Shown here: piece after piece, positions 1 to 64,000 of the stretch | Layout: the number at the start of each line of letters is the position of its first letter | Position numbering within the stretch: the stretch's first letter is position 1 | Assembly (NCBI GenBank): GCA_027061805.1 | Contig: JAMOWA010000057.1 | Location: 1 to 64,000, forward strand | Direction: 5' to 3' | Source of the DNA: Thermoanaerobaculia bacterium | Lineage (GTDB): Bacteria > Acidobacteriota > Thermoanaerobaculia > Thermoanaerobaculales > Sulfomarinibacteraceae | DNA: 64,000 nt | Notes under the pieces: model-generated | The model's input: only the letters and a program-made list of their open reading frames with translations | Told to the model about the DNA's origin: nothing | Database searches by the model: none | Program-made: the position numbers and the translations under genes

Positions 1-1
1 C

Positions 2-1711
2 TTCGTCACCTTCGTGGGCTTCCTGATCCACGTCTACTCCATCGGCTACATGCACGGGGAGACCGACGCCGGCTACGCACGCTACTTCGCCTACCTGAAC
101 CTGTTCATGTTCTCCATGCTGGTGCTCATCCTGGGCTCCAGCCTCCCCGTCCTCTTCGTGGGCTGGGAGGGCGTGGGGCTCTGCTCCTACCTGCTCATCG
201 GCTTCTACTTCGACCAGGAGTGGCCCGCCAGCGCCGGCAAGAAGGCCTTCATCGTCAACCGGATCGGCGACTTCGGCTTCATCCTGGCCATCTTCATGAC
301 CTTCATGGTCTTCGGCACCGCGGAGTTCACGGGCTTCCTGCCGGAGGCCGCGGCCCATCCGGAGGCCTACGCCGGGGCGGCCACCATCATCGGCCTCCTG
401 CTCTTCGTGGGGGCCACGGGCAAGTCGGCGCAGATCCCGCTGTACGTCTGGTTGCCGGACGCCATGGCGGGTCCCACGCCGGTGTCGGCGCTGATCCACG
501 CGGCCACCATGGTGACGGCGGGCGTGTACATGGTGGTGCGGACCAACGTGATCTTCCGGATCAGCCCCACGGCCATGCTGGTGGTGGCGGTGGTGGGCGG
601 TCTGACGGCGCTGTTTGCGGCCACCATCGGGCTGGTGCAGAACGACATCAAGAAGGTGCTGGCCTACTCCACGGTGTCGCAGCTGGGGTACATGTTCCTG
701 GGAGCGGGGGTGGGAGCCTTCGTGGCGGCGATCTTCCACGTGGTGACGCACGCGTTCTTCAAGGCCTGCCTCTTCCTGGGTTCGGGTTCGGTGATCCACG
801 CGTGTTCGGGGAACCAGGACATGCGGACCATGGGCGGGTTGAAGAAGTACATGCCGATCACGTACTGGACCTTCCTGGCGGCGACGCTGGCCATTGCGGG
901 GATCGTGCCGTTCGCAGGGTTCTTCTCGAAGGACGAGATCCTGTTCAAGGCGTTCGAGGCCGGGGCTGCGGACCTGAACGGGCACGGGAGCGTGTACTAC
1001 GTGCTGTGGTTCCTGGGGTTGGCGGGTGCGGTGCTGACGGCGTTCTACATGTTCCGGTTGCTGTACATGACCTTCCACGGAGAGTTCCGCGGGACGGAGG
1101 AGGAGGCGCACCACCTGCACGAGTCGCCGTGGACCATGACGCTGCCGCTGGTGGTGCTGGGATTCCTGTCGCTGGTGGGCGGGTTCCTCGGGGTGCCGGA
1201 GCTGTTCACCGGGAACGCGAGGTGGAACCTGATCGACCGGTTCCTGGAGCCGGTGCTGCTGCCGCTGGGGAGCGGTCACGGAGCGGAGGGTGCCCACGAG
1301 GTGAGCCACCACGTGGTGAGCGTGGGGATGGAGTGGTTCCTGGTGTTCCTGTCGCTGGCGGTGGCGGTGACGGGGATCCTGGTGGCCACGAGCTTCTACC
1401 TGAAGGACCGGGAGTTCGCGAAGGCGAAGCGCCTCGCGGAGCGGTTCCCCTTCGCCTACAGGCTGCTCCTCAACAAGTACTGGGTGGACGAGATCTACGA
1501 CGCGCTCGTGGTGGTGCCCATCCACCGCTTCTCGGTGTTCCTGTGGAAGGGCGTGGACGTGATCCTGATCGACGGCCTCGGGGTGAACGGCCCGGCCTTC
1601 ATGACCGAGCTCACGGGGGACGTCCTGCGATTCCTCCAGACCGGCAACGTCCGCAACTACGCGCTGTCCGTGGCCATGGGCGTGCTGTTGCTCATCGTGA
1701 TTCTCTGGTAA
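2..1711 (+). CDS. nuoL: NADH-quinone oxidoreductase subunit L, 5'-truncated by the window edge
   Basis: Large antiporter-like membrane subunit of respiratory complex I, which takes part in proton pumping driven by NADH oxidation. The frame is open from base 2 with NuoL-type sequence (FVTFVGFLIHVYSIGYMHGE), so the start and roughly the first 100 residues lie outside the window; the GTG at 14 is not a real start. Family features include the segment around YVWLPDAMAGPTPVSALIHA and the helix with NDIKKVLAYSTVSQLGYM, plus many hydrophobic segments and a long C-terminal amphipathic region. It is followed after 10 bases by nuoM and then nuoN, the usual order at the end of a nuo operon. Confidence 0.97.
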   Translation, partial: FVTFVGFLIHVYSIGYMHGETDAGYARYFAYLNLFMFSMLVLILGSSLPVLFVGWEGVGLCSYLLIGFYFDQEWPASAGKKAFIVNRIGDFGFILAIFMTFMVFGTAEFTGFLPEAAAHPEAYAGAATIIGLLLFVGATGKSAQIPLYVWLPDAMAGPTPVSALIHAATMVTAGVYMVVRTNVIFRISPTAMLVVAVVGGLTALFAATIGLVQNDIKKVLAYSTVSQLGYMFLGAGVGAFVAAIFHVVTHAFFKACLFLGSGSVIHACSGNQDMRTMGGLKKYMPITYWTFLAATLAIAGIVPFAGFFSKDEILFKAFEAGAADLNGHGSVYYVLWFLGLAGAVLTAFYMFRLLYMTFHGEFRGTEEEAHHLHESPWTMTLPLVVLGFLSLVGGFLGVPELFTGNARWNLIDRFLEPVLLPLGSGHGAEGAHEVSHHVVSVGMEWFLVFLSLAVAVTGILVATSFYLKDREFAKAKRLAERFPFAYRLLLNKYWVDEIYDALVVVPIHRFSVFLWKGVDVILIDGLGVNGPAFMTELTGDVLRFLQTGNVRNYALSVAMGVLLLIVILW

Positions 1712-1721
1712 CGGGAGGCCA

Positions 1722-3224
1722 ATGCTCATGGAGCACCTGCTGACCTACGTGACCTTCGGCCCGACCGCCGCCGCGCTCGTCCTGGCGCTCCTGCCCGAGC
1801 GCTGGGAGCGGCTCCACCGGTGGCTGGCGCTGGCCGTCTCCCTTGGCCTCTTCGCCCTGTCCCTGCTCATCTGGAAGGGGTTCGACCCCGATATCACCGG
1901 GTTCCAGATGGTGGATGGCCCGCTGGCCTGGATCCCGCAGCTCGGGATCAGCTACCACCTCGGGGTGGATGGCATCTCGCTGCTGCTGGTCCTGCTGACC
2001 ACCCTTCTCATCCCGGTGGTGATCCTGGCCTCCTGGACCTCCATCACCGAGCACGTGAAGGGTTTCCACGTCTCGCTGCTCTTCCTGACCACCGGCATGA
2101 TCGGCGCCTTCCTGGCACTGGACATCTTCCTGTTCTACGTGTTCTGGGAGGTGATGCTGATCCCCATGTACTTCATCATCGGCGTGTGGGGCGGCGCCCG
2201 CCGGATCTACGCCGCGGTGAAGTTCTTCATCTACACCATGGTGGGCTCGCTGCTCATGCTGGTCGCCATCCTCTACCTGGCGTGGTTCCACCACCAGCTC
2301 ACGGGGGCCTGGTCCTTCGCCTACACGGACATGCTGAAGACCGCGCCGCAGCTCGCCATGGGGACGGGCCTCCTCTCGAGCCCCCAGCTCCTGGTCTTCG
2401 CCGCCTTCTTCCTGGCCTTCGCCATCAAGGTCCCCATGTTCCCCTTCCACACCTGGTTGCCGGACGCCCACGTGGAGGCCCCCACGGGAGGCTCCATCAT
2501 CCTTGCGGGCGTGCTCCTGAAGCTGGGGACCTACGGCTTCCTCCGGTTCAACCGCGCGCTCTTCCCGGCCGCCTGGGAGGCCGCCGTTCCGCTCATCCTG
2601 GTCCTGGCCGTGGTGGGCATCCTCTACGGGGCCTGGGTGGCCATGGTCCAGCCCGACATGAAGAAGCTGGTGGCCTACTCCTCCGTGAGCCACCTTGGTT
2701 TCGTGATGCTGGGCCTCGCCGGCGGGACGCTGGCCTCCACCCAGGGCGCCGTGCTCCAGATGGTGAACCACGGGCTGTCCACCGGCGCGCTCTTCCTCCT
2801 GGTGGGCGTGATCTACGAGCGGCGCCACACCCGCCTCATCGCCGACTACGGCGGGATCGCCGGCGTGGTGCCCGTCTACACCGGGATCTTCCTGTTCGTG
2901 ACGCTCTCGTCCATCGGCCTTCCCGGGCTCAACGGCTTCGTGGGTGAGTTCCTCATCCTGGCGGGCACCTGGGCCGGGCACCCGCTGTTCGTGGTCCTCG
3001 GCGCCCTGGGGGTGATCTTCGGGGCCGTCTACATGCTGTGGATGGTGCAGAGGGTCTTCTGGAACCCCCTCGTCCACGAGGAGAACCGGAGTCTGAAGGA
3101 CATCAACCTGCGCGAGGTGCTGGCCGTGCTGCCGCTCCTGGTGTTCATCGTGTGGATCGGGGTCCATCCCACCACGTTCCTGTCGCCCATGGAGGCCGCG
3201 GTTCGCCTCCTTCTGGCGCGTTGA
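1722..3224 (+). CDS. nuoM: NADH-quinone oxidoreductase subunit M
   Basis: Second antiporter-like proton-pumping subunit of complex I, 500 residues, near the usual length. The ATG at 1722 has a GGGAGG ribosome-binding site about 4 bases upstream. Visible family features are the FPFHTWLPDAHVEAPTGGS block, the PDMKKLVAYSSVSHLGFV block with its conserved lysine, and about 14 hydrophobic segments. It lies between nuoL (10-base gap) and nuoN (12-base gap). Confidence 0.97.
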   Translation: MLMEHLLTYVTFGPTAAALVLALLPERWERLHRWLALAVSLGLFALSLLIWKGFDPDITGFQMVDGPLAWIPQLGISYHLGVDGISLLLVLLTTLLIPVVILASWTSITEHVKGFHVSLLFLTTGMIGAFLALDIFLFYVFWEVMLIPMYFIIGVWGGARRIYAAVKFFIYTMVGSLLMLVAILYLAWFHHQLTGAWSFAYTDMLKTAPQLAMGTGLLSSPQLLVFAAFFLAFAIKVPMFPFHTWLPDAHVEAPTGGSIILAGVLLKLGTYGFLRFNRALFPAAWEAAVPLILVLAVVGILYGAWVAMVQPDMKKLVAYSSVSHLGFVMLGLAGGTLASTQGAVLQMVNHGLSTGALFLLVGVIYERRHTRLIADYGGIAGVVPVYTGIFLFVTLSSIGLPGLNGFVGEFLILAGTWAGHPLFVVLGALGVIFGAVYMLWMVQRVFWNPLVHEENRSLKDINLREVLAVLPLLVFIVWIGVHPTTFLSPMEAAVRLLLAR

Positions 3225-3236
3225 GGAGGAAGGACA

Positions 3237-4679
3237 GTGCCGACGCATTCCGACCTTGTCGCGCTCGCTCCCGAGCTCATCCTGATCCTCGCCGCCGGCG
3301 TGCTCCTGCTGGTGGAGGCCTTCCTGCCCAGGATCCGGCACGCGGCCTCGGGCCTGGCGCTGGTCTCCGTGGCGGGTGCCGCCTGGGCACGCCTGGCCCT
3401 CCCCCTGCCAGGTGCGGTCTGGAGCGGCATGCTCCGCGTGGACCGCGTGACCGCCTTCGTGGATCTCTACATCCTCGTGGCGCTGTTCCTGTCCATCTGG
3501 ATGGCCGTGGGCTTCCTCAGGCGCAACGGGCTGGACCGGGCCGAGTTCCACGCCCTCCTGCTGCTGGCCGCCACCGGCGCCATGGTCATGGCCGCCTCGG
3601 TGAACCTGCTGACCATCTTCCTGGGCCTGGAGCTGCTCTCCATGCCGCTGTACGTCCTCAACGCCTACCTCCGGCGGGTGGACGTGAGCCTGGAAGCGGG
3701 CCTCAAGTACTTCGTTGTCGGTGCATTCGCCTCGGGATTCCTGGCCTACGGTGCCGCGCTGCTCTACGGTGTCGCGGGCAGCACCGACCTGGCCACGCTG
3801 GCCCAGTCCGTGGTCCAGGAGGGGCGGATGACGCCCCTGCTGGCCGTTGGCCTGGCCATGTTCTCCGGCGGGCTGCTCTTCAAGCTGGCTCTCTTCCCCT
3901 TCCACGGGTGGGCGCCCGACGTGTACCAGGGCTCCCCCACCCCGGTGACGGCCTTCCTCTCGGCGGTTCCCAAGGGCGCGGCCCTGGTGGTGCTGCTCCG
4001 CCTCGTGATCTCCATGGACCTCCTGCACCTGACGAACAGGTGGCTGTGGGCCGGGGCCCTCGTGGCCGTGGCCTCCCAGTTCCTGGGGAACATCGTGGCC
4101 ATCGTCCAGCGGGACATCAAGCGGATGCTCGGGTACTCGGGCATCGCCCACATGGGCTACGCCATGGTGGGTGTCATCGTCGGGGGAACCGAGGGTGCGG
4201 GTGCGGTCCTGGTCTACCTTGCGGCCTACACCTTCATGAACATGGGCGCCTTCGCGGTCATCGCGCTGCTGTCCGAGAGCGAGCGGGAGCCCCACCTCAT
4301 CGGCGACCTCGCCGGCCAGGGGTGGCGCCGGCCCATCCCCGCCCTGGCGCTGACCGTCTGCATGTTCTCCCTGGCCGGAATTCCTCCTTTCGTCGGGTTC
4401 ACCGGCAAGTTCCTGGTCTTCAAGTCCGCCGTGGACGCGGGTCTCGTGTGGCTGGCCGTGGTCGGCGTGCTGAACTCGCTGATCTCCGCCTTCTACTACC
4501 TCCGGGTGGTCTACACCCTCTACATGCGGCCCCTCCCCAGGCGTGAACCGGCGTTTCCCGCCGGATTCTCCATCGGTGCCGCGGCGGCCACCGCCGCCGT
4601 CGCCGTGGTCCTGGCCGGGATCTTCCCGGCGCCCCTGATCCGGGCCGCCGAGGCCGCGGCACAGCTCTTCCTGGGGTGA
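3237..4679 (+). CDS. nuoN: NADH-quinone oxidoreductase subunit N
   Basis: Third antiporter-like subunit of complex I, 480 residues. The start is a GTG at 3237 behind a strong GAGGAGGA site that overlaps the end of nuoM. The conserved blocks FPFHGWAPDVYQGSPTPVTA and QRDIKRMLGYSGIAHMGY are present, as is the multi-helix membrane pattern. It is the last nuo gene here; rex follows after 4 bases, so the two are probably co-transcribed. Confidence 0.96.
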   Translation: MPTHSDLVALAPELILILAAGVLLLVEAFLPRIRHAASGLALVSVAGAAWARLALPLPGAVWSGMLRVDRVTAFVDLYILVALFLSIWMAVGFLRRNGLDRAEFHALLLLAATGAMVMAASVNLLTIFLGLELLSMPLYVLNAYLRRVDVSLEAGLKYFVVGAFASGFLAYGAALLYGVAGSTDLATLAQSVVQEGRMTPLLAVGLAMFSGGLLFKLALFPFHGWAPDVYQGSPTPVTAFLSAVPKGAALVVLLRLVISMDLLHLTNRWLWAGALVAVASQFLGNIVAIVQRDIKRMLGYSGIAHMGYAMVGVIVGGTEGAGAVLVYLAAYTFMNMGAFAVIALLSESEREPHLIGDLAGQGWRRPIPALALTVCMFSLAGIPPFVGFTGKFLVFKSAVDAGLVWLAVVGVLNSLISAFYYLRVVYTLYMRPLPRREPAFPAGFSIGAAAATAAVAVVLAGIFPAPLIRAAEAAAQLFLG

Positions 4680-4683
4680 CACG

Positions 4684-5349
4684 ATGGTGAGTCTCAAGCG
4701 GCGTTTCGGCGTGTCGGACATCTCGGAGCTCACGGTGGCCCGCCTGTCCATCTACCTCCGCTGCATGGAGGAGCTCGAGAGACTGGGCGTGGAGACGGTG
4801 TCCAGCCAGGAGATGGCGAAGCGCTTCCATCTCAACTCGGCGCAGATCAGGAAGGACCTGGCGTACTTCGGCGAGTTCGGCGTCCGCGGTGTCGGGTACA
4901 ACGTCACCGAGCTGAAACAGTATCTCATCGAGATCCTCGGGCTCTCCAGGGAGCGCCGGATCATCATCGTGGGTGCCGGGAACCTGGGGACGGCCCTGTG
5001 CCACTACTCCAGGTTCACCGGGGAGAGCTTCCTGGTGGTGGGCATCCTTGACGATGATCCGGGCAGGATCGGGGAGTCGACGCCGGGCGGCCTCCTGGTG
5101 GAGGATGCCAGCCGGCTCGGCGAGATCGTGCGCCAGCGGGAGGGGGAGATCGGCGTGATCACCACCCCGGCCGAACGGGCCCAGCAGGTCTGCGACCAGA
5201 TGGTCCAGGCTCACCTCAGGGCCATCCTGAACTTCGCTCCCGTCCAGCTCAACGTTCCGAAGGGGGTGCTGCTGCGGACGGTCGATCTCCGGGTGCACCT
5301 GGAGGAGCTCTCGTTCTACCTGGCCCACGGGATTCCCGACGATGGATGA
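4684..5349 (+). CDS. rex: Redox-sensing transcriptional repressor Rex
   Basis: DNA-binding repressor that senses the NADH/NAD+ ratio and controls respiratory and fermentative genes. The 221-residue protein has the Rex layout: an N-terminal winged helix with SSQEMAKRFHLNSAQIRKDL and the FGEFGVRGVGY joint, then a Rossmann domain with IIIVGAGNLGTALCHY (a GxGxxG-type NAD-binding loop) and the C-terminal helix that swaps between monomers. It starts 4 bases after nuoN, so the NADH sensor sits in the operon of the NADH-oxidising complex. No canonical Rex operator was found by eye in the window. Confidence 0.96.
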   Translation: MVSLKRRFGVSDISELTVARLSIYLRCMEELERLGVETVSSQEMAKRFHLNSAQIRKDLAYFGEFGVRGVGYNVTELKQYLIEILGLSRERRIIIVGAGNLGTALCHYSRFTGESFLVVGILDDDPGRIGESTPGGLLVEDASRLGEIVRQREGEIGVITTPAERAQQVCDQMVQAHLRAILNFAPVQLNVPKGVLLRTVDLRVHLEELSFYLAHGIPDDG

Positions 5350-5407
5350 GCATGGCCCGGAATGCAGTCACAGGTCCGTGGAGGGTGGCACCTCCGGCGG
5401 AATCCGC

Positions 5408-5413
5408 TAGAGT
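5408..5413 (+). promoter_or_regulatory. Probable -10 element (TAGAGT) for the kinase gene
   Basis: TAGAGT ends 6 bases before the ATG at 5420, and there is no Shine-Dalgarno sequence in between. This would place the transcription start at or next to the start codon (leaderless mRNA). No convincing -35 hexamer is seen. Confidence 0.5.
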
Positions 5414-5419
5414 AGAGAC

Positions 5420-7132
5420 ATGACGGATGCCCCGGAGCGCATCGGCAAGTACGAGGTGGTCGCCAAGATCGCCACGGGTGGCTTTGGTGTCATCTACAAG
5501 GGCTGGGATCCGTACATCAAGCGGACCGTGGCCATCAAGCTGTGCGCCACGCCAGACACCGAGGTGCGCCAGCGCTTCTTCCGCGAGGCCCAGTTCGTGG
5601 GCAACCTGGTCCATCCCAACATCACGCTGGTCTTCGACTTCGGTATCGAGAACGAGGTTCCGTACCTGGTCCAGGAGTTCCTGTCGGGCTATGACCTGGA
5701 TCAGCTCCTCCGGGGAGGCGTCCTGGACGGCAACGTCCGGGCGATCATCTCGATCCTCCTCCAGGTCTGCGAGGGGCTCGAGTTCGCCCACTCGCGGGGC
5801 ATCGTCCACCGTGACATCAAGCCGTCCAACATCCGCGTTCTGGAGGACGGCACCGTCAAGATCATGGACTTTGGCATCGCCAAGTCGCTGGAGGCCGGCA
5901 CCAAGCTCACGCAGACCGGAATCGCCCTGGGCACCGCGGGCTACCTGGCCCCCGAGCAGATCCAGGGACTGACCATCGATGCCAGGACGGACATCTTCTC
6001 CCTCGGCATCGTGGCCTACGAGATGATCACCGGCAAGCGACCCTTCGAGGGGAAGTCCCTCTCGAACGTCCTGTACAACATCCTCAACCTCGACCCGCCG
6101 CCGGTCCGCCAGGTGGTGGGATGGTGTCCGGAGGAGCTGGAGGCCATCGTCCGGCGGTGCATGGCCAAGGATCCCGATGCCCGTTACCAGAGCGCACGCC
6201 AGCTGGCGGACGCGCTCCGGCATGCGGCCTCCACCATGCCGGCGGCATCGGACTCCCCCCTTGGCGAGGAGGAGACCACCTCCATCCTCCGCGAGGTGGT
6301 GACCCGCATGGAGGAGTCCGGCCGGGTGGACACCGAACCCTCGACCAGGAGAATCCCCTCCAGCCAGGAAATGGCCACGCACGAGCCCTCCCCCCCGACC
6401 ACCGTGGAACGGCCCATCGAGCACACCTCGGTCCTGGAGGAGCTCGAGGAATCTGCCGGGCGGACGAGTCCCGCACTGAAGGTCTTCTTCGCCCTGCTCC
6501 TCCTCCTCGTGGTCGCGGGAGGAGCACTCTACTTCTCGCCGGAGATCCAGCACGCGATCTTCGGGGAGGCGGGGGCGCCCTGGATTCCCACGCCCACCCC
6601 CACCCCGACACCCGAGCCGACGGCCACGCCGACCCCCACCGTCACCCCGACGGCAACCCCGACCCCGGAAGCGAGTTCCACGCCCACTCCGGCGCCGCCA
6701 CCACCGGTGAAGGCCCGGCTCGTGGTGGATCCGCCGGCCAGCGTTGCCATCGATGGGAAGCCCCTGGGTACCAGCAGGATCCAGAGCCAGGTGGTCTCCC
6801 TGACTCCCGGCCGCCACCGCTTCACCGTCAGCCTCCCCGGTGTCCCCCCCAGGACCATCGAGAAGATGATCGGACCGGAAACGAAGGTGGTCTCCCTGTC
6901 CCTGGACATTGGCCAGCTCACCGTGGTCTACGACGAGGGTGCCCCTCCGGGCGGCGTGGCGTACCTGGACGGAGAGACGCTCGGCAAGCTCCCGCTGATC
7001 AAGGTCACCGTTCCCGCGGGCAAGCACCACCTGACGGTCACCTGGCCCGGGCACGATCCCTTCCACACGGTGATCGACGTTCCCCGTCTCCCCACCCCCC
7101 CGAGGATCCTTGCCGTCGCGCCGCCGAAGTGA
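5420..7132 (+). CDS. Membrane-anchored Ser/Thr protein kinase with two PEGA domains
   Basis: Eukaryotic-type signalling kinase of 570 residues. The N-terminal kinase domain (about 10-275) shows the glycine loop ATGGFGVIYKG, the VAIK lysine, the HRDIKPSN catalytic loop, the DFG metal motif and an APEQ activation-segment end, so it should be active. A single membrane helix (about 355-375) is followed by a long Thr/Pro-rich linker and two PEGA-type beta modules (about 435-500 and 500-565), which usually bind envelope or polysaccharide ligands on the outer face. A TPR protein gene follows on the same strand. Its substrates cannot be read from the sequence. Confidence 0.93.
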   Translation: MTDAPERIGKYEVVAKIATGGFGVIYKGWDPYIKRTVAIKLCATPDTEVRQRFFREAQFVGNLVHPNITLVFDFGIENEVPYLVQEFLSGYDLDQLLRGGVLDGNVRAIISILLQVCEGLEFAHSRGIVHRDIKPSNIRVLEDGTVKIMDFGIAKSLEAGTKLTQTGIALGTAGYLAPEQIQGLTIDARTDIFSLGIVAYEMITGKRPFEGKSLSNVLYNILNLDPPPVRQVVGWCPEELEAIVRRCMAKDPDARYQSARQLADALRHAASTMPAASDSPLGEEETTSILREVVTRMEESGRVDTEPSTRRIPSSQEMATHEPSPPTTVERPIEHTSVLEELEESAGRTSPALKVFFALLLLLVVAGGALYFSPEIQHAIFGEAGAPWIPTPTPTPTPEPTATPTPTVTPTATPTPEASSTPTPAPPPPVKARLVVDPPASVAIDGKPLGTSRIQSQVVSLTPGRHRFTVSLPGVPPRTIEKMIGPETKVVSLSLDIGQLTVVYDEGAPPGGVAYLDGETLGKLPLIKVTVPAGKHHLTVTWPGHDPFHTVIDVPRLPTPPRILAVAPPK

Positions 7133-7147
7133 CCCGGGTCCTGCCAC

Positions 7148-7176
7148 TTGCTCCGGGGGAGTTTCGGCGGTAGGCT
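7148..7176 (+). promoter_or_regulatory. Probable promoter of the TPR gene
   Basis: A weak -35 (TTGCTC, 7148-7153) is separated by 17 bases from TAGGCT (7171-7176), which ends 6 bases before the ATG at 7183. The distance implies a leaderless transcript. Confidence 0.45.
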
Positions 7177-7182
7177 TTCGCC

Positions 7183-8844
7183 ATGAAACGAAGGATCGTG
7201 ACCATCGTGTTGGCGATGTCGGCCGGGCTGGTCCTGGCGCCCGGCGCCGCGGCGCAGGAACCCACGCCCAGCGAGCAGGCCGCAGTCAAGGCATACCGTG
7301 AGGGTGCCTTCTCCCGGGCGGTGACCCTCTACACGAAGGCACTCTCGGAGACCACGGACTCCCGGCACCGGGCGCAGCTCCATGTGAGGATCGCCTGGAC
7401 GCTCTTCGCCCTGGGCAGGGAGAACGAGGTGCCAACGCACCTCCGTGCCGCTCTTCTCGAGGACCCCGACCTCGAGCTGGTTCCCGACTACTACACCCAG
7501 GAGTTCCTCGACCTCTTCCACAGGGTCAAGAACGAGCCGCCCCGGCGTCCTGGAGGGACAGGAGCGCCCTCCGGCACCGACCTGGAGGCGACCATCGCCT
7601 CCATCCAGGGCCATCTGGCCTCCGGCGAGGACCTCGAGGGCGCACTTGCCGACCTCGACCGCCTCCTGGTGACGAACCCCTCCGATGGCAGGCTCCTCCC
7701 CCTCAAGGTGGCAATCCTCAAGAAGCTGGGTCGCACCGAGGAGGCCTCCCGTGCGGAACAGACGCTGCTGGCCGCCTCGGGCGGTGCCTCCGGTCAGCAG
7801 CTGCTGGAGGCCGGTGCCTCGGTTCCCGAGCTGATCCTCCGGGCCAACCGGCTCCTGGACGAGGGCGACGTGGAAACGAGTCTCCAGCTTCTCCGTACGG
7901 CGGTGTCCCGGCAGCCCAGCAACGTGGCCGCGCTGGAGCTCCTGGCGGAGGCTGCCACCCGCGCCGGCACATGGGACGAGGCCGAGTTCGCCCTGAAGAG
8001 CGCCCTGTCGTACCAGAGGGACAACCTGGAGCTGGAGCTCCGCCTGGGCGAGGTGTACCTGGCCATGGGTGACAACTCGGCTGCCCGCGACGTCTTCCGG
8101 GCCCTGACGGAGAAGGAGCCCCACTCGGACCGGGCCTGGGCGGCTCTCGGACTGCTGGACGCCCGGCTGGGCCGGACCGACCGGGCCATGGAGGAGCTGG
8201 GCAAGGCCATCCAGGAGAACCCCCTGCTCCCCGAGGTCCAGCTGGCCTACGGCGAGCTCATGCTCATCCACGGGAACCCCGACGAGGCCCTCAAGGCCCT
8301 GCGATCGGCATCGAACCTCCTCCACGACGACCCCCAGGTGGAGGCCCGCCTGGGCCAGGCGCTCCTCGCCCGCGGTGATGTCCAGGCCGCCCTGGAGCCA
8401 CTGCGCACGGCCATCGCCGCCGGCTTCGCGCCCCCGGACGTGCAGCGGTCGTTCGTCCTGGTCCTCATCGAGAACAACCTGCTGGCCGAGGCCGAGAGGA
8501 CGCTTGAGAGCGCGAACCTCGGGCCCAGCCAGGGCGGTGACCTTCTCAGGGGACTAATCCTGCTCCGCCGTGGAGAACCCGGGACGGCGCTCGGGCTCCT
8601 CCGCCAGGAGGCGAAGCGGCATCCCAACGATCCCCGGGTGCTCAACCTGATCGGCGTGGCCCTCTACAGGGACCGCAGGTTCGCCGAGGCCGTCCCGGTG
8701 CTGGAGAGGGCCGTGGAGCTCGACCCGGCGACGCCCACGCTGAAGGAGAACCTCCGGCTGGCCCGTGCCGCGGCCGATGCCGAGGCCCTGCGCGAGGACA
8801 CCATTCCGGTCCAGGCCGTGCCCACCGCCCTGAGCGGAAGCTGA
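7183..8844 (+). CDS. Exported tetratricopeptide-repeat protein
   Basis: 553-residue protein with a signal peptide (basic start MKRR, hydrophobic core, AAAQ end near residue 25). It is followed by at least ten helical TPR-like repeats; the clearest run from about residue 190 to the C-terminus, with phrases such as AWAALGLLDARLGRTDRAMEE and LNLIGVALYRDRRFAEAVPV. TPR arrays are protein-binding scaffolds; no catalytic domain is visible. It lies 50 bases after the PEGA kinase on the same strand, so the two may work together at the envelope, which is inference from position. Confidence 0.85.
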   Translation: MKRRIVTIVLAMSAGLVLAPGAAAQEPTPSEQAAVKAYREGAFSRAVTLYTKALSETTDSRHRAQLHVRIAWTLFALGRENEVPTHLRAALLEDPDLELVPDYYTQEFLDLFHRVKNEPPRRPGGTGAPSGTDLEATIASIQGHLASGEDLEGALADLDRLLVTNPSDGRLLPLKVAILKKLGRTEEASRAEQTLLAASGGASGQQLLEAGASVPELILRANRLLDEGDVETSLQLLRTAVSRQPSNVAALELLAEAATRAGTWDEAEFALKSALSYQRDNLELELRLGEVYLAMGDNSAARDVFRALTEKEPHSDRAWAALGLLDARLGRTDRAMEELGKAIQENPLLPEVQLAYGELMLIHGNPDEALKALRSASNLLHDDPQVEARLGQALLARGDVQAALEPLRTAIAAGFAPPDVQRSFVLVLIENNLLAEAERTLESANLGPSQGGDLLRGLILLRRGEPGTALGLLRQEAKRHPNDPRVLNLIGVALYRDRRFAEAVPVLERAVELDPATPTLKENLRLARAAADAEALREDTIPVQAVPTALSGS

Positions 8845-8859
8845 TCGGCACCGGTCGTC

Positions 8860-9474
8860 TCAGCCTGATCCCGCGCGCCGTACCTCCTGCCAGGGACCCG
8901 GGAGGCCCCTGAGGAGCCGGCGCAGCGCCAGGAGCACCCGTGCCGTGGCACCCCACACCACCTCGCCGTCGTGAAGGAGCGCGGAGCTCCAGATGAGCAG
9001 ACCTCCGGCCCTCCGCGGGACCAGCCGGAACGCATCGTCCCGGAGCAGCCCCTCGACCGGGACCCACAGGACGCCCGCCACCTCGTCGGGAGACAGGTGC
9101 AGCTCCACGGGACCGCTGACGGCCCCCACCACCGGCGAGATCACGAAGCCCGTGGGCGTCCTGAGCTCCGGGAGGCGGCCCAGGATCCGGATACGTGAGG
9201 AGTCGAGGCCCACCTCCTCCAGGGTCTCACGAAGCGCCGCCGCCTCCGGCCCCCCGTCCTCCGGCTCGATGACACCGCCCGGAAAGCTCGGCTGCCCACC
9301 ATGGCTCGGCAGGGACTCCGGCCGCTTCTCGATGAGAAGCTTCAACTCCCCCTCCTGCTCCACCAGGGGGACCAGCACGGCCGCGCGGAGCTCCCCGGGC
9401 CGGAGCTCGAGGATCCGGACCTCCAGCCGGGACAGCGCCCCTGCGAGCGTGGTCTCCCACTCTCCGACGCTCAT
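8860..9474 (-). CDS. NUDIX hydrolase, CoA-pyrophosphatase type
   Basis: Predicted to cleave the pyrophosphate bond of coenzyme A or related nucleotides. The 204-residue protein has the Nudix box (GGVIEPED... ending RETLEEVGL) preceded by the CoAse signature LLIEKRPESLPSHGGQPSFP, as in the NudL/YeaB group. The ATG at 9474 overlaps the stop of the upstream glycosyltransferase by 4 bases (ATGA), fixing the start and implying translational coupling. It is convergent with the TPR gene. Confidence 0.9.
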   Translation of the reverse strand: MSVGEWETTLAGALSRLEVRILELRPGELRAAVLVPLVEQEGELKLLIEKRPESLPSHGGQPSFPGGVIEPEDGGPEAAALRETLEEVGLDSSRIRILGRLPELRTPTGFVISPVVGAVSGPVELHLSPDEVAGVLWVPVEGLLRDDAFRLVPRRAGGLLIWSSALLHDGEVVWGATARVLLALRRLLRGLPGPWQEVRRAGSG

Positions 9475-10658
9475 CCGGCCACCCCCTCGAGGAAGTCCGC
9501 CAGCGTCTCCGCAGCCACACCGGGATGATGACCGCCCTTCACGTAGGTCTCCCTCGCCCGCACGCGCCGTTCTCCACCGGTCGTCCCGCCCCGTTCCCGG
9601 TCGATGGAGACCAGGAGGCGGGCCAGCTCCGCCATGGCCGACGGACCGGGCGTGATGCGAGGGGCCGCGTCGATGGGCCATTCCAGGAACTGATGGAGCC
9701 CCCCCACCGCCACCGGTGTCCCCGCGGCGAGGAAGCGAAGCACCGCCGCCGAGGTCTCGCCCGCCGAGGGCGTCCGGAGCACCACCCCCAGGTCCGCCGC
9801 CGCCGGGAGCCGCCGGAGAGTCCGCGGGTCCACCCATCCGGTCGCCGCGACGTTCCCCTCCAGCCCGAGTCTCGCCGCCGCCTCGAGGATGGGCTCGGCC
9901 GCCCCCTCCCCCACCAGGACCAGCCGGACGGGAACCCCCAGCCTCCGGGCCACCGCCAGCCCTCCCACGATCTCGGCGAGGCCCTTGGCGGGGGTGAGGA
10001 AACCCAGGTGCATCACCACGAGGCCTCCATCCGCGGCCCCGATGGAGCCACGGAGCGAGGCGCGGTCCAGCTCCTCCCCTGGATCCTCCGTGGGCAACGG
10101 CAGTACCAGGATCGGGAGATCCGGCCTGTCGTCCCCCACCTGGCCGGCCGCCCACCGGGAGTGGACCACGACGGCGCGGGCGCCCTCGAGGAACGCCTTC
10201 CTGGCCGGGAACAGGAAGGGGTCGCGTCGCCCGGAGAAACCCACTCCCCTGGCCCTGGCCAGCACGGGACCCGCCACGGGCTCCGCCATGCCCAGCATTC
10301 CGGCGTAGGCCGCCATGTCTCCACGGGTGACCGTCGCCTCCACCAGGAGGTGGTGGAGCACCAGGTCGTGGAGGACCACCACGGGGCGCCCCTCCCCCAG
10401 CCGCGGGACGAGCCACAGGTGGTGGGGGTTGTTGCCAAGGTTGAGCACCGGGACCTCGCCCGGCAGCAGGGGGGCATCCGCCGGGACCGGCTCGCAGCCC
10501 GGGCACAGCCCGGCGATGCGGTCGGCCTCGCACCCGGGGGGCACCAGGACCCGCACCGCGCAGCGGCGGGCCAGCCGCGGAAGGAGCTCCACGGCGTAGT
10601 CGCTCACGCCGGACTTCACGGGCGGCAGGGGGGAACCCCAGAGGATCCGGACGTCCAC
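9471..10658 (-). CDS. Family-4 type (GT-B) glycosyltransferase
   Basis: 395-residue glycosyltransferase of the group 1 (GT-B) fold. The N-terminal domain begins MDVRILWGSPLPPVKSGVSD, a typical acceptor-domain opening with the SGVSDY loop. The C-terminal domain has the nucleotide-sugar region with LVLVGEGAAEP, ATGWVDPRTL and a PSAGETSAAVLRFLAAGTPV segment in place of the usual EPFG motif. The acceptor and donor are not predictable. Start is a GTG at 10658 with TAGGGT six bases upstream. It forms a coupled pair with the downstream NUDIX gene. Confidence 0.88.
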   Translation of the reverse strand: MDVRILWGSPLPPVKSGVSDYAVELLPRLARRCAVRVLVPPGCEADRIAGLCPGCEPVPADAPLLPGEVPVLNLGNNPHHLWLVPRLGEGRPVVVLHDLVLHHLLVEATVTRGDMAAYAGMLGMAEPVAGPVLARARGVGFSGRRDPFLFPARKAFLEGARAVVVHSRWAAGQVGDDRPDLPILVLPLPTEDPGEELDRASLRGSIGAADGGLVVMHLGFLTPAKGLAEIVGGLAVARRLGVPVRLVLVGEGAAEPILEAAARLGLEGNVAATGWVDPRTLRRLPAAADLGVVLRTPSAGETSAAVLRFLAAGTPVAVGGLHQFLEWPIDAAPRITPGPSAMAELARLLVSIDRERGGTTGGERRVRARETYVKGGHHPGVAAETLADFLEGVAG

Positions 10659-10664
10659 GGAGCA

Positions 10665-10670
10665 ACCCTA
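10665..10670 (-). promoter_or_regulatory. Probable -10 element (TAGGGT) for the glycosyltransferase gene
   Basis: On the minus strand TAGGGT ends 6 bases before the GTG start at 10658, with no ribosome-binding site between; leaderless arrangement. Confidence 0.45.
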
Positions 10671-10699
10671 CCACGCACCCCGGGGGGACCTCCCTCCTG

Positions 10700-10705
10700 T
10701 AAGAT
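10700..10705 (+). promoter_or_regulatory. Probable extended -10 element (TG-TAAGAT context) for the 81-aa gene
   Basis: CCTGTAAGAT precedes the GTG at 10712 by 6 bases, with no Shine-Dalgarno sequence. It is divergent from the glycosyltransferase promoter 30 bases away. Confidence 0.45.
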
Positions 10706-10711
10706 GTCGGG

Positions 10712-10957
10712 GTGAAGGTGCTCCGCTTCCTGCTGATCGTGGTCTACGTGGGCTACCTGGTCCACGTGGGTCTCATGATGCTGCTGCTGCCGTGGAACGC
10801 CGTCTGGCCCCTCCTCCTGTCACGGATGCCCCCGCAGGCGGCCCTGGTCCTCGACGCCCCCGCCGTGCGCGGGGCCATCAGCGGTTTCGGGCTCCTGCAC
10901 CTCCTGCTGCTGGCCGCCGAGCTCTTCACGCCTCGCAGCCCGGGAGCCGCCCGGTGA
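10712..10957 (+). CDS. Small two-helix membrane protein, function unknown
   Basis: 81 residues with two hydrophobic segments (about 5-30, LLIVVYVGYLVHVGLMMLLL, and about 58-72). I do not recognise the family. The GTG start is supported by the -10-like element six bases upstream and by the 4-base GTGA overlap with acpS, which shows translational coupling and argues that this is a real gene. Confidence 0.7.
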   Translation: MKVLRFLLIVVYVGYLVHVGLMMLLLPWNAVWPLLLSRMPPQAALVLDAPAVRGAISGFGLLHLLLLAAELFTPRSPGAAR

Positions 10958-11346
10958 TCACTGGGATCGGCCTCGACCTCGTCGCCGTGGCCCGGGTGGA
11001 ACGGATGCTTGCCGGGCACCGCGAGCGCTTCCTCCGGCGCTGCTTCACCGCGCACGAGGTGCTCAGGCCCGGTGACGCCGAACACCTGGCCGGTCTCCTG
11101 GCCGCCAAGGAGGCGGCCTACAAGGCCCTCGGCGCGAGCCGGGGTTCCGGGATCTCCTGGCACCACCTCGAGGTCTGCCGCGACGGCCCCGGCTCGCCTC
11201 CCCGCCTGGCCCTCCACGGGCCCGCAGGGGAACGGGCCGCGGAGCTGGGGGTCACCCGTGCCCACCTGAGCGTCACCCATCACGGGGGCCTCGCCGCCGC
11301 CATCGTCGTTCTCGAGGCGGAGCCCCCGGAAAGCCGGCAGGGGTAA
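10954..11346 (+). CDS. acpS: Holo-[acyl-carrier-protein] synthase
   Basis: Transfers the 4'-phosphopantetheine arm of CoA to acyl carrier protein. The 130-residue protein has the AcpS signatures: VITGIGLDLVAVARVER with the metal-binding Asp, and the LLAAKEAAYKAL block with the second metal ligand Glu; the C-terminal LSVTHHGGLAAAIVV strand also fits. The GTG start at 10954 overlaps the preceding stop (GTGA). The length matches the usual 120-130 residues. Confidence 0.93.
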   Translation: MITGIGLDLVAVARVERMLAGHRERFLRRCFTAHEVLRPGDAEHLAGLLAAKEAAYKALGASRGSGISWHHLEVCRDGPGSPPRLALHGPAGERAAELGVTRAHLSVTHHGGLAAAIVVLEAEPPESRQG

Positions 11347-11349
11347 ACT
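11344..11349 (+). promoter_or_regulatory. Probable -10 element (TAAACT) for the receiver gene
   Basis: TAAACT overlaps the acpS stop codon and ends 7 bases before the ATG at 11357, with no Shine-Dalgarno sequence. It suggests a leaderless transcript for the response regulator. Confidence 0.4.
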
Positions 11350-11356
11350 GGGTAGC

Positions 11357-11743
11357 ATGGAAGGGCGGGTTCTCATCGTCGACGACGAGCCGTACATCCT
11401 GAAGATCCTCTCGTTCAAGCTCCGCCGCGAGGGCCTCACCACCCACGAGGCCGTCTCTGCCGAGGAGGCGCTGGAGGTCCTCGGGGAGCGGTCCGTGGAC
11501 CTGCTCCTGCTCGACGTGGCGCTGGCCACCCCCACCAACGGTTTCGAGCTGGCCCGGCGGATCCGGCAGAATCCGGAGTGGAAGGACCTGCCCATCATCA
11601 TGCTCACCGCCCGCCACCTGGCCGACGACGTCCGGATGGGGCGTGAGGTGGGGGCCGTGGGCTACATCACCAAGCCCTTCTCCACCACCGAGGTCGTCGA
11701 GCGCATCCGCGAGATCCTGGAGGGGCCGGCGGGGAACAACTGA
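11357..11743 (+). CDS. Stand-alone response-regulator receiver protein
   Basis: A 128-residue CheY-like receiver with no output domain. The acidic pocket (VDDE, residues 8-11), the phosphoacceptor Asp53 in LLLLDVAL, Thr84 in MLTAR and Lys106 in TKPF are all present, so phosphorylation should be possible. No histidine kinase is adjacent; the only one in the window lies near 50 kb. Immediately after its stop the same frame stays open and runs into a hemolysin-III remnant. Confidence 0.92.
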   Translation: MEGRVLIVDDEPYILKILSFKLRREGLTTHEAVSAEEALEVLGERSVDLLLLDVALATPTNGFELARRIRQNPEWKDLPIIMLTARHLADDVRMGREVGAVGYITKPFSTTEVVERIREILEGPAGNN

Positions 11744-11779
11744 GGACCCCGACCGGGCCCTCCACCTCCGGCAGGACTC

Positions 11780-11944
11780 GAGGTCCTGGAAGTGCTGGCC
11801 GGCGGCGGGCTCGCCTATACCGGTGGCCTCGCATTCGACGTCTGGCGCCGGTTGCCCTGCCACCACGCCATCTGGCACCTCTTCGTCCTGGCCGGGGCCT
11901 CGCTCCACGACACCGCCATCCTGCGCCTCGTCGTACCCCTGTGA
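11780..11944 (+). pseudogene. C-terminal remnant of a hemolysin III (HlyIII/AdipoR-type) membrane protein
   Basis: The 54 codons before the TGA at 11942-11944 read as the last part of a HlyIII-family protein: a GGGLAYTGGLAFDVWRR segment, then HHAIWHLFVLAGASLHDTAI, which carries the family's conserved HxxxHxxVxxxxxxH histidine pattern. No start codon or N-terminal two thirds exists upstream, because the receiver gene's stop lies 36 bases before, in the same frame. I read it as a decayed gene whose front was lost when the receiver gene came to lie beside it. Confidence 0.75.
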
Positions 11945-11958
11945 CCAGGCCCGGCGGC

Positions 11959-11987
11959 TTGACGCTCCCGGCGGTGGCGCGTAGGCT
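11959..11987 (+). promoter_or_regulatory. Probable sigma-70-type promoter of ileS
   Basis: TTGACG (11959-11964), a 17-base spacer and TAGGCT (11982-11987) precede ileS. Unlike several neighbours, this unit has a short leader with a GGAGG site before the ATG. Confidence 0.6.
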
Positions 11988-12011
11988 CACACTCCGGAGG
12001 CCGGAAAGCCC

Positions 12012-14840
12012 ATGTACCGCAAGACACTGAACCTTCCGAAGACGGCATTCCCCATGCGGGCCCAGCTGCCCCAGCGCGAACCCCAACGCCTCGAGCGCTG
12101 GAAGGAGATGGACCTCTACGGGGCCATCCGGCGTGCCCGTGAGGGCGCCCCCTTCTTCGTCCTCCACGACGGTCCACCCTACGCCAACGGCCACATCCAC
12201 ATGGGGCACGCGCTCAACAAGATCCTGAAGGACATCATCGTCAGGTCGCGCTCCATGATGGGCTTCGACGCGCCCTACGTGCCGGGCTGGGACTGCCACG
12301 GTCTGCCCATCGAGCACCAGGTGGACAAGAAGCTGGGATCGAAGAAGCGGGAGATGTCCGTCGCCGAGATCCGGCGTGCCTGCCGGGAGTACGCGGCACG
12401 CTTCGTGGAGATCCAGAGGGAGGAGTTCGAGAGGCTGGGTGTCCTGGGAACCTGGGACGACCCCTACCTCACCATGGACTTCGCCTACGAGGCCGAGATC
12501 GCGGGGGCCCTGCATGCCTTCATGCTGGCCGGCCAGGTGGAACGCGGCCTCAAGCCCGTGCACTGGTGCACCTCCTGCCGCACGGCGCTGGCCGAGGCGG
12601 AGGTGGAGTACGACGAGCACACGAGCCCCTCCATCACCGTGGCCTTCGAGCTCTCCGGTGACGCCCGGGAGGCCCTGGGAATCCCCGAGGGCACCCCCGC
12701 GGCCGCGCTCATCTGGACCACCACGCCCTGGACCCTGCCGGCGAACCTGGCCATCGCGCTCCACCCGGACTTCGAGTACGTCCTCGTGGAGCAGGACGGC
12801 AGGCTGTGGATCCTGGCCGCGGACCTCCGGGAGGCCGTGGCGAAGGCCGCGGGCTGGGGCGAGGCGAGGGTGGTGCGGACCTTCCGGGGTTCCGTGCTGG
12901 AGAACACCCACTACCGGCATCCCCTGCTCGACCGCGAGGGGGTCTTCATCCTGGGTGAGCACGTGACCCTGGAACAGGGCACCGGCCTGGTCCACACGGC
13001 CCCCGGGCACGGTGCGGAGGACCACGTGGTGGGCCAGCGCTACGGCCTGGAGCCCTTCGCCCCCGTGGACGACGGCGGCCGCTTCACGGCAGCCGCCGGC
13101 CCCTGGGAGGGGCTCCACGTGTTCAGGGCGAACCCGGAGATCGTGGCGGCGCTCGAGGAGCGCGGCGCGCTGGTGGCCCACGAGACCCTCGGGCACGCCT
13201 ACCCCCACTGCTGGCGGTGCAAGAACCCGGTGATCTTCCGGGCCACGCCCCAGTGGTTCATCAGCATGGACCGCAACGGGCTCCGGGAGAACGCCCTCCG
13301 CGACCTCCGGGACGTGGAGTGGATCCCCCGATGGGGGGAGGCCCGGATCGAGGGAATGATCGAGAACCGGCCGGACTGGTGCATCTCGCGCCAGCGTCTC
13401 TGGGGCGTCCCCATCACCGTCGTCACCTGCCGTGCGTGCGACACACCGGTGATCGACGAGGCGGTCTTCGCCCACATCCGTGCCCTCTTCGCCGAGCATG
13501 GGACCGACATCTGGTTCGAGCTCCCGCCGGAGAGGCTGGTTCCCGGCGGCTTCGCCTGTCCCGAGTGCGGCGGCACGGACTTCGCCAAGGAGACCGACAT
13601 CCTCGACGTGTGGTTCGACTCGGGCGTCAGCCACCTGGCCGTGTGCGACACCGACCGTTTCGGCCTCCGCTGGCCCGTGGACCTCTACGTGGAGGGGCAG
13701 GACCAGTACCGTGGCTGGTTCCAGTCCTCCCTCCTGGTGTCCGAGGGCATCAAGGGCCGCCCCCCCTTCCGCCAGGTGCTCACCCACGGCTTCGTGGTGG
13801 ACGCCGACGGCCGCAAGATGTCCAAGTCCCTGGGCAATGTGGTGACCCCGCAGCAGCTTCTCAAGCAGTACGGCGCCGACATCCTGAGGCTGTGGGTCGC
13901 CATGGTGGAGTTCCGGGAGGACCTCAGGATCTCGGACGAGATCATGACCCGGAACGCCGAGGCCTACCGGAAGATCCGCAACACGCTCCGCTTCCTCCTC
14001 GCCAACCTCGCCGACTTCGATCCCGAGAGGCACACCGTCCCGATTGCTGAGATCGGCGGCCTGGACGGCTTCATGCTCCGGCGGGCCCGTGCCCTGGCGG
14101 AACGGGTGGTGGCCGCCTACGAGGCCTACGAGCTCTCCACGGTGTTCCACCGCGTCCTCAACTTCTGCACGGTGGACCTCTCCAGCCTCTACCTCGACGT
14201 GCTCAAGGACCGGCTCTACTGCGACCACCCGGACGACCCGGGCCGGCGGGCGGCCCAGACCGCGCTGTGGCACATCGCCCGGTCGCTGCTCACTCTCCTG
14301 GCGCCGGTGCTGTCCTTCACCGCCGACGAGGCCTGGGAGCACCTGCCCGGCACCCGGGAGCCCTCGGTCCACCTGGCGGGCTTCGACAGGCTGGAGAACG
14401 TCCCGGAGGACCCCGGGGCCGATGCGCGCTGGGAGCGTCTCCTGGCCCTGCGGGAGGTGGCCTACCGGCAGCTCGAGGAGCTCCGGCAGGCCGAGAGGAT
14501 CGGCAAGTCGCTCCAGGCCAGGGCCATTCTCACCGGCGACGCGGCGGCGCTTCGCGCCGACATCGCGGCGTGCGGCGCGGAGCTGGCCGAGCTGCTCATC
14601 GTCTCGGACGTGGTCTTCGAGCCCGGCGGTGACGGCGAGCCACTGGAGGCCTACCCCGGCCTCTCCCTGCGTTGCGAGCCGTGGGATGCCCCCACCTGCG
14701 AGCGGTGCTGGAAGCACATGGCGACACCCGTGGACGACCCGGAGCTTCCCGGCCTGTGCGAGCGGTGCCACGGCGTCGTCCGGCGTCTCCTGGCCGAGGG
14801 GCACGTGCAGCTGGAGGACGGGAAAGACCGGGAATCGTGA
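12012..14840 (+). CDS. ileS: Isoleucyl-tRNA synthetase
   Basis: Class I synthetase (942 residues) that charges tRNA-Ile in the cytoplasm. It shows the HIGH-type motif ([16 protein letters not shown]), the CP1 editing-domain tryptophan-rich strip ([11 protein letters not shown]), the [10 protein letters not shown] block, the KMSKS loop ([10 protein letters not shown]) and a C-terminal zinc knuckle with two CxxC pairs (CERCWKH and LCERCHG). It begins an operon with lspA, lgt and rluD; ileS-lspA linkage is common in bacteria. Confidence 0.98.
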
Positions 14841-15343
14841 TGCGCAGGGCCCTCCCCTGGATCGTGGCCCTGGCGGTCCTCGTCCTGGACCGCGTCACCA
14901 AGGCCGCCATCCTCCGCTGCCTCCCGGAGGGGGGATGGCAGCCGGTGCTGCCGGGCCTCTCCCTCACCCACGTCCACAACCGGGGCATCGCCTTCAGCCT
15001 CTTCGCCGACGGCGGTCCCCTGACCCGGGTGGTCCTGCAGCTCCTGGTCACGCTCGCGGTGGCCATCATCGCCTGGCTGGTGTACCGCCACGGCGCCCGG
15101 GGGCTGGCGGCCGGCACGGCGCTGGGTCTCATCCTGGGCGGAGCGGCCGGCAACCTGGTGGACCGGATGCTCTACGGCTGGGTCGTGGACTTCATCCACC
15201 TCTGGGTCCGGATCGGGGACCGGACCTGGTCCTGGCCCGACTTCAACGTGGCCGACAGTGCCATCACGGTGGGGGCGGTGCTCCTGGTCCTGGGCGAATT
15301 CCGGCACCCCGCGGAGGGCGCGAATGCACCCCATCCTGATTGA
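14840..15343 (+). CDS. lspA: Prolipoprotein signal peptidase (signal peptidase II)
   Basis: Inner-membrane aspartyl protease that removes lipoprotein signal peptides after lipidation. 167 residues with four hydrophobic segments, the HVHNRGIAFS block and the two catalytic aspartates, Asp108 in GNLVDRM and Asp139 in FNVADSAIT. The ATG overlaps the ileS stop by one base. It overlaps lgt at its 3' end by 20 bases, so the two lipoprotein-maturation genes are coupled. Confidence 0.97.
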   Translation: MRRALPWIVALAVLVLDRVTKAAILRCLPEGGWQPVLPGLSLTHVHNRGIAFSLFADGGPLTRVVLQLLVTLAVAIIAWLVYRHGARGLAAGTALGLILGGAAGNLVDRMLYGWVVDFIHLWVRIGDRTWSWPDFNVADSAITVGAVLLVLGEFRHPAEGANAPHPD

Positions 15344-16106
15344 TCTCGGTTTCTTCCAGCTGCCCACCTACGGCGTCATCCTGCTCACGGGGGTGGCACT
15401 GGCCCTCTGGACGGCCCACCGGCGGGCCCGCGCGGCCGGCATGGACGCCGACCGGATCGTGGACCTGGCGCTCTGGATCGTCATCTGGGCGCTCCTGGGA
15501 GCGAAGGCGCTCCTGGTGCTGGTGGAGCTCCCCCGCTACCTCTCCAATCCCGCAGAGCTGCTGGGCGTGGTCCGGGCCGGGGGCGTGTTCCTCGGAGGGC
15601 TCCTGGCCGGCCTGCTCGCCGGCTGGGTCCTCCTCAGGCGCTACGGGCTCCGGTTCCTCCCCACCGCGGACGCACTGATCCCCTCGGTCTCCCTCGGCCA
15701 GGCCATCGGACGGATCGGTTGCCTCATGGCCGGATGCTGCTGGGGCGCCCACTGCGACCTGCCCTGGGCCGTCACCTACACCGACCCCCGGGCCGCGCAC
15801 AACGTGGGCACCCCGCTCGGCGTGCCCCTCCATCCCTTCCCCGCCTACGCCTTTCTCTTCAACATCACGCTCTACGGCATCCTGGCGTGGCTCTTCCGCC
15901 GGTCCGGGGGCACCGGGAGGGTCCTGGCCACCTACCTCGTCCTGTACGGTACGGGCCGCTTCCTCCTGGAGTTCACACGGGGCGACGCGGCGCGGGGCTT
16001 CGTCCTCGGCGGTCTCCTCTCCACGAGCCAGTTCATCGCCCTGATCCTGGTGGCCGCGGGGACCGGACTGCACCTCTGGCTGGGGCGCCGCCCACGGGAA
16101 TCGTGA
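15324..16106 (+). CDS. lgt: Prolipoprotein diacylglyceryl transferase
   Basis: Adds diacylglycerol to the lipobox cysteine, the step before LspA acts. 260 residues, about seven membrane helices, with the family signature around GQAIGRIGCLMAGCCWG and the C-terminal GRFLLEFTRGD block. The ATG at 15324 lies inside the end of lspA. Lipoproteins in this window (LptE, a DUF3568-like protein, a LEA14-like protein, a prolyl oligopeptidase with a lipobox) would be its substrates. Confidence 0.97.
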   Translation: MHPILIDLGFFQLPTYGVILLTGVALALWTAHRRARAAGMDADRIVDLALWIVIWALLGAKALLVLVELPRYLSNPAELLGVVRAGGVFLGGLLAGLLAGWVLLRRYGLRFLPTADALIPSVSLGQAIGRIGCLMAGCCWGAHCDLPWAVTYTDPRAAHNVGTPLGVPLHPFPAYAFLFNITLYGILAWLFRRSGGTGRVLATYLVLYGTGRFLLEFTRGDAARGFVLGGLLSTSQFIALILVAAGTGLHLWLGRRPRES

Positions 16107-17053
16107 GCCGGAGCCATCGCCTCACCGTTCCTCCCAAGCTCCATGGAGCGCGTCTGGACGTCTGCCTCGCCAGGCTCGGGCCGGGCTGGACCCGCTCCAG
16201 GGCCCGCCGGCTCATCGACGGCGGCCACGTGACGCTCGATGGCGAGCAGCCCAGGCCTTCGGCCCCCGTCACCGCAGGAGCCACCATCGTCGTCGAGGAG
16301 CCGGACCCGGAACCCTCCGGCATCGAGCCCGAGGCCATGGAGCTTGCCATCGTCTTCGAGGACGAGCACATCCTAGTCCTGGACAAGCCCGCAGGACTGG
16401 TGATCCATCCCGCCACCGGGAACCCCTCCGGCACCCTGGTCAACGCCCTCCTCCACCACTGCCGCGACCTCTCCGGGATCGGTGGCGTGGAGCGGCCGGG
16501 CATCGTCCACCGCCTGGACAAGGACACCACGGGTCTCATGGTGGTGGCCAAGAACGACTCGGCCCACCAGCGTCTGGCGCTGTCCTTCCGCCGCCGCCAG
16601 GTCCGCAAGACCTACCTGGCCGTGTGCTACGGCAACCCCTCCGGCGACGAGGGCGTGGTGGACGCCCCCATCGGCCGGCACCCGCGCGAGCGCCAGCGCA
16701 TGGCCGTGACCCCCTCCGGCCGCCCCTCCCGCACGCTCTGGAAGATCCGCGAGCGCTTCGAGGGCAGCTGCCTGCTCGCCTGCACCCTGGTCACCGGCAG
16801 GACACACCAGATCAGGGTCCACATGGCCCACCTGGGCCACGCACTGGTGGGAGACCCCCTCTACGCCGGGCGGCAGTGGCGCAACCTCGCGGATCCCCGG
16901 AAGGCCGCCGCCTGCCGCGACTTTCCGCGCCAGGCCCTCCACTCCTGGCGCCTGGAGCTGGCCCACCCCGCCACGGGTGAGATCCTGAGCTTCGAGGCCC
17001 CCCTTCCCGCCGACATGGAGGGCCTGCTCGAGACGCTCCGGTCCGGGGACTGA
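16103..17053 (+). CDS. rluD: RluD/RluA-family large-subunit pseudouridine synthase
   Basis: Converts uridines in 23S rRNA to pseudouridine. 316 residues: an N-terminal S4 RNA-binding domain (about 10-75, [20 protein letters not shown]) and a catalytic domain with the RluA signature [18 protein letters not shown], where the Asp is the nucleophile. The late block [20 protein letters not shown] also matches. The GTG start at 16103 overlaps the lgt stop (GTGA). The assignment to RluD rather than RluA/RluC is by the S4 domain and overall layout. Confidence 0.9.
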
Positions 17054-17076
17054 CACCCGCCGCATGGACCGGGAAC

Positions 17077-19380
17077 GTGCCCGCCGGAATGGACGACGGC
17101 CGGATCCCGTTGTCCTGGATGATGCGATCACGTCTCATATCCTTCATCACCTGGACGTTCGTCCTTGCCGTCCTCCCGGGAGCCGCCATGCCGTCCGATA
17201 CCACCCCAACCCCCACCCACAAGAACCGCCTTGCCGGGGAGAAGAGCCCCTACCTGCTCCAGCACGCCGAAAACCCAGTGGACTGGTACCCCTGGGGCGA
17301 GGAGGCCTTCGAGAGGGCCCGCAGGGAGGACAGGCCCATCTTCCTCTCCATCGGCTACGCCACCTGTCACTGGTGCCACGTGATGGAGCGGGAGAGCTTC
17401 GAGGACCCCGAGGTGGCCGCCCTGCTCAACGAGCACTTCGTGGCCATCAAGGTGGACCGGGAGGAGCGCCCCGACATCGACCAGGTCTACATGACCGTCT
17501 GCCAGATGCTCACGGGCTCGGGTGGCTGGCCACTGACCATCGTGATGACGCCGGACCGCAAGCCCTTCTTCGCCGGCACATACTTCCCCAGGCACGGACG
17601 CTTCAACAGGCCCGGCATGATGGAGCTGCTGCCCAGGATCGCGGAGATGTGGCGGACCCGGCGCGAGGAGCTGGTCGCCTCGGCCTCGGAGATCACCGCC
17701 CACCTGGTCCGGGCGACCTTGGCACCCGGTACGGGGGATGCCGTGTCCGCGGCCACGCTGGACATGGCGTACCGCCAGCTCTCGGGGAGATTCGATCACG
17801 AGCACGGCGGTTTCGGAACGCGCCCGAAGTTCCCCACACCCCACAACCTGACCTTCCTGCTCCGCCAGTACCACCGCACGGGCACGTCCCACGCCCGCCA
17901 GATGGCCCTCCAGACGCTCCGTGCCATGCGGGCCGGTGGCATCCGGGACCACCTGGGGGGTGGCTTCCACCGCTACTCCACCGACGAGCGCTGGCTCGTC
18001 CCCCACTTCGAGAAGATGCTCTACGACCAGGCGGGGCTCACCCTGGCATACCTCGAGGCCTTCCAGGTGACGGGGGACGCGGAGCTGGCCGCCACCGCCC
18101 GGGAGATCCTCGCCTACGTCGAACGGGACCTCGCTGCACCCGGGGGCGGCTTCTCCTCGGCGGAGGATGCCGACAGCGAGGGCGTGGAGGGAAAGTTCTA
18201 CCTCTGGACCCTCGAGGAGATGAAGGCCCTGCTGAGCCCGGCAGAGCTCCGGGTGGCGGTGGCCGCGTGGAACGTGGAGGCCGAGGGCAACTGGGCCGAC
18301 GAGATCAGCGGTCTCTCCGACGGCACCAACATCCTCCATCGCACGGTGACCGACGGTGAGCTCGCCACCGGGCTGGATCTGTCCCCCACCCGGCTCCGGA
18401 GCGTGCTGGAGTCCGCACGCCAGAAGCTGTTCGACGCGCGCACGCACCGGGTCCGCCCCCCGCTGGACGACAAGGTGCTCACCGACTGGAACGGCCTCAT
18501 GATCGGGGCCTTCGCACGCGCCGCCGCAGTCCTCGGTGAGCCCAAACTGGCCACCACCGCGGCACGGGCGGCGGACTTTGTCCTGGAGAACCTCCGCGAC
18601 CGGCAGGGTGCCCTCCTCCACCGGTGGCGGGAGGGCGAGGCCTCCATCCCGGCCATGCTGGAGGACCACGCCTTCCTGGCCTTCGGCCTCCTGGAGCTCC
18701 ACCAGGCGACCCAGGATCCGCGGTGGCTCCGGCTGTCGCTGGAGCTCGTGGAGGAGGCGATCCAGCGCTACGGCGCGCCGGACGGTGGACTCCACAGGAC
18801 CGCTGCCGACGCCGAACCGTTGCTGGTCCGCCCCCGTGAGAGCCACGACGGGGCGCTCCCCTCGGGATCCTCCGTGATGGTCGAGGTCCTGCTCCGCCTG
18901 GCGCGCCTCACGGGGCGCGAGGAGCTGGAGGAGCGGGCCGCCTCCATCGTGGCCGCCGAGTCGGGCAGGATCCAGCGGGCCCCCGCGGGCCACACGGCCC
19001 TCCTCGGTGCCCTCCAGAGCCTGTACGCCCCCACCTTCGAGATCGTCGTGGCGGGTGATCCCGCTTCCGGGGACACCCGGAAGATGCTGGATGCCGTCCG
19101 GAGGGCCCACCTCCCGGGCTCCGTCCTGCTGTTGATTCCCCCGGGACCGGACGGAGAGTCCGCCAGGGAGCTGGCGCCCTTCGCACGGGAGCATCGCGCC
19201 ATCGAGGGCCGGGCCACCGCCTGGGTCTGCCGGGACCTCGCCTGCGACCTGCCCGTCACGGACCCGGAAGCGCTCGAGCGAAGCCTGGCCACCGCCCCCG
19301 GCTGTGGAGCTGTGGAGAACGGGGCCCCTTCCCCGTTCCCCACAGCCTCCACAGCCACGACGACGATCCTACCTTCCTGA
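17077..19380 (+). CDS. DUF255 thioredoxin-fold protein (YyaL/SPATA20 type)
   Basis: 767-residue protein. The thioredoxin-like domain (about 45-205) has the family hallmark [19 protein letters not shown] and a CHWC redox motif in [15 protein letters not shown]. It is followed by an (alpha/alpha)6 barrel resembling N-acylglucosamine epimerases, with [11 protein letters not shown] and [15 protein letters not shown]. The molecular role of the family is unsettled. The GTG at 17077 is the longest plausible start; the ATGs at 17119 and 17122 would give a cleaner signal-like sequence ([20 protein letters not shown]), so the protein may be exported. Confidence 0.9.
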
Positions 19381-19674
19381 CATCAAGAACAACATACAAG
19401 GACGTTAGGAAGATACCAAGGGGAACGAAACGCACCAGACCGAGCCGCCAGGGCTCCGATGGCCAGTCATCGGTGCAAGAACGCCCCGGCAATCTTGAGA
19501 TTGCCAGTCGTGTGTGTCGGGACGCTTTCCTTCGCCTTAGCAAGAGGTATCGAGGTAAGGAGGTAAGAGCGTCGAACATCGGGCGGTCCCCCGGGAGTTC
19601 CCTCTCCCCGTTGCCCCTGCTCCCCTGCCCCTCAGCCGGCCATCCACGTTCCGACGTTCCTACCCCCTTGCGCC
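19381..19674 (+). other. Intergenic stretch without a recognisable gene
   Basis: 294 bases between converging genes. The first 200 bases are noticeably richer in A+T than their surroundings and carry no convincing reading frame. The last 100 bases contain a C-rich stretch with CTGCTCCCCTGCC that recurs near 52.78 kb. No terminator with a T-tract was seen. Confidence 0.5.
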
Positions 19675-20880
19675 TCAATAATCCGACGTCATGATGAACA
19701 CCGGGGCGCCGTCGAAGCGGTTGTAGGCGGGGCGCAGGCGGTCGGCGTTGTAGAACTTCTTCACGTCCACCACCTTCTTGCGGCTGGTGACCACCTCGAT
19801 GGGCACGTTGTCGTAGCGGCCGTTGCGGATGCTGACCAGCCGGCCCGAGACCCCGTCCAGGATGAGGTCCATGGCCAGGTTGCCGAAGGCCATGGGCACG
19901 ATGGAGTCCATGGCGTCGGGGTCGCCGCAGCGCACGAGGTACCCGAGGCGCTGGCTGATGATGTTGACGCGGCGTCCGTTGTTGTACTTCGGCGAGACCT
20001 CCTTGAGCCGCCGGGCGATCCGGTCCCCCACGCCTCCCAGCTTCTTGTGGCCGTACATGTCCTGCTCGTGGTCCTTGAAGACCATCTCGTCCATGCCCTC
20101 GAAGGTGGCGCCCTCGGAGACCAGCACCACGCTGTACCGGCTGGGGTTCTTCATGCGGTCCTGGGACAGCAGCTCGCACAGCCGCTCGATGTCGAAGGTG
20201 TACTCGGGAATCACGCAGCGGTGGGCGGCCCCGGCCATGGCCGGCAGCAGGGCCGTGAAGCCCGCGTAGCGGCCGAAGACCTCGATCACCAGGAAGCGCT
20301 CGTGGCTCCCTGCGCTGGTCCTCAGGGCGTGGGTCATCTCGATGGTCCTCGTGACGCAGGTGGAGAAGCCGATGCAGTAGTCGGTGCCGGGAACGTCGTT
20401 GTCCATGGTCTTGGGAAGGCCCACCACCGGGATGCCCTGGCGGTGCAGGTGGACCGCGTAGGAGAGCGTGTCGTCCCCCCCGATGGGGATCAGGGTGTCG
20501 ATGCCCAGCCACTCCAGGTTGGCCAGGACATCGGGGGTGAGGTCGTTCATCTCGTCACCATGCCGATCCCTGAGGTGGCGTGGCAGGTTCTCCCGTGGCA
20601 CGTGGCTCGGCCGCGTCCGGGAGGTGTGGAGGAAGGTGCCGCCGGTGCGGGCCACCTTGTTCACCACGTCCTCGGTGAGCTCCATCACGTGGTCCGACAG
20701 GCTCCTCCTGTCGTCCCGGTCGATGTCGATGAGGCCGGCCCAGCCGCGCCGGATCCCCATCACGCGGTAGCCCTCCCGGAGCGCCCGCACCGTCACGGCC
20801 CGGATGGCGGGGTTCAGCCCGGGAACGTCACCGCCCCCGGTCAGGATGCCGATGGTCCCTTTCTTCTTGCCGTGTGCCAT
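19675..20880 (-). CDS. pfp: 6-phosphofructokinase, predicted pyrophosphate-dependent
   Basis: Phosphorylates fructose 6-phosphate. The 401-residue protein has the PFK-A fold motifs TGGGDVPGLN (residues 14-23), IGGDDTL (133-139) and PKTMDND (156-162). In characterised family members, Asp at the second position of GGDD together with Lys in PKTxDND marks PPi rather than ATP as phosphoryl donor. The sugar-phosphate region with MAGAAHRCVIPE and YLVRCGDPDAMDS also fits. A GGGAGG site precedes the ATG at 20880. A second, ATP-type paralogue lies 1.2 kb away. Confidence 0.9.
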   Translation of the reverse strand: MAHGKKKGTIGILTGGGDVPGLNPAIRAVTVRALREGYRVMGIRRGWAGLIDIDRDDRRSLSDHVMELTEDVVNKVARTGGTFLHTSRTRPSHVPRENLPRHLRDRHGDEMNDLTPDVLANLEWLGIDTLIPIGGDDTLSYAVHLHRQGIPVVGLPKTMDNDVPGTDYCIGFSTCVTRTIEMTHALRTSAGSHERFLVIEVFGRYAGFTALLPAMAGAAHRCVIPEYTFDIERLCELLSQDRMKNPSRYSVVLVSEGATFEGMDEMVFKDHEQDMYGHKKLGGVGDRIARRLKEVSPKYNNGRRVNIISQRLGYLVRCGDPDAMDSIVPMAFGNLAMDLILDGVSGRLVSIRNGRYDNVPIEVVTSRKKVVDVKKFYNADRLRPAYNRFDGAPVFIMTSDY

Positions 20881-21005
20881 GATGCTCGCCTCCCAACCCT
20901 CCGTGACAGCTCATCATTGTACGCTCTCCGTGGGCTCCTCCCGGGGGACACCCATGGACCTGAAGACCGCCCGGGAGCTGTCCGGATCGCTCCTGCCGGA
21001 TCGTG

Positions 21006-21011
21006 TAGAAT
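21006..21011 (+). promoter_or_regulatory. Probable -10 element (TAGAAT) upstream of ndk
   Basis: TAGAAT lies 39 bases before the ndk ATG, leaving a leader that ends in a GCAGGAGGCACC ribosome-binding site. No clear -35 is seen. Confidence 0.4.
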
Positions 21012-21050
21012 CACCCGGCCCCGCGGGGCACGTCATCAGCAGGAGGCACC

Positions 21051-21467
21051 ATGACCGAGAGAACCCTCACCATCATCAAGCCGGATTCCGTGGAGAACAA
21101 CAACGTGGGTGCCATCATCGCCCACCTGGAGCGCGAGGGCTTCCGTATCGTGGCGGCCCGCCAGATGCGCCTCACCGAGGCCCAGGCCCGGGCCTTCTAC
21201 GAAGTGCACAGGGAGCGCCCCTTCTACAACGACCTGGTGGCCTACATGACCTCCGGCCCCGTGTGGCCCATGTGCCTGGAGCGGGAGAACGCCGTGGCGT
21301 ACCTCCGCGAGGTGATGGGCGCCACCAACCCGGCCGACGCCGCCGAGGGCACCATCCGTGCACTCCACGGCACCTCCATCGAGCGGAACGCCATCCACGG
21401 CTCGGACTCCCCGGAGAACGCCGCGAAGGAGATCGCCTTCTTCTTCCCGGCGGCCGAGCTGCTCTGA
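21051..21467 (+). CDS. ndk: Nucleoside diphosphate kinase
   Basis: Balances NTP/NDP pools through a phosphohistidine intermediate. 138 residues, the usual length. The opening [12 protein letters not shown], the [15 protein letters not shown] block and the catalytic His116 in RNAIHGSDS are intact. AGGAGG precedes the ATG by 6 bases. A hairpin follows, then a dCMP-deaminase-like gene, so nucleotide genes are clustered here. Confidence 0.97.
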
Positions 21468-21494
21468 GCCCCGTCCGTCACCTCGGGCAATGCC

Positions 21495-21516
21495 GGCGGA
21501 CCCGCGGGGGTCCGCC
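21495..21516 (+). terminator. Hairpin after ndk, terminator-like
   Basis: A perfect 9-bp stem (GGCGGACCC pairing with GGGTCCGCC) with a GCGG loop, followed by GTTCCC rather than a good T-tract. It may act as a weak or Rho-assisted terminator. Confidence 0.5.
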
Positions 21517-21586
21517 GTTCCCGTCTCCGTCCCGCAGCGGCGTGGGACGGCCCGGGCCCCGTTGCGGGTGGATGGTGGATGCGGGG

Positions 21587-21592
21587 TATACT
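21587..21592 (+). promoter_or_regulatory. Probable -10 element (TATACT) for the deaminase gene
   Basis: TATACT lies 8 bases before the ATG at 21601. It is close enough to suggest a leaderless transcript and favours 21601 over the ATG at 21595 as the start. Confidence 0.45.
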
Positions 21593-21600
21593 CCATGGCC

Positions 21601-22053
21601 ATGACACGGGTGAGCTGGAACCGCTACTTCATGAACCTCGCGCTGCAGGCGGCCACGCGGTCCACCTGCCCCCGGAAGCACGTGGGGGCGGTGATCGTCC
21701 GGGACAGGAGCATCCTGTCCACGGGGTACAACGGTTCCATCCGCGGCGCGCCCCACTGCGACGAGGCGGGCTGCCTGATCGAGAACGGCCACTGCGTCCG
21801 GACGGTCCACGCCGAGGCCAACGCCATCGTCCAGGCGGCCCGCAACGGGGTCCGCCTGGAGGGTGCCGAGATCTACGTGACCGCCTCTCCCTGCTTCGGC
21901 TGCTTCAAGCTCATCGTCAACGCGGGGATCCGGACCATCTACTACGGCGAGTTCTACCGGGACGAGAAGGTCCTGCGCTTCGCAGAGGAGCTCGGCATCC
22001 GCATGGTCCACCTCGGTCTCGAGGACGGGGCCGGCTCGGGAGAGAACCCATGA
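21601..22053 (+). CDS. dCMP-deaminase-family cytidine deaminase
   Basis: Zinc-dependent deaminase of about 150 residues, probably converting dCMP to dUMP. Zinc-site motifs are HAEAN (His70-Ala-Glu72) and PCFGC (Cys98, Cys101); the segment with CPRKHVGAVIV and GYNGSIRGAPHCDEAGCLI is typical of ComEB-like dCMP deaminases. An alternative ATG lies two codons upstream (21595). The stop overlaps the ATG of the following phosphofructokinase by 4 bases, indicating coupling. Supply of dUMP would feed thyX further along. Confidence 0.9.
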   Translation: MTRVSWNRYFMNLALQAATRSTCPRKHVGAVIVRDRSILSTGYNGSIRGAPHCDEAGCLIENGHCVRTVHAEANAIVQAARNGVRLEGAEIYVTASPCFGCFKLIVNAGIRTIYYGEFYRDEKVLRFAEELGIRMVHLGLEDGAGSGENP

Positions 22054-23174
22054 GCACCATTCGCAAGATCGGCGTGCTGACCGGCGGCGGCGATGCGCCC
22101 GGCCTCAACGGCGTGATCCGGGCCCTCGTCAAGTCCGCCATCCTCGATCACAACCTCAAGGTCGTGGGGTTCAACGACGGCTTCTCCGGCATGGTGGGCA
22201 TGAAGACCCGGGACCTCGGCCTCGATGACGTCCGGGGCATCCTGCCCCGGGGCGGCACCATCCTGGGCACCACCAACCGGGGCAACCCCTTCGAGTTCGT
22301 GGAGCGGCTGGCCGACGGCACCGAGCGGGTCTTCGACGCCTCGGGCGTGGTGGAGCAGAACTTCCGTCGCCTCGGCCTGGACGCCCTGGTGGTCATCGGC
22401 GGCGACGGGACCCTGGCCATCGCCGACCGCCTCATGCGCGAGAACGGCATTCCGGTCGTGGGGGTCCCCAAGACCATCGACAACGACCTGGCCGCCACGG
22501 ACCGGACCTTCGGCTTCGCCACCGCCGTGGAGGTGGCCACCGACGCACTGGACCGCCTCCACACCACCGCCGAGAGCCACCACCGCATCATGCTGCTGGA
22601 GGTCATGGGGCGGGAGGCCGGGTGGATCGCGCTCCACAGCGGCATCGCCGGCGGCGCCGACGTGATCCTGATCCCGGAGATCCCGTTCGACATGGAGGCG
22701 GTGATCGCCAAGGTCTGGGCCCGCCAGAACCGCGGCACCTCCTTCTCCATCATCGTGGTGGCCGAGGGTGCCAGGGCCAGGGACGGCGAGCAGGTCTTCT
22801 CCAGCGTGGACCCCGTCACGGGATGGAAGCGCCTCGGTGGGATCTCCTACCAGCTCGCCCCCATCCTCCAGGAGAAGACCGGCCTCGAGGTCCGGGTCAC
22901 GGTGCTCGGCCACATCCAGCGCGGCGGGTCCCCCTGCGCGGCCGACCGCATCCTCGCCACCCAGCTGGGGGCCGAGGCGGCCCGGCTCGTGATGGAGGAG
23001 AAGTTCGGCCACATGGTGGCGCTCCGCGGGGAGACCATCGAGGCCGTCCCACTGGAGCAGGCCATCAACCGCCTCAAGCTCGTGGACCCCGACGGCCAGC
23101 TGGTCCGCAACGCCCGCTCGCTCGGGCTGGTCTTCGGCGACGAGGACCCGGAGGCGATTCTCGACAGCGAATGA
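22050..23174 (+). CDS. pfkA: 6-phosphofructokinase, predicted ATP-dependent
   Basis: 374-residue paralogue of the PFK at 19.7 kb. Motifs are TGGGDAPGLN (residues 11-20), VIGGDGTL (115-122) and PKTIDND (140-146). Gly after GGD points to ATP as donor, while the Lys in PKTIDND is the form seen in actinomycete-type ATP-PFKs that lie close to PPi enzymes. The catalytic GREAGWIALHSG and GHIQRGGSP substrate-binding blocks are intact. The ATG overlaps the deaminase stop (ATGA), and its own stop overlaps trmB in the same way. Confidence 0.92.
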   Translation: MSTIRKIGVLTGGGDAPGLNGVIRALVKSAILDHNLKVVGFNDGFSGMVGMKTRDLGLDDVRGILPRGGTILGTTNRGNPFEFVERLADGTERVFDASGVVEQNFRRLGLDALVVIGGDGTLAIADRLMRENGIPVVGVPKTIDNDLAATDRTFGFATAVEVATDALDRLHTTAESHHRIMLLEVMGREAGWIALHSGIAGGADVILIPEIPFDMEAVIAKVWARQNRGTSFSIIVVAEGARARDGEQVFSSVDPVTGWKRLGGISYQLAPILQEKTGLEVRVTVLGHIQRGGSPCAADRILATQLGAEAARLVMEEKFGHMVALRGETIEAVPLEQAINRLKLVDPDGQLVRNARSLGLVFGDEDPEAILDSE

Positions 23175-23791
23175 TCGAGGTGGACCTCAACGCCGTCAGG
23201 ATCCCCCTGGACTGGGAGGAGCTCTTCGGCAGCCCCATGCCGGTGGACGTGGAGATCGGCTCGGGCAAGGGCCGCTTCCTGCTGGAGCTCGCCAGGGCCC
23301 ACCCCGACCGGGGCTTCCTGGGCGTGGAGCGGGCCGCCAAGTACCACCGGATGGTCTGCGAGCGGGCCGCGAAGCGCGGCCTGGCCAACGTCCGGCAGCT
23401 CCGGACCACGGCGGAGGACCTGCTCTTCCGCCTCCTTCCCCCGGCCTCGGTCGCAACCCTGTACGTGCTCTTTCCCGACCCCTGGCCCAAGAAGCGCCAC
23501 CACAAGCGGCGCCTCATGAGGGCGGACGTGGTGGAGGCCATGGGCCGGGCCCTCGTCCCCGGGGGACGGCTGCTGGTCAAGACCGACCATCCCGACTACG
23601 CCGAGGTGATCGCGGAGGTCCTCGGGGATGCGGAGGGTCTGGAGGCGATCCCGGCGGAGCCGGCCTTCGAGGGCCTGCCCCTCACCGGGTTCGAGACCAG
23701 GTACATCCGGGAGGGACGCCCGATCACGGCCTTCGCCCTGCGGAAACCGTCCCCACAGGAGCGCCCGGCAGAACGGGACGGGGAGCCGTGA
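23171..23791 (+). CDS. trmB: tRNA (guanine-N7-)-methyltransferase
   Basis: SAM-dependent enzyme making m7G46 in tRNA. 206 residues with the SAM loop DVEIGSGKGRFLLEL, the FLGVERAAKY motif II and the hallmark LFPDPWPKKRHHKRR. The C-terminal TGFETRYIREG matches the substrate-binding motif TxxExR. The ATGA overlap with pfkA fixes the start; yraN overlaps the end by 4 bases. Confidence 0.96.
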   Translation: MIEVDLNAVRIPLDWEELFGSPMPVDVEIGSGKGRFLLELARAHPDRGFLGVERAAKYHRMVCERAAKRGLANVRQLRTTAEDLLFRLLPPASVATLYVLFPDPWPKKRHHKRRLMRADVVEAMGRALVPGGRLLVKTDHPDYAEVIAEVLGDAEGLEAIPAEPAFEGLPLTGFETRYIREGRPITAFALRKPSPQERPAERDGEP

Positions 23792-24177
23792 GCCCCCGCG
23801 CCGGCCGGCTCCGGGGCCGATGGGCCGAGCGGGCGGCGGCGGTCCACCTCCTGCTCCGGGGGTACCGGATCAGGGCCCGGAACTGGACGGGCGGCGGCGG
23901 GGAGCTGGACCTGGTGGCCTCCCGCGGCGGCACCCTGGTCTTCGTGGAGGTCAAGATGCGCTCGGCCTCCACCTTCGGCGGTCCCGCCATGGCCGTGGAC
24001 ACCAGGAAGCGCCGCCGCCTCATCCGCGCCGCCGGCGCCTACCTCACCCGTTTCGGACTGTGGGAGATGCCCGCCCGATTCGACGTGGTCACCGTGGAAC
24101 GGCGCTCCAGGTTCCCGTGGTGGCGCGTGGAGCACCTGGTCGGTGCGTTCCGCCCGGACCTGGGGAGGCGGATGTGA
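23788..24177 (+). CDS. UPF0102 (YraN-like) predicted endonuclease
   Basis: 129-residue protein of the YraN family with a restriction-endonuclease-like fold. The expected core is visible: WAERAAAVHLLLRGY, then GGGELDLVASRGGTLVFVEVK, carrying the ExD...ExK-type catalytic residues. The biological role of the family is poorly known. The GTG start overlaps trmB and the stop overlaps hemD (ATGTGA), so the genes form one translational chain. Confidence 0.92.
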   Translation: MSPRAGRLRGRWAERAAAVHLLLRGYRIRARNWTGGGGELDLVASRGGTLVFVEVKMRSASTFGGPAMAVDTRKRRRLIRAAGAYLTRFGLWEMPARFDVVTVERRSRFPWWRVEHLVGAFRPDLGRRM

Positions 24178-24953
24178 ACCGCGCCCGCGGTCACCCGGAG
24201 CCGCCGGGGAACGCTCCGCTCCGGCACGTGCTGATCACCCGGACCCCCCGGGACTGCCGGGAGCTCCAGGATCTGCTGGAGGGTTCGGGGATCGTGCTCA
24301 AGCCCTACCCCGTCCTGCGTTTCGAGCCCGTCCGGGACGAGCGTGGGTGGCGCCGGGCGATCGGGATGCTGGAGTCTTCGGACCCGTCCGGTGTCACCCC
24401 CTGGCTGCTGCTGGCCTCGCCCCGGGCTCCGCGCCCCTTCCGCGCGGAGGCGGAACGGAGGAAGCTCTCCCGCCTGCTCGAGCTGCCCGCGGCGGCCGTG
24501 GGCGAGGGGACCGCGAGGGCGGCACGGGCCGCCGGCCTGCGGGTGGAGGTGACCGGCCCCGGCACCGGTGCGGGCCTGGCCCGCCTCCTCGGGGACCCCG
24601 TGCCCGCCCCCGCGCTCTTCCTCTTCCCCTGCGGCGTCCACAGGCGGCCGGAGCTGCCCACGGCGCTCGAGGAGGCCGGTCACACCGTGCTCCCGGTGGA
24701 GGTCTACCGCATGCGTCCCACACCCCCGCGGGAGCTGCCGCCCCTGGGCCCCGCCGTGGACGCCGTGGTGTTGACCTCGCCACGCGCCGCGCGGCTCTAC
24801 GTCGAGAGCCTCGGGGGCCACCCCCTTCCCTGCCCCCACTGGGCCCTGGGCCCCACCACCAGGGATGCGGCCGAAGCCCTGGGGATCTCCTGCCGGATCC
24901 CGGACTCCCCGGACCTGACCTCCCTCGCCGCGGACCTCCGCCGGGCCCTCTGA
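24174..24953 (+). CDS. hemD: Uroporphyrinogen-III synthase
   Basis: Closes hydroxymethylbilane into uroporphyrinogen III in haem and corrin synthesis. The 259-residue protein has the two-lobe HemD layout: HVLITRTPRDCRELQDLLE at the start, a hinge near VGEGTARAARAAGL, and late VDAVVLTSPRAARLYVESLG and LGPTTRDAAEALGI blocks. The sequence is divergent, as is usual for HemD, so I keep some reserve. The GTG start overlaps yraN. No other haem gene is in the window. Confidence 0.85.
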   Translation: MNRARGHPEPPGNAPLRHVLITRTPRDCRELQDLLEGSGIVLKPYPVLRFEPVRDERGWRRAIGMLESSDPSGVTPWLLLASPRAPRPFRAEAERRKLSRLLELPAAAVGEGTARAARAAGLRVEVTGPGTGAGLARLLGDPVPAPALFLFPCGVHRRPELPTALEEAGHTVLPVEVYRMRPTPPRELPPLGPAVDAVVLTSPRAARLYVESLGGHPLPCPHWALGPTTRDAAEALGISCRIPDSPDLTSLAADLRRAL

Positions 24954-24980
24954 GAGCACGCACGGGGCCCGGCCCCACCG

Positions 24981-25010
24981 TTGCGTCCCCACCGCGGGGA
25001 GGGGTATCCT
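24981..25010 (+). promoter_or_regulatory. Probable promoter of the broken secreted-protein gene
   Basis: TTGCGT (24981-24986), an 18-base spacer and TATCCT (25005-25010). A run of nine G residues (25045-25053) sits just before the ATG at 25059 and overlaps its ribosome-binding site. Confidence 0.5.
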
Positions 25011-25058
25011 CGGAGAGAACGATCATGGGAATCCGAACAACGGAGGGGGGGGGAATCG

Positions 25059-25603
25059 ATGCTCCGCAGAACTGTACTGATGGTGGGCCTGCTGGTCCTC
25101 GTGGCGGGCCCGGCGGCCGCGCAGACACTCCAACCCATGACGGCAGGGGTCATCCCGGTGGCGGTCCACCAGGGGGGTGCCGACGGCAGCTTCTGGACCA
25201 CGGACCTCCACGCGACCCAGAAGGGCGGCAGCGCCCCGGCCACGTTGAACCTCACGGTGCTGATGCCGGCCGGACCGGACATCACCGCATCCTCCAGGCC
25301 CTGGACACGGTGCTGGCCAACCTCGGCAACCGACCCTACATGGTCTCCCGTGGCTACATCCGCTACGTCCATCCCATGCTCGGCGAGATCCACACCACGC
25401 CCTTCAGCTCCCGCTCCACCTACGCCCACGTGGTGGAGTACGGCCCCGAAGGACCTGTGCGGATCGAGAGCATGTTCCCGCTCGGGGAGTCCGGCACCAT
25501 CCTGATGGACGAGACGGGGGCCCCGATCTTCGATCCGAACTTCTTCAGCATGGCACCGCTGTTCGACACCTTCACCCACCGGACCTTCCCCCTCTTCGAC
25601 TGA
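25059..25603 (+). pseudogene. Secreted protein gene with a frameshift
   Basis: The start encodes a clear signal peptide (MLRRTVLMVGLLVLVAGPAA, cleavage after AAAQ) followed by VIPVAVHQGGADGSFWTTDL, which resembles the start of the intact secreted protein at 48.6-49.7 kb (VPAVAH, then GSVWRSDV). Near 25285-25290 the meaningful frame shifts: the continuation ILQALDTVLANLGNRPYMVS is read in another frame down to the stop at 25603. Restoring one base would join the two halves into an uninterrupted protein of about 180 residues. It could be true decay or a sequencing error. The family's function is unknown. Confidence 0.75.
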
Positions 25604-25626
25604 GGGAAGGGAGAAACCACGGAAAC

Positions 25627-25653
25627 GGGCGCCCCGGCCTGGCCGGGGCGCCC
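25627..25653. terminator. Bidirectional hairpin between converging genes
   Basis: A perfect 27-base palindrome-type hairpin with two 13-base arms (GGGCGCCCCGGCC and its complement) around one central base. It lies between the broken secreted-protein gene and the radical SAM gene that converge on it, and TTCGTCT follows on the plus strand. Confidence 0.65.
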
Positions 25654-25677
25654 TTCGTCTCTCCGTTCACCTGATGC

Positions 25678-27069
25678 TCAGGCGCCCGCAGCGGCCATGG
25701 GGAAGGCCGGTGCCACGGGTCCCAGCGGGCACGATGCCTGCGGCCCCAGCGGACACGCACTCTCAGGGCCCAGCGGGCACGACGCCTGTGGACCCAGCGG
25801 ACACGCGCTCTCGGGCCCCAGCGGACACGACGCCTGCGGCCCCAACGGACACGCGCTCTCCGGCCCCAGCGGGCACGACGCCTGCGGCCCCAGCGGACAC
25901 GCGCTCTCGGGCCCCAGCGGGCACGACGCCTGCGGCCCCAGCGGGCACGCGCTCTCCGGTCCCAGCGGGCACGACGCCCGCGGACCCAGCGGGCACGCGC
26001 TCTCCGGCCCCAGCGGGCAACTGGCGGACGGGATGTTCATTCCCTTCGGAAAACGGGGGCTCCCCGCCACCTCCGCAGCCACACGGCAGGGCATCCCGGA
26101 GCCGGTCCACCGGTTCCAGCGATCGGTCTCCACGGACAGGACCCCATCGGGACGGAGCTCACCCACGTGGTTTCCCGGAAGCTCGAGTCCCACCGCGCAC
26201 TTGTGGAGCGCCCCGTCGGGACCGATCATGATGGAGTTGGACCGCCCCGCGTGGCACTGCAGCCCTCCGGGGCGGTTCTCCCGCGACCAGACCACCGTGG
26301 CCAGACCCGCACGGGAGAGGGCCTCCATGAGGCGGATACCGAAGAGCCTCGCCTCCCGGGCGTTGCACTGCGGGCCGGATCCGCCGGGGTAGGAGATGGG
26401 ACGACCGTAGAACTCGAACCTGGGGTCACCGGCGAACTGTCCCGCCAGCTCCGGGACCCACTGGAGGATCGCCTCCATGTTGTGGCAGTCGTAGCCGAGG
26501 CGGACCACCACGCGGAAGTCCGCCGTGCTGCGTTGCATCATGGTCAGTGCCGACCAGATCTTCCGGAAGCTCCCCTCGCCCCCGGCCGTGACACGGCGCC
26601 GGTCGTGCTCGCTCTCGGGGCCATCCACGGTGATCTGGTAGTCGCGGCAGCCCCATTCCGTCAGCTTGCGGAACCGCTCCTGCGTGAGCAGGGTCCCGTT
26701 GGTGGTCATGGACATGGTCAGGCGGGTCCCGGTGGACTCCGCCAGCTCCACAGCCCGCGTGGCGATGGACTCGATCACGTGCCACGCCGCCAGGGGCTCC
26801 CCGCCGTACCAGTCCAGGTGGAGCCGTTCCAGCTCCCGCTCGCCGACCAGCCGCTCGAGGAGCCGCTGCACTCCCTTCTGGACCTCGGAGGTCATCCTCC
26901 TCGGGGTGTGTCCCTGGTAGCAGTAGACGCACCGCAGGTTGCAGGCCTCGGTGGGCAGGATGACAACGTTGGCCACGCCCGACCAGGGGTCCGCGGACCC
27001 CGTGCCACCGCTCCCCAGCATGATGTTCCCTCGTGATTCGACCCGGATCTGATGAATGCTCTCACGCAT
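25678..27069 (-). CDS. Radical SAM/SPASM-type enzyme with a C-terminal CPLGP repeat tail
   Basis: 463 residues. The radical SAM core is complete: CNLRCVYC (Cys43, Cys47, Cys50) for the [4Fe-4S] cluster that binds SAM, YGGEPL (89-94), TTNGTLL and ITVDGPESEHDRRR. A SPASM-like half motif follows (Cys272, Gly286, Cys291, spaced CX13GX4C). The expected second half of SPASM, CX2CX5CX3C, is missing. Instead residues 351-451 are 13 copies of an eight-residue unit, alternating ESACPLGP and QASCPLGP (one RAS variant), then a short tail. Relatives modify peptides or sulfatases. The repeat could hold extra Fe-S ligands or be a fused peptide substrate; both are speculation. No separate precursor gene was seen nearby. 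Confidence 0.85.
   Translation of the reverse strand: MRESIHQIRVESRGNIMLGSGGTGSADPWSGVANVVILPTEACNLRCVYCYQGHTPRRMTSEVQKGVQRLLERLVGERELERLHLDWYGGEPLAAWHVIESIATRAVELAESTGTRLTMSMTTNGTLLTQERFRKLTEWGCRDYQITVDGPESEHDRRRVTAGGEGSFRKIWSALTMMQRSTADFRVVVRLGYDCHNMEAILQWVPELAGQFAGDPRFEFYGRPISYPGGSGPQCNAREARLFGIRLMEALSRAGLATVVWSRENRPGGLQCHAGRSNSIMIGPDGALHKCAVGLELPGNHVGELRPDGVLSVETDRWNRWTGSGMPCRVAAEVAGSPRFPKGMNIPSASCPLGPESACPLGPRASCPLGPESACPLGPQASCPLGPESACPLGPQASCPLGPESACPLGPQASCPLGPESACPLGPQASCPLGPESACPLGPQASCPLGPVAPAFPMAAAGA
25717..26019 (-). repeat. 24-bp tandem repeat array (13 units) inside the radical SAM gene
   Basis: A 24-base period, or 48 bases for the alternating ES/QA pair, encodes 13 CPLGP units. 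Copies differ mainly at silent or near-silent positions, and the two unit types alternate strictly, suggesting growth by duplication of a 48-base block with selection to keep the peptide. One arginine variant is at the N-terminal third unit. Confidence 0.95.
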
Positions 27070-27193
27070 GGCATACCCTCCCTGGGAGACCGCCTGGCCG
27101 GTTTCGTCGCGGCGCGGTCCCCGATTTGTCGCTCTGCCTCGCGCTGCAGCACCGAGTCCTTCTTGGATCAGAACGCGATTCCCGAAAATGATC

Positions 27194-27209
27194 AGTGACA
27201 GATATCACA
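27194..27209. promoter_or_regulatory. CRP/FNR-family-like operator
   Basis: AGTGA, six bases, TCACA: 9 of 10 matches to the CRP consensus TGTGA-N6-TCACA. It lies about 125 bases upstream of the radical SAM start (27069), in a locally A+T-richer region. No CRP-family gene is in the window, so the regulator is unknown. Confidence 0.45.
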
Positions 27210-27212
27210 GGA

Positions 27213-27233
27213 ATTGTCCCGGTTTCAGACAAT
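27213..27233. promoter_or_regulatory. Inverted repeat ATTGTC-N9-GACAAT
   Basis: A perfect 6-base inverted repeat with a 9-base spacer, four bases beyond the CRP-like site and upstream of the radical SAM gene. Its size suits an operator for a dimeric regulator; which one is unknown. Confidence 0.35.
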
Positions 27234-27281
27234 CCCATCGGTGCAGATTCACTCCTCCCATGTCCACCATCATCGTGGGCC

Positions 27282-27578
27282 TCACCGGTCCATGTTCGCC
27301 ACAACCACGCCGGTGACGACGAGCGCTCCACATCCCGGCGGCCATAGAGGTCCGGGGCTCACCCGGCAGGAGGACTCCGACAGCGACCCCCACGAGGGGA
27401 ATCCCGTAGACCAGGCTGCTGGTGGCCGTGACGCCAAGGACACGGATGGCCTGGTTCCACCAGAGGTAGGCCACGGCGGAGCACAGCACCCCCAGGCAGG
27501 CGATGGCCAGCAGCGGCCCCGGCCCGGGCAGCCGCGCCGGCACGAATGCCAGCTCCGCCAGCGCCGGGGGCACGAACG
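27282..27578 (-). pseudogene. C-terminal remnant of an EamA/DMT-family transporter
   Basis: Read on the minus strand, the region matches the last third of an EamA permease: CLGVLCSAVAYLWWNQAIRV, then SSLVYGIPLVGVAVGVLLPG. Near 27330 the frame shifts and the end continues in another frame as ALVVTGVVVANMDR before a stop at 27282. No N-terminal part or start codon exists. An intact EamA gene lies at 33 kb, but this remnant is not an obvious recent copy of it. Confidence 0.75.
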
Positions 27579-27777
27579 CGGTCGCGGACAGGGACACGTT
27601 CGGGAACGGGATATACGGACAGGGACGGCGTAGGAACTGTGGAATGTATGGCGCCGGGAGGCCCCCGGCCTCGTCCGGGGTCCTCGCCGCACGTTGCGCC
27701 GGAGGCCCCCAGGCGCTACCATGCCCGCGCGCGGCGGGGCCGCGCGGATCCGAGCCGAACACAACAGGAGGTGAACC

Positions 27778-29409
27778 ATGGCCAACGGTATCGTTCCCGT
27801 GCCGACGCCTGTCAACGAACCCATCCGCTCCTACGCCCCGGGGTCCCCGGAGAAGACCTCGCTGAAGGCGAAGCTCCAGGAGATGCTCTCGGGACAGATC
27901 GAGATCCCGCTGATCATCGGCGGCAGGGAGATCCGGACCGGCCGCACGGCCACGGCGGTGTGCCCCCACGACCACGGCCACGTGCTGGCCACCTACCACC
28001 AGGCGGGCCCCGAGGAGGTCGCCATGGCGGTGGAGGCCTCCCAGGAGGCGTGGAAGACCTGGTCCGAGATGGACTGGGAGGCCCGCGCCGCCATCTTCCT
28101 CAAGGCGGCGGACCTGCTGGCGGGACCCTGGCGCGACACGCTCAACGCCGCCTGCATGCTCAACCAGTCCAAGACCGTGTTCCAGGCCGAGATCGACTCC
28201 GCCTGCGAGCTCATCGACTTCTGGCGCTTCAACCCCCACTACATGCGCTTCCTCTTCGAGCAGCAGCCCGGGAGCGCCCCCGGGATCTGGGACTACGTGG
28301 AGTACCGGGCCCTCGAGGGCTTCGTGTTCGCCGTGACACCCTTCAACTTCGCCTCCATCGCCGGCAACCTCCCCACGTCCCCCGCGCTCATGGGCAACGT
28401 GGTGCTGTGGAAACCGGCCTCCTCTGCGGTCTTCACGGCCTGGTGGATCATGAAGCTCCTGGAGGAGGCGGGCCTGCCCCCCGGCGTGATCAACTTCATC
28501 CCGGGCCCCGGCCGGCAGGTGGGCGACCCCGTCCTGGCCAGCCCCCACCTGGCGGGCATCCACTTCACGGGTTCCACGGCCACCTTCCAGGCCATGTGGC
28601 GCACCATCGGCACCAACATCGCCAGCTACAGGACCTACCCGCGCATCGTGGGCGAGACCGGCGGCAAGGACTTCGTGTTCGCCCATCCCTCGGCCGACGT
28701 GCCCACGCTCGTGACCGCACTGGTCCGGGGGGCCTTCGAGTACCAGGGCCAGAAGTGCTCGGCAGCATCCCGTGCCTACATCCCCCGCTCACTCTGGCCC
28801 ACGGTGAAGGAGCAGCTCCTGGCCCGGGTCGGCGAGATCCGGATGGGCGACCCCACGGACTTCACGAACTTCATGGCGGCGGTCATCGACCGCGGCGCCT
28901 ACGAGACCATCATGAGCTACATCGACGTGGCCAAGGCGTCGGACGAGGCCGAGGTCCTCGCGGGCGGTGAGGGCGACGACTCGAAGGGCTACTTCATCCA
29001 GCCCACGGTGGTGCTCACCACGAACCCGCGCTTCAAGCTCATGGAGGAGGAGATCTTCGGGCCGGTGCTGACCCTCTACGTCTACCAGGACGCCGACCTG
29101 GAGGCCACGCTGGAGCTCTGCGACACCACGAGCCCCTACGCCCTCACCGGCGCCATCTTCGCCCGGGACCGGCAGGCCATCGTGGAGATGACCGCCCGCC
29201 TGCGGCACGCGGCCGGCAACTTCTACATCAACGACAAGCCCACGGGCGCCGTGGTGGGCCAGCAGCCCTTCGGCGGCTCCCGGGCCTCGGGAACCAACGA
29301 CAAGGCCGGCTCCTTCATGAACCTGCTGCGCTGGACGTCCCAGCGGGCCATCAAGGAGAACTTCGTGCCCCCGGCGGACTTCCGCTACCCGCACATGGAC
29401 GAGGCGTAG
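27778..29409 (+). CDS. pruA: L-glutamate gamma-semialdehyde (1-pyrroline-5-carboxylate) dehydrogenase
   Basis: NAD-dependent oxidation of glutamate semialdehyde to glutamate, the second step of proline breakdown. 543 residues, the length of the stand-alone P5C dehydrogenase. Aldehyde dehydrogenase motifs: FAVTPFNFASIAGNLP, HFTGSTATF, the GETGGKDFVF block with the active-site Glu, and the catalytic Cys in YQGQKCSAASR. The late YALTGAIFARDR and FGGSRASGTNDKAG blocks fit P5C dehydrogenases. AGGAGGTG precedes the ATG by 5 bases. No proline dehydrogenase gene is adjacent. Confidence 0.95.
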   Translation: MANGIVPVPTPVNEPIRSYAPGSPEKTSLKAKLQEMLSGQIEIPLIIGGREIRTGRTATAVCPHDHGHVLATYHQAGPEEVAMAVEASQEAWKTWSEMDWEARAAIFLKAADLLAGPWRDTLNAACMLNQSKTVFQAEIDSACELIDFWRFNPHYMRFLFEQQPGSAPGIWDYVEYRALEGFVFAVTPFNFASIAGNLPTSPALMGNVVLWKPASSAVFTAWWIMKLLEEAGLPPGVINFIPGPGRQVGDPVLASPHLAGIHFTGSTATFQAMWRTIGTNIASYRTYPRIVGETGGKDFVFAHPSADVPTLVTALVRGAFEYQGQKCSAASRAYIPRSLWPTVKEQLLARVGEIRMGDPTDFTNFMAAVIDRGAYETIMSYIDVAKASDEAEVLAGGEGDDSKGYFIQPTVVLTTNPRFKLMEEEIFGPVLTLYVYQDADLEATLELCDTTSPYALTGAIFARDRQAIVEMTARLRHAAGNFYINDKPTGAVVGQQPFGGSRASGTNDKAGSFMNLLRWTSQRAIKENFVPPADFRYPHMDEA

Positions 29410-29432
29410 CCTCCGGCCCCCTGGAAACGGCG

Positions 29433-29458
29433 ACGGCCCGCGGGTGACCGCGGGCCGT
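29433..29458 (+). terminator. Terminator-like hairpin after pruA
   Basis: A perfect 11-bp stem (ACGGCCCGCGG and its complement) with a GTGA tetraloop, then TCTTCGT. It lies between converging pruA and the LEA14-like gene and can serve both strands. Confidence 0.7.
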
Positions 29459-29484
29459 TCTTCGTCCAGGAACCCGGGATGGAC

Positions 29485-30078
29485 TCAGCCGCCGTCCCCC
29501 GCGGGCTGGGGCGTCGTCCCCACGTCCGGCACCACGGGAAGGGCTCCCTCCCCCTCCGGGCCCGCCGCGGTCTCCATCACCTGACCGAGATCCAGGCGAC
29601 CCGAGTCGTGGATCCTGACCCTGTGCCGGCCGAACATGCCTCCCTCCACCCAGACCACCGTCTTCAGGCCCCAGTCCACCGCCTCGGTCTCCATGATGGT
29701 GAAGGCGTGGCGCAGCACCGAGATGTGGCTCACGTGGAAGGGCACCTCCACCACCGTGGACGCCAGCCCGTCGACCGTCACCGGGCCCTGGAAGGTCCCG
29801 TCTCCGACCTTTCCCCCGTCCAGGTACAGCTTGAAGTAGGCCCCGGAAATCTCGACGGGATCGAGATTCAGGTTGGTGATCCGGAGCCGGGCAATCATGG
29901 AGGTCTCGAAGAGAGTCGTGTCCGTCACCTGGAGGCTCACCAGGGAGACCGACAGCGGCTCCCGGGAGCCCATGGAGGCGCAACCCGCGACCGCCCCGAG
30001 GAGCACCCCGGCCACCAGGAGCCCGGCAGCCCCTCGCGAACCCATCACCGTCTTCGACAGCGTCAATCTGAACCCCAT
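29485..30078 (-). CDS. Lipoprotein with a LEA14/WHy-like domain
   Basis: Predicted outer-envelope lipoprotein of about 197 residues. The start chosen is the ATG at 30078, which has GGGAGG 7 bases upstream; a longer frame to 30105 lacks one. The N-terminus is basic, then hydrophobic, and ends in the lipobox VAGC. The mature part resembles LEA type 2 (water-stress/hypersensitivity) beta-sandwich domains: SLVSLQVTDTTLFETSMIAR, then LRITNLNLDPVEISGAYFKL. The role is unknown; relatives are linked to desiccation or membrane protection. Confidence 0.8.
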   Translation of the reverse strand: MGFRLTLSKTVMGSRGAAGLLVAGVLLGAVAGCASMGSREPLSVSLVSLQVTDTTLFETSMIARLRITNLNLDPVEISGAYFKLYLDGGKVGDGTFQGPVTVDGLASTVVEVPFHVSHISVLRHAFTIMETEAVDWGLKTVVWVEGGMFGRHRVRIHDSGRLDLGQVMETAAGPEGEGALPVVPDVGTTPQPAGDGG

Positions 30079-30148
30079 GCTATCCTCCCCTTTCACACCG
30101 ACCACTCGGACCTGTCCTGACCGGATCCGGAACCATTATCGCATTGAA

Positions 30149-30177
30149 TTGCACCGGATTTGGCCCTGTGCTAGAGT
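30149..30177 (+). promoter_or_regulatory. Possible promoter of the RRM protein gene
   Basis: TTGCAC (30149-30154), a 17-base spacer and TAGAGT (30172-30177). This leaves a leader of about 125 bases that contains a stem from GGACCTCC pairing with GGGAGGTCC just after the start of transcription. Confidence 0.4.
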
Positions 30178-30308
30178 CACGTCGGACCTCCACCAGGGAG
30201 GTCCGGGATCATTGAGGAAGCAGCCCAACTCCCCATCGGAACCCCGGTGGGCGTGGGGCCGGCCGAGGGGAACGAGCGGGAGCGGTTGCACAGCAGAGGA
30301 GAGAGTTC

Positions 30309-30593
30309 GTGGAGAAGAAGTTGTTTGTTGGAAACCTGCCGTACACCATGACCGACATGGATCTGGAGCAGACCTTCGCCGAGTACGGCTCGGTGGAGAG
30401 CGCCGTGGTGATCCGTGACCGTGAGACCGGCAGGTCCCGGGGCTTCGGGTTCGTGGAGATGGCATCCAGCGAGGAGGCCGAGGCGGCGCAGAAGGCGCTG
30501 GACGGAACCGCCGTGGACGGCCGTCCGCTCCGCGTCAACGAGGCCCATCCCAGGGAGCCCCGCCAGCGGAGGTCGGATTTCGACCGCTGGTGA
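30309..30593 (+). CDS. Single-RRM RNA-binding protein
   Basis: 94-residue glycine-rich-type RNA-binding protein with one RNA recognition motif. RNP2 is LFVGNL (residues 5-10) and RNP1 is RGFGFVEM (about 44-51); a short basic tail (PREPRQRRSDFDRW) follows. Similar proteins occur in cyanobacteria, Acidobacteria and Bacteroidetes and are often cold-responsive. The GTG start at 30309 has GAGGAGAG upstream. It stands alone between a long leader and a strong terminator, so it is a monocistronic, probably post-transcriptionally controlled gene. Confidence 0.93.
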   Translation: MEKKLFVGNLPYTMTDMDLEQTFAEYGSVESAVVIRDRETGRSRGFGFVEMASSEEAEAAQKALDGTAVDGRPLRVNEAHPREPRQRRSDFDRW

Positions 30594-30614
30594 GTGGCGG
30601 CAACCGACGCAACG

Positions 30615-30640
30615 AAGGCCCCGCAGATGCGGGGCCTTTT
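30615..30640 (+). terminator. Rho-independent terminator of the RRM gene
   Basis: A 10-bp stem, AAGGCCCCGC and its complement, with an AGAT loop, running directly into TTTTCCTT. It is the most canonical intrinsic terminator in the window. Confidence 0.88.
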
Positions 30641-30680
30641 CCTTGGTACCGTTCCGGCCCCGCCAGGGGGGCCTCCGGAT

Positions 30681-31676
30681 CTACTTGCTCACCGGAGGCG
30701 TCGCGCCCTGGCCGCCCACCTGCTCGATCTTCGCGTCGGCCCTGAGCTTCTCCAGGATCGTGTCGACCTCGCCGGCCATCTTCTGCTTCTTCAGGGATTC
30801 CACGATGCGGTCCTTGACCTCCTCGAAGGGAACCTTGCCCGCAGGACGGGTCTCCTCGTTCTTGATGACGTGGTACCCGAACCTGGTCTCCACCACACCG
30901 GACACCTCGCCCGGCTTCAGGGCGAAGGCCACGTCGGCGAACTCGGGAACCATCCGGTCCTTCGAGAAGAATCCCAGGTCCCCGCCGTCCTTGGCGCTGG
31001 GGCCCTCGGAGGTCTCCTGGGCCAGCCTGGCGAAGTCCTCGCCCGCCGCGGCGCGCTTCTGGATGGCCTCGATCTTCTTCTTCGCCTCGGCCTTCTGCTC
31101 CGGTGTCGCGTCCTGCGGCACCCTCACGATGATGTGGCGGGCATGAACCTCCTCGGGGCGCTGGAAGTACGTGGGGTTCTCGTCGTAGAACTTCTTCGCC
31201 TCCTCGTCGGTCACGGTGATGCCCGACATGACCTTCTTCTCGATGAACTGGTTCACCAGGCTCATCTCGGTCATCATCTTCTTGTAGCCCTCCACGGTGA
31301 ACCCGCCCTGGGCCAGCATGGAGGCCAGCTTGTCGGCGCCGCCGGCCTGCTTCTCCAGAGCCGCCATGCTCTGGTCCACCCTGGCGGTGTCCGGGGCGAT
31401 GCCCTGGCGCCTCGCCTCCTGGGCGAGCAGCTTGGCGTCGATGACCTGCTGCGCCGCCATCTGCATGGCCTGCTCCTGGTCGGCCTGCCGCCCGCTCTGC
31501 CGGGCGTCGTTCTGGACGCCGCCCATGGCAAGGTTGATCTCGGAGGCGTGGACCGGCTCACCGTTCACCTTCAGGACCACGGGGTCGTTGCCCCCGGCCT
31601 GCGCCAGGGCCAGGCCACCCGCCAATGTCATGCTGATCGCCACCACCACGGCGGCACTTCGAAATACAACTTTCAT
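30681..31676 (-). CDS. Exported parvulin-type peptidyl-prolyl isomerase (SurA/PpiC-like)
   Basis: Periplasmic folding helper of 331 residues. A signal peptide (MKVVFRSAAVVVAISMTLAG, cut near ALAQ) is followed by a SurA-type N-terminal chaperone region (about 35-165, starting VVLKVNGEPVHASEINLAM). The rotamase domain (about 175-275) has ARHIIVRVPQDATPEQKAEA, DLGFFSKDRMVPEF and FGYHVIKNEE. It probably assists outer-membrane protein folding. It converges with the RRM gene across the terminator. Confidence 0.93.
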   Translation of the reverse strand: MKVVFRSAAVVVAISMTLAGGLALAQAGGNDPVVLKVNGEPVHASEINLAMGGVQNDARQSGRQADQEQAMQMAAQQVIDAKLLAQEARRQGIAPDTARVDQSMAALEKQAGGADKLASMLAQGGFTVEGYKKMMTEMSLVNQFIEKKVMSGITVTDEEAKKFYDENPTYFQRPEEVHARHIIVRVPQDATPEQKAEAKKKIEAIQKRAAAGEDFARLAQETSEGPSAKDGGDLGFFSKDRMVPEFADVAFALKPGEVSGVVETRFGYHVIKNEETRPAGKVPFEEVKDRIVESLKKQKMAGEVDTILEKLRADAKIEQVGGQGATPPVSK

Positions 31677-31803
31677 AGAGACCTCCCGTTGTCTCGACGG
31701 AGGACACGTCCGAACCTCGATCCGCAGTGGTGGGGCAGGCGCTTCCTTCCGAGCGCGTAGGATAGCACGCCGTGGCGATCCCGCGCCACGACACGGCCCA
31801 CCG

Positions 31804-32192
31804 TTACGGGCCGGCGGTCACAGGCCGCGCACCGGGCGAGAGGACCCGCCGCCCCGCACCGTGGTGCCGGACGGTGGCACGGAGGGGCACCCGCACGATG
31901 GGCGTCTCGGGATCGTCCGAGAGGATCCGCAGCTCGCCTGCCAGAGGACCGGGATCCGCGCTCCCTGTCAGGATCGTGACCTCGACGGCCCCCCCCCGGG
32001 CTCGAGCACGGTGGGCAGCCCGGGACCGTCCGCCACCACGAACTCCCCGCAGAACTGGATGATCGCCCCCTCGCTCCGGAGGGTGCAGGTCTCCAGGTGG
32101 GCACAGCTGGAGCAGATGCCGGCCCCCAGTGCGGGATCGGTCCTGTGGTCCAGGGTGCGTTCGTCGGGTCGCAGCGCGGTGTCCTGTGCCAT
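31804..32192 (-). pseudogene. Cys-motif plus ASH-like protein, frameshifted at a C/G homopolymer
   Basis: The ATG at 32192 (GGGAGGATCACC just upstream) opens a small protein with a four-cysteine signature, ICSSCAHLETC...FCGEF, as in short zinc or iron-sulfur proteins. After VLEPGG the frame breaks at a run of nine C residues (31989-31997). In the next frame VEVTILTGSADPGPLAGELR and SDDPETPIVRVPLRATV continue as the end of an ASPM-SPD2-Hydin type beta domain, to a stop at 31804. One base at the homopolymer would restore a protein of about 129 residues, so this may be slippage, decay or a sequencing error. Confidence 0.6.
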
Positions 32193-32396
32193 GGTGATCC
32201 TCCCGGGGCTGGCTCCCGTATGCCGCCCTCGCCCTCTCTCCGTCGCACGGAGCGTGCCAGCGGCCCCACCCGGGAGCTCGGCGTTGGCAATCAATTGATG
32301 TAAAAATACTTCTGCACGGATCCAGGCCACGGCACGAGAGAATCCGGAGCGCGGTGGAACGGGGCGTTCCTCCCCGGGTGGGGCGAAATGCCCCGC

Positions 32397-32657
32397 CTAC
32401 CCGGAGGCCAGCTTGCGGCGCAGGGTCTTGCGATCGATGCCCAGGACCTCCGCGGCCCGCGTCCGGTTGCCCCCCACGGCCCGCAGCACGGCCTCGATGT
32501 GCTCGCGCTCCACCTCGGCCAGGGGGCGGAGCACGTTCCGGGCGGGCTCCGCCAGGGGGGTCCGCAGCCACCTGGGCAGGTCGGCCACGTCCAGCGTCTC
32601 CCCCTCGGACATGACCACGAGGCGCTGGACGAGGTTCTCGAGCTCGCGCACGTTTCA
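32397..32657 (-). pseudogene. C-terminal fragment of an NtrC-family sigma-54 activator
   Basis: From NVRELENLVQRLVVMSEGET onward the frame matches the end of the AAA+ domain of bacterial enhancer-binding proteins, followed by a complete Fis-type helix-turn-helix (GGNRTRAAEVLGIDRKTLRRKL) and a stop. The receiver and most of the ATPase domain are missing. The upstream boundary falls exactly before the NVRELEN codons, where unrelated sequence begins and the frame meets a TGA. It looks like a deletion junction. Confidence 0.8.
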
Positions 32658-32917
32658 ACACGGGCGTTGAGCGTCATCCTGGCCCCGGGATCGATGCCGG
32701 TGGTCCCCCTCAACGACAGGGTCCGGAGGTTCCCCGTGAGGTTGCCAACCGTGAAACCGCCGCCGGCCTCGAGGAGGAGCTTCACGTGCCCCACCGCTGC
32801 ATCGGCCTCTTCGAAGGCCGCCCCGAAGAGCACGGTGACCGCCACCGCTCCACATCCGAAGAGGACGAGCACGAAGGTCCCCAGGGCCTCGCCCGTGACC
32901 TGTCTGGCCAGATCCAT
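32658..32917 (-). pseudogene. N-terminal fragment of an MIP-family channel joined to unknown sequence
   Basis: The ATG at 32917 has a GGGAGGAGG site. The first 40 residues (GEALGTFVLVLFGCGAVAVT, then VLFGAAF) are the first transmembrane helix of an aquaporin/glycerol facilitator. After about residue 41 the protein changes to HVKLLLEAGGGFTVGNLTGN and LSLRGTTGIDPGARM, which I do not recognise and which is not channel sequence. It then runs into the NtrC fragment out of frame. The channel pore motifs (NPA) are absent, so it cannot be a working channel. Confidence 0.7.
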
Positions 32918-33054
32918 CCTCCTCCCCCTTCCAGCCCGGGAGTTCCCGCGTGGTGCCCGGGAGGGGCACCGGGCACCCCGATGGTTCTTCGAGGCATTCT
33001 ACCCGGAGCACACCCCGCCCCGGTCTCCGACCCCTCCCGGACCCGGGGTTGGGC

Positions 33055-33060
33055 TACACT
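33055..33060 (+). promoter_or_regulatory. Probable -10 element (TACACT) for the EamA gene
   Basis: TACACT ends 8 bases before the ATG at 33069 with no Shine-Dalgarno sequence between; near-leaderless layout. Confidence 0.4.
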
Positions 33061-33068
33061 CCCCTGCC

Positions 33069-33947
33069 ATGAAGCGCTGGCTCGCCACCCTGGGCCTGAT
33101 CGGCGTCACCGTCGTGTGGGGCTGGACCTTCGTGCTGGTCCGGGACGCCGTGTCCGCGTGGGGGGTCATGGACTTCCTGGCGGTGCGCTTCGCCATCGCC
33201 GCTGCGGTGATGCTCCCCCTCTGGGGGCGGCGCCTGAAGCTGCCCACACTGAAGACCGGCCTGTGGATCGGGGCCATCCTGGCGGCGGGCTACACCCTCC
33301 AGACCTGGGGGCTCACCCTCACCACCGCCACCAACGCGGGGCTCATCACGGGCCTCTTCGTGGTGCTGGCACCGGTGGCGGACCGGTTGATCTACGGCAC
33401 CCGCATCTCGCGGCTCGCCGTGGCCGCGGTGGGGCTGAGCCTCGCGGGAATGGTCCTGCTGACGGGCCAGACGCCCACCACCGTGGTCCTGGGCGACCTG
33501 CTGGTGCTGAGCTGCGCCGTGGCCTTCGGCGTGCACATCGCCGTTCTCTCGCGGCACTCCCCCGAGCACGAGCCCGCCGTGCTGGCCACCGCCCAGATGA
33601 CGGCCCTGGCCGCGATCTTCCTGCTGCTGTGGCGGCTGGCCGGCGAGCCGTCCCTCCCGCCGCGGGAGGTCTGGTTCGCGCTGGCGCTCACCGGCGTGGT
33701 GGCCTCGGCAGTGGCCTACTCCATCCAGACCTTCGCCCAGCAGCACCTCTCCACGGCGCGCACCGCCGTGATCCTGACGCTGGAGCCCGTCTTCGCCGGC
33801 TTCTTCGGCTTCGTGCTGGCCGGAGAGCGCCTGGGACCGCTCCAGTGGGTGGGCGCGGCACTGATCTTCGGTGCGCTGACATTGAGCGAGATCTATCCCG
33901 CCTTCCGCCGCCCGCCCGCGGTGAAGGATGGAGGAGTGAAGACGTGA
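33069..33947 (+). CDS. EamA/DMT-family transporter
   Basis: 292-residue inner-membrane permease with ten hydrophobic segments arranged as two EamA repeats (about 8-135 and 145-280). Conserved features are the TVVWGWTFVLVRDAV opening and the end-of-repeat blocks ATNAGLITGLFVVLAP and ARTAVILTLEPVFAGFFGF, followed by GE(R)L. Substrates of the family are small metabolites, often amino acids or their derivatives; the specificity is not predictable. The longer open frame upstream of 33069 is not supported. Confidence 0.92.
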   Translation: MKRWLATLGLIGVTVVWGWTFVLVRDAVSAWGVMDFLAVRFAIAAAVMLPLWGRRLKLPTLKTGLWIGAILAAGYTLQTWGLTLTTATNAGLITGLFVVLAPVADRLIYGTRISRLAVAAVGLSLAGMVLLTGQTPTTVVLGDLLVLSCAVAFGVHIAVLSRHSPEHEPAVLATAQMTALAAIFLLLWRLAGEPSLPPREVWFALALTGVVASAVAYSIQTFAQQHLSTARTAVILTLEPVFAGFFGFVLAGERLGPLQWVGAALIFGALTLSEIYPAFRRPPAVKDGGVKT

Positions 33948-34236
33948 GGGCGTGCCCGGCCGTCGGGGAGCGTGGGAGCATGGGAGAGGGGGCGGCAGGG
34001 GTGCACGGGAGAATCCGTCACGGCCACGGGCAGGGACGGGGTCACGGACAGGGACGGGGGCGGCATCGCGCCCGGGTGAAGGCGCCACATGATCCCGGGC
34101 CCTCATTCGTTTCACGTTTCACCTTTCACGTTTCACGAACGGGCGGGCGGGCGGGCTTCACTCTTTACTCTTCACCTCCCCACCCCCGAATGCCGTACAC
34201 TGTCCCCGCGCCGGCCCACCGGCTTCGGAGGTTCCC
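33948..34236 (+). other. Low-complexity intergenic stretch
   Basis: No gene seen. Bases about 34017-34062 are a short GGGACGGGGTCACGGACA-type array with the same six-base rhythm as the arrays at 45.1-46.9 kb. Around 34108-34138 TTTCACGTTTCAC is repeated, and a GGGC run (34141-34156) follows. A -10-like TACACT occurs at 34196-34201, about 35 bases before the next gene. Confidence 0.6.
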
Positions 34237-36432
<2,196 letters not shown>

Positions 36433-36575
36433 TGCCGGCACCGAGCCACCGGCCGTCCCGGGTGACGGCCGGTGTCCTGCCCGGCCGGGGTCCTCTCAGT
36501 CCTTCCCGCCACCCTGCTTGAGGGGACAGGTCCGGAATGGGAGATATCGGCCCTGTTCCTTGCCGGCGCAGGACT

Positions 36576-36992
36576 TCAGGCCGTCGCCCCGCTCCCCTTC
36601 TCGGGGGCGGGCTCGAGCCCGAGCTGGCGCTCCAGGTGGCGCAGGATCTGCTCCGACACCACCTTGTCGCCGACGGCCCCCACACGGATCCGGACCCGGG
36701 TCGACTCGAAGTCCTCGGCCTTGAGGCGGATCTCCACCCGGGTCCCATCGGCCATCATGGCCGTGACCTCACCCTTGAGCCTGTCCGCCACCTGGTGGAC
36801 GTTCACCATCTCCAGGTCCTCGAGCACCGCCACGGCGGCATCCTTCACCTTCGGCAACGGCGCGGCCAGGCCGGCCTTGATCTCGCCGTTGACCCATACC
36901 CAGGCTGCCCCGGCGGCCGCCCCCACGGCCACCACGGCGCACCCAGCCAGCGGAACGAGCAGCAGCAGAGCCAGCATCCTCTTCATGTTCAT
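36576..36992 (-). CDS. DUF3568-like small lipoprotein
   Basis: 138 residues. The ATG at 36992 gives MNMKRMLALLLLVPLAGC, a textbook lipoprotein signal; the longer frame to 37088 would bury it. After the lipobox comes a small glycine/alanine segment, then a DUF3568-type domain with ADGTRVEIRLKAEDFESTRV and IRVGAVGDKVVSEQILRHLE. The function is unknown. It is divergent from metG, with 112 bases between the two starts. Confidence 0.82.
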   Translation of the reverse strand: MNMKRMLALLLLVPLAGCAVVAVGAAAGAAWVWVNGEIKAGLAAPLPKVKDAAVAVLEDLEMVNVHQVADRLKGEVTAMMADGTRVEIRLKAEDFESTRVRIRVGAVGDKVVSEQILRHLERQLGLEPAPEKGSGATA

Positions 36993-37104
36993 GCTCGTCA
37001 CGGTACCCTCTCCGCCCGCAGATGTCGAGCCCTTCGCCAACCCGGCCCACCCTTCCACTTTCGAAGTGCTATCCTTTGCAACCATCACGGGTACTGGAGG
37101 CGCC

Positions 37105-39015
37105 GTGGGCTCGACCTACTACATCACCACACCGATCTACTACGTGAACGATCTGCCCCACATCGGCCACATCTACACCACCGTGATGGCCGACATCCTC
37201 GCCCGCTACCACAGGATGGCGGGGCGGGACGTCCGGTTCCTCACGGGGACCGACGAGCACGGCCAGAAGATCGAGAGGGCCGCAGCCGCCCGGGGCGTGG
37301 CGCCCATCGAGCTGGCGGATCGCGTGGTGGCCAGGTACCACGCCCTGTGGGAGCAGCTGGAGATCTCCCACGACGACTTCATCCGGACATCGGAGGAGCG
37401 TCACCAGCGGGGCGTGGCCGAGATCATCCGGAGGATTCGGGCCGCGGGCGATCTCTACAAGGGTGAGTACAAGGGCTGGTACTGCGCCGGCTGCGAGGCC
37501 TTCTACCCCGAGACCCAGCTCGAGGACGGCCGGTGCCCGGACCAGGGGCACCCGGTGGAGCTCCTGTCAGAACCCAGCTACTTTTTCCGGCTCTCGGCCT
37601 ATCAGGACCGCCTCCTCCAGTGGTACCGGGACAACCCGGACTGCATCCAGCCGAGGACCCGCTACAACGAGGTGATGCGATTCGTGGAGGGGGGCCTCCG
37701 GGACCTCTCCATCTCCAGGGTCTCGCTGAAGTGGGGCGTCCCCTTCCCGGGCGACCCGGAGCACGTGGTCTACGTCTGGCTGGACGCCCTCACCAACTAC
37801 ATCTCGGCCCTGGGCTTCGGGTCCGATGACGACACCCTCTTCCAGCGGTACTGGCCGGCCCGGCTCCACCTGGTGGGCAAGGACATCCTCCGGTTCCACT
37901 GCGTGTACTGGCCGGCCTTCCTGATGTCGGCGGGGCTGCCGCTTCCCGAGAGGATCTTCGGCCACGGATGGTGGATGCGGGACGAGGCCAAGATGTCCAA
38001 GTCCCTGGGCAACGTGGTCCGGCCGGACCATCTGCTCGAACGCTTCGGGTCGGACCCCCTCCGGTACTACCTGGCCCGGGAGATGGCCTTCGGCCAGGAC
38101 GCCTCGTTCTCGGACGAGGCGTTCGTGGAGCGGTACAACTCGGACCTGGCCAACAACCTGGGCAACGCCGCCTCCCGGACCCTCTCCATGACCCACCGGT
38201 ACCTGGAGGGTTCGGTCCCCGCCCCGGCCAGTGATGGACCGGTGGCCGAGGCCGCCCGCGCCACCATCACCGCCTACACGGCCCACATGGAGGCCCTCGA
38301 ACCCCACCGCGCCCTGGATTCCGTGTGGCAGCTCCTCACCGCCATCAACGGCTACATCCAGGAGCAGCAACCCTGGTCCCTGGCGAAGGACGGCGAGGCG
38401 GCCATGCCCCGTCTTCGCGAGGTCCTGGGCACGGCACTGGAGGGGCTGCGGGTGGTCTCGGTGCTCATCGCACCGGTCATGCCCGGTGTGGCCCGCCGCC
38501 TCGGAGCCCAGCTCGGCCTCGGAGAGGGTGAGCCCAGGACCGGTTCGCTGGAGTGGACCACCGGGCCCGGAGCCCGGAAGCTCGGCCCCTCGGAGCCCCT
38601 CTTCCCCCGGGTGGACGTGAAGGCCTTCCTGAAGGAGATTGCCATGACCGAATCCAGACCAACGGCCCCGGCGGAGCAGCCGGACGACGGCACCATCACC
38701 ATCGACCAGTTCGCCAGCGTGCACCTCAAGGTGGGTATGGTGGTGGAGGCCGAACAGGTTCCCAAGTCACGGAAGCTGATCCGCCTCATGGTGGACCTCG
38801 GGGAGGGCGAGCCGCGCCAGCTGGTGGCGGGCATCGCCGGACGGTACGCCCCCGGGGACCTCGTGGGCCGCCGCGTGGTGGTGGTGGCCAACCTCAAGCC
38901 CGCCAGGCTCATGGGTGTCGAGAGCCGGGGTATGGTGCTCGCCGCCACGGTGGACGGCGAGCCGTTCCTCCTGGCACCGGACGGGGAGGTGCCGCCGGGG
39001 AGCGAGGTCCGCTGA
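37105..39015 (+). CDS. metG: Methionyl-tRNA synthetase with C-terminal tRNA-binding domain
   Basis: Class I synthetase of 636 residues for tRNA-Met charging. HIGH-type motif LPHIGHIYTTVMAD, the CAGC zinc-site half (WYCAGCEAFYP) with a reduced second half (DGRCPDQGH), the KMSKS loop ([10 protein letters not shown]), and a C-terminal EMAP/Trbp111-like domain (about 525-636, FASVHLKVGMVVEAEQVPKS) that binds tRNA and makes the dimer. The GTG at 37105 follows TGGAGG by 4 bases; the long frame upstream is open only because it overlaps the lipoprotein gene on the other strand. Confidence 0.96.
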   Translation: MGSTYYITTPIYYVNDLPHIGHIYTTVMADILARYHRMAGRDVRFLTGTDEHGQKIERAAAARGVAPIELADRVVARYHALWEQLEISHDDFIRTSEERHQRGVAEIIRRIRAAGDLYKGEYKGWYCAGCEAFYPETQLEDGRCPDQGHPVELLSEPSYFFRLSAYQDRLLQWYRDNPDCIQPRTRYNEVMRFVEGGLRDLSISRVSLKWGVPFPGDPEHVVYVWLDALTNYISALGFGSDDDTLFQRYWPARLHLVGKDILRFHCVYWPAFLMSAGLPLPERIFGHGWWMRDEAKMSKSLGNVVRPDHLLERFGSDPLRYYLAREMAFGQDASFSDEAFVERYNSDLANNLGNAASRTLSMTHRYLEGSVPAPASDGPVAEAARATITAYTAHMEALEPHRALDSVWQLLTAINGYIQEQQPWSLAKDGEAAMPRLREVLGTALEGLRVVSVLIAPVMPGVARRLGAQLGLGEGEPRTGSLEWTTGPGARKLGPSEPLFPRVDVKAFLKEIAMTESRPTAPAEQPDDGTITIDQFASVHLKVGMVVEAEQVPKSRKLIRLMVDLGEGEPRQLVAGIAGRYAPGDLVGRRVVVVANLKPARLMGVESRGMVLAATVDGEPFLLAPDGEVPPGSEVR

Positions 39016-39059
39016 GGACCGCGGAAGGGAGCGGGGATGCCCGGCCGGGGAATGGATTC

Positions 39060-40619
39060 ATGAAGGTTCGCCTGGTCAACGCCTTCTCGCGGCCACTGGA
39101 CAACGTGGTCGCGGCGGCCAGGACCTGCTACTCGCCTCGGCCCTGGACCGCCGAGATGGCGGCAGGCGAGCACCTGTCCGACCCCCAGAAGCGCCGGCAG
39201 ACCGAGGGCCGGCGCCTCCCCATCGCCCGCTCCGTCTACAAGGCCGGCCACCACACCACCTACCAGCACGCCCACTTCCAGTTCATCATCGAGGGAATCA
39301 GCCGGCACGCCCTCTGGTGCTTCCTCCACTCCCACCAGTTCTACAACTCCGAGCAGGTGTCCCAGCGGTACGTGACGGTGGACCGGTCGGCCGTGTACGT
39401 GCCACCGGAGCTCCAGGGATCGGCCCTGGCCTTCTTCCAGAACGCCGTGGACCAGGCCCACCGGGCCTACACCGAGCTCACCGGCCTCCTGGAACCCTCC
39501 GTCCGGGGGGAGGTGCTCCGGACCTTCCCCTCCCTGGGGAAGCCCGTGCACAACCGGAGGTTCGTCACCATGGTCCGCCGGAGGGCCCAGGAGGTGGCCC
39601 GCCACGTCCTTCCGCTGGCCACCACGGCCCATCTCCATCACACCGTGTCGGCCCTCACCCTGCTCCGCTACCACCGCATGAGCCGCCACCCCGACGCACC
39701 CGCCGAGCTCCGCGAGCTCGTGGACTCCATGGTGGCGCTGCTGCTCCAGCAGGATCCCGACTTCGAGACGGTCCTGGAGGAGCCGCTCCACGAGCTCCCC
39801 GTGGGTTTCTTCCTGGGGACCGAGGAGGAAAACCCCGGTGGGATCGCTGCCTTCCGGCAGGAGTTCGACGGCCGGCTCGGTCCCCTCTCCTCCCTCCTGC
39901 TGAGCGACCCCTTCGGCCTTCGCAGACAGGTGGCCGATGCCGTCAGGGCCGTGCTCGCCCTGCCCTCCTCGCGCCTGGACGACACCGAGGCGATCCAGAT
40001 CGCCCTGGATCCCGCCCGGAACCCCATCCTGGCGGAGACCCTCAACCTCTCGACGCTGGACCCGCTCGGCCGGGCGCTCCACCAGGCCACCCTGACCTTC
40101 GCCACGAAGCTGTCCCACACGGCGGACAGCCAGAACCAGCGCCACCGCATGGTCCCCGGGGCCCGGCCGGTCCTGGCGGCCACGGTGGACGACGAGCCCG
40201 ACTACATGGTCCCCGCCCTGGTGGCCGAGGACGACGCCGTCAGGGCCCGGTTCGAGGAATTCATGGAGCGCGCCTGGGCCGGGGTGGCCTGGATGCGGCG
40301 CCGCGGCCCCCACCCCTCGCTGGCCTCCTACCTCCTGCCCAACGCCGTGGCCGTGCGGATCGTGGAGACGGCGGACCTGCTCCACCTCCACCACAAGATG
40401 CGGATGCGCCTGTGCTGGAACGCCCAGGACGAGATCCGGAAGGTCGCCTGGCAGCAGGCCATGCAGGTGGCCCAGGCCGACCCCCTGATCGGGAACCTGC
40501 TGATGCCACCCTGTGGCGTCCGGCGAGCGGCGGGCCGCACCCCCTACTGCCCCGAGGGGGACCGCTACTGCGGCACCCCCGTGTGGAAGCTGACCCTCGC
40601 CGAGCAGAAGCCCACCTGA
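39060..40619 (+). CDS. thyX: Long, divergent ThyX-family (FAD-dependent thymidylate synthase) protein
   Basis: 519 residues, about twice the size of classical ThyX, matching the two-module ThyX-like group. The first module begins MKVRLVNAFSRPLDNVVAAA and has the substrate-loop region RHALWCFLHSHQFYNSEQVS followed by QRY. Compared with the ThyX motif RHRxxSxNxxSxR, the first arginine pair and the middle Ser are changed. The second module has ATKLSHTADSQNQRHRMVPG and a late SLASYLLPNAVAVRIVETAD block. It would make dTMP from dUMP with FADH2 and methylene-folate; the changed motif leaves activity uncertain. It lies 44 bases after metG. Confidence 0.8.
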   Translation: MKVRLVNAFSRPLDNVVAAARTCYSPRPWTAEMAAGEHLSDPQKRRQTEGRRLPIARSVYKAGHHTTYQHAHFQFIIEGISRHALWCFLHSHQFYNSEQVSQRYVTVDRSAVYVPPELQGSALAFFQNAVDQAHRAYTELTGLLEPSVRGEVLRTFPSLGKPVHNRRFVTMVRRRAQEVARHVLPLATTAHLHHTVSALTLLRYHRMSRHPDAPAELRELVDSMVALLLQQDPDFETVLEEPLHELPVGFFLGTEEENPGGIAAFRQEFDGRLGPLSSLLLSDPFGLRRQVADAVRAVLALPSSRLDDTEAIQIALDPARNPILAETLNLSTLDPLGRALHQATLTFATKLSHTADSQNQRHRMVPGARPVLAATVDDEPDYMVPALVAEDDAVRARFEEFMERAWAGVAWMRRRGPHPSLASYLLPNAVAVRIVETADLLHLHHKMRMRLCWNAQDEIRKVAWQQAMQVAQADPLIGNLLMPPCGVRRAAGRTPYCPEGDRYCGTPVWKLTLAEQKPT

Positions 40620-40640
40620 CCGTACCCACCACGGTTCTGG

Positions 40641-40646
40641 TAGCAT
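40641..40646 (+). promoter_or_regulatory. Probable -10 element (TAGCAT) for kdsC
   Basis: TAGCAT ends 6 bases before the ATG at 40653, with no ribosome-binding site between; leaderless layout. Confidence 0.45.
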
Positions 40647-40652
40647 GCCCGC

Positions 40653-41207
40653 ATGCCGAGCCACATCCCCACCGACCTCCGCCGCCGCCTGGAGCCCATC
40701 CGGCTCATCGTCCTGGACGTGGACGGCGTCCTCACCGACGGGATCCTCGTGTACGGCGCCTCCGGCGAGGCGCTCAAGCGCTTCAGCGCACGGGACGGGC
40801 TCGCCATCCGCCTGCTCCTCAGGGCCGGCATCTCGGTGGGCATCATCTCGGGCCGGCGCTCTGAGGCCGTGGTGATCCGGTGCCGGGAGCTGGGCATCCC
40901 CGACCACATGGTGATCCAGGGATCCCGGGACAAGCAGGCCGACCTGGACATCCTCGAGGACGCGGTGGACGTGATGGACAGGCAGGTCGCCGCCATGGGC
41001 GACGACATCCCCGACATTCCAGTGCTCAAGAGGGTCGGCTTCGCCACCTGCCCCGTGGACGCCGCCCCCGAGGTGGCCGCCGAGGTCCACCACGTCTGCG
41101 GCTCCGAGGGGGGCCATGGCGCCGTCCGGGAGCTGGCCGAGCTGATCCTCAAGGCCCAGGGCCGCTGGCGCGAGCTGACCTCGGCACCGGAGCAGCCGGC
41201 AGGATAG
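40653..41207 (+). CDS. kdsC: 3-deoxy-D-manno-octulosonate 8-phosphate phosphatase (KdsC type)
   Basis: HAD-family phosphatase that releases Kdo from Kdo-8-phosphate for the lipopolysaccharide core. 184 residues, no cap domain, as in KdsC. HAD motif I is VLDVDGVLTDG, motif II is ISGR, the conserved Lys is in GSRDKQADL, and motif IV is MGDDIPDIPVL. Together with the convergent lptE and the following ArnT-like gene it marks an envelope-lipid group. Confidence 0.92.
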   Translation: MPSHIPTDLRRRLEPIRLIVLDVDGVLTDGILVYGASGEALKRFSARDGLAIRLLLRAGISVGIISGRRSEAVVIRCRELGIPDHMVIQGSRDKQADLDILEDAVDVMDRQVAAMGDDIPDIPVLKRVGFATCPVDAAPEVAAEVHHVCGSEGGHGAVRELAELILKAQGRWRELTSAPEQPAG

Positions 41208-41244
41208 GACCGGGGCACGGCCGGGGCCTCGCGAACCGTCCGGG

Positions 41245-41796
41245 TCAGAACCCCTCGAGAATGGAGCTCACCAGGGAACGGGCGAAGTCGCTGGAGACCC
41301 GCTCGATGGCCTCGATCTGGCGATCGAAGTAGTTCGCGGCGGAGGTGTCCACCTCGTAGGAGGTCCGGCGGGAGAACCCCTTGTCCTCCCAGAGGACGAC
41401 CGGTTTCTCCCCCCGGATGTCCAGGAGCTTCATGGAGGCCACGAGGGTCATCTGGTACTCCGTGGCACGGCCGGCGTCGTCGAAGCGGACCGGCGAGATG
41501 ATGACCGCCTGGATCTTCCCGGTGAGCTCCAGGTCCGCCGCCGAACGATCCTCCACGAGCTCGAAGCGCCGCCGCCGGACCCACTCTCGGCTGACGGCCT
41601 CGGTGAGGCGCTGGTCCATGTCCGCCCACGTGGTGGTATTGCGGAACCTGGCCACGTGGAGCCGTCGGAGCTCGGGTGGCAGGAAGGTGGACGATGTGCC
41701 CACCAGGTGGTACCCGCAGGAGGACGCCACCACGGCTGCCAGCGCCGTGACGACCACGGCCACCACAGCCGGACGATGAATCTTGGAGTTCCCCAT
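41245..41796 (-). CDS. lptE: LPS-assembly lipoprotein LptE
   Basis: Outer-membrane lipoprotein that plugs LptD and helps insert lipopolysaccharide. 183 residues from the ATG at 41796: hydrophobic start, lipobox ending SSC, then the family's CGYHLVG with LPPELRRLHVARFRNTT, and a mixed alpha/beta body with RFELVEDRSAADLELTGKI. Sequence-divergent, but the CGYHL opening is characteristic. It is transcribed towards kdsC and is divergent from the ArnT-like gene. Confidence 0.88.
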   Translation of the reverse strand: MGNSKIHRPAVVAVVVTALAAVVASSCGYHLVGTSSTFLPPELRRLHVARFRNTTTWADMDQRLTEAVSREWVRRRRFELVEDRSAADLELTGKIQAVIISPVRFDDAGRATEYQMTLVASMKLLDIRGEKPVVLWEDKGFSRRTSYEVDTSAANYFDRQIEAIERVSSDFARSLVSSILEGF

Positions 41797-41842
41797 GGCC
41801 AGCGGAAACGGTACCACGGACTGCCGGGTGGACCAACCCGGG

Positions 41843-41848
41843 TACAAT
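41843..41848 (+). promoter_or_regulatory. Probable -10 element (TACAAT) for the ArnT-like gene
   Basis: TACAAT ends 6 bases before the ATG at 41855; no Shine-Dalgarno sequence is present, so the transcript is probably leaderless and the start at 41855 is preferred over 41783. Confidence 0.5.
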
Positions 41849-41854
41849 CGGGCC

Positions 41855-43432
41855 ATGAGCTCCCCCCGTGGTCTCGGTACCGTCGTCGTGCTGCTTCTCC
41901 TGGCGGGAACCCTCTGGGGGGTCACCCACCGTGACCCCTGGGATCCCGACGAGACCCGCTACCTGCAGGTGAGCCGCGAGATGCTCGAGACCGGGAACCC
42001 CATGTTCCTGACCTTCAACGGGGAGGCCTACACCCACAAGCCGCCCCTCTTCTTCTGGATCCTGGCCCCCTCCATGGCCCTCCTCGGGCCCACCGCACTG
42101 GCGGGAGCCATCCCCTCGATCCTCGGGTGGCTGCTCCTCGGGTACGCCACCTCCCGTCTCGCCAGGGCCGCCGACCTCCCGGTCCAGGCGATGGAGTGGG
42201 GATCCGTGCTCGTGATGACGGCGCTCCTGCCGGCCCTTCTCACGGGGTTCTGCCGCATGGACCTCCTGTTCGCCGCCTGGTGCACCCTTGCCCTCGAACG
42301 GCTCGTCCGGCTTGCCGGACACGATGACCGGCGGGACCACCTCCTGCTGTGGGTGTGGATCGGCCTGGGGGTCCTGACCAAGGGCCCGCTGATCCTCGCG
42401 TTCCTGTTCCTGCCGCCGCTTCTCCAGGGGCGAAGGGGACTCACACTCCTGGGGCGGGCGTTCCGCGGCCCGGGTCCCCTGCTGGGGCTGGCCATGGTGG
42501 CCGCGTGGCTCGTTCCCGCCGGCCTCACCGGGGGCAGGGAGTGGGTGGAGACCGTGGTGATCCACCAGAGCGCCGGCAGGACCGTGGCCTCCTTCGCCCA
42601 CAGGGAACCGTGGTGGTATCACCTCGCCGTCGTCCCGCTCACCCTCCTGCCCTGGTCGATTCTCGTGCTCCCGGGGATGGTGGCCGTCTCGGCCCAGCCC
42701 CACGCCCTCTCCCGTGGCGGGCGTCTCCTCCCCACCCATTTCCTCGTGGGCATCCTGTTCCTGAGCCTGCTGTCGGGGAAGACGCTGCTCTACCCGCTCC
42801 CGCTGTTTCCCGCCGCCTGCCTCGTGGCCGTCTGGTGGATGCTCCGGAACCCGGACGGGGGGGTCCAGCGCGCCGCGATCGCCGGCGCGGCCCTGGTCCT
42901 CCTGCTGGTGGCCGCCGGCCTGGCCCTCGCCGTGGCGCCGCGCCCCGATGTCCGCCTGGGGACGGCCTCCACCACCGTCCTCGCGGCGAGCCTGGGGCTC
43001 CCGGCCCTGGTGGGGCTGTGGCTGGCGTTCCGCCGGCTCACGGGCCACGCCGCCGGGGCACTGGCGGTGGCCGTCCCGCTCTTCGTGGTCCTGGGGCTCA
43101 CCCAGCTCATCGGCCCCGCCAACAGGCTGCTGTCCCTCGCCCCCATCGGGGAGGCCTACAACCGGATCGACCCCCCCCAGAACGGTGACGGGCTGGTCTG
43201 GAGCCACCTGAACCCCGGCTACATCTTCCACACGGGCCGGCACTTCCGCCTCCTCACGGAGCCCTCCGCCCTGAAGGCGGCCCTGGAGGCGGGGCGCGGC
43301 ATCGTCATCGGGGTCAAGGACGCCCGTCGCCTCCGTGACGCCACGGGGCTCACCTGGGAGGTGTCGGCCCGCCTGCCGTACCGGCACACCGAGATCCTCG
43401 TGATCACGGCCCCACCCCTCGCCGGACCGTAA
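41855..43432 (+). CDS. ArnT-like glycosyltransferase (PMT family, GT-C)
   Basis: 525-residue polytopic membrane transferase that uses lipid-linked sugars. The first periplasmic loop has the family's acidic motif and signature, DPWDPDETRYLQVSREMLET and YTHKPPLFFWI, as in ArnT/PMT enzymes that modify lipid A or proteins. About 11-13 hydrophobic segments follow, then a soluble C-terminal part with a GLVWSHLNPGYIFHTGRHFR segment. Envelope genes beside it (kdsC, lptE) suggest lipopolysaccharide decoration; the sugar is unknown. A T-tracted terminator lies 100 bases downstream. Confidence 0.88.
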   Translation: MSSPRGLGTVVVLLLLAGTLWGVTHRDPWDPDETRYLQVSREMLETGNPMFLTFNGEAYTHKPPLFFWILAPSMALLGPTALAGAIPSILGWLLLGYATSRLARAADLPVQAMEWGSVLVMTALLPALLTGFCRMDLLFAAWCTLALERLVRLAGHDDRRDHLLLWVWIGLGVLTKGPLILAFLFLPPLLQGRRGLTLLGRAFRGPGPLLGLAMVAAWLVPAGLTGGREWVETVVIHQSAGRTVASFAHREPWWYHLAVVPLTLLPWSILVLPGMVAVSAQPHALSRGGRLLPTHFLVGILFLSLLSGKTLLYPLPLFPAACLVAVWWMLRNPDGGVQRAAIAGAALVLLLVAAGLALAVAPRPDVRLGTASTTVLAASLGLPALVGLWLAFRRLTGHAAGALAVAVPLFVVLGLTQLIGPANRLLSLAPIGEAYNRIDPPQNGDGLVWSHLNPGYIFHTGRHFRLLTEPSALKAALEAGRGIVIGVKDARRLRDATGLTWEVSARLPYRHTEILVITAPPLAGP

Positions 43433-43532
43433 CCTTTTCCCGGCGACGGCGTATCAACGACCGGACGTCATCCTCCGTAGACATGGGTGAGGATGGCGGC
43501 ACGAGACGATCCACCAACCTCCTCCTTCCTTC

Positions 43533-43558
43533 GGCCCCCAGACGGGGGCCACCTTTTT
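43533..43558 (+). terminator. Rho-independent terminator after the ArnT-like gene
   Basis: A 7-bp stem GGCCCCC/GGGGGCC with an AGAC loop, then ACCTTTTT. It separates the ArnT-like gene from aroDE. Confidence 0.8.
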
Positions 43559-43611
43559 GCCTGGTTCATGCTGGTGTGAAAGGAAAATCCGGGCTCACGA
43601 AGAATCCGGGT

Positions 43612-43617
43612 TAGTCT
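43612..43617 (+). promoter_or_regulatory. Probable -10 element (TAGTCT) for aroDE
   Basis: TAGTCT ends 6 bases before the ATG at 43624. Two direct AATCCGGG repeats (43586-43593 and 43603-43610) lie immediately upstream and could form an operator. Confidence 0.4.
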
Positions 43618-43623
43618 GGTGCC

Positions 43624-45126
43624 ATGGAGATCTTCGCCTCGCTCACACCCGCCGCCGCACCCGGCGGCCCCCTGGACGCTCTCGCCCACCCCCCGGCCGG
43701 AGCCTCGGTGGCCGAGTTCCGGGCCGACCTCTTCCCCGGAACCGATCCCGCCGCGGCGGTGGCGGCCAGCCCCCTCCCGCTGCTCTTCACCCTCCGTTCC
43801 CGGGCCGAGGGCGGTTCGGGTCCCGACGACCCGGAGGAGCGGAGGACGATCCTCCGCAACGCATGGGAGGCGGGTTGTGCCCTGCTGGACCTCGAGGCCG
43901 GGCGGGACCTCCACCTGATCGGCGAGCTGGGACTCGATCCCGAGCGCGCGGTCCTCTCCTGGCACGACGTCCGGGAAACGCCCCCCGACCTGGAGAGCAG
44001 GGTGGAGCACCTCATGGCCGCGCCGGCGCGCTGGATCAAGGTGGTGCCCACGGCGGTCTCGCTGGCGGACCTCGAGCGCCTGCTGCGACTCCACCCACGC
44101 TTCAACACCGGCCGGCCGGGCCGGCGCAGGCTCCTGACCTTCGCCATGGGGACCGTCGGGGTTCCCAGCCGCTACCTGGCCCCCCTCCTCGGCCCGCCCG
44201 TGGCCTTCGCCGCCTGGCGCCCCGGAGCCGCGGCCGCCCCGGGCCAGCTCACCATCGGGGATCTCGAGGCGGTGGTGGGCCACCTGGAGGGTCCGCCGGC
44301 GAGACTCCTGGGCGTGGTGGGCGGCAACGTGAGCGGAAGCCTCAGCCCCCGCCTCCACGGGGTGGCCTGTCGCGCCCTGGGCCTTCCATGGGCGCTCCTT
44401 CCGGTGAGCGTTCCCGACGCCGGGGAGCTCCACATGCTGTTCCGCCCCGCCGGAGAGACCCTCTTCGACGGGCTCGGCCTTGCCGCCGCAGGCTGGGCGG
44501 TCACCAGCCCCCACAAGGCCCGGGCCGCCGAGGCCGCCACCCTCGCGGCCCCCAGGGTGAAGCGGTCCCGGTCCGCCAACACCCTCGTCCTCCGTCCCGG
44601 GCAGATCCTCGCGGACACCACCGACGCCGACGGCGTGGTGGGAGCACTCAGGGCCGCGGGGGTGGATCCCTCGGGCCGGCCGGCCCTGGTCCAGGGCACG
44701 GGCGGCGCGGGCAGGGCGGCGGCCGTGGGACTCGACCTCGCGGGCGCCGCCGTCAGCCTCCGGGGGCGCGATCCCCGGACCACGCGGCGCGTGGCCGCTG
44801 AGCTCGGTGTCGCCTGGCTCTCGCCGGAGGATCCCGTCCCGGAGGGGTCGATCCTGGTGAATGCCACGCCCCTGGGAAGCCGTCCGGACGATCCCCTCCC
44901 CTTCCGTCCCGCCGATCTCGACGCCGCCTCCGCCGTCGTGGACATGGTCTACGGGCCCGGCGCCGCGGCACTGGCCGAGGCGGCATCCTCCGCCGGCGTG
45001 ACCCACATCGACGGGCTCCAGATGTTGCTCCACCAGGGAATCGCCCAGATCGCCGCCTTCACCGGCCGGGTGCCACCCCGGGAAGCCCTGCAGGAGGCGC
45101 TGGGCCTGGAGGACGGTGGGAGGTGA
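43624..45126 (+). CDS. aroDE: Bifunctional 3-dehydroquinate dehydratase / shikimate dehydrogenase
   Basis: Two successive steps of the shikimate pathway on one 500-residue chain. Residues 1-205 are a type I dehydroquinase: EFRADLF, His114 in LSWHDV and the Schiff-base Lys139 in WIKVVPTAVS. Residues about 225-495 are shikimate dehydrogenase: NVSGSLSPRLHGVACRALGL for substrate, Lys in TSPHKARAAEAA, the NADP loop GTGGAGRAAAV, NATPLGS and the late HIDGLQMLLHQGIAQ. The fusion resembles the plant DHD-SDH and some bacterial enzymes. No other aro gene is nearby. Confidence 0.95.
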   Translation: MEIFASLTPAAAPGGPLDALAHPPAGASVAEFRADLFPGTDPAAAVAASPLPLLFTLRSRAEGGSGPDDPEERRTILRNAWEAGCALLDLEAGRDLHLIGELGLDPERAVLSWHDVRETPPDLESRVEHLMAAPARWIKVVPTAVSLADLERLLRLHPRFNTGRPGRRRLLTFAMGTVGVPSRYLAPLLGPPVAFAAWRPGAAAAPGQLTIGDLEAVVGHLEGPPARLLGVVGGNVSGSLSPRLHGVACRALGLPWALLPVSVPDAGELHMLFRPAGETLFDGLGLAAAGWAVTSPHKARAAEAATLAAPRVKRSRSANTLVLRPGQILADTTDADGVVGALRAAGVDPSGRPALVQGTGGAGRAAAVGLDLAGAAVSLRGRDPRTTRRVAAELGVAWLSPEDPVPEGSILVNATPLGSRPDDPLPFRPADLDAASAVVDMVYGPGAAALAEAASSAGVTHIDGLQMLLHQGIAQIAAFTGRVPPREALQEALGLEDGGR

Positions 45127-45146
45127 GGACGCCCTCCCCGCCCGCC

Positions 45147-45470
45147 ACGGTCAGGGTCACGGGCACGGGCAGGGTCACGGTCCCGTCCGTGCCCATGACC
45201 ATGTTCCTGTTCCTGTTCTCGTCCATGATCGTGCCCCTGTCCCCGTTCTCGTCCCCGTCCACGACCATGACCCTGTCCCCGTCCTCGTCCCTGTCCATGA
45301 CCATGTCCCTGTCCATGCTCTACGGCGCCCTCCGGTCCTCCACCGGAACAGGGTCAGGTCATGGCCAGGGTCAGGGTCGGGGTCAGGGTCACGGCCAGGA
45401 TCACGGGCACGGACAGTGTCGGGGGCACGGTCACGATCACGGTCAGGAGCGCTCGGACATGGTCACCACC
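45147..45470. repeat. Hexanucleotide-periodic array R1 with a central hairpin
   Basis: About 320 bases of six-base rhythm. The left half is pyrimidine-rich on this strand (units such as GTCCCC, GTCCAT) and the right half purine-rich (GGGTCA, GGGTCG), so the halves are roughly complementary. They meet at TCCGGT-CCTCC-ACCGGA (45331-45347), a perfect 6-bp stem with a 5-base loop. No stop codons fall in several frames, which creates long spurious reading frames. It sits between aroDE and the first four-helix-bundle gene. Confidence 0.85.
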
Positions 45471-45612
45471 GGGTCGTTCGTAGGGGTACGTAGCCTCCGG
45501 GCGTCCCGGCGTCAAGGGCGGGCCTGCGGTCGCGGCGCAGACGCCGCGACCCTTGACTCCGGGACGCCCGGAGGCTGTTGGGGGTTGCATGAACGACCCG
45601 GAGGTGACCATG
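45458..45612. repeat. Nested palindrome, copy 1, containing the start of the first four-helix-bundle gene
   Basis: Outer arms of 24 bases (45458-45481 and 45589-45612) match in 22 positions. Inner arms of 27 bases (45492-45518 and 45550-45576) match in 26. An innermost 8-bp hairpin (TCGCGGCG, CAGA, CGCCGCGA; 45530-45549) closes the top. The right outer arm contains GGAGGTGACCATG, the ribosome-binding site and start codon of the next gene, so folded mRNA would hide them. Confidence 0.85.
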
Positions 45613-45960
45613 ACCCTGATGCGCTCCCAGACCGTCGTCCTCGACCTGGCCCTCGAGGCCGCGTCCATCGCCCTGAAGCTGGCCCAGCGGGTTCCGGTGA
45701 CGCTCAGACCCGTGGCCGACCAGCTGGTCCGCTCGGCTTCGTCCGTCCCCTCGAACCTGGCCGAGGGGCTGGGACGTCCGGGCCGGGCCGGAGCCAACCA
45801 CTGGCGCATCGCCTACGGCTCCGCCCGGGAGGCCGATGTCCAGCTCAGGCTGCTCGCCGGAGCGGGCGCCATCGATGCCCGGCAGGCCGCCATGGCACTC
45901 GACCTCCTCGACCAGGTCCGCGCCATCGCCTGGCGGCACCTCCACCCGCCAACCCGGTGA
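45610..45960 (+). CDS. Four-helix-bundle protein (S23/IVS family), copy 1
   Basis: 116 residues predicted to form four amphipathic helices. Family features: VVLDLALEAASIALKL, then QLVRSASSVPSNLAEGLGRP, the hallmark loop of 23S-rRNA-intervening-sequence proteins, and ANHWRIAYGSAREADVQLRL. Relatives include S23 proteins and the Avd subunit of diversity-generating retroelements, but no reverse transcriptase or rRNA is here. The ATG at 45610 is chosen for the GGAGGTGACC directly before it, conserved in both copies; an ATG at 45589 is possible. The function is unknown. Confidence 0.85.
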   Translation: MTLMRSQTVVLDLALEAASIALKLAQRVPVTLRPVADQLVRSASSVPSNLAEGLGRPGRAGANHWRIAYGSAREADVQLRLLAGAGAIDARQAAMALDLLDQVRAIAWRHLHPPTR

Positions 45961-45970
45961 GGGAGCGATG

Positions 45971-46257
45971 CCGTCACGGTCACGGACATGGCCACGGACA
46001 CGGGCACGGTCAGGGCCAGGGTCAAGGTCAGGGTCACGGTCCCGTCCGTGCCCATGACCATGTTCCTGTTCTCGTCCATGATCGTGCCCCTGTCCCCGTC
46101 CTCGTCCCTGTCCATGACCATGTCCCTGTCCATGCTCTACGGCGCCCTCCGGTCCTCCACCGGAACAGGGTCAGGTCACGGCCAGGGTCGGGGTCACGAA
46201 CACGGACACTGTCAGGGTCGGGGTCGGGGTCGGGAGCGCACGGACATGGTCACCACC
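45971..46257. repeat. Hexanucleotide-periodic array R2 with a central hairpin
   Basis: Second copy of the array, a little shorter than R1, with the same pyrimidine-rich then purine-rich halves and the same central TCCGGT-CCTCC-ACCGGA hairpin (46148-46164). The copies differ by gain and loss of whole six-base units, as expected of slippage. It separates the two four-helix-bundle genes. Confidence 0.85.
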
Positions 46258-46391
46258 GGGTCGTTCGTAGGGGTACGTAGCCTCCGGGCGTCCCGGCGTC
46301 AAGGGCGGGCCTGCGGTCGCTTCGCGACCCTGTGACTCCGGGACGCCCGGAGGCTTCTTCAAGAGCCATGAACGACCCGGAGGTGACCATG
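46245..46391. repeat. Nested palindrome, copy 2, containing the start of the second four-helix-bundle gene
   Basis: Outer arms 46245-46268 and 46368-46391 and inner left arm 46279-46305 are the same as in copy 1. The inner right arm (46328-46355) has one mismatch and one extra base. The innermost hairpin has a different sequence (GGTCGC, TTC, GCGACC; 46315-46329) yet still pairs perfectly. The right outer arm again ends in the gene's own GGAGGTGACCATG. Confidence 0.85.
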
Positions 46392-46739
46392 ACCCACACG
46401 CGCTCCCAGACCGTCGTCCTCGACCTGGCCCTCGAGGCCGCGTCCATCGCCCTGAAGCTGACCCAGCGGGTTCCGGTGACGCTCAGACCCGTGGCCGACC
46501 AGCTGGTCCGCTCGGCCTCCTCCGTCCCCTCGAACCTGGCCGAGGGGCTGGGACGTCCGGGCCGGGCCGGAGCCAACCACTGGCGCATCGCCTACGGCTC
46601 CGCCAGGGAGGCCGACGTCCAGCTCAGGCTCCTTGCCGGAGCGGGCGCCATCGATACCCGCCAGGCCGCCACCGCCCTCGACCTCCTCGACCAGGTCCGC
46701 GCCATCGCCTGGCGGCACCTCCACCCACCCACCCGGTGA
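46389..46739 (+). CDS. Four-helix-bundle protein (S23/IVS family), copy 2
   Basis: 116 residues differing from copy 1 at only five positions (two near the N-terminus and three Ala/Met to Thr changes), so the duplication is recent or homogenised. The NLAEGLGRP loop and all helices are kept and the frame is intact, which suggests the protein is still under selection. The ATG at 46389 has the same ribosome-binding site within the palindrome arm. It is followed by a third partial array. Confidence 0.85.
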   Translation: MTHTRSQTVVLDLALEAASIALKLTQRVPVTLRPVADQLVRSASSVPSNLAEGLGRPGRAGANHWRIAYGSAREADVQLRLLAGAGAIDTRQAATALDLLDQVRAIAWRHLHPPTR

Positions 46740-46750
46740 GGAAGCGATGC

Positions 46751-46900
46751 CGTCACGGACACGGACATGGTCAGGGCCAGGGTCAAGGTCAGGGTCAGGG
46801 CCACGGTCCCGTCCGTGCCCATGACCATGTTCCTGTTCCTGTTCTCGTCCATGATCGTGCCCCTGTCCCCGTCCACGACCATGACCCTGTCCCCCTGTCC
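46751..46900. repeat. Hexanucleotide-periodic array R3, partial
   Basis: Third array, beginning with the same GTCACGGACACGGACATGG phrase as R2 but stopping after the pyrimidine-rich half; the central hairpin and purine-rich half are missing. It ends about 70 bases before the trpS stop. The order is therefore R-gene-R-gene-R(partial). Confidence 0.8.
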
Positions 46901-46967
46901 ATCAACCTCGGCCCCCACCCCCGGGCGGGTACGAGAGGCCGGTGTCCAGCCCGCGGGACCGCCCGGG

Positions 46968-47933
46968 CTACCGGATGCCCACCAGGCTCCGGATGCGATC
47001 CATGAGGGGAACCACCACCTCTCGGGCGCGTCCGGCGCCATCGGCGAGCACGCGCTCCACCTCGTCCGGGTCCTGCGACAGCTCCTCGAAGCGGCGCCGG
47101 GCCTCCCCGAAGCTGTCCAGGTACCACCCGAAGAGCCTCTTCTTCATCTCGCCGTAGCCCACGCCCCCCTCGTCGAAGGCCCGTTCCACCCACTCGCGCT
47201 CCCCCTCGGGAGCGAAGAGACGCAGCAGCTGGTACAGCGAGCTGCCCTCCCGGGGCTTGGGCTCCTCCACCGGCGTGGAGTCGGTGACGATGGACATGAT
47301 GCGCTTGCGGATGGCCTTCTCCGGACCGAAGATGTCGATGGTGTTGCCGTAGGACTTGCTCATCTTCCTGCCGTCCACGCCGGGCACCACCGCCACCTCG
47401 TCCAGGATGATGGGCTCGGGAAGCGTGAACACCTCCTCGCCGTAGCGGGCGTGGAAGGACAGCGCGATGTCCCTGGTGACCTCCAGGTGCTGCTTCTGGT
47501 CCTTGCCCACCGGGACGCGGTCGGAGCTCACGATGAGGATGTCCGCGGCCATGAGCACGGGGTAGGCGAAGAGGCCGTGGCTGGGGACCAGCCCCTGCGC
47601 CACCTTGTCCTTGTAGGAGTGGCACCTCTGGAGGAGCCCCATGGAGGTGACCGTGGAGAGGATCCAGGTGAGCTCCGGGATCTCCACGATGTCCGACTGC
47701 CGGTAGAGCACGCTGCGCTCGGGGTCCAGGCCGAGGGCGAGGAACGCGGTGGCCAGCTCCCGCGTGTTCCTCCGGAGCTCCTCCCCGTCGTGGACGGTGG
47801 TCAGGGCATGGAGGTCCGCCAGGAAGTAGTAGCACTCGTTGTCGCCCTGCAGCTCGATGAACTGCCGGATGGCCCCGAAGTAGTTGCCGATGTGCAGCAC
47901 GCCCGAGGGCTGGACGCCAGACAGGATCCTCAT
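46968..47933 (-). CDS. trpS: Tryptophanyl-tRNA synthetase
   Basis: Class I synthetase of 321 residues. The opening RILSGVQPSGVLHIGNYFGA contains the HIGH-type motif, and GRKMSKSYGN is the KMSKS loop; PVLMAADILIVSSDRVPVGK and DQKQHLEVTRDIA are family blocks. The ATG at 47933 is preceded by AGGAGGTGAC, and a TATCAT -10-like element lies further up at 47953-47958. The gene ends beside the repeat arrays. Confidence 0.96.
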   Translation of the reverse strand: MRILSGVQPSGVLHIGNYFGAIRQFIELQGDNECYYFLADLHALTTVHDGEELRRNTRELATAFLALGLDPERSVLYRQSDIVEIPELTWILSTVTSMGLLQRCHSYKDKVAQGLVPSHGLFAYPVLMAADILIVSSDRVPVGKDQKQHLEVTRDIALSFHARYGEEVFTLPEPIILDEVAVVPGVDGRKMSKSYGNTIDIFGPEKAIRKRIMSIVTDSTPVEEPKPREGSSLYQLLRLFAPEGEREWVERAFDEGGVGYGEMKKRLFGWYLDSFGEARRRFEELSQDPDEVERVLADGAGRAREVVVPLMDRIRSLVGIR

Positions 47934-47958
47934 GTCACCTCCTCGGCGGGGGATGATA

Positions 47959-48194
47959 GCACCTCCCATCCGCACACCCGCCGTCACGGCAGGGTGGCCT
48001 CCCCGGCCCCCCTGCCGGTCGAGAACAACGGAAACCGGCCGGGGAGGAGGAACGGGATCATGGGCAGGAACTGGGGCACGGACGCGGTCGCGATCGCGGA
48101 CACCGATACAATCACGGGCGCCGGCTCCCCCGGTCGATCCTGCCCCGCTCTGCCGTCCGATCCCGGTGCCTCCCCCTTTCCGTGGAAACCAGAC
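47959..48194 (+). other. Intergenic stretch with a short hexamer-like array
   Basis: No gene seen between trpS and the ferredoxin gene. Bases about 48070-48120 carry a degenerate GGACGC/GGTCGC/GATCGC/GGACAC rhythm like the arrays at 45-47 kb. Confidence 0.5.
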
Positions 48195-48220
48195 GGGCCG
48201 GTGCGTCACCGCACCGGCCC
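48195..48220 (-). terminator. Terminator-like hairpin after the ferredoxin gene
   Basis: A perfect 11-bp stem (GGGCCGGTGCG and its complement) with a four-base loop just beyond the ferredoxin stop. On the minus strand it is followed by GTCTGGTTTCC, a poor T-tract. Confidence 0.6.
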
Positions 48221-48242
48221 GGGTCGTGTGGGGTCGGGATGC

Positions 48243-48482
48243 TCAGCAGTCCTCGCCGTCGTCGCCGATGGCCTCGACGGGGCACGACTCCATGGCCTCC
48301 TGGCACTGGGCCTCCTCCTCGTCGTTCTCGGGCTGCTTGTAGACGTAGGAGTACCCCTCGTCCTCGTTGGCCTGGAAGTTGTTGGGCGCCGTCGTCCTGC
48401 ACACGTCGCAGTCGATGCAGGTCGAGTCCACGTAGTACTTCCCCGGTACGTTCAGCTCCACCTTGTCGTTGCAGTCGGCCAT
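48243..48482 (-). CDS. Ferredoxin, single-cluster type
   Basis: 79-residue acidic electron carrier. Cluster ligands are the three Cys of CIDCDVC (residues 22, 25 and 28) and the Cys of SCPVEAI near the C-terminus, the pattern of small [4Fe-4S] ferredoxins. The ATG at 48482 follows AAAGGAGATACAGCA. A strong promoter lies 50 bases upstream and a hairpin after the stop, so it is transcribed alone. Confidence 0.93.
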   Translation of the reverse strand: MADCNDKVELNVPGKYYVDSTCIDCDVCRTTAPNNFQANEDEGYSYVYKQPENDEEEAQCQEAMESCPVEAIGDDGEDC

Positions 48483-48528
48483 TGCTGTATCTCCTTTCCC
48501 CCGTGTGGCCGGGGCGTGCTCGGGGCGC

Positions 48529-48556
48529 ATCCTAGCACACGCCCTCGGGTTGTCAA
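48529..48556 (-). promoter_or_regulatory. Strong sigma-70-type promoter of the ferredoxin gene
   Basis: On the minus strand a perfect -35 TTGACA (48551-48556), a 16-base spacer and TAGGAT (48529-48534). It overlaps the last codons of the upstream secreted-protein gene. Confidence 0.75.
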
Positions 48557-49704
48557 CGAGGCACGGTCCCCCGCGGCGGCAGCTCGAGGGGCGGCCGCCG
48601 TGCCGGCCGGAACCCACCGCCAGTACGTCCCTCGTTCCGGATGGAAGCTTCCTCCTCCGGGGGGGACTCGGGGTTCCACATGCAGTCCACGTCGTACGGG
48701 TACTCGAAGCTCGGGAGCACCGTGGTGGGATCCCCGGAGTCGCCGTCCACGATGGACCCGTAGCAGGTGAACGTCGGTACCGTGTTCTCCGGCGGCGCCG
48801 TGCTCTGCCAGTCGCTGATGGTGATCTTGAGCACGATGTTCCTCACGTCGCTCAGGCCGAAGAGCGTGCTCAGGATCTGGTTGTACTGGATGTGCCCGAG
48901 CGGGCCGAGAAACACGGTCCAGAAGAGATCGTCGCCGTCCTCATCCAGGATGGGGTTGCCGTCCTCGTCGAAGGGATCGATGAAGAGCCGCAGCGAGGTC
49001 TGGGGGTCGGAGGTATTGAAGATCCCCACGTTGTACCGGAAGCGGTCGTCCTCGCGGCCGCCCACGAGTACCTGGTAGGTGAAGTCCCTGCCCTCGCCGA
49101 GCGCCCCGGCATCCGCCAGGTTGTACCAGGCCACTCCGGGAATGCTCTGGCCGTAGGTGGTGGGCTTCTCGATGAACTCGCCCTCGTTCTCGGGGTCCTC
49201 GACCCAGACCGTCGTCTCGTTGTACGTGCGCGACTCCACAAGGATGTTCCGCGGCGTCCCGTTGCTGTCCTCGGTGAGGGTCCCCGACTCCCAGGCGAAG
49301 ATCACGAGGGCCCCGAGATTCGAGAATCCTCCCCGCTCGCTCTTCCAGTACTCACCGACAATGTCCTCGAGCGTGACGCTCCCGCGCGGGGGGATGTCGG
49401 CGAGCTCGGGGTTGACCTTGCCCCACCCATCCTCCTCGCGTCCCCCGAGGCCCTTCTCACGGGAGTTGATGTACCCCGAGTTGTTTCCGATCCCCGTGGA
49501 AATGAAGAAGATCGCCACGTCCACGTTGGTGGTGTCAGCATTGACGATGGTCACGTCCGATCTCCAGACGCTTCCCGAGACCCCCTCGTTGTGGGCCACC
49601 GCCGGGACGTAGACGAGCGACGCGGCGTTGAACTGCGCCGCCGCCGGCCCCGCCACCATCGCACTCACGGCCAGGATCCCCAGAATTCTCGAATGCCGAC
49701 TCAT
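48553..49704 (-). CDS. Secreted protein of unknown function
   Basis: 383 residues with a signal peptide (SRHSRILGILAVSAMVAGPA, cleaved after AAAQ) and no membrane anchor. The mature part is acidic and rich in beta-type sequence: LVYVPAVAHNEGVSGSVWRS, DVTIVNADTTNVDVAIFFIS, then a later repeat-like FRYNVGIFNTSDPQTSLRLF. I do not recognise a named domain. Its start resembles the broken gene at 25.06 kb, so the family has at least two members here. The ATG overlaps the stop of the histidine-kinase gene by 4 bases, so it is expressed with it. Confidence 0.8.
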   Translation of the reverse strand: MSRHSRILGILAVSAMVAGPAAAQFNAASLVYVPAVAHNEGVSGSVWRSDVTIVNADTTNVDVAIFFISTGIGNNSGYINSREKGLGGREEDGWGKVNPELADIPPRGSVTLEDIVGEYWKSERGGFSNLGALVIFAWESGTLTEDSNGTPRNILVESRTYNETTVWVEDPENEGEFIEKPTTYGQSIPGVAWYNLADAGALGEGRDFTYQVLVGGREDDRFRYNVGIFNTSDPQTSLRLFIDPFDEDGNPILDEDGDDLFWTVFLGPLGHIQYNQILSTLFGLSDVRNIVLKITISDWQSTAPPENTVPTFTCYGSIVDGDSGDPTTVLPSFEYPYDVDCMWNPESPPEEEASIRNEGRTGGGFRPARRPPLELPPRGTVPR

Positions 49705-51116
49705 GCATGCCTCCCTCGGCCGCCATCTCCGGCGGCCGGTGCGGGGCCCATCTTGCCATCACCTTCCGGCCGGGGCAAGACGACCCGGGCCTCGAATCCC
49801 CCGCCCTCCACATTCTGCAGCTCGATCCGGCCCCCGTGGGTCCGGGCCACCCGCTCTGCCACGGCGAGGCCCAGGCCGGTTCCCCCCGGCCTGCTGGTGT
49901 AGAAGGCCTCCCGGACCTTCGCCAGGTCCTGCTCCGGAATGCCGTCACCCCGGTCTCTGACCACGATCACCACCTCGTCTGCGGCCGGGATCTCGAGGTC
50001 CACCTCCACCACGCGACGGTCCGGCTCCAGTCCCTCCAGCGCCTGGACGGCGTTGAGCACCAGGTTGATGATCACCTGGCGAAGCTGCCCCTCGTCGCCG
50101 AGAACCGTGACCCGCGGCAGGTCGGCCCCCGCCCGGAGGTGCACCAGGGACTCCCGGGCCTCCGGCTTGAGGAAACCCACCACGTCCCGGACCATCCGGC
50201 CGAGGTCGATGGGCTCCCGCCGGGTCCTGGTGGGGCGGGCGTAGGTCAGGAAGTCGGTGACCAGGCGGGCCAGGCGCCCCACCTCCTTCCGGGTCGAGGC
50301 CAGGGAATCGCCCGTGGCCGCGGCCCCGGAGGCGAGGTCCTCCTCCAGGAGCTCCAGATTCAGGTTGATGGAGTTGAGGGGGTTGCGGATCTCGTGGGCC
50401 AGGTTGGCCGCGAGCTCTCCCAGTGCGGCGAGCTCCTCGGCCTCGCGCCGCTGGTCCTCCAGCCGCCTCGTCCTCTGGATCAGGTGCCACACGAAGGCGA
50501 AGGCCCCCAGGAGCGTCAGCAGCGTCACGCCCGCCACGGTGACCGTCTGGCGGAGCAGGTCCTGCCTGAGCGACGAGATCCGTTCCGCGAGGCGGCCCTT
50601 GCTCATGGTGAGCACCACCTCGCCCACGTCGCCGATGGGTGCCGGGATCTGGTAGGTGTTCTCGGTCTCCCGGACCACGGAGTCGGGCAGCTCCGGCCCC
50701 ACGTCGAGGTTCCTGACCACCCCCTGCGGGATCCTCTCGCGGGATCGGATCTCCGCCTCGTAGACGATGTTCCCGTCCCTGTCGGTGACCGTGATCGAGG
50801 TGAAGACCAGCCGGTTCGCGAGCTCAGCCAGCTTCTGCTCCAGCACCTCACGGCGTTTCTCCACCACGTCGTACACGGTGGCGCCGTCCTCGGAGGCCAT
50901 CTCGCCCGCGAGGCGGTCCACCTCCTCCTTGCCCGCCAGGAGGACGGTCTCCAGGTAGTGCCGGGAGAGGGACCTGGAGATCAGGTGACCGAAGAGGAAG
51001 ATGATCCCCAGGATCATCACGGCCATCACCCCGGCCACGATGGCATACTGGCGCTGCAGCGCGTCGGCCCGCCTGTGGTGCCCCTCACGGGCCGTGGCAG
51101 GCAGCTCGGCCTTCAT
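49701..51116 (-). CDS. Membrane sensor histidine kinase
   Basis: 471 residues: a first membrane helix (about 24-46), a periplasmic sensing region of roughly 150 residues (SITVTDRDGNIVYEAEIRSR), a second helix (about 195-215), then HisKA with LAHEIRNPLNSINLNLELLE (phospho-His) and the HATPase domain with N-box NLVLNAVQAL, G1 DRGDGIPEQ and G2 GGTGLGLAVAERV. No response regulator is adjacent. It lies 15 bases after metK and is coupled to a secreted protein, which may be its sensed partner (inference). Confidence 0.94.
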   Translation of the reverse strand: MKAELPATAREGHHRRADALQRQYAIVAGVMAVMILGIIFLFGHLISRSLSRHYLETVLLAGKEEVDRLAGEMASEDGATVYDVVEKRREVLEQKLAELANRLVFTSITVTDRDGNIVYEAEIRSRERIPQGVVRNLDVGPELPDSVVRETENTYQIPAPIGDVGEVVLTMSKGRLAERISSLRQDLLRQTVTVAGVTLLTLLGAFAFVWHLIQRTRRLEDQRREAEELAALGELAANLAHEIRNPLNSINLNLELLEEDLASGAAATGDSLASTRKEVGRLARLVTDFLTYARPTRTRREPIDLGRMVRDVVGFLKPEARESLVHLRAGADLPRVTVLGDEGQLRQVIINLVLNAVQALEGLEPDRRVVEVDLEIPAADEVVIVVRDRGDGIPEQDLAKVREAFYTSRPGGTGLGLAVAERVARTHGGRIELQNVEGGGFEARVVLPRPEGDGKMGPAPAAGDGGRGRHA

Positions 51117-51131
51117 GGGCCCTGTCGCTCC

Positions 51132-52292
51132 CTACCCGCGGTCCGGGCCGCAGGCGCTCCTGAGGTCCTCCACGCGGTCGGTCCGCTCCCAGGTGAAGTC
51201 GGGCTCCTCGCGGCCGAAGTGCCCGAAGGCCGCCGTGTTCTTGAAGATGGGGCGCCTCAGGTCAAGGTAGTCGATGATTCCCAGCGGCGTGAGGGGGAAG
51301 ACCTCGCGAATGGCGCTCTTGATGGTGTCCTCGGGGACCGTGGACGTCCCGAAGGTGTCGATCATGATGGACACCGGGTCGGCCACGCCGATGGCGTAGG
51401 CCAGCTGGACCTCCACCCGCGAGGCCAGGCCGGCGGCCACGATGTTCTTTGCCACGTGACGCGCCATGTACGAGGCCGAGCGGTCCACCTTCGTGGGGTC
51501 CTTGCCGGAGAAGGCGCCGCCACCGTGGGACCCCACCCCACCGTAGGTGTCCACGATGATCTTCCGGCCCGTCAGGCCGCAGTCGCCCTGGGGGCCGCCG
51601 GTGACGAACCTCCCGGTGGGGTTGATGAAGACCTTGGTGTCGTCGTCGATCATGGCCGGCGGGAGCACCCTGTCGATGATGATCTCGCGGACATCCTCCC
51701 GGAGGTCCCGCAGCGACACCAGGTCCGAGTGCTGGCAGGACACCACGATGGCCTCGATGCGTTTCGGCTCGAAGCCGTCGTACTCCACCGTGATCTGGCT
51801 CTTGCCGTCGGGCCGGAGCCACTCCAGCTCCCCGGTCCGCCTCGCCTCGCTCAGACGGCGGGTGAGCCTGTGGGCCAGCATGATGGGAAGGGGCATCATC
51901 TCGGGCGTCTCGTCGCACGCGAAGCCGAACATGAGCCCCTGGTCACCCGCACCACCCGTGTCCACACCCTGTGCGATGTCCGGCGACTGCGGATCGATGG
52001 AGGAGATCACGGCGCAGGTGGCGTAGTCGAACCCGAACTTCGCCCTGGTGTACCCGATCTCCTTGATGGTCTCCCTGACGATTCCGGGAAAGTCCACGTA
52101 GGTGCTGGTGGTGATCTCGCCTGCGATGAAGGCGAGGCCCGTGGTCACCAGCGTCTCGCAGGCCACCCGGCCCTTGGGGTCCTCCGCCATCACGGCGTCG
52201 AGGATCGCGTCGGAGATCTGGTCCGCGATCTTGTCCGGATGTCCCTCGGTCACGGACTCGGAAGTGAAGAGATGCACACCGTTTCGAGCCAT
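51132..52292 (-). CDS. metK: S-adenosylmethionine synthetase
   Basis: Makes SAM from methionine and ATP. 386 residues; signatures [40 protein letters not shown] and [20 protein letters not shown] are intact. The ATG at 52292 follows GGGAGG. I looked for a SAM riboswitch in the 140 bases upstream and saw none. SAM users in the window include trmB, the radical SAM enzyme and, indirectly, the MTA-phosphorylase-like gene. Confidence 0.97.
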
Positions 52293-52431
52293 CGAACCCT
52301 CCCTGGAAGCGGCCACGGTAGCACCACGGACCCGGGTGGTCAACGCGCCCGGAAGAGCCGGTGCACAGCGGTCCGGTCCCGTCACTCCGGTCCGTTGTCC
52401 CCGGGTGCTTCCCCGTGCCATCAGCGCCCCA

Positions 52432-52690
52432 TGAGGACGTTTGCGAAAGAAGCCGTCGGGAGACTGCAGGAGGCCGCCCCGAGCCGCGACCGGCTCCCCG
52501 GCTCGACCTGAACGTCCATCCCCGCCTCGACGACCCGGTGCAACGCCTCTTCAACGCCATGGAGCCGGGAACCTACGTCCGCCCCCACCGTCACGCTCCG
52601 GACCGCTGGGAGCTCTTCCTGATCCTGCGTGGCCGGGCCGCGGTGCTCCACTGCCCCGAGCAGAACGGCCGAGCTGCCAGCACCGGGATC
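52432..52690 (+). pseudogene. Decayed WbuC-like cupin gene
   Basis: An ATG at 52432 opens [20 protein letters not shown] and soon stops. In the neighbouring frame [20 protein letters not shown] and GTYVRPHRHAPDRWELFLIL, then RGRAAVLHC, match the cupin core of WbuC-type proteins, including the metal-binding RPHRH histidines. The C-terminal half is absent; the sequence turns to low complexity before the converging ABC-transporter gene ends. It is frameshifted and truncated. Confidence 0.72.
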
Positions 52691-52751
52691 GGGACGCGGA
52701 GGACGCGGGGGTGCCGCCGGGGCATCCCCGGAGCCTGGAGCCCTCCCACCC

Positions 52752-54605
52752 CTACTTCCCCTCGCCCCTGCCCCCCTGCTCCCCTGCCTCCCCCACCTGC
52801 GCCCTCCAGGCCGCCGCGTAGCGCCCCCCAAGGGCCAGGAGCTCCTCGTGGCTGCCCGACTCCACGATCCGCCCCTCCGACATGAGGTGGATGGTGTGGG
52901 CCCTCCGCGCCGTGGTCAGGCGGTGGGTGACGATCACGGCGGTCCGGTTCCGGGCGAAGTCCAGGAAACGGTCCATCCACGCCACCTCGGACCAGGAATC
53001 CATGGCCGAGGTGGGCTCGTCCAGCAGGAGGACGGGTGCCTGCCGGATGAAGGCCCGGGCCAGTGCCAGGCGCTGCCACTGGCCAACGCTCAGTTCCTCC
53101 CCCCCCGCGTACCACCGGCCCAGGAGCGTGTCCAGGCCCTCCGGAAGCCCGCCGACGACCTCCCCGGCCCCTGCCGCATCCAGGGCGGCGAGCACCCGCT
53201 CCTCGTCCCCGAGGGCGTCCAGGTCGCCGAAGGCCACGTTGAGCCGGACGGTCTCGTTGTAGTGGACCGGCTCCTGGAGCAGCGCGGCCACCCGCCGCCG
53301 CATCTCCTCCGGGGGGAGCTTCCGAAGGTCCACGCCTCCCATGAGGACCCTTCCACCCTCCGGATCGTAGAGGCGGCAGAGGAGCTTCACCAGCGTGCTC
53401 TTGCCGGCCCCGTTGTCCCCGATGATGGCCGTGACCCTCCCTCCGGGCATGGAGAGTGAGAAGTCGTCCAGGACCGGACGCTCCATGCCCGGGTACCGGA
53501 ACGCCACCCGCTCGAACACCAGGTCCGGGGCCTCCCGGAGGGCCGTCGCCCCGGCCCCACCGTCCACCGTCACCAGGCCGGGACGGAGATCGAGGAACTC
53601 CATCAGGTTGCCGAGGAAGAGGCTGTTGGCGTAGATCTGGCCCGCCGTCTCCAGCAGCGAGCGCATGAGCTTCTGCCCCTGGAGGAAGGCCTGGGCGAAC
53701 ATGGCGAGGTCGCCGAGGGTCACGGCCCCGGCGAGCGCCCGGTGGACCATCCAGACCAGGGCCACGCCCATGACACCCAGCCCCACGACGGAGGCCGCCA
53801 CCTCGCCCAGGGCCGAGCGGCGAACCAGCTCCAGGCGCTCCCGCCGCAGGCGGCCCTGGAGCGTGTCGTAGAGGCTCCTGAAGTGGTCGCCGAGACCGAA
53901 GAGCCGGATCTCCGCGGCCGGCTCCCGGGCGGTCACGAGCCAGTCGCAGTACCAGGTCCGCCGCTCGTCCGTGGTGGTCCGGACCCGCCACCGGTGCTGC
54001 GCCAGGGCGTAGCGGAGCACCACGAAGAGGGCGGGCGCCGTGCTGGCCAGCAGCGCCAGGGGGATCCACCATCCGAAGCGGAGCAGCACCCCGGCCATGG
54101 CCACCAGCGTGAGGGTCGACTGGAGCAGCATCCCCAGGTTCTCCACGACGGCCACGGGCCTGTGGCGGGCGTCCACGCGGGCGCGGTGCAGGCGGTCGAA
54201 GTAGTCGGGGGAGTCGTAGGCCGCCAGGTCCATCCGCAGGGCCCGCTCCTGGATCAGGCCCGTGATGTGATCCCGGACCAGCTCCGCCTGGGCGGTCCTC
54301 AGCCATCGGGTCAGGGCCCTCAGGGCCTCCGCCAGCACCAGCACGCCGGCCAGGGCCACCGCCAGGGCCACGGGCGGGCCCAGCTCGCCGCCCGAGCCCG
54401 TGGCGGCCACCAGGGCGTCCACGAAGAGCTTGGTGAGCACCACGGTGGCCACGGGAAGCACGCCCTGGAACACCAGCAGCGCCAGCCAGGCGTGGAGCCG
54501 CCAGCCCGCGGCCCGCCGCACCAGGCCCAGGGCTGCCGGCAGGTGCCGGAGCTCCCGGAGCGTCGGGAGCAGGTCACGGCCTCCGGGCGCGGCGGGGATC
54601 GTCAC
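52752..54605 (-). CDS. ABC transporter, fused permease and ATPase
   Basis: 617-residue half-transporter of the exporter type. The N-terminal membrane domain (about 20-320) has about six helices. The nucleotide-binding domain (about 350-590) has Walker A GDNGAGKST, the signature in the variant form LSVGQ rather than LSGGQ, Walker B VLLLDEPTSAMD and the H-loop VIVTHRL. The GTG start overlaps mtnP (GTGTGA). The last 15 or so residues lie in a G/C-rich low-complexity stretch. The substrate is unknown; its operon mates suggest a glycosylated or ribose-derived compound (inference). Confidence 0.92.
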   Translation of the reverse strand: MTIPAAPGGRDLLPTLRELRHLPAALGLVRRAAGWRLHAWLALLVFQGVLPVATVVLTKLFVDALVAATGSGGELGPPVALAVALAGVLVLAEALRALTRWLRTAQAELVRDHITGLIQERALRMDLAAYDSPDYFDRLHRARVDARHRPVAVVENLGMLLQSTLTLVAMAGVLLRFGWWIPLALLASTAPALFVVLRYALAQHRWRVRTTTDERRTWYCDWLVTAREPAAEIRLFGLGDHFRSLYDTLQGRLRRERLELVRRSALGEVAASVVGLGVMGVALVWMVHRALAGAVTLGDLAMFAQAFLQGQKLMRSLLETAGQIYANSLFLGNLMEFLDLRPGLVTVDGGAGATALREAPDLVFERVAFRYPGMERPVLDDFSLSMPGGRVTAIIGDNGAGKSTLVKLLCRLYDPEGGRVLMGGVDLRKLPPEEMRRRVAALLQEPVHYNETVRLNVAFGDLDALGDEERVLAALDAAGAGEVVGGLPEGLDTLLGRWYAGGEELSVGQWQRLALARAFIRQAPVLLLDEPTSAMDSWSEVAWMDRFLDFARNRTAVIVTHRLTTARRAHTIHLMSEGRIVESGSHEELLALGGRYAAAWRAQVGEAGEQGGRGEGK

Positions 54606-55411
54606 ACCTGCTCCTCCATGCGGAAGACGAAGCCGGAATCGAAGGGCAGCGGCTCACCGGCGGGCAGCTCGGCCAGGAACCGCAGGATCACCCGCGTGGC
54701 GACCGCGGCGTGCCGGCCCAGGTTCGCGGCCAGCTCCTCCGGCGCGGTGGGCGGGTCCACCACCCCGTTGGCGTGGTCCACGCCGAAGCCCAGCACGGCG
54801 TAGGGCAGCTCGAGCTCCCCGGCCAGCACCGCCTCGGGCCCGCAGGTCTGGCTCAGCGCCGTGCCCCCAACCGAGCGGAGCCAGGCGATCTCGGTCCTCG
54901 TGTTCAGACGGGGCCCATCCACGTGGACGTAGCACCCGCCGTCCACGGGCTCCAGCCCCTCCTCGAGGGCGGCGGCGAGCAGCCGGCGTCGCAGCCCCGG
55001 GGAGAAGGGGGTGGCCATGATGAGGTGCCCCCGGCGGGGATCCCCGGGCTCGGTGAAGAAGGTGGCGAGCGTCCCGTCGGGAAGGCGGTTGGAGGGGAAG
55101 AACAGCTCGTCGAAGACCAGCGGCCGCGCCAGGGGGATGGAGGGGTCCATGATGCCCACCACGGTGGTGCCCAGCACCGCCTCCACCCCGGCCTCCCGGA
55201 GCGCCCACAGGTTGGCCCGGTGCCTCACCTGGTGGGACAGGCGCTCGTGGCCGGCACCGTGGCGGGCCACGGCCACGAGCTCGTGCTCCCCCACCATCGC
55301 CACCTGGCAGCCCACCGTCCCCCAGGGTGTCCCCACCTCCACCTCCCTGGCCTCGAGGTGTCCCTCCAGCTCGTAGATCCCCGTTCCCGTGATCAGCCCG
55401 ATGGTGCTCAC
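54602..55411 (-). CDS. mtnP: S-methyl-5'-thioadenosine phosphorylase family protein
   Basis: 269 residues of the PNP/MTAP family: GLITGTGIYELEG at the phosphate site, ARHGAGHERLSHQVRHRANL and ALREAGVEAVLGTTVVGIM, and the late HANGVV in place of the usual Asp-containing purine loop. MTAP enzymes release adenine from methylthioadenosine. The context (two arsenosugar-type glycosyltransferases) and the ALSQTCGPEAVLAGEL region leave open a related 5'-deoxy-5'-substituted adenosine as substrate. The GTG start at 55411 overlaps the upstream gene by 4 bases. Confidence 0.85.
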   Translation of the reverse strand: MSTIGLITGTGIYELEGHLEAREVEVGTPWGTVGCQVAMVGEHELVAVARHGAGHERLSHQVRHRANLWALREAGVEAVLGTTVVGIMDPSIPLARPLVFDELFFPSNRLPDGTLATFFTEPGDPRRGHLIMATPFSPGLRRRLLAAALEEGLEPVDGGCYVHVDGPRLNTRTEIAWLRSVGGTALSQTCGPEAVLAGELELPYAVLGFGVDHANGVVDPPTAPEELAANLGRHAAVATRVILRFLAELPAGEPLPFDSGFVFRMEEQV

Positions 55412-56067
55412 TCCGCTGCCTCCTTTGCCCACAGTTCCTCCAGAAACCCCTCCAGCGTCCCGGCAACCTCCTCCCGCTGATCCGACCCTCCGAGGACCGA
55501 CCGGAGGTCCTCCAGCGTGTCCACGTCCCGGAGCACCTCGAGCTCCTCCCAGGCCACGCCCGCCTCCCGGAGGCGCTCCCGCGTGGCGGCGAGCGTCGTC
55601 TCCGAGGACCAGGGTACCCCGGAGAAGCAGTCCACGCCCGGCGCCCGCTGGCCCACCAGCCAGTACCCCCCGTCGGCAGCAGGCCCCAGGACCACCGGCG
55701 TCTCCTCCAGCCGGGCGAGGGCCTCCGCGAGGTGGCGCGGTACGAGCTCCGGGCAGTCGGAACCCACGAGCACGGCCGTCTCCGCTCCCCTCGCGAAGGC
55801 GCCCCGGAGGGCGGCGAGCATCCGGCGTCCCAGGTCGCCCCCCTCCTGGACCTCCAGCCGGACCCCGTCGGGAGGCAGCCAGCCCGCCGAGGGCGGTTCG
55901 GCGAGGGAGAGGGTCACCCGCTCCCCCGTTCCCAGGCCGCACCGGATCGTGTGGCGGAGGACGTGCCGGTAGATCTCCGCCGCGACCCCCGCGCCCACCG
56001 ACGCGGCGAGCCGCGTCTTGACCTTCCCGGCCACGGGCTCCCGGCCGAACACGATCACCTCTCTCAT
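55408..56067 (-). CDS. TIGR04282-type (DUF2064) glycosyltransferase
   Basis: 219-residue GT-A fold protein of the family named for arsenosugar biosynthesis (also called rSAM/selenodomain-associated transferase 1). Features: REVIVFGREPVAGKVKTRLA at the start, the VLVGSDCPELVPRHLAEAL nucleotide-sugar motif, and GPAADGGYWLVGQ. The ATG at 56067 overlaps the upstream stop (ATGA), ruling out the longer frame. Confidence 0.87.
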   Translation of the reverse strand: MREVIVFGREPVAGKVKTRLAASVGAGVAAEIYRHVLRHTIRCGLGTGERVTLSLAEPPSAGWLPPDGVRLEVQEGGDLGRRMLAALRGAFARGAETAVLVGSDCPELVPRHLAEALARLEETPVVLGPAADGGYWLVGQRAPGVDCFSGVPWSSETTLAATRERLREAGVAWEELEVLRDVDTLEDLRSVLGGSDQREEVAGTLEGFLEELWAKEAAE

Positions 56068-56786
56068 CGGACGTTCCGGTACCACCGGGCCAGGGTCCAC
56101 GGCGAGACGCCCATCCTGAAGAGGGCTGGGAAGGTGGCCGTCATGAGCCGGGTCCTCACGGGATGCCGCTCGAACCGCCGCGCCGTCGTCCGGATCTCCA
56201 GGGGGAGTGTCCGGATCCGCCCGAGGCGGGCCGCCGCCCGGGCGAAGTCCAGGTCCTCCATGAGCGGGATCGGCGGATAGCCGCCCAGCCGCTCGAAGAC
56301 CTCCCTGCGGACCGCATGGCCCTGGTCACCGTAGGGCAGGAGCCCCAGCCTCGACCTCAGGTCCAGCAGGCGCAGCCACCGGCGGCGGAGTGCCCCCGCG
56401 CCGGGAGTGGCGGGCTCCGTGTGGAGGCGGAAGCAGCTCAGCGCAACCGCCGGATCGTCCAGGGCCTCCATGACCGCAGGAAGCCACCCGGTGGGGAGCC
56501 GGCAGTCCGCGTGGAGGAAGAGCAGCCGGGGCGCCCGGGCGGCCCGGGCACCCCGGTTGAGCTGCTGGCCGCGTCCCGCATCCCCCCGGACCACCCGGAC
56601 CTCCCTCTCCACCGAGACGAGATCCAGGGTTCCGTCCCGGCTCCCCCCGTCGCTCACCACGACCTCCACGGCGGGGTCGTCGCCGATGCTCGCGAGGGCA
56701 CCGGGGAGGGTCTCCTCCTCGTCCAGGGTCGGGATCACCACCGAGAGGGACGGCGTCGGGGGGTGCGGGGAGTCCACGGTGCTCAT
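56064..56786 (-). CDS. TIGR04283-type family-2 glycosyltransferase
   Basis: 240-residue GT2 enzyme of the group paired with TIGR04282 proteins in arsenosugar-type loci. SLSVVIPTLDEEETLPGALA and VVVSDGGSRDGT form the donor site, FLHADCRLPTGW carries the DxD-like motif, and PYGDQGHAVRREVFERLGGY with MEDLDFARAAARLG is the late ED motif. It is the first gene of the four-gene overlapping operon; TACAAT lies 10 bases before its ATG at 56786. Confidence 0.87.
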   Translation of the reverse strand: MSTVDSPHPPTPSLSVVIPTLDEEETLPGALASIGDDPAVEVVVSDGGSRDGTLDLVSVEREVRVVRGDAGRGQQLNRGARAARAPRLLFLHADCRLPTGWLPAVMEALDDPAVALSCFRLHTEPATPGAGALRRRWLRLLDLRSRLGLLPYGDQGHAVRREVFERLGGYPPIPLMEDLDFARAAARLGRIRTLPLEIRTTARRFERHPVRTRLMTATFPALFRMGVSPWTLARWYRNVR

Positions 56787-56831
56787 CGCAGGCCCGATTG
56801 TACGGCACGGGACGTGTACCATGGGCTCCTG

Positions 56832-56963
56832 ATGACGGATTCCGGACCTTCCGAGCGGCAGATCCTGGACGAGGCCGCGGCCTGCCGGCGCTCTGCGGCG
56901 CTCCTGGCCGGCGTGGAGACCGGCCTGACCGCGATCCTCGGCGGGACGGAGGGCGCGCCGTGA
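56832..56963 (+). CDS. 43-residue small protein coupled to a Rieske gene
   Basis: MTDSGPSERQILDEAAACRR, continuing to a stop at 56963: one predicted helix, no recognised family. A TACCAT element lies 9 bases before the ATG and the stop overlaps the GTG of the Rieske gene (GTGA). The coupling is the main reason to call it; without it the length would be too short to trust. Confidence 0.5.
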   Translation: MTDSGPSERQILDEAAACRRSAALLAGVETGLTAILGGTEGAP

Positions 56964-57319
56964 GGCGTCGCCTCGCCAGAGTGGACGAGATCCCGCAGAA
57001 GGGGCTCCGCTTCACCTGCCGGGAGGGGCCCTTCGACGAGGAGGGCATCCTGCTGCGGCTGCCCGGCGGCACGGTCCGGGCCTACAAGAACCTCTGCCGT
57101 CACCTGCCCGTCAGGCTGGACGAGCGCGACCCCGGCACACTCTGGGACCCGCAGGGCCGCCACCTGGTCTGCGCCGCCCATGGAGCCCGCTACCTCCCCG
57201 CCGACGGACTCTGCGTCTCCGGGCCCTGCGAGGGCTCCCACCTCAGGGAGCTCCCCGTGACTGTCGAGGACGGCATCGTCTGGCTGGACGAGGGGGTTCT
57301 CGGCGCTTTCTTCGCGTGA
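56960..57319 (+). CDS. Rieske [2Fe-2S] protein
   Basis: 119 residues. The cluster motifs are CRH in NLCRHLPVRLD and CAAH in LVCAAHGARY, giving the CxH...CxxH pattern of Rieske ferredoxins, followed by SGPC near the third loop. The protein has no signal peptide or membrane helix, so it is a soluble ferredoxin-type electron carrier or a regulatory domain. GTG start overlapping the small upstream gene. Confidence 0.88.
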   Translation: MRRRLARVDEIPQKGLRFTCREGPFDEEGILLRLPGGTVRAYKNLCRHLPVRLDERDPGTLWDPQGRHLVCAAHGARYLPADGLCVSGPCEGSHLRELPVTVEDGIVWLDEGVLGAFFA

Positions 57320-57557
57320 CCGGAGCGCCGGACCGACCCCTCCTGGAATAGGCGCGCCCTCCGGGGTATTTCACCTGAGTGGGACCCCGGGAAGGGATGC
57401 GCAGCGCAGTTCGCGAACCGGGGGCACCACGAGACGGATGCCGGCAGGAATGTCATGGTGGGTTCGTCACCGGCCAGGAACAGAGTGAGTATGACCCGCT
57501 TGATGCCTGCAGGGATCCGATGCGGATCGAACGGGAAGAAGAAAGGGGAAAGGGCAG
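57320..57557 (+). other. Long leader region before the transhydrogenase operon
   Basis: 238 bases without a convincing gene. A 60-residue frame (57379-57561) lacks coding character. Several short complementary runs (for example TTCGCGAA and ATCCGATGCGGAT) suggest secondary structure, but no known riboswitch pattern was recognised. The pntAA ribosome-binding site is GGGGAAAGGG. Confidence 0.4.
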
Positions 57558-58736
57558 ATGATCGTAGGGGTACCGCGAGAGACGTTCCCCGGGGAGCGGC
57601 GTGTGGCCCTGGTGCCGGCGCTCCTCCCGGGGCTGACACGGGCGGGGCTGGAGGTCCTCGTGGAGACCGGAGCCGGAACGGAGGCCGGGTTCACGGACGA
57701 GGCCTACACCGACAAGGGCACCACCATCGCCGGGTCGCGCGCCGAGCTCTTCTCCAGGGCCGACGTCATCCTCCAGGTCCGGGCGCCGGGCTCCAATCCC
57801 GAGGAGGGAAGGAAGGACCTGGAGCTGCTCCGGGAGGGACAGGTGGTGATCGGCTTCTGCGATCCCCTCCTCTCCCTGGAGATCACCCGGGCCCTGGCCG
57901 AGAGGGGGGTGACCCTGTTCTCCATGGAGCTGATGCCCCGGATCACCCGGGCCCAGAGCATGGACGCCCTGTCCTCCATGGCCACCATCGCCGGCTACAA
58001 GGCCGTGCTGCTGGCCGCGAACACGCTGCCGCGCATGTTCCCCATGATGATGACGGCTGCGGGCACCCTCGCCCCGGCCCGCGTCTTCGTGGTGGGCGCC
58101 GGCGTGGCGGGCCTCCAGGCCATCGCCAGCGCCCGGCGCCTGGGTGCGGTGGTGGAGGCCTACGACGTGCGGCCCGCCGTCCGCGAGCAGGTGGAGAGCC
58201 TGGGCGGCAAGTTCGTGGAGCTCGAGCTCGACACGGGGGAGGCCGAGGATGCGGGGGGCTACGCGAAGGAGCTCGGCGAGGACTTCTACCGGAAGCAGCG
58301 GGAGATGATGCTGCGGGTGGTGGCCGGCTCCCACGTGGTGATCACCACGGCGGCCATCCCGGGCAAGAAGGCCCCCATCCTGGTGACCCGGGAGATGGTG
58401 GAGGGCATGGAGCCGGGCTCGGTGATCGTGGACCTGGCCGCCGAGCGCGGCGGCAACTGCGAGCTGACCCGGCCGGGCGAGACGGTGGACCACGACGGCG
58501 TCACCATCCTCGGCCCGCTCAACATCCCCGCCACGGTCCCCTACCACGCCTCCCAGATGTACGCCAAGAACATCACCACCTTCCTCCTCCACCTGGTGGA
58601 AGAGGGTGAGCTGACCCTGGACACCGACGACGAGATCACCGCCGGTACCCTCGTGACCCGGGGGGGCCGGGTGGTCCATCCCCGTGTCCTGGAGCTCCTC
58701 GGCTCCGGGGACGGGACGAAAGGAGCTTCCTCATGA
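57558..58736 (+). CDS. pntAA: Proton-translocating NAD(P) transhydrogenase, alpha subunit part 1
   Basis: NAD(H)-binding soluble domain (dI) of the membrane transhydrogenase that exchanges hydride between NADH and NADP+ using the proton gradient. 392 residues: IVGVPRETFPGERRVALVPA at the start, the mobile-loop region and the Rossmann motif VFVVGAGVAGLQAIASARRL, then VVEAYDVRP. The split three-gene form (pntAA, pntAB, pntB) is used here. It ends in a 4-base overlap with pntAB. Confidence 0.95.
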   Translation: MIVGVPRETFPGERRVALVPALLPGLTRAGLEVLVETGAGTEAGFTDEAYTDKGTTIAGSRAELFSRADVILQVRAPGSNPEEGRKDLELLREGQVVIGFCDPLLSLEITRALAERGVTLFSMELMPRITRAQSMDALSSMATIAGYKAVLLAANTLPRMFPMMMTAAGTLAPARVFVVGAGVAGLQAIASARRLGAVVEAYDVRPAVREQVESLGGKFVELELDTGEAEDAGGYAKELGEDFYRKQREMMLRVVAGSHVVITTAAIPGKKAPILVTREMVEGMEPGSVIVDLAAERGGNCELTRPGETVDHDGVTILGPLNIPATVPYHASQMYAKNITTFLLHLVEEGELTLDTDDEITAGTLVTRGGRVVHPRVLELLGSGDGTKGASS

Positions 58737-59014
58737 GCGACCTGGTCATGCTGCTGACCGTCTTCGTTCTGGCCATCTTCGTGGGATTCGAGGTCATCAC
58801 GAAGGTGCCGCCCACACTCCACACGCCCCTCATGTCGGGCTCCAACGCCATCTCCGGCATCACCATCCTCGGTGCACTGGTGCTCGCCGGGGCCCTCGGC
58901 GAGGCCCCCCTGGCCAAGATCCTGGCCACGGTGGCCGTGGCCTTCGCCACCATCAACGTGGTGGGCGGGTTCCTGGTGACCCACCGCATGCTGATGATGT
59001 TCAAGCGGAAGTGA
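58733..59014 (+). CDS. pntAB: NAD(P) transhydrogenase, alpha subunit part 2
   Basis: 93-residue membrane piece with three hydrophobic helices. It carries the family's VPPTLHTPLMSGSNAISGI block and ends with LVTHRMLMMFKRK. The ATG overlaps pntAA (ATGA) and pntB begins 10 bases after the stop. Confidence 0.95.
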   Translation: MSDLVMLLTVFVLAIFVGFEVITKVPPTLHTPLMSGSNAISGITILGALVLAGALGEAPLAKILATVAVAFATINVVGGFLVTHRMLMMFKRK

Positions 59015-59024
59015 GGACCGTGAC

Positions 59025-60575
<1,551 letters not shown>

Positions 60576-60598
60576 ACCCGGCGCATCGTGACGACCCG

Positions 60599-60622
60599 CG
60601 GCGGGGCCTCCGGGCCCCGCCG
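60599..60622 (+). terminator. Terminator-like hairpin after pntB
   Basis: A perfect 10-bp stem (CGGCGGGGCC and its complement) with a TCCG loop, followed by TCTCGCGT. Confidence 0.65.
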
Positions 60623-60777
60623 TCTCGCGTCATGCGACACCGGCCGCTCCAAGACGGGGCCATTCGAGGTGATCTCCCGCACAGACTCCTGCAGGATCCG
60701 AGGTACCATGGAGATACACATCGGACCGGGTCAGCGCGTTCGTGTGCCGGCACCGGTCCCCTATCGGGAGTACTGTC

Positions 60778-63192
60778 ATGACCCGCAAGATCGAACGCCG
60801 TCCCCACGCGGAGCCGGGACCAGGCTGCCGCCGCGCCAACCACGTCGTGTGGATCACCCTCGGAATTCTTCTGCTCATGGGAGGAGCATCCCTCCTTGCT
60901 GCCAGTGGGCTCCAGGGAACCCTCGAGGGCACCCTCACGCTGGTCTGGGGTGATGGAAGACCGGGTGAGGCTCCTCTCGAGGGGCCGGTCCCCTGGCTCA
61001 CCGACGCCTCCGGGACCTCGGTGGAGCTCCGGATACCCCGGGACATCGCCCGGGCGGCCGGGGGCCTGCTCGAGCTCAACGGGCGACGGCTCAGAGTGGA
61101 GGGCGCCTGGCTCACGGTACCGGCTGTGATCAGTGCCACCGGCGTGCTGGCAGTGACGGCCATCAGGCCCCTCGAAGAGACGGCTCCCGGAACCGTCGCC
61201 GCCGTCAGCGGGTCCCAGCCGTGGGTCTCCGTCATGTGCAAGTTCTCGGATGTGGCCGCAGAGCCCAAGGACCTTGCCTACTTCCAGAACATGTTCTCCG
61301 GGACCGCCCCCGGACTGGATCACTACTGGCGGGAGCTTTCCTATGGCAACGTGAACGTGGTGGGCAGTACCGCACGGGGTTGGTACACGCTCCCGCAACC
61401 TCATTCCTACTACGTGGACGCCTCGGGCAACGCCGACCTGGACAGGCTCTTCAACGACTGCACGGCCGTGGCCGACGCCGACATCTACTACCCCGGTTTC
61501 GTCGGGATCAACCTGATGTTCAACGACGACATCGGCCCCTACGCCTGGGGAGGGAGCCGCCACGCGAACCTGGACGGCTCCAGCAGGATCTGGAGGGTCA
61601 CCTGGGAACCCCCGTGGGGCTACGGCAACGTCTGTGTGATGGACCACGAGATGGGCCACGGTTTCGGCCTTCCCCACTCCCACCACTCGGCCACCTACGA
61701 CAACACCTGGGACGTGATGAGTGACACCTGGTCCTACACCTCGTCCGATCCCACCTACGGCCGGGTGGGCCAGCACACGATCATGTACCACAAGGACAGT
61801 CGCCTCGGGTGGCTCCGGCCTCCGGAGAAGGTGACGGTGAGCTCCGGGGAGTCCACCACCGTTCGCCTGGAGAGGAGCGCCACGCCCACGGAGCCGGGAC
61901 CGAAGATGGTCAGCATCCCCATCGCCGGCTCGACGACCAACTTCTACACCGTGGAGGCCCGGAAGAGGGTCGGTTACGACGTGGGAACCCCGGGCGAGGC
62001 GGTCATCATCCACAAGGTCGACACGACCCAGATGATTCCCGCGACGGTCCAGGGAACCAACGGTGCGGCAGGGGCCATGTGGACCCCCGGCGAGGTCTTC
62101 CGGGACACCACCAACAACATCGGGATCGCCGTGACGGGATCCGACGACACGGGCTTCACGGTGGCCGTGGCGTCGGGTTCCGCCATGGCGGCCTCCTACC
62201 CGGCCATGGACGCCCATGCCGGCACGGGAACGAGCTCCAACACGAACGGTGTCCTCGAACCCGGTGAGACGGTCCTGTTCGAGCCGTCGTGGACCAACGC
62301 CTCCACGAGCTCCGTGAGCCCCAACGGAACGCTCGGGTCGTTCACCGGACCGGGCGGAGCCACCTACTCACGCCCCGATGCGGCGGCCTCATACGGCACC
62401 GTGGACTCCGCCGCCACGGCCAGTTGCACGGACACGGGAAACTGCTACACCCTGGCGGTCTCCAACCCCACGTCACGGCCTGCCCAGCACTGGGACGCGA
62501 CGGTGACCGAGACCCTCAGCTCCGGTGCCACCACGACGTGGACGATCCACATCGGATCGAGCTTCGACGATGTGCCACCGGGACAATGGGCCTACCCCTT
62601 CATCGAGGCCCTCTTCCACTCCGGTGTCACGGCCGGTTGTGGCGCCGCCGACTACTGTCCGGGTACCAGTGTCACACGGTGGCAGATGGCCGTGTTCCTC
62701 GGAGCGGCCCTCACCGGAAGCTCCGTTCCGGTGAGTGGGACGGTGGAGGGTCTGGGCAACTACAACTGTGTCGCGGGCGGAACCTCGGTGTTTGCCGATG
62801 TCCCGCCGGATGACCCGGGTTGTCCCTCCATCCACTACATCGCTGCCCGCGCCATCACGGCGGGGTGTGGCGGCGGCAACTTCTGCCCCTCGGACGACGT
62901 GACCCGCTGGGAGATGGGGGTGTTCCTGGCCACCGCCATGGCGGGCACCACGGTGCCCACCTCCGGAACCGTCGCGGGACTCGGATCGTACAGCTGTGTC
63001 GCTGGAGGAACTTCTCTCTACTCGGACATTTCTCCCACCGACGCGGGGTGCCGCTTCATCCACTTCCTCGCCGCGAAGGGCGTCACGGCAGGGTGTGGCG
63101 GCGGCAACTACTGTCCGGACGATCAGCTCCTCCGCGACCAGATGGCCGTGTTCCTCACATCTGCCTTCGATCTGAAGCTGGCCGCGCCCTGA
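60778..63192 (+). CDS. Secreted metzincin metalloprotease with three SLH-like Cys repeats
   Basis: 804 residues. The N-terminus has a membrane/signal segment (about 22-42) and a propeptide-like region. The catalytic zinc motif is HEMGHGFGLPH (His290, Glu291, His294, His300), a metzincin HExxHxxGxxH, followed by a Met-turn in WDVMSDTW; gametolysin/M6-like. A CARDB/Ig-like region follows (about 475-595). The last 210 residues are three S-layer-homology-like modules, each with TAGCG...CP then W/Q-MAVFL-type sequence and paired cysteines. GGGAG precedes the ATG at 60778 by 7 bases. Confidence 0.9.
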   Translation: MTRKIERRPHAEPGPGCRRANHVVWITLGILLLMGGASLLAASGLQGTLEGTLTLVWGDGRPGEAPLEGPVPWLTDASGTSVELRIPRDIARAAGGLLELNGRRLRVEGAWLTVPAVISATGVLAVTAIRPLEETAPGTVAAVSGSQPWVSVMCKFSDVAAEPKDLAYFQNMFSGTAPGLDHYWRELSYGNVNVVGSTARGWYTLPQPHSYYVDASGNADLDRLFNDCTAVADADIYYPGFVGINLMFNDDIGPYAWGGSRHANLDGSSRIWRVTWEPPWGYGNVCVMDHEMGHGFGLPHSHHSATYDNTWDVMSDTWSYTSSDPTYGRVGQHTIMYHKDSRLGWLRPPEKVTVSSGESTTVRLERSATPTEPGPKMVSIPIAGSTTNFYTVEARKRVGYDVGTPGEAVIIHKVDTTQMIPATVQGTNGAAGAMWTPGEVFRDTTNNIGIAVTGSDDTGFTVAVASGSAMAASYPAMDAHAGTGTSSNTNGVLEPGETVLFEPSWTNASTSSVSPNGTLGSFTGPGGATYSRPDAAASYGTVDSAATASCTDTGNCYTLAVSNPTSRPAQHWDATVTETLSSGATTTWTIHIGSSFDDVPPGQWAYPFIEALFHSGVTAGCGAADYCPGTSVTRWQMAVFLGAALTGSSVPVSGTVEGLGNYNCVAGGTSVFADVPPDDPGCPSIHYIAARAITAGCGGGNFCPSDDVTRWEMGVFLATAMAGTTVPTSGTVAGLGSYSCVAGGTSLYSDISPTDAGCRFIHFLAAKGVTAGCGGGNYCPDDQLLRDQMAVFLTSAFDLKLAAP

Positions 63193-63447
63193 CCCGCATG
63201 ATTCATGATGCTTCGACTGCGCCACGCGATCCGTCGTTGCTGGCAGCGTCTTCTCGGCTCGGTCGTTCGAGGTGCGGCAGGCACTCCTTCGCTCCCTTGC
63301 CTTGTGAGAACACCACCAGCAACGGCGTCTCGCACCGCTCGCCACGAACCCTCCCGAACACTCCAGGTGAGAGCATCGATCGGCGTGGCGTGAAATCCCG
63401 ACCCCTCGGTTGACACCCCGGCCATGTGCCGGAAGAATGGGCGGCAC
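63193..63447 (+). other. Intergenic stretch before the glycosylphosphotransferase gene
   Basis: 255 bases. No gene or remnant recognised; the promoter of the next gene is at its end. Confidence 0.5.
63410..63438 (+). promoter_or_regulatory. Sigma-70-type promoter of the last gene
   Basis: A perfect -35 TTGACA (63410-63415), a 17-base spacer and AAGAAT (63433-63438). The ATG at 63448 is only 9 bases beyond, so the message would have almost no leader. Confidence 0.65.
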
Positions 63448-64000
63448 ATGTTCGGCCCGACCTCCGCAAACCGTGGACACCGCCTGTTCCTGGCTGCCGC
63501 CGATGCCCTGGTCGTGGTGGGAGCCGGGACCCTGGCTGCATGGATCCGCTTCCCCTCGCACCTGTTCAGCGACAGCATCCGCGAGATCGTGGCGCATCCC
63601 TGGTTCGTGATGAGTGCCATCGGCGCGGTCTGGGCGCTCTCCACCACCTTCGACCTCTACCGACCGGAGGTCTGGCCCACGCTGGACCGGCTCATGGTGC
63701 GCCTGGCGGCCCTTGCCGTGACGCTCCCCGTGGCCATCGCCCTCCTCGTGTACGCGGTCCCCCCCTGGCGGTTCGGCCGGGGGTTGCTGGTCCTCACGGT
63801 GCTGTTCACACTTGCGGGATCGGCCCTCGTCCGCATGCTCTGGAGGGCCCGGGCCGTGCACTGGGTCCCCAGACCTGCCGTGGTCATCGGTCACGGTCCC
63901 GTGGTGGAGTCCCTGTCGCAGGAGCTGGAGCACCATCCCGCTCCACCGTTCAGGATCGTGCGCCGGCTGGAGGAGCTCCCCGAGGACACGGACCCCGAAT
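63448..64000 (+). CDS. Polyprenyl glycosylphosphotransferase (WcaJ-like), 3'-truncated by the window edge
   Basis: The frame is open from the ATG at 63448 to the end of the window (184 codons). It starts FGPTSANRGHRLFLAAADAL and has four hydrophobic segments, including ALVVVGAGTLAAWIRF and AALAVTLPVAIALLVYAV. The region then turns to a Rossmann-like PAVVIGHGPVVESLSQELEH. This is the N-terminal membrane and nucleotide-binding-like part of enzymes that load the first sugar phosphate of exopolysaccharides onto undecaprenyl phosphate. The catalytic bacterial-sugar-transferase domain would lie beyond the window, so the call rests on the N-terminal architecture. Confidence 0.72.
   Translation, partial: MFGPTSANRGHRLFLAAADALVVVGAGTLAAWIRFPSHLFSDSIREIVAHPWFVMSAIGAVWALSTTFDLYRPEVWPTLDRLMVRLAALAVTLPVAIALLVYAVPPWRFGRGLLVLTVLFTLAGSALVRMLWRARAVHWVPRPAVVIGHGPVVESLSQELEHHPAPPFRIVRRLEELPEDTDPE

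Follow-up and report, generated by a model that had tools for sequence, protein, structure and literature searches.

The 64,000-nucleotide stretch of DNA analysed here (‘the window’) belongs to a 3.1 Mb draft genome of 68 contigs and carries, on its minus strand, an intact open reading frame of 463 amino acids (25678–27069), recognised through ORF analysis, domain searches and its orthologues as a radical SAM / half-SPASM protein with a C-terminal cysteine repeat tail. A Shine-Dalgarno-like AGGGAGG stands ahead of the ATG start (27070–27090, minus strand), with no precursor-like reading frame further upstream.

Core domain and repeat tail

Following the chain from its N-terminus, we see that the radical SAM core and half-SPASM domain together occupy about residues 34–325 (26095–26970, minus strand), as delineated by Pfam, AlphaFold2 and fold comparison; the Radical_SAM profile PF04055 scores 62.7 bits against a cut-off of 29.5. 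The motif CNLRCVYC (residues 43–50, with C43, C47 and C50; 26920–26943, minus strand) is invariant in our alignments, and would be expected to hold the catalytic [4Fe-4S] cluster and to bind SAM. Besides this motif and the tail, the only cysteines invariant among the window protein and its two tailed orthologues (‘the trio’) are C141, C272, C291 and C328, of which just the last three lie in the SPASM region: the C272-x18-C291 pair (26197–26256, minus strand), also invariant in all of the sibling enzymes considered below, and C328, part of a PCR motif (26086–26088, minus strand) and invariant in the trio only. The set of about seven cysteines that marks SPASM proteins with two auxiliary clusters, including CxxCxxxxxC...C, is not found; CxxCxxxxxC itself is absent. 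In our AlphaFold2 model the core is mostly well folded, its closest solved fold being that of CteB (5why/5wgg), with residues 324–463 predicted to be disordered. The best NCBIfam profiles are all RiPP maturases—TIGR04463 (rSAM_vs_C_rich; 138.6 bits, against 525 for membership), CefB (115.4 bits) and PapB (ranthipeptide maturase NF047865; 105.3 bits, against 340)—with matches far below all curated cut-offs.

The tail is built from thirteen units of eight residues, CPLGP(E/Q/R/V)xx, each with a single cysteine (25708–26019, minus strand; TRF and unit analysis; pLDDT about 30). Unit starts span residues 351–447, downstream of C272, C291 and C328, and a short C-terminal end, AFPMAAAGA (25681–25707, minus strand), delimited by comparison with the orthologues, follows the last repeat. 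TRF reports the array at 25721–26019 with a 48-bp period and 6.2 copies, at a score of 493 that is far above chance. A sequence-only reading of this locus had described an intact CxxxCxxC core, half of a SPASM motif and thirteen one-cysteine units, all of which we recover; the ‘strict’ alternation it saw is nearly exact, in that units 1–12 alternate between CPLGPESA and CPLGPQAS (unit 2 having R for Q), with unit 13 departing from the pattern as CPLGPVAP.

Within the minus-strand frame, all 30 codon differences among the ESA-type units of the window are synonymous, as are 31 of the 36 among the Q/R-type units; in the much longer tail of one orthologue (G007, see below) synonymous differences outnumber non-synonymous by 1293 to 361, with third codon positions contributing 78% of unit-to-unit differences. 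Because the units differ mostly in this silent manner, the encoded CPxxP motif is under selection. Overlapping plus-strand reading frames are by-products, the codon pattern arguing against them as real genes, most clearly in G007; on the window copy by itself one further frame, rc1, gives a good score as well, and it is with the G007 tail that the frames are clearly told apart.

Orthologues with tails of the same design

Amongst relatives and the wider class (148 genomes) there are exactly two close orthologues, both from the same family and each from another genus of Acidobacteriota: G004 (JAADFK010000121; 57% identical to the window protein) and G007 (JAJDNH010000211; about 55%). A scan of genome contigs returned the same two tailed orthologues only. 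Both carry tails that share the design of the window tail and differ from it in sequence and length. That of G004 consists of six CP(L/V)(G/S)P units, the first with Leu in place of Cys; that of G007 has at least 31 CPK(A/S/G)P units before the array runs off its contig, a second contig (C78) opening with 17 further units and then a stop codon. The G007 array is interrupted by R(E/G)MDLSAFA spacers, and is thus split into blocks of about 5–9 cysteine units. Almost all units of the three tails retain a CysPro pair, whilst the neighbouring positions vary.

A profile of the tail matched these three genes alone in 145 genomes of the class, and only the window's own gene in a sample of 396 genomes of the phylum, in which G004 and G007 did not appear; neither set contained a stand-alone peptide with the tail motif. 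A search of plasmids found siblings, the tailed enzyme being absent among the matches listed, and the one viral match to a loose DNA pattern of the tail proved to be a simple CATGCCCTGCCC repeat.

The comparison of homologues and tails that the sequence-only reading proposed therefore returned two orthologues that both keep their tails, rather than the tail-less homologues and artefactual array that it had named as grounds for abandoning its view. Since these orthologues come from metagenome assemblies, their copy numbers are provisional, and the array does break the G007 contig; an artefact of assembly or annotation (a collapsed repeat, a wrong frame) is nonetheless a negligible prospect, given that selection acts on one and the same frame and that a downstream acylase gene recurs after the G007 break, exact copy number being uncertain. 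Diverged tails in three separate genera, two of them other than that of the window, rule out an assembly error. Among radical SAM maturases the architecture is real, conserved, selected and apparently undescribed, the earlier statement that no described family has such a tail holding within the profile libraries and genomes searched.

Sibling enzymes, precursors and gene neighbourhoods

The nearest other enzymes are short: those of G052, G409 and G300, of Streptomyces canus (WP_331736410) and Sinorhizobium meliloti (WP_088196708), and several proteins from viral contigs. In our tree the trio forms one clade (support 100/100) on a long branch, grouped with these siblings (90/91). As in the window protein, the siblings combine the same core with a half-SPASM and its C-x18-C pair and have no RRE-like N-terminal region; they differ in ending in a single CP motif and in mostly having a precursor reading frame directly upstream, which the window gene lacks. 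This terminal CP, found in all full-length siblings compared, lies about 13–20 residues past a conserved aromatic position, occupied by Trp in the majority, and aligns with the start of the tail, in a region where the alignment is uncertain and where G004 has its Leu.

Given the siblings' single CP at the alignment site of the first tail unit, a cluster ligand may have been the origin of the repeat. The tail would on this account be an expanded metal- or Fe-S-binding region, its multiplied Cys-Pro ligand providing interchangeable ligands for the auxiliary cluster or serving to store clusters or relay electrons, with the substrate encoded elsewhere; the sequence-only reading had offered this as its second option, and it still stands, at odds that we put on the low side. 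C-terminal cysteines do serve as cluster ligands in SPASM enzymes (PMC6231123). Against this, the first G004 unit offers no cysteine, the trio possesses its own invariant C328, so that one cluster needs few ligands from the tail, and a copy number ranging from 6 to more than 31 is odd for a cluster site; the predicted disorder also speaks against it, though a metal-free model would not reveal a site.

Directly upstream of most siblings we find a small reading frame with a cysteine-bearing stretch, usually at its end. A leader resembling (L/V)DDxGRIVI is present in those of G052, G409, Streptomyces canus, Sinorhizobium and one viral contig (L072); those of G300, L066 and L069–L071 are of other kinds, and at L064 and L067 none was seen. 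Candidate precursors read ...LDDHGRIQVEEVDAFLMHGTGDTLCDCPEKS in G409, ...LDDAGRIVLNAPEL...ININCVAGCGSGGGPIM in Streptomyces and ...LDESGKVVISNPEF...LNILCGCNVPCL in Sinorhizobium. No precursor-like reading frame lies upstream of any of the three tailed genes. A precursor profile likewise found no match in the trio genomes; as it also misses the G300 candidate, genome-wide absence is weakly established.

Short half-SPASM maturases with candidate precursors that share such a leader and a C-terminal cysteine core occur across phyla (L062 3173–4457, L063 1511–2713, L039 8100–9382, L041 6445–7745 and L072 2076–2961), those scored lying under every NCBIfam cut-off; such maturases and their putative precursors are perhaps an unnamed RiPP family. 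In G409 and G300, large genes that we assign by eye as TPR-CHAT-like (L039 9421–12852, L040 3547–6882) sit directly upstream of precursor and maturase, and short half-SPASM maturases, several with precursor candidates, are carried by IMG/VR viral-class contigs (L064–L072).

An all-against-all comparison of reading frames around the three tailed genes shows the maturase to be the sole gene common to all: the three loci share no candidate for a precursor acting in trans, nor does any protease, exporter or RRE accompany the gene consistently across the trio. Penicillin acylase was considered as a fixed partner and rejected, adjoining the tailed gene in two of the three genomes only. The window has, convergent with the radical SAM gene, the remains of a gene for a secreted protein of the penicillin-amidase family (24981–25603, plus strand), in which the signal peptide and the few residues after it run out of frame into the final ~100 residues; an intact 1059-aa gene of this family (PF01804) occupies the corresponding place in G007 (L023 574–3753). 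Upstream of the radical SAM gene lies a fragment of an EamA-type permease (27208–27687, minus strand; PF00892, 29 bits), such that the gene is flanked by remnants on both sides. Elsewhere in the window, 45146–46808 holds a cluster of short GC-rich tandem repeats with 6–36 bp periods (GTCCCCGTCC/CAGGGT types).

The lack of a common partner gene nearby, together with a proline-rich tail that is disordered in our model, variable in length and hierarchical in its repeats, is what would be anticipated of a scaffold or docking region—for partner binding, disulfide-linked oligomers or attachment—in an enzyme acting on an unlinked substrate. We regard this as unlikely: a scaffold would not need the CysPro pair to be retained, as it is, almost throughout the three tails, and the relatives are peptide maturases adjoining cysteine-containing peptides.

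The G004 neighbourhood hints at something different again, with the tailed gene about 75 bp upstream of an ABC ATPase gene on the same strand that is followed by ccmB/ccmC/ccmF-like genes (L025 2957–9436). Heme regulatory motifs of the CP-dipeptide kind are known, and a place directly ahead of ccmA/ccmB/ccmC/ccmF-like genes for cytochrome c maturation could suit a heme-binding tail acting as sensor or carrier. Neither the window nor G007 shows ccm genes next to the tailed gene, however, and heme regulatory motifs do not usually come in regular arrays; we consider a heme function very improbable.

The tail as a proposed fused substrate

The best single explanation, to which we assign a probability of roughly one half, is that of a RiPP-type radical SAM maturase fused in cis to its substrate, the latter being a cysteine motif multiplied at the C-terminus. 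With no separate peptide gene beside the trio and a long cysteine repeat tail on the enzyme, the protein may modify its own tail. The built-in substrate suggested by the sequence-only reading is strengthened by the missing adjacent precursor in the trio, the precursors beside most siblings and the variable-length, multi-cassette tail of G007; the substrate role itself is a proposal.

Known maturases supply some precedent for the chemistry. The Aux I cluster of CteB has an open site that is filled by a substrate cysteine, and SkfB has an open cluster site too (PMC6231123); PapB forms Cys-to-Asp and Cys-to-Glu links and accepts Cys-Xn-Asp with n=0–6, its natural substrate containing six such motifs (PMC9413430). 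From these we infer that the tail cysteines, in CPxxPE and CPxxPQ, are the same-chain substrate, and the tolerance of PapB would fit CPxxPE. Like the ranthipeptide and sactipeptide maturases (PapB, CteB, CefB, TIGR04463), the window enzyme has a radical SAM core, C-terminal cysteines for an auxiliary cluster and multiple cysteine sites in its presumed substrate; unlike them, it has no N-terminal RRE region, a half SPASM only and no separate precursor, and carries the repeat tail. Within incomplete literature coverage we found no papers naming TIGR04463.

Self-modification, the bond formed and the processing of the tail may be pictured as follows. The core domain would cleave SAM, as is established for the superfamily, and C272, C291 and C328 would hold one auxiliary Fe-S cluster to receive the tail cysteines, perhaps at an open site of the kind known from CteB and SkfB. 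The flexible CPxxP array could then pass the active site unit by unit, in cis or across a dimer, its cysteines being modified—possibly into Cys-to-Glu thioethers within CPxxPE—before a protease perhaps cuts the tail into cassettes.

Saying that, several observations count against a fused substrate. Glu is present in no more than about half of the units, in which the C-X4-E spacing is just compatible with PapB-type Cys-to-Asp/Glu thioethers; the three loci have no protease, exporter or RRE in common; and the first CP of the tail, in aligning with the terminal CP of the siblings, could be a cluster ligand. A separate substrate encoded elsewhere is possible.

In its layout the protein recalls two unrelated systems in which core peptide and modifying enzyme share a chain, here with the cysteine repeat tail as the putative core. 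The borosin alpha-N-methyltransferases (OphMA) join the two in this way (PMC8429565) but are methyltransferases of unrelated fold that have no such cysteine repeat tail. In the fused burpitides (the lyciumin precursor LbaLycA, AhyBURP) a repetitive core region is fused to its own cyclase, with twelve cores in LbaLycA (PMC11253845); these differ in being plant copper enzymes, again of unrelated fold, with the LbaLycA cores N-terminal to the enzyme domain.

Fused enzyme–substrate chains are thus known for methyltransferases and copper cyclases, whereas for radical SAM maturases we found, within incomplete literature coverage, no report of an enzyme naturally fused to its own precursor. That the present family represents the first self-modifying radical SAM RiPP maturase, bearing a multi-core cysteine-repeat substrate whose copy number and cassettes evolve quickly between genera, is a claim we advance tentatively, at slightly under even odds. 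If the tail is indeed the substrate, one gene would encode the enzyme together with modified units numbering up into the dozens, offering a simple system for iterative radical SAM action and for the handling of substrate cysteines by an auxiliary cluster; it would also bear on how RiPP pathways pass between fused and split forms.

Follow-up and report, generated by a model that had tools for sequence, protein, structure and literature searches.

Palindrome-headed S23-type genes in a Thermoanaerobaculia genome resemble a family of non-autonomous transposons

Two array-hairpin-gene units between aroE and trpS

In the window, by which we mean the whole 64,000-nucleotide stretch of DNA that was analysed, the aroE and trpS genes are separated by two copies of one arrangement, in which a tandem array leads into a nested palindrome and an ORF of 116 codons, and by a partial array after them (Table 1). 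Direct reading of the sequence confirmed this order, as given in a preliminary description of the locus, together with its count of 5 differing positions between the two 116-aa products (96% identity). The start of each ORF was taken as the second ATG, which has GGAGGT in front of it. The gene pair shows 95.4% nucleotide identity with a dS of about 0.12, and the inner palindromes are unequal in length (85 vs 77 nt), which argues that the two copies are not trivial assembly duplicates. A 31-nt non-repeat spacer, TGCTCTACGGCGCCCTCCGGTCCTCCACCGG, is common to both units and points to duplication of the whole unit in tandem. The doubling in place looks like tandem duplication of one whole unit rather than two insertions. 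No match to an Rfam family was found in the window.

Table 1. Coordinates of the two units and their neighbours in the window.
Feature	Position	Strand	Remarks
aroE (shikimate dehydrogenase fusion gene), left neighbour	43624..45126	+	Name from sequence recognition; conserved flank in the comparison of element-free sites
5' array, copy 1	45147..45447 (about)	+	GGTCAC/GGTCAG-type hexamers; inverted half at ~45180-45315; 31-nt non-repeat spacer at 45316-45346
Outer stem 5' arm, copy 1	45455..45479	+	Arms 92% complementary; covariance model R1 match 45459-45612
Hairpin, copy 1	45459-45612	+	Covariance model R1
Inner palindrome, copy 1	45492..45576	+	85 nt; arms 96% complementary; core GTCAAGGG...CCCTTGAC
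Outer stem 3' arm, copy 1	45591..45615	+	Holds Shine-Dalgarno GGAGGT (45600-45605) and start codon (45610)
S23/Avd-fold ORF, copy 1	45610..45960	+	116 aa + stop; PF05635 49.1 bits, TIGR02436 50.2 bits
5' array, copy 2	45973..46236 (about)	+	Hexamers, inverted half and 31-nt spacer as in copy 1, spacer at 46133-46163
Outer stem 5' arm, copy 2	46242..46266	+	Inverted-repeat analysis
Hairpin, copy 2	46246-46391	+	Encloses inner palindrome 46279-46355
Inner palindrome, copy 2	46279..46355	+	77 nt
Outer stem 3' arm, copy 2	46370..46394	+	Holds Shine-Dalgarno and start codon (46389)
S23/Avd-fold ORF, copy 2	46389..46739	+	116 aa + stop; family profiles
Partial third array	46754..46900	+	Without hairpin, without gene
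trpS (tryptophanyl-tRNA synthetase), right neighbour	46968..48209	-	Name from sequence recognition; convergent with aroE; likely start near 47933

Both ORF products score above the curated cut-offs of the family models (49-52 bits vs 33.8 for PF05635; 50-52 vs 24 for TIGR02436), and the element proteins score far below canonical S23 genes. For the copy 1 product AlphaFold2 predicted a confident four-helix bundle (pLDDT 93.3) whose best solved structural matches are the S23 proteins 2gsc and 2rld, with Avd (4dwl, 8ub7) next at a TM of about 0.72-0.76 and a Z of about 13.6-15.0. By profile match and predicted fold, the element protein is a member of the S23 / 23S_rRNA_IVP family (PF05635, TIGR02436). 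Avd forms pentamers. The S23 protein of Xanthomonas is a homopentamer, and a paper on the Coxiella example describes S23 proteins as having no known function (PMC4990558). Within each of four subfamilies of the element gene dN/dS is 0.15-0.22, and by this measure the S23-type ORFs are under purifying selection. Named relatives of the protein come from Acidobacteriota MAGs, one of which is labelled Thermoanaerobaculales.

The element hairpin is a nested palindrome of 145-155 nt lying directly 5' of the S23-type gene. A covariance model (R1) was built from 29 hairpins of the source genome and its relatives; the two window hairpins, which the model includes, matched it with E-values of 6e-29 and 7e-29, and with predicted fold energies of -117 and -103 kcal/mol they stand far above chance. 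In the 29-hairpin alignment, at least one pair-preserving double change was seen at 25 of the 42 predicted pairs, in both the outer and the inner stems. The outer 3' arm spans the ribosome-binding site and start codon and is matched by changes in the 5' arm (GGTCACCTCC/GGAGGTGACC; GGTTTCCTCC/GGAGGAAACC); folded as RNA, the hairpin would bury the start site of the gene. To distinguish an RNA stem from a DNA palindrome, G.U pairs, which are tolerated in RNA only, were counted against A.C mismatches. An early count over 78 distinct hairpins (41 vs 46) was read as favoring a DNA-only stem, a reading that was dropped when clustering at 95, 85 and 75% identity gave ratios of 36:29 (62 representatives), 22:16 and 11:4. 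As G.U is not clearly above A.C, these counts lend weak support to selection at the RNA level and favor neither an RNA-only nor a DNA-only stem.

A scan for sigma-70 promoters and terminators found none. When 23 canonical S23 genes from the phylum were examined, none had a palindrome of the element type upstream, on which ground the palindrome was rejected as a general S23 feature for the phylum.

Copies, deletion derivatives and element-free sites

The source genome (G000) is a draft of 3.1 Mb in 68 contigs, 97% complete. Protein searches returned 25 matches in it, some of them partial at contig ends: 24 are of the element type, and one, on contig C56, is a canonical S23 gene (39% identity) without an upstream palindrome. 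Nearly all complete element genes have the hairpin just 5' of them. The 54 R1 matches are mostly both strands of the same palindromes and so represent about 27-30 hairpins, several of the extra ones lying so close to a contig end that the gene is cut off; because the element repeat breaks draft assemblies, all of these copy counts are approximate. The unit seen at these loci is a nested palindrome with a gene of 115-120 codons; it extends to the stop codon or slightly beyond, and an array usually lies on its 5' side. In a tree of 45 proteins the 21 copies from the source genome fell into four subfamily clades, which suggests several bursts of lineage-specific amplification.

The hairpin was found in 16 of 30 sampled genomes, the source genome included, and nearly all of these belong to the host's family. 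Only 4 of 199 sampled genomes of the phylum contained it, two from the host's family and two distant ones, in which nested palindromes with a GTCAAGG/CCTTGAC core were seen with no S23 gene detected alongside. Composite units are common to different contigs of the source genome (L005 and L007 over 964 bp, L006 and L007 over 764 bp), these three loci having the array, hairpin, gene and a further palindrome in common. This second palindrome (TGTCATCCCGAGCG...CGGGATGACAG), which may belong to the CGTC/TGTC type, follows the ORF by ~10-160 bp. In G010, a disrupted reading frame is common to several element copies, and a different repeat shows up as nested insertions. A further observation in that genome is a multi-copy repeat other than the element (CGGGCTCGACATTGTGCTCAG...CACAATGTCCAGCCGGGC), which lies within or beside S23 remnants (L107-L112).

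Three dispersed loci of the source genome (L053-L055; C65, C26, C59) consist of a hairpin and an internally deleted gene in which the start is fused straight to the 3' end (MTHALIPHPPGEE or similar). The flanks of the derivative on C26 are unlike those on C59, and the one on C65 is cut off at the contig end just 5' of the array. A different internal deletion was found in G001 (L069), and 3'-truncated genes stand behind hairpins in G006, G009 and G015. Internal-deletion derivatives that keep both ends (L053-L055, L069) are a feature shared with non-autonomous transposons and MITEs. The element differs from MITEs in that one of its ends is a long hairpin, and no terminal inverted repeats were recognised at the two unit ends.

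TrpS was found in 26 of the 30 sampled genomes. In ten relatives from the host's family (G001, G003, G004, G005, G007, G008, G009, G013, G015 and G016) aroE adjoins trpS in convergent orientation and the element is absent, the gap between aligned ends being 2-734 bp as against 1842 bp in the source genome; these element-free sites are all in other genera and were matched at the aligned gene ends. With sites compared at this resolution, and with other repeats obscuring the ends of the element, no target-site duplication could be made out. Within genus g3, orthology was one-sided only (G002 L051 vs G010 L105; G014 L115 vs G010 L110). In the closest relative, G004, the spacer (L074) holds an unrelated repeated sequence, which suggests that this intergenic site is insertion-prone. 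Dispersed copies, together with absence from the matching site in ten relatives, indicate that the unit behaves like a jumping element. The preliminary description had looked to further copies in this and related genomes, and to presence or absence at orthologous sites, as support for mobility, and both were found; a single locus with conserved neighbours, which it had set against mobility, is contradicted.

Of 64 copies, 57 have a tandem repeat within the 200 bp that adjoin the hairpin on its 5' side (mean cover 0.44), compared with 16% of distant control windows (cover 0.03), which included genic DNA, so that part of the excess may reflect the intergenic location of the elements; the 3' side of the element is intermediate. 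From locus to locus and genome to genome the array units vary, with hexamers, 12- to 13-mers and other units. Hexamer arrays occur throughout the source genome, at places lacking the element too (286 pattern matches, against 4 in a reversed control), and exclusivity of the arrays to the element was rejected for this genome. Since they also stand alone, the arrays may be substrate, by-product or carrier. Elsewhere in the window, a tandem array with a 48-bp unit (25721-26019; 6.2 copies, 92% matches) is unlike the hexamer arrays, and a solo hexamer-type array and a CGTTTCA heptamer array lie at 34025-34059 and 34108-34137. The heptamer recurs 3' of many elements (L003, L009, L012, L013, L017).

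Known systems and competing explanations

S23 genes of the 'four helix bundle' type, without assigned function, are found in many bacterial genomes, and in the literature consulted the best-described context of the family is the 23S rRNA intervening sequence (IVS) with an S23 ORF, for example in Coxiella and Leptospira, described as a selfish element (PMC4990558). An IVS sits in an rRNA gene and is cut out of the precursor by RNase III. The present element resembles the IVS in protein family and fold, in self-complementary sequence and in sporadic distribution. It differs in that the IVS ends enclose the ORF, whereas both arms of the element's palindrome lie 5' of the ORF body, and also in its about 25-30 copies per genome, its arrays and its deletion derivatives. 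Neither the window nor any of 20 element loci gave an rRNA match above the Rfam gathering threshold, and the window neighbours are protein genes. Being outside rRNA, with an ORF that is not within the stem, the element is no rRNA IVS. Stand-alone 'four helix bundle protein' genes (TIGR02436/PF05635) have the family in common with it, and the 23 canonical ones lack the palindrome. The element protein has the four-helix-bundle fold of Avd (4dwl, 8ub7) from diversity-generating retroelements (DGRs), which also have a reverse transcriptase and template and variable repeats; a reverse transcriptase is absent from the source genome, which argues that the element is no DGR there. A direct tie to rRNA or to retroelements, both named in the preliminary description, was not supported.

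REP/RAYT systems and CGTC repeats are likewise dispersed extragenic palindromes, some of them GTAG-tagged and some without a known mover (PMC3733652). Published REPs are 20-40 bp long (PMC3733652), in contrast to the nested hairpin of about 150 nt (inner palindrome 77-85 nt) coupled here to a conserved gene, and no palindrome-flanked Y1 transposase was found in the source genome; by size and flanking, the element is not a REP/RAYT unit. A type III toxin-antitoxin system, which has a similar layout of array, hairpin and gene, was considered; against it, the units of the array are freely variable and the protein does not resemble ToxN. In viral contigs the palindrome core was matched 22 times, and two scrambled cores 0 and 5 times; none of the core-bearing viral contigs encodes the element protein, and a phage origin was discarded. 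A search of the open-access literature returned no paper that connects S23 genes to mobile units with palindromes.

The element itself contains no gene for a transposase, recombinase or reverse transcriptase, and the 'self-amplifying' character once suggested for it is not supported, as it encodes no catalytic gene. Among the 30 genomes, none of the RVT_1, Y1 and IS110 families tracks the hairpin. Reverse transcriptase (PF00078) and the IS110 transposase of bridge-RNA elements (PF01548) both number 0 in G000, G002, G006 and G010, all of which are multi-copy for the element. Reverse transcriptase, Y1 transposase and IS110 were rejected as the mover because their distributions do not follow that of the hairpin. 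We read these loci as an undescribed family of palindromic S23 elements resembling a non-autonomous transposon, and we infer transposition from sequence comparison. The copies, empty sites and deletion derivatives support the earlier suggestion of a stand-alone, palindrome-bearing S23 unit that may be mobile, and it is likely that these units form a dispersed mobile family.

The strongest competing explanation is that recombination between arrays spread the units; homologous recombination or gene conversion would copy array-embedded cassettes with no transposition and the S23 gene would be a self-regulated host gene. Consistent with this are the hexamer arrays found genome-wide with and without the element, the array and spacer that subfamily 1 units have in common between loci, and the tandem duplication in the window. 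However, subfamily 2 and other genomes have other arrays (13-mers, GGCAGC and others) with the edge of homology at the hairpin arm, the aroE-trpS spacers of relatives appear by eye to lack the hexamer array, and the deletion derivatives retain both element ends, which makes this explanation rather unlikely. Pure cis-regulation, by which the hairpin would be an RNA leader hiding the start site and the copies ordinary duplicated genes with no mobility, would account for an outer 3' arm that spans the ribosome-binding site and start codon and for the matching 5' arm changes; we consider it quite improbable in view of the multi-locus dispersal, the empty sites, the deletion derivatives and the G.U counts given above.

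The hairpins might instead be REP/RAYT-like miniature elements that depend on a Y1 (IS200/IS605-type) transposase for their movement, with the S23 gene as passenger or accessory. The source genome has two Y1 matches, GTAG or a similar tetranucleotide stands at the foot of the inner palindrome, before it, in many but not all copies, and there is a published precedent for CGTC-type palindromes that lack a dedicated transposase (PMC3733652). The stretches around both Y1 matches contain no confident R1 match, G006 (22 R1 matches, both strands counted) and G009 are without Y1 whereas several hairpin-free genomes have it, and the small size of published REPs also speaks against such a reading, which we find improbable. 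Copying of the hairpin RNA by a reverse transcriptase in trans, with the Avd-like protein bound to it, would fit the match to the Avd fold and is very improbable given that PF00078 is absent from the 97% complete source genome and from the multi-copy carriers G010, G006 and G002. An assembly artefact, the duplication being absent from the living cell, could be suspected in a draft genome where many contigs end in the element repeat; as many bases distinguish the two window copies, and several independent genomes have copies in the interior of contigs, we regard it as hardly credible.

Proposed mechanism and wider occurrence

Under the reading as a mobile palindromic S23 family, a single copy would have inserted in the aroE-trpS spacer, followed by tandem duplication of the whole unit, probably via the flanking arrays. 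A host enzyme or some other enzyme may act in trans to move or copy the units, recognising the palindrome as their end. The S23-like protein, which is pentameric in a solved relative, may bind the element hairpin, much as Avd acts in the DGR ribonucleoprotein, and once bound it could recruit the mover, control its own translation, or both; control of translation is proposed because the outer 3' arm spans the ribosome-binding site and start codon. That the protein acts on its own hairpin is suggested by analogy and is plausible, if slightly doubtful. The full account, comprising a mobile palindromic S23 family, movement in trans, a hairpin-binding protein and a tandem duplication in the window, is the best explanation we can offer and somewhat probable as a whole.

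Tentatively, the element might represent a new class of mobile element whose sole protein is a hairpin binder of the S23/Avd fold, whose mobile end is the palindrome and whose mover is a host enzyme or the protein's own activity, with the GTCAAGGG/CCCTTGAC core as a wider signature. This core also occurs in phage or IS contigs and, without the gene alongside, in two nested palindromes from distant Acidobacteriota. If true, such a class would offer a mobile role for many orphan S23 genes. An S23 fold in a free-standing, palindrome-headed, multi-copy element makes S23 function directly testable, through hairpin binding and movement.

Palindromes with a GTCAAGG(G)...(C)CCTTGAC core and no S23 gene detected were seen at L135 (G198), L136 (G102) and the viral loci L175, L177, L182, L189 and L190, and by eye some core palindromes lie near ORFs resembling IS110 or IS30 transposases. 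On contig C56 of the source genome (L208), a single ORF at 7613-8494 on the minus strand, read from the sequence, apparently fuses a PIN-type nuclease domain with a four-helix bundle of canonical S23 type, the S23 half lying under the PF05635 match. Its neighbours look like nucleotide-sugar and polysaccharide genes, and a UDP-sugar dehydrogenase-like ORF of 919 aa at 4377-7136, also on the minus strand, contains an apparent intein (CLAGQEW...VHN/C).
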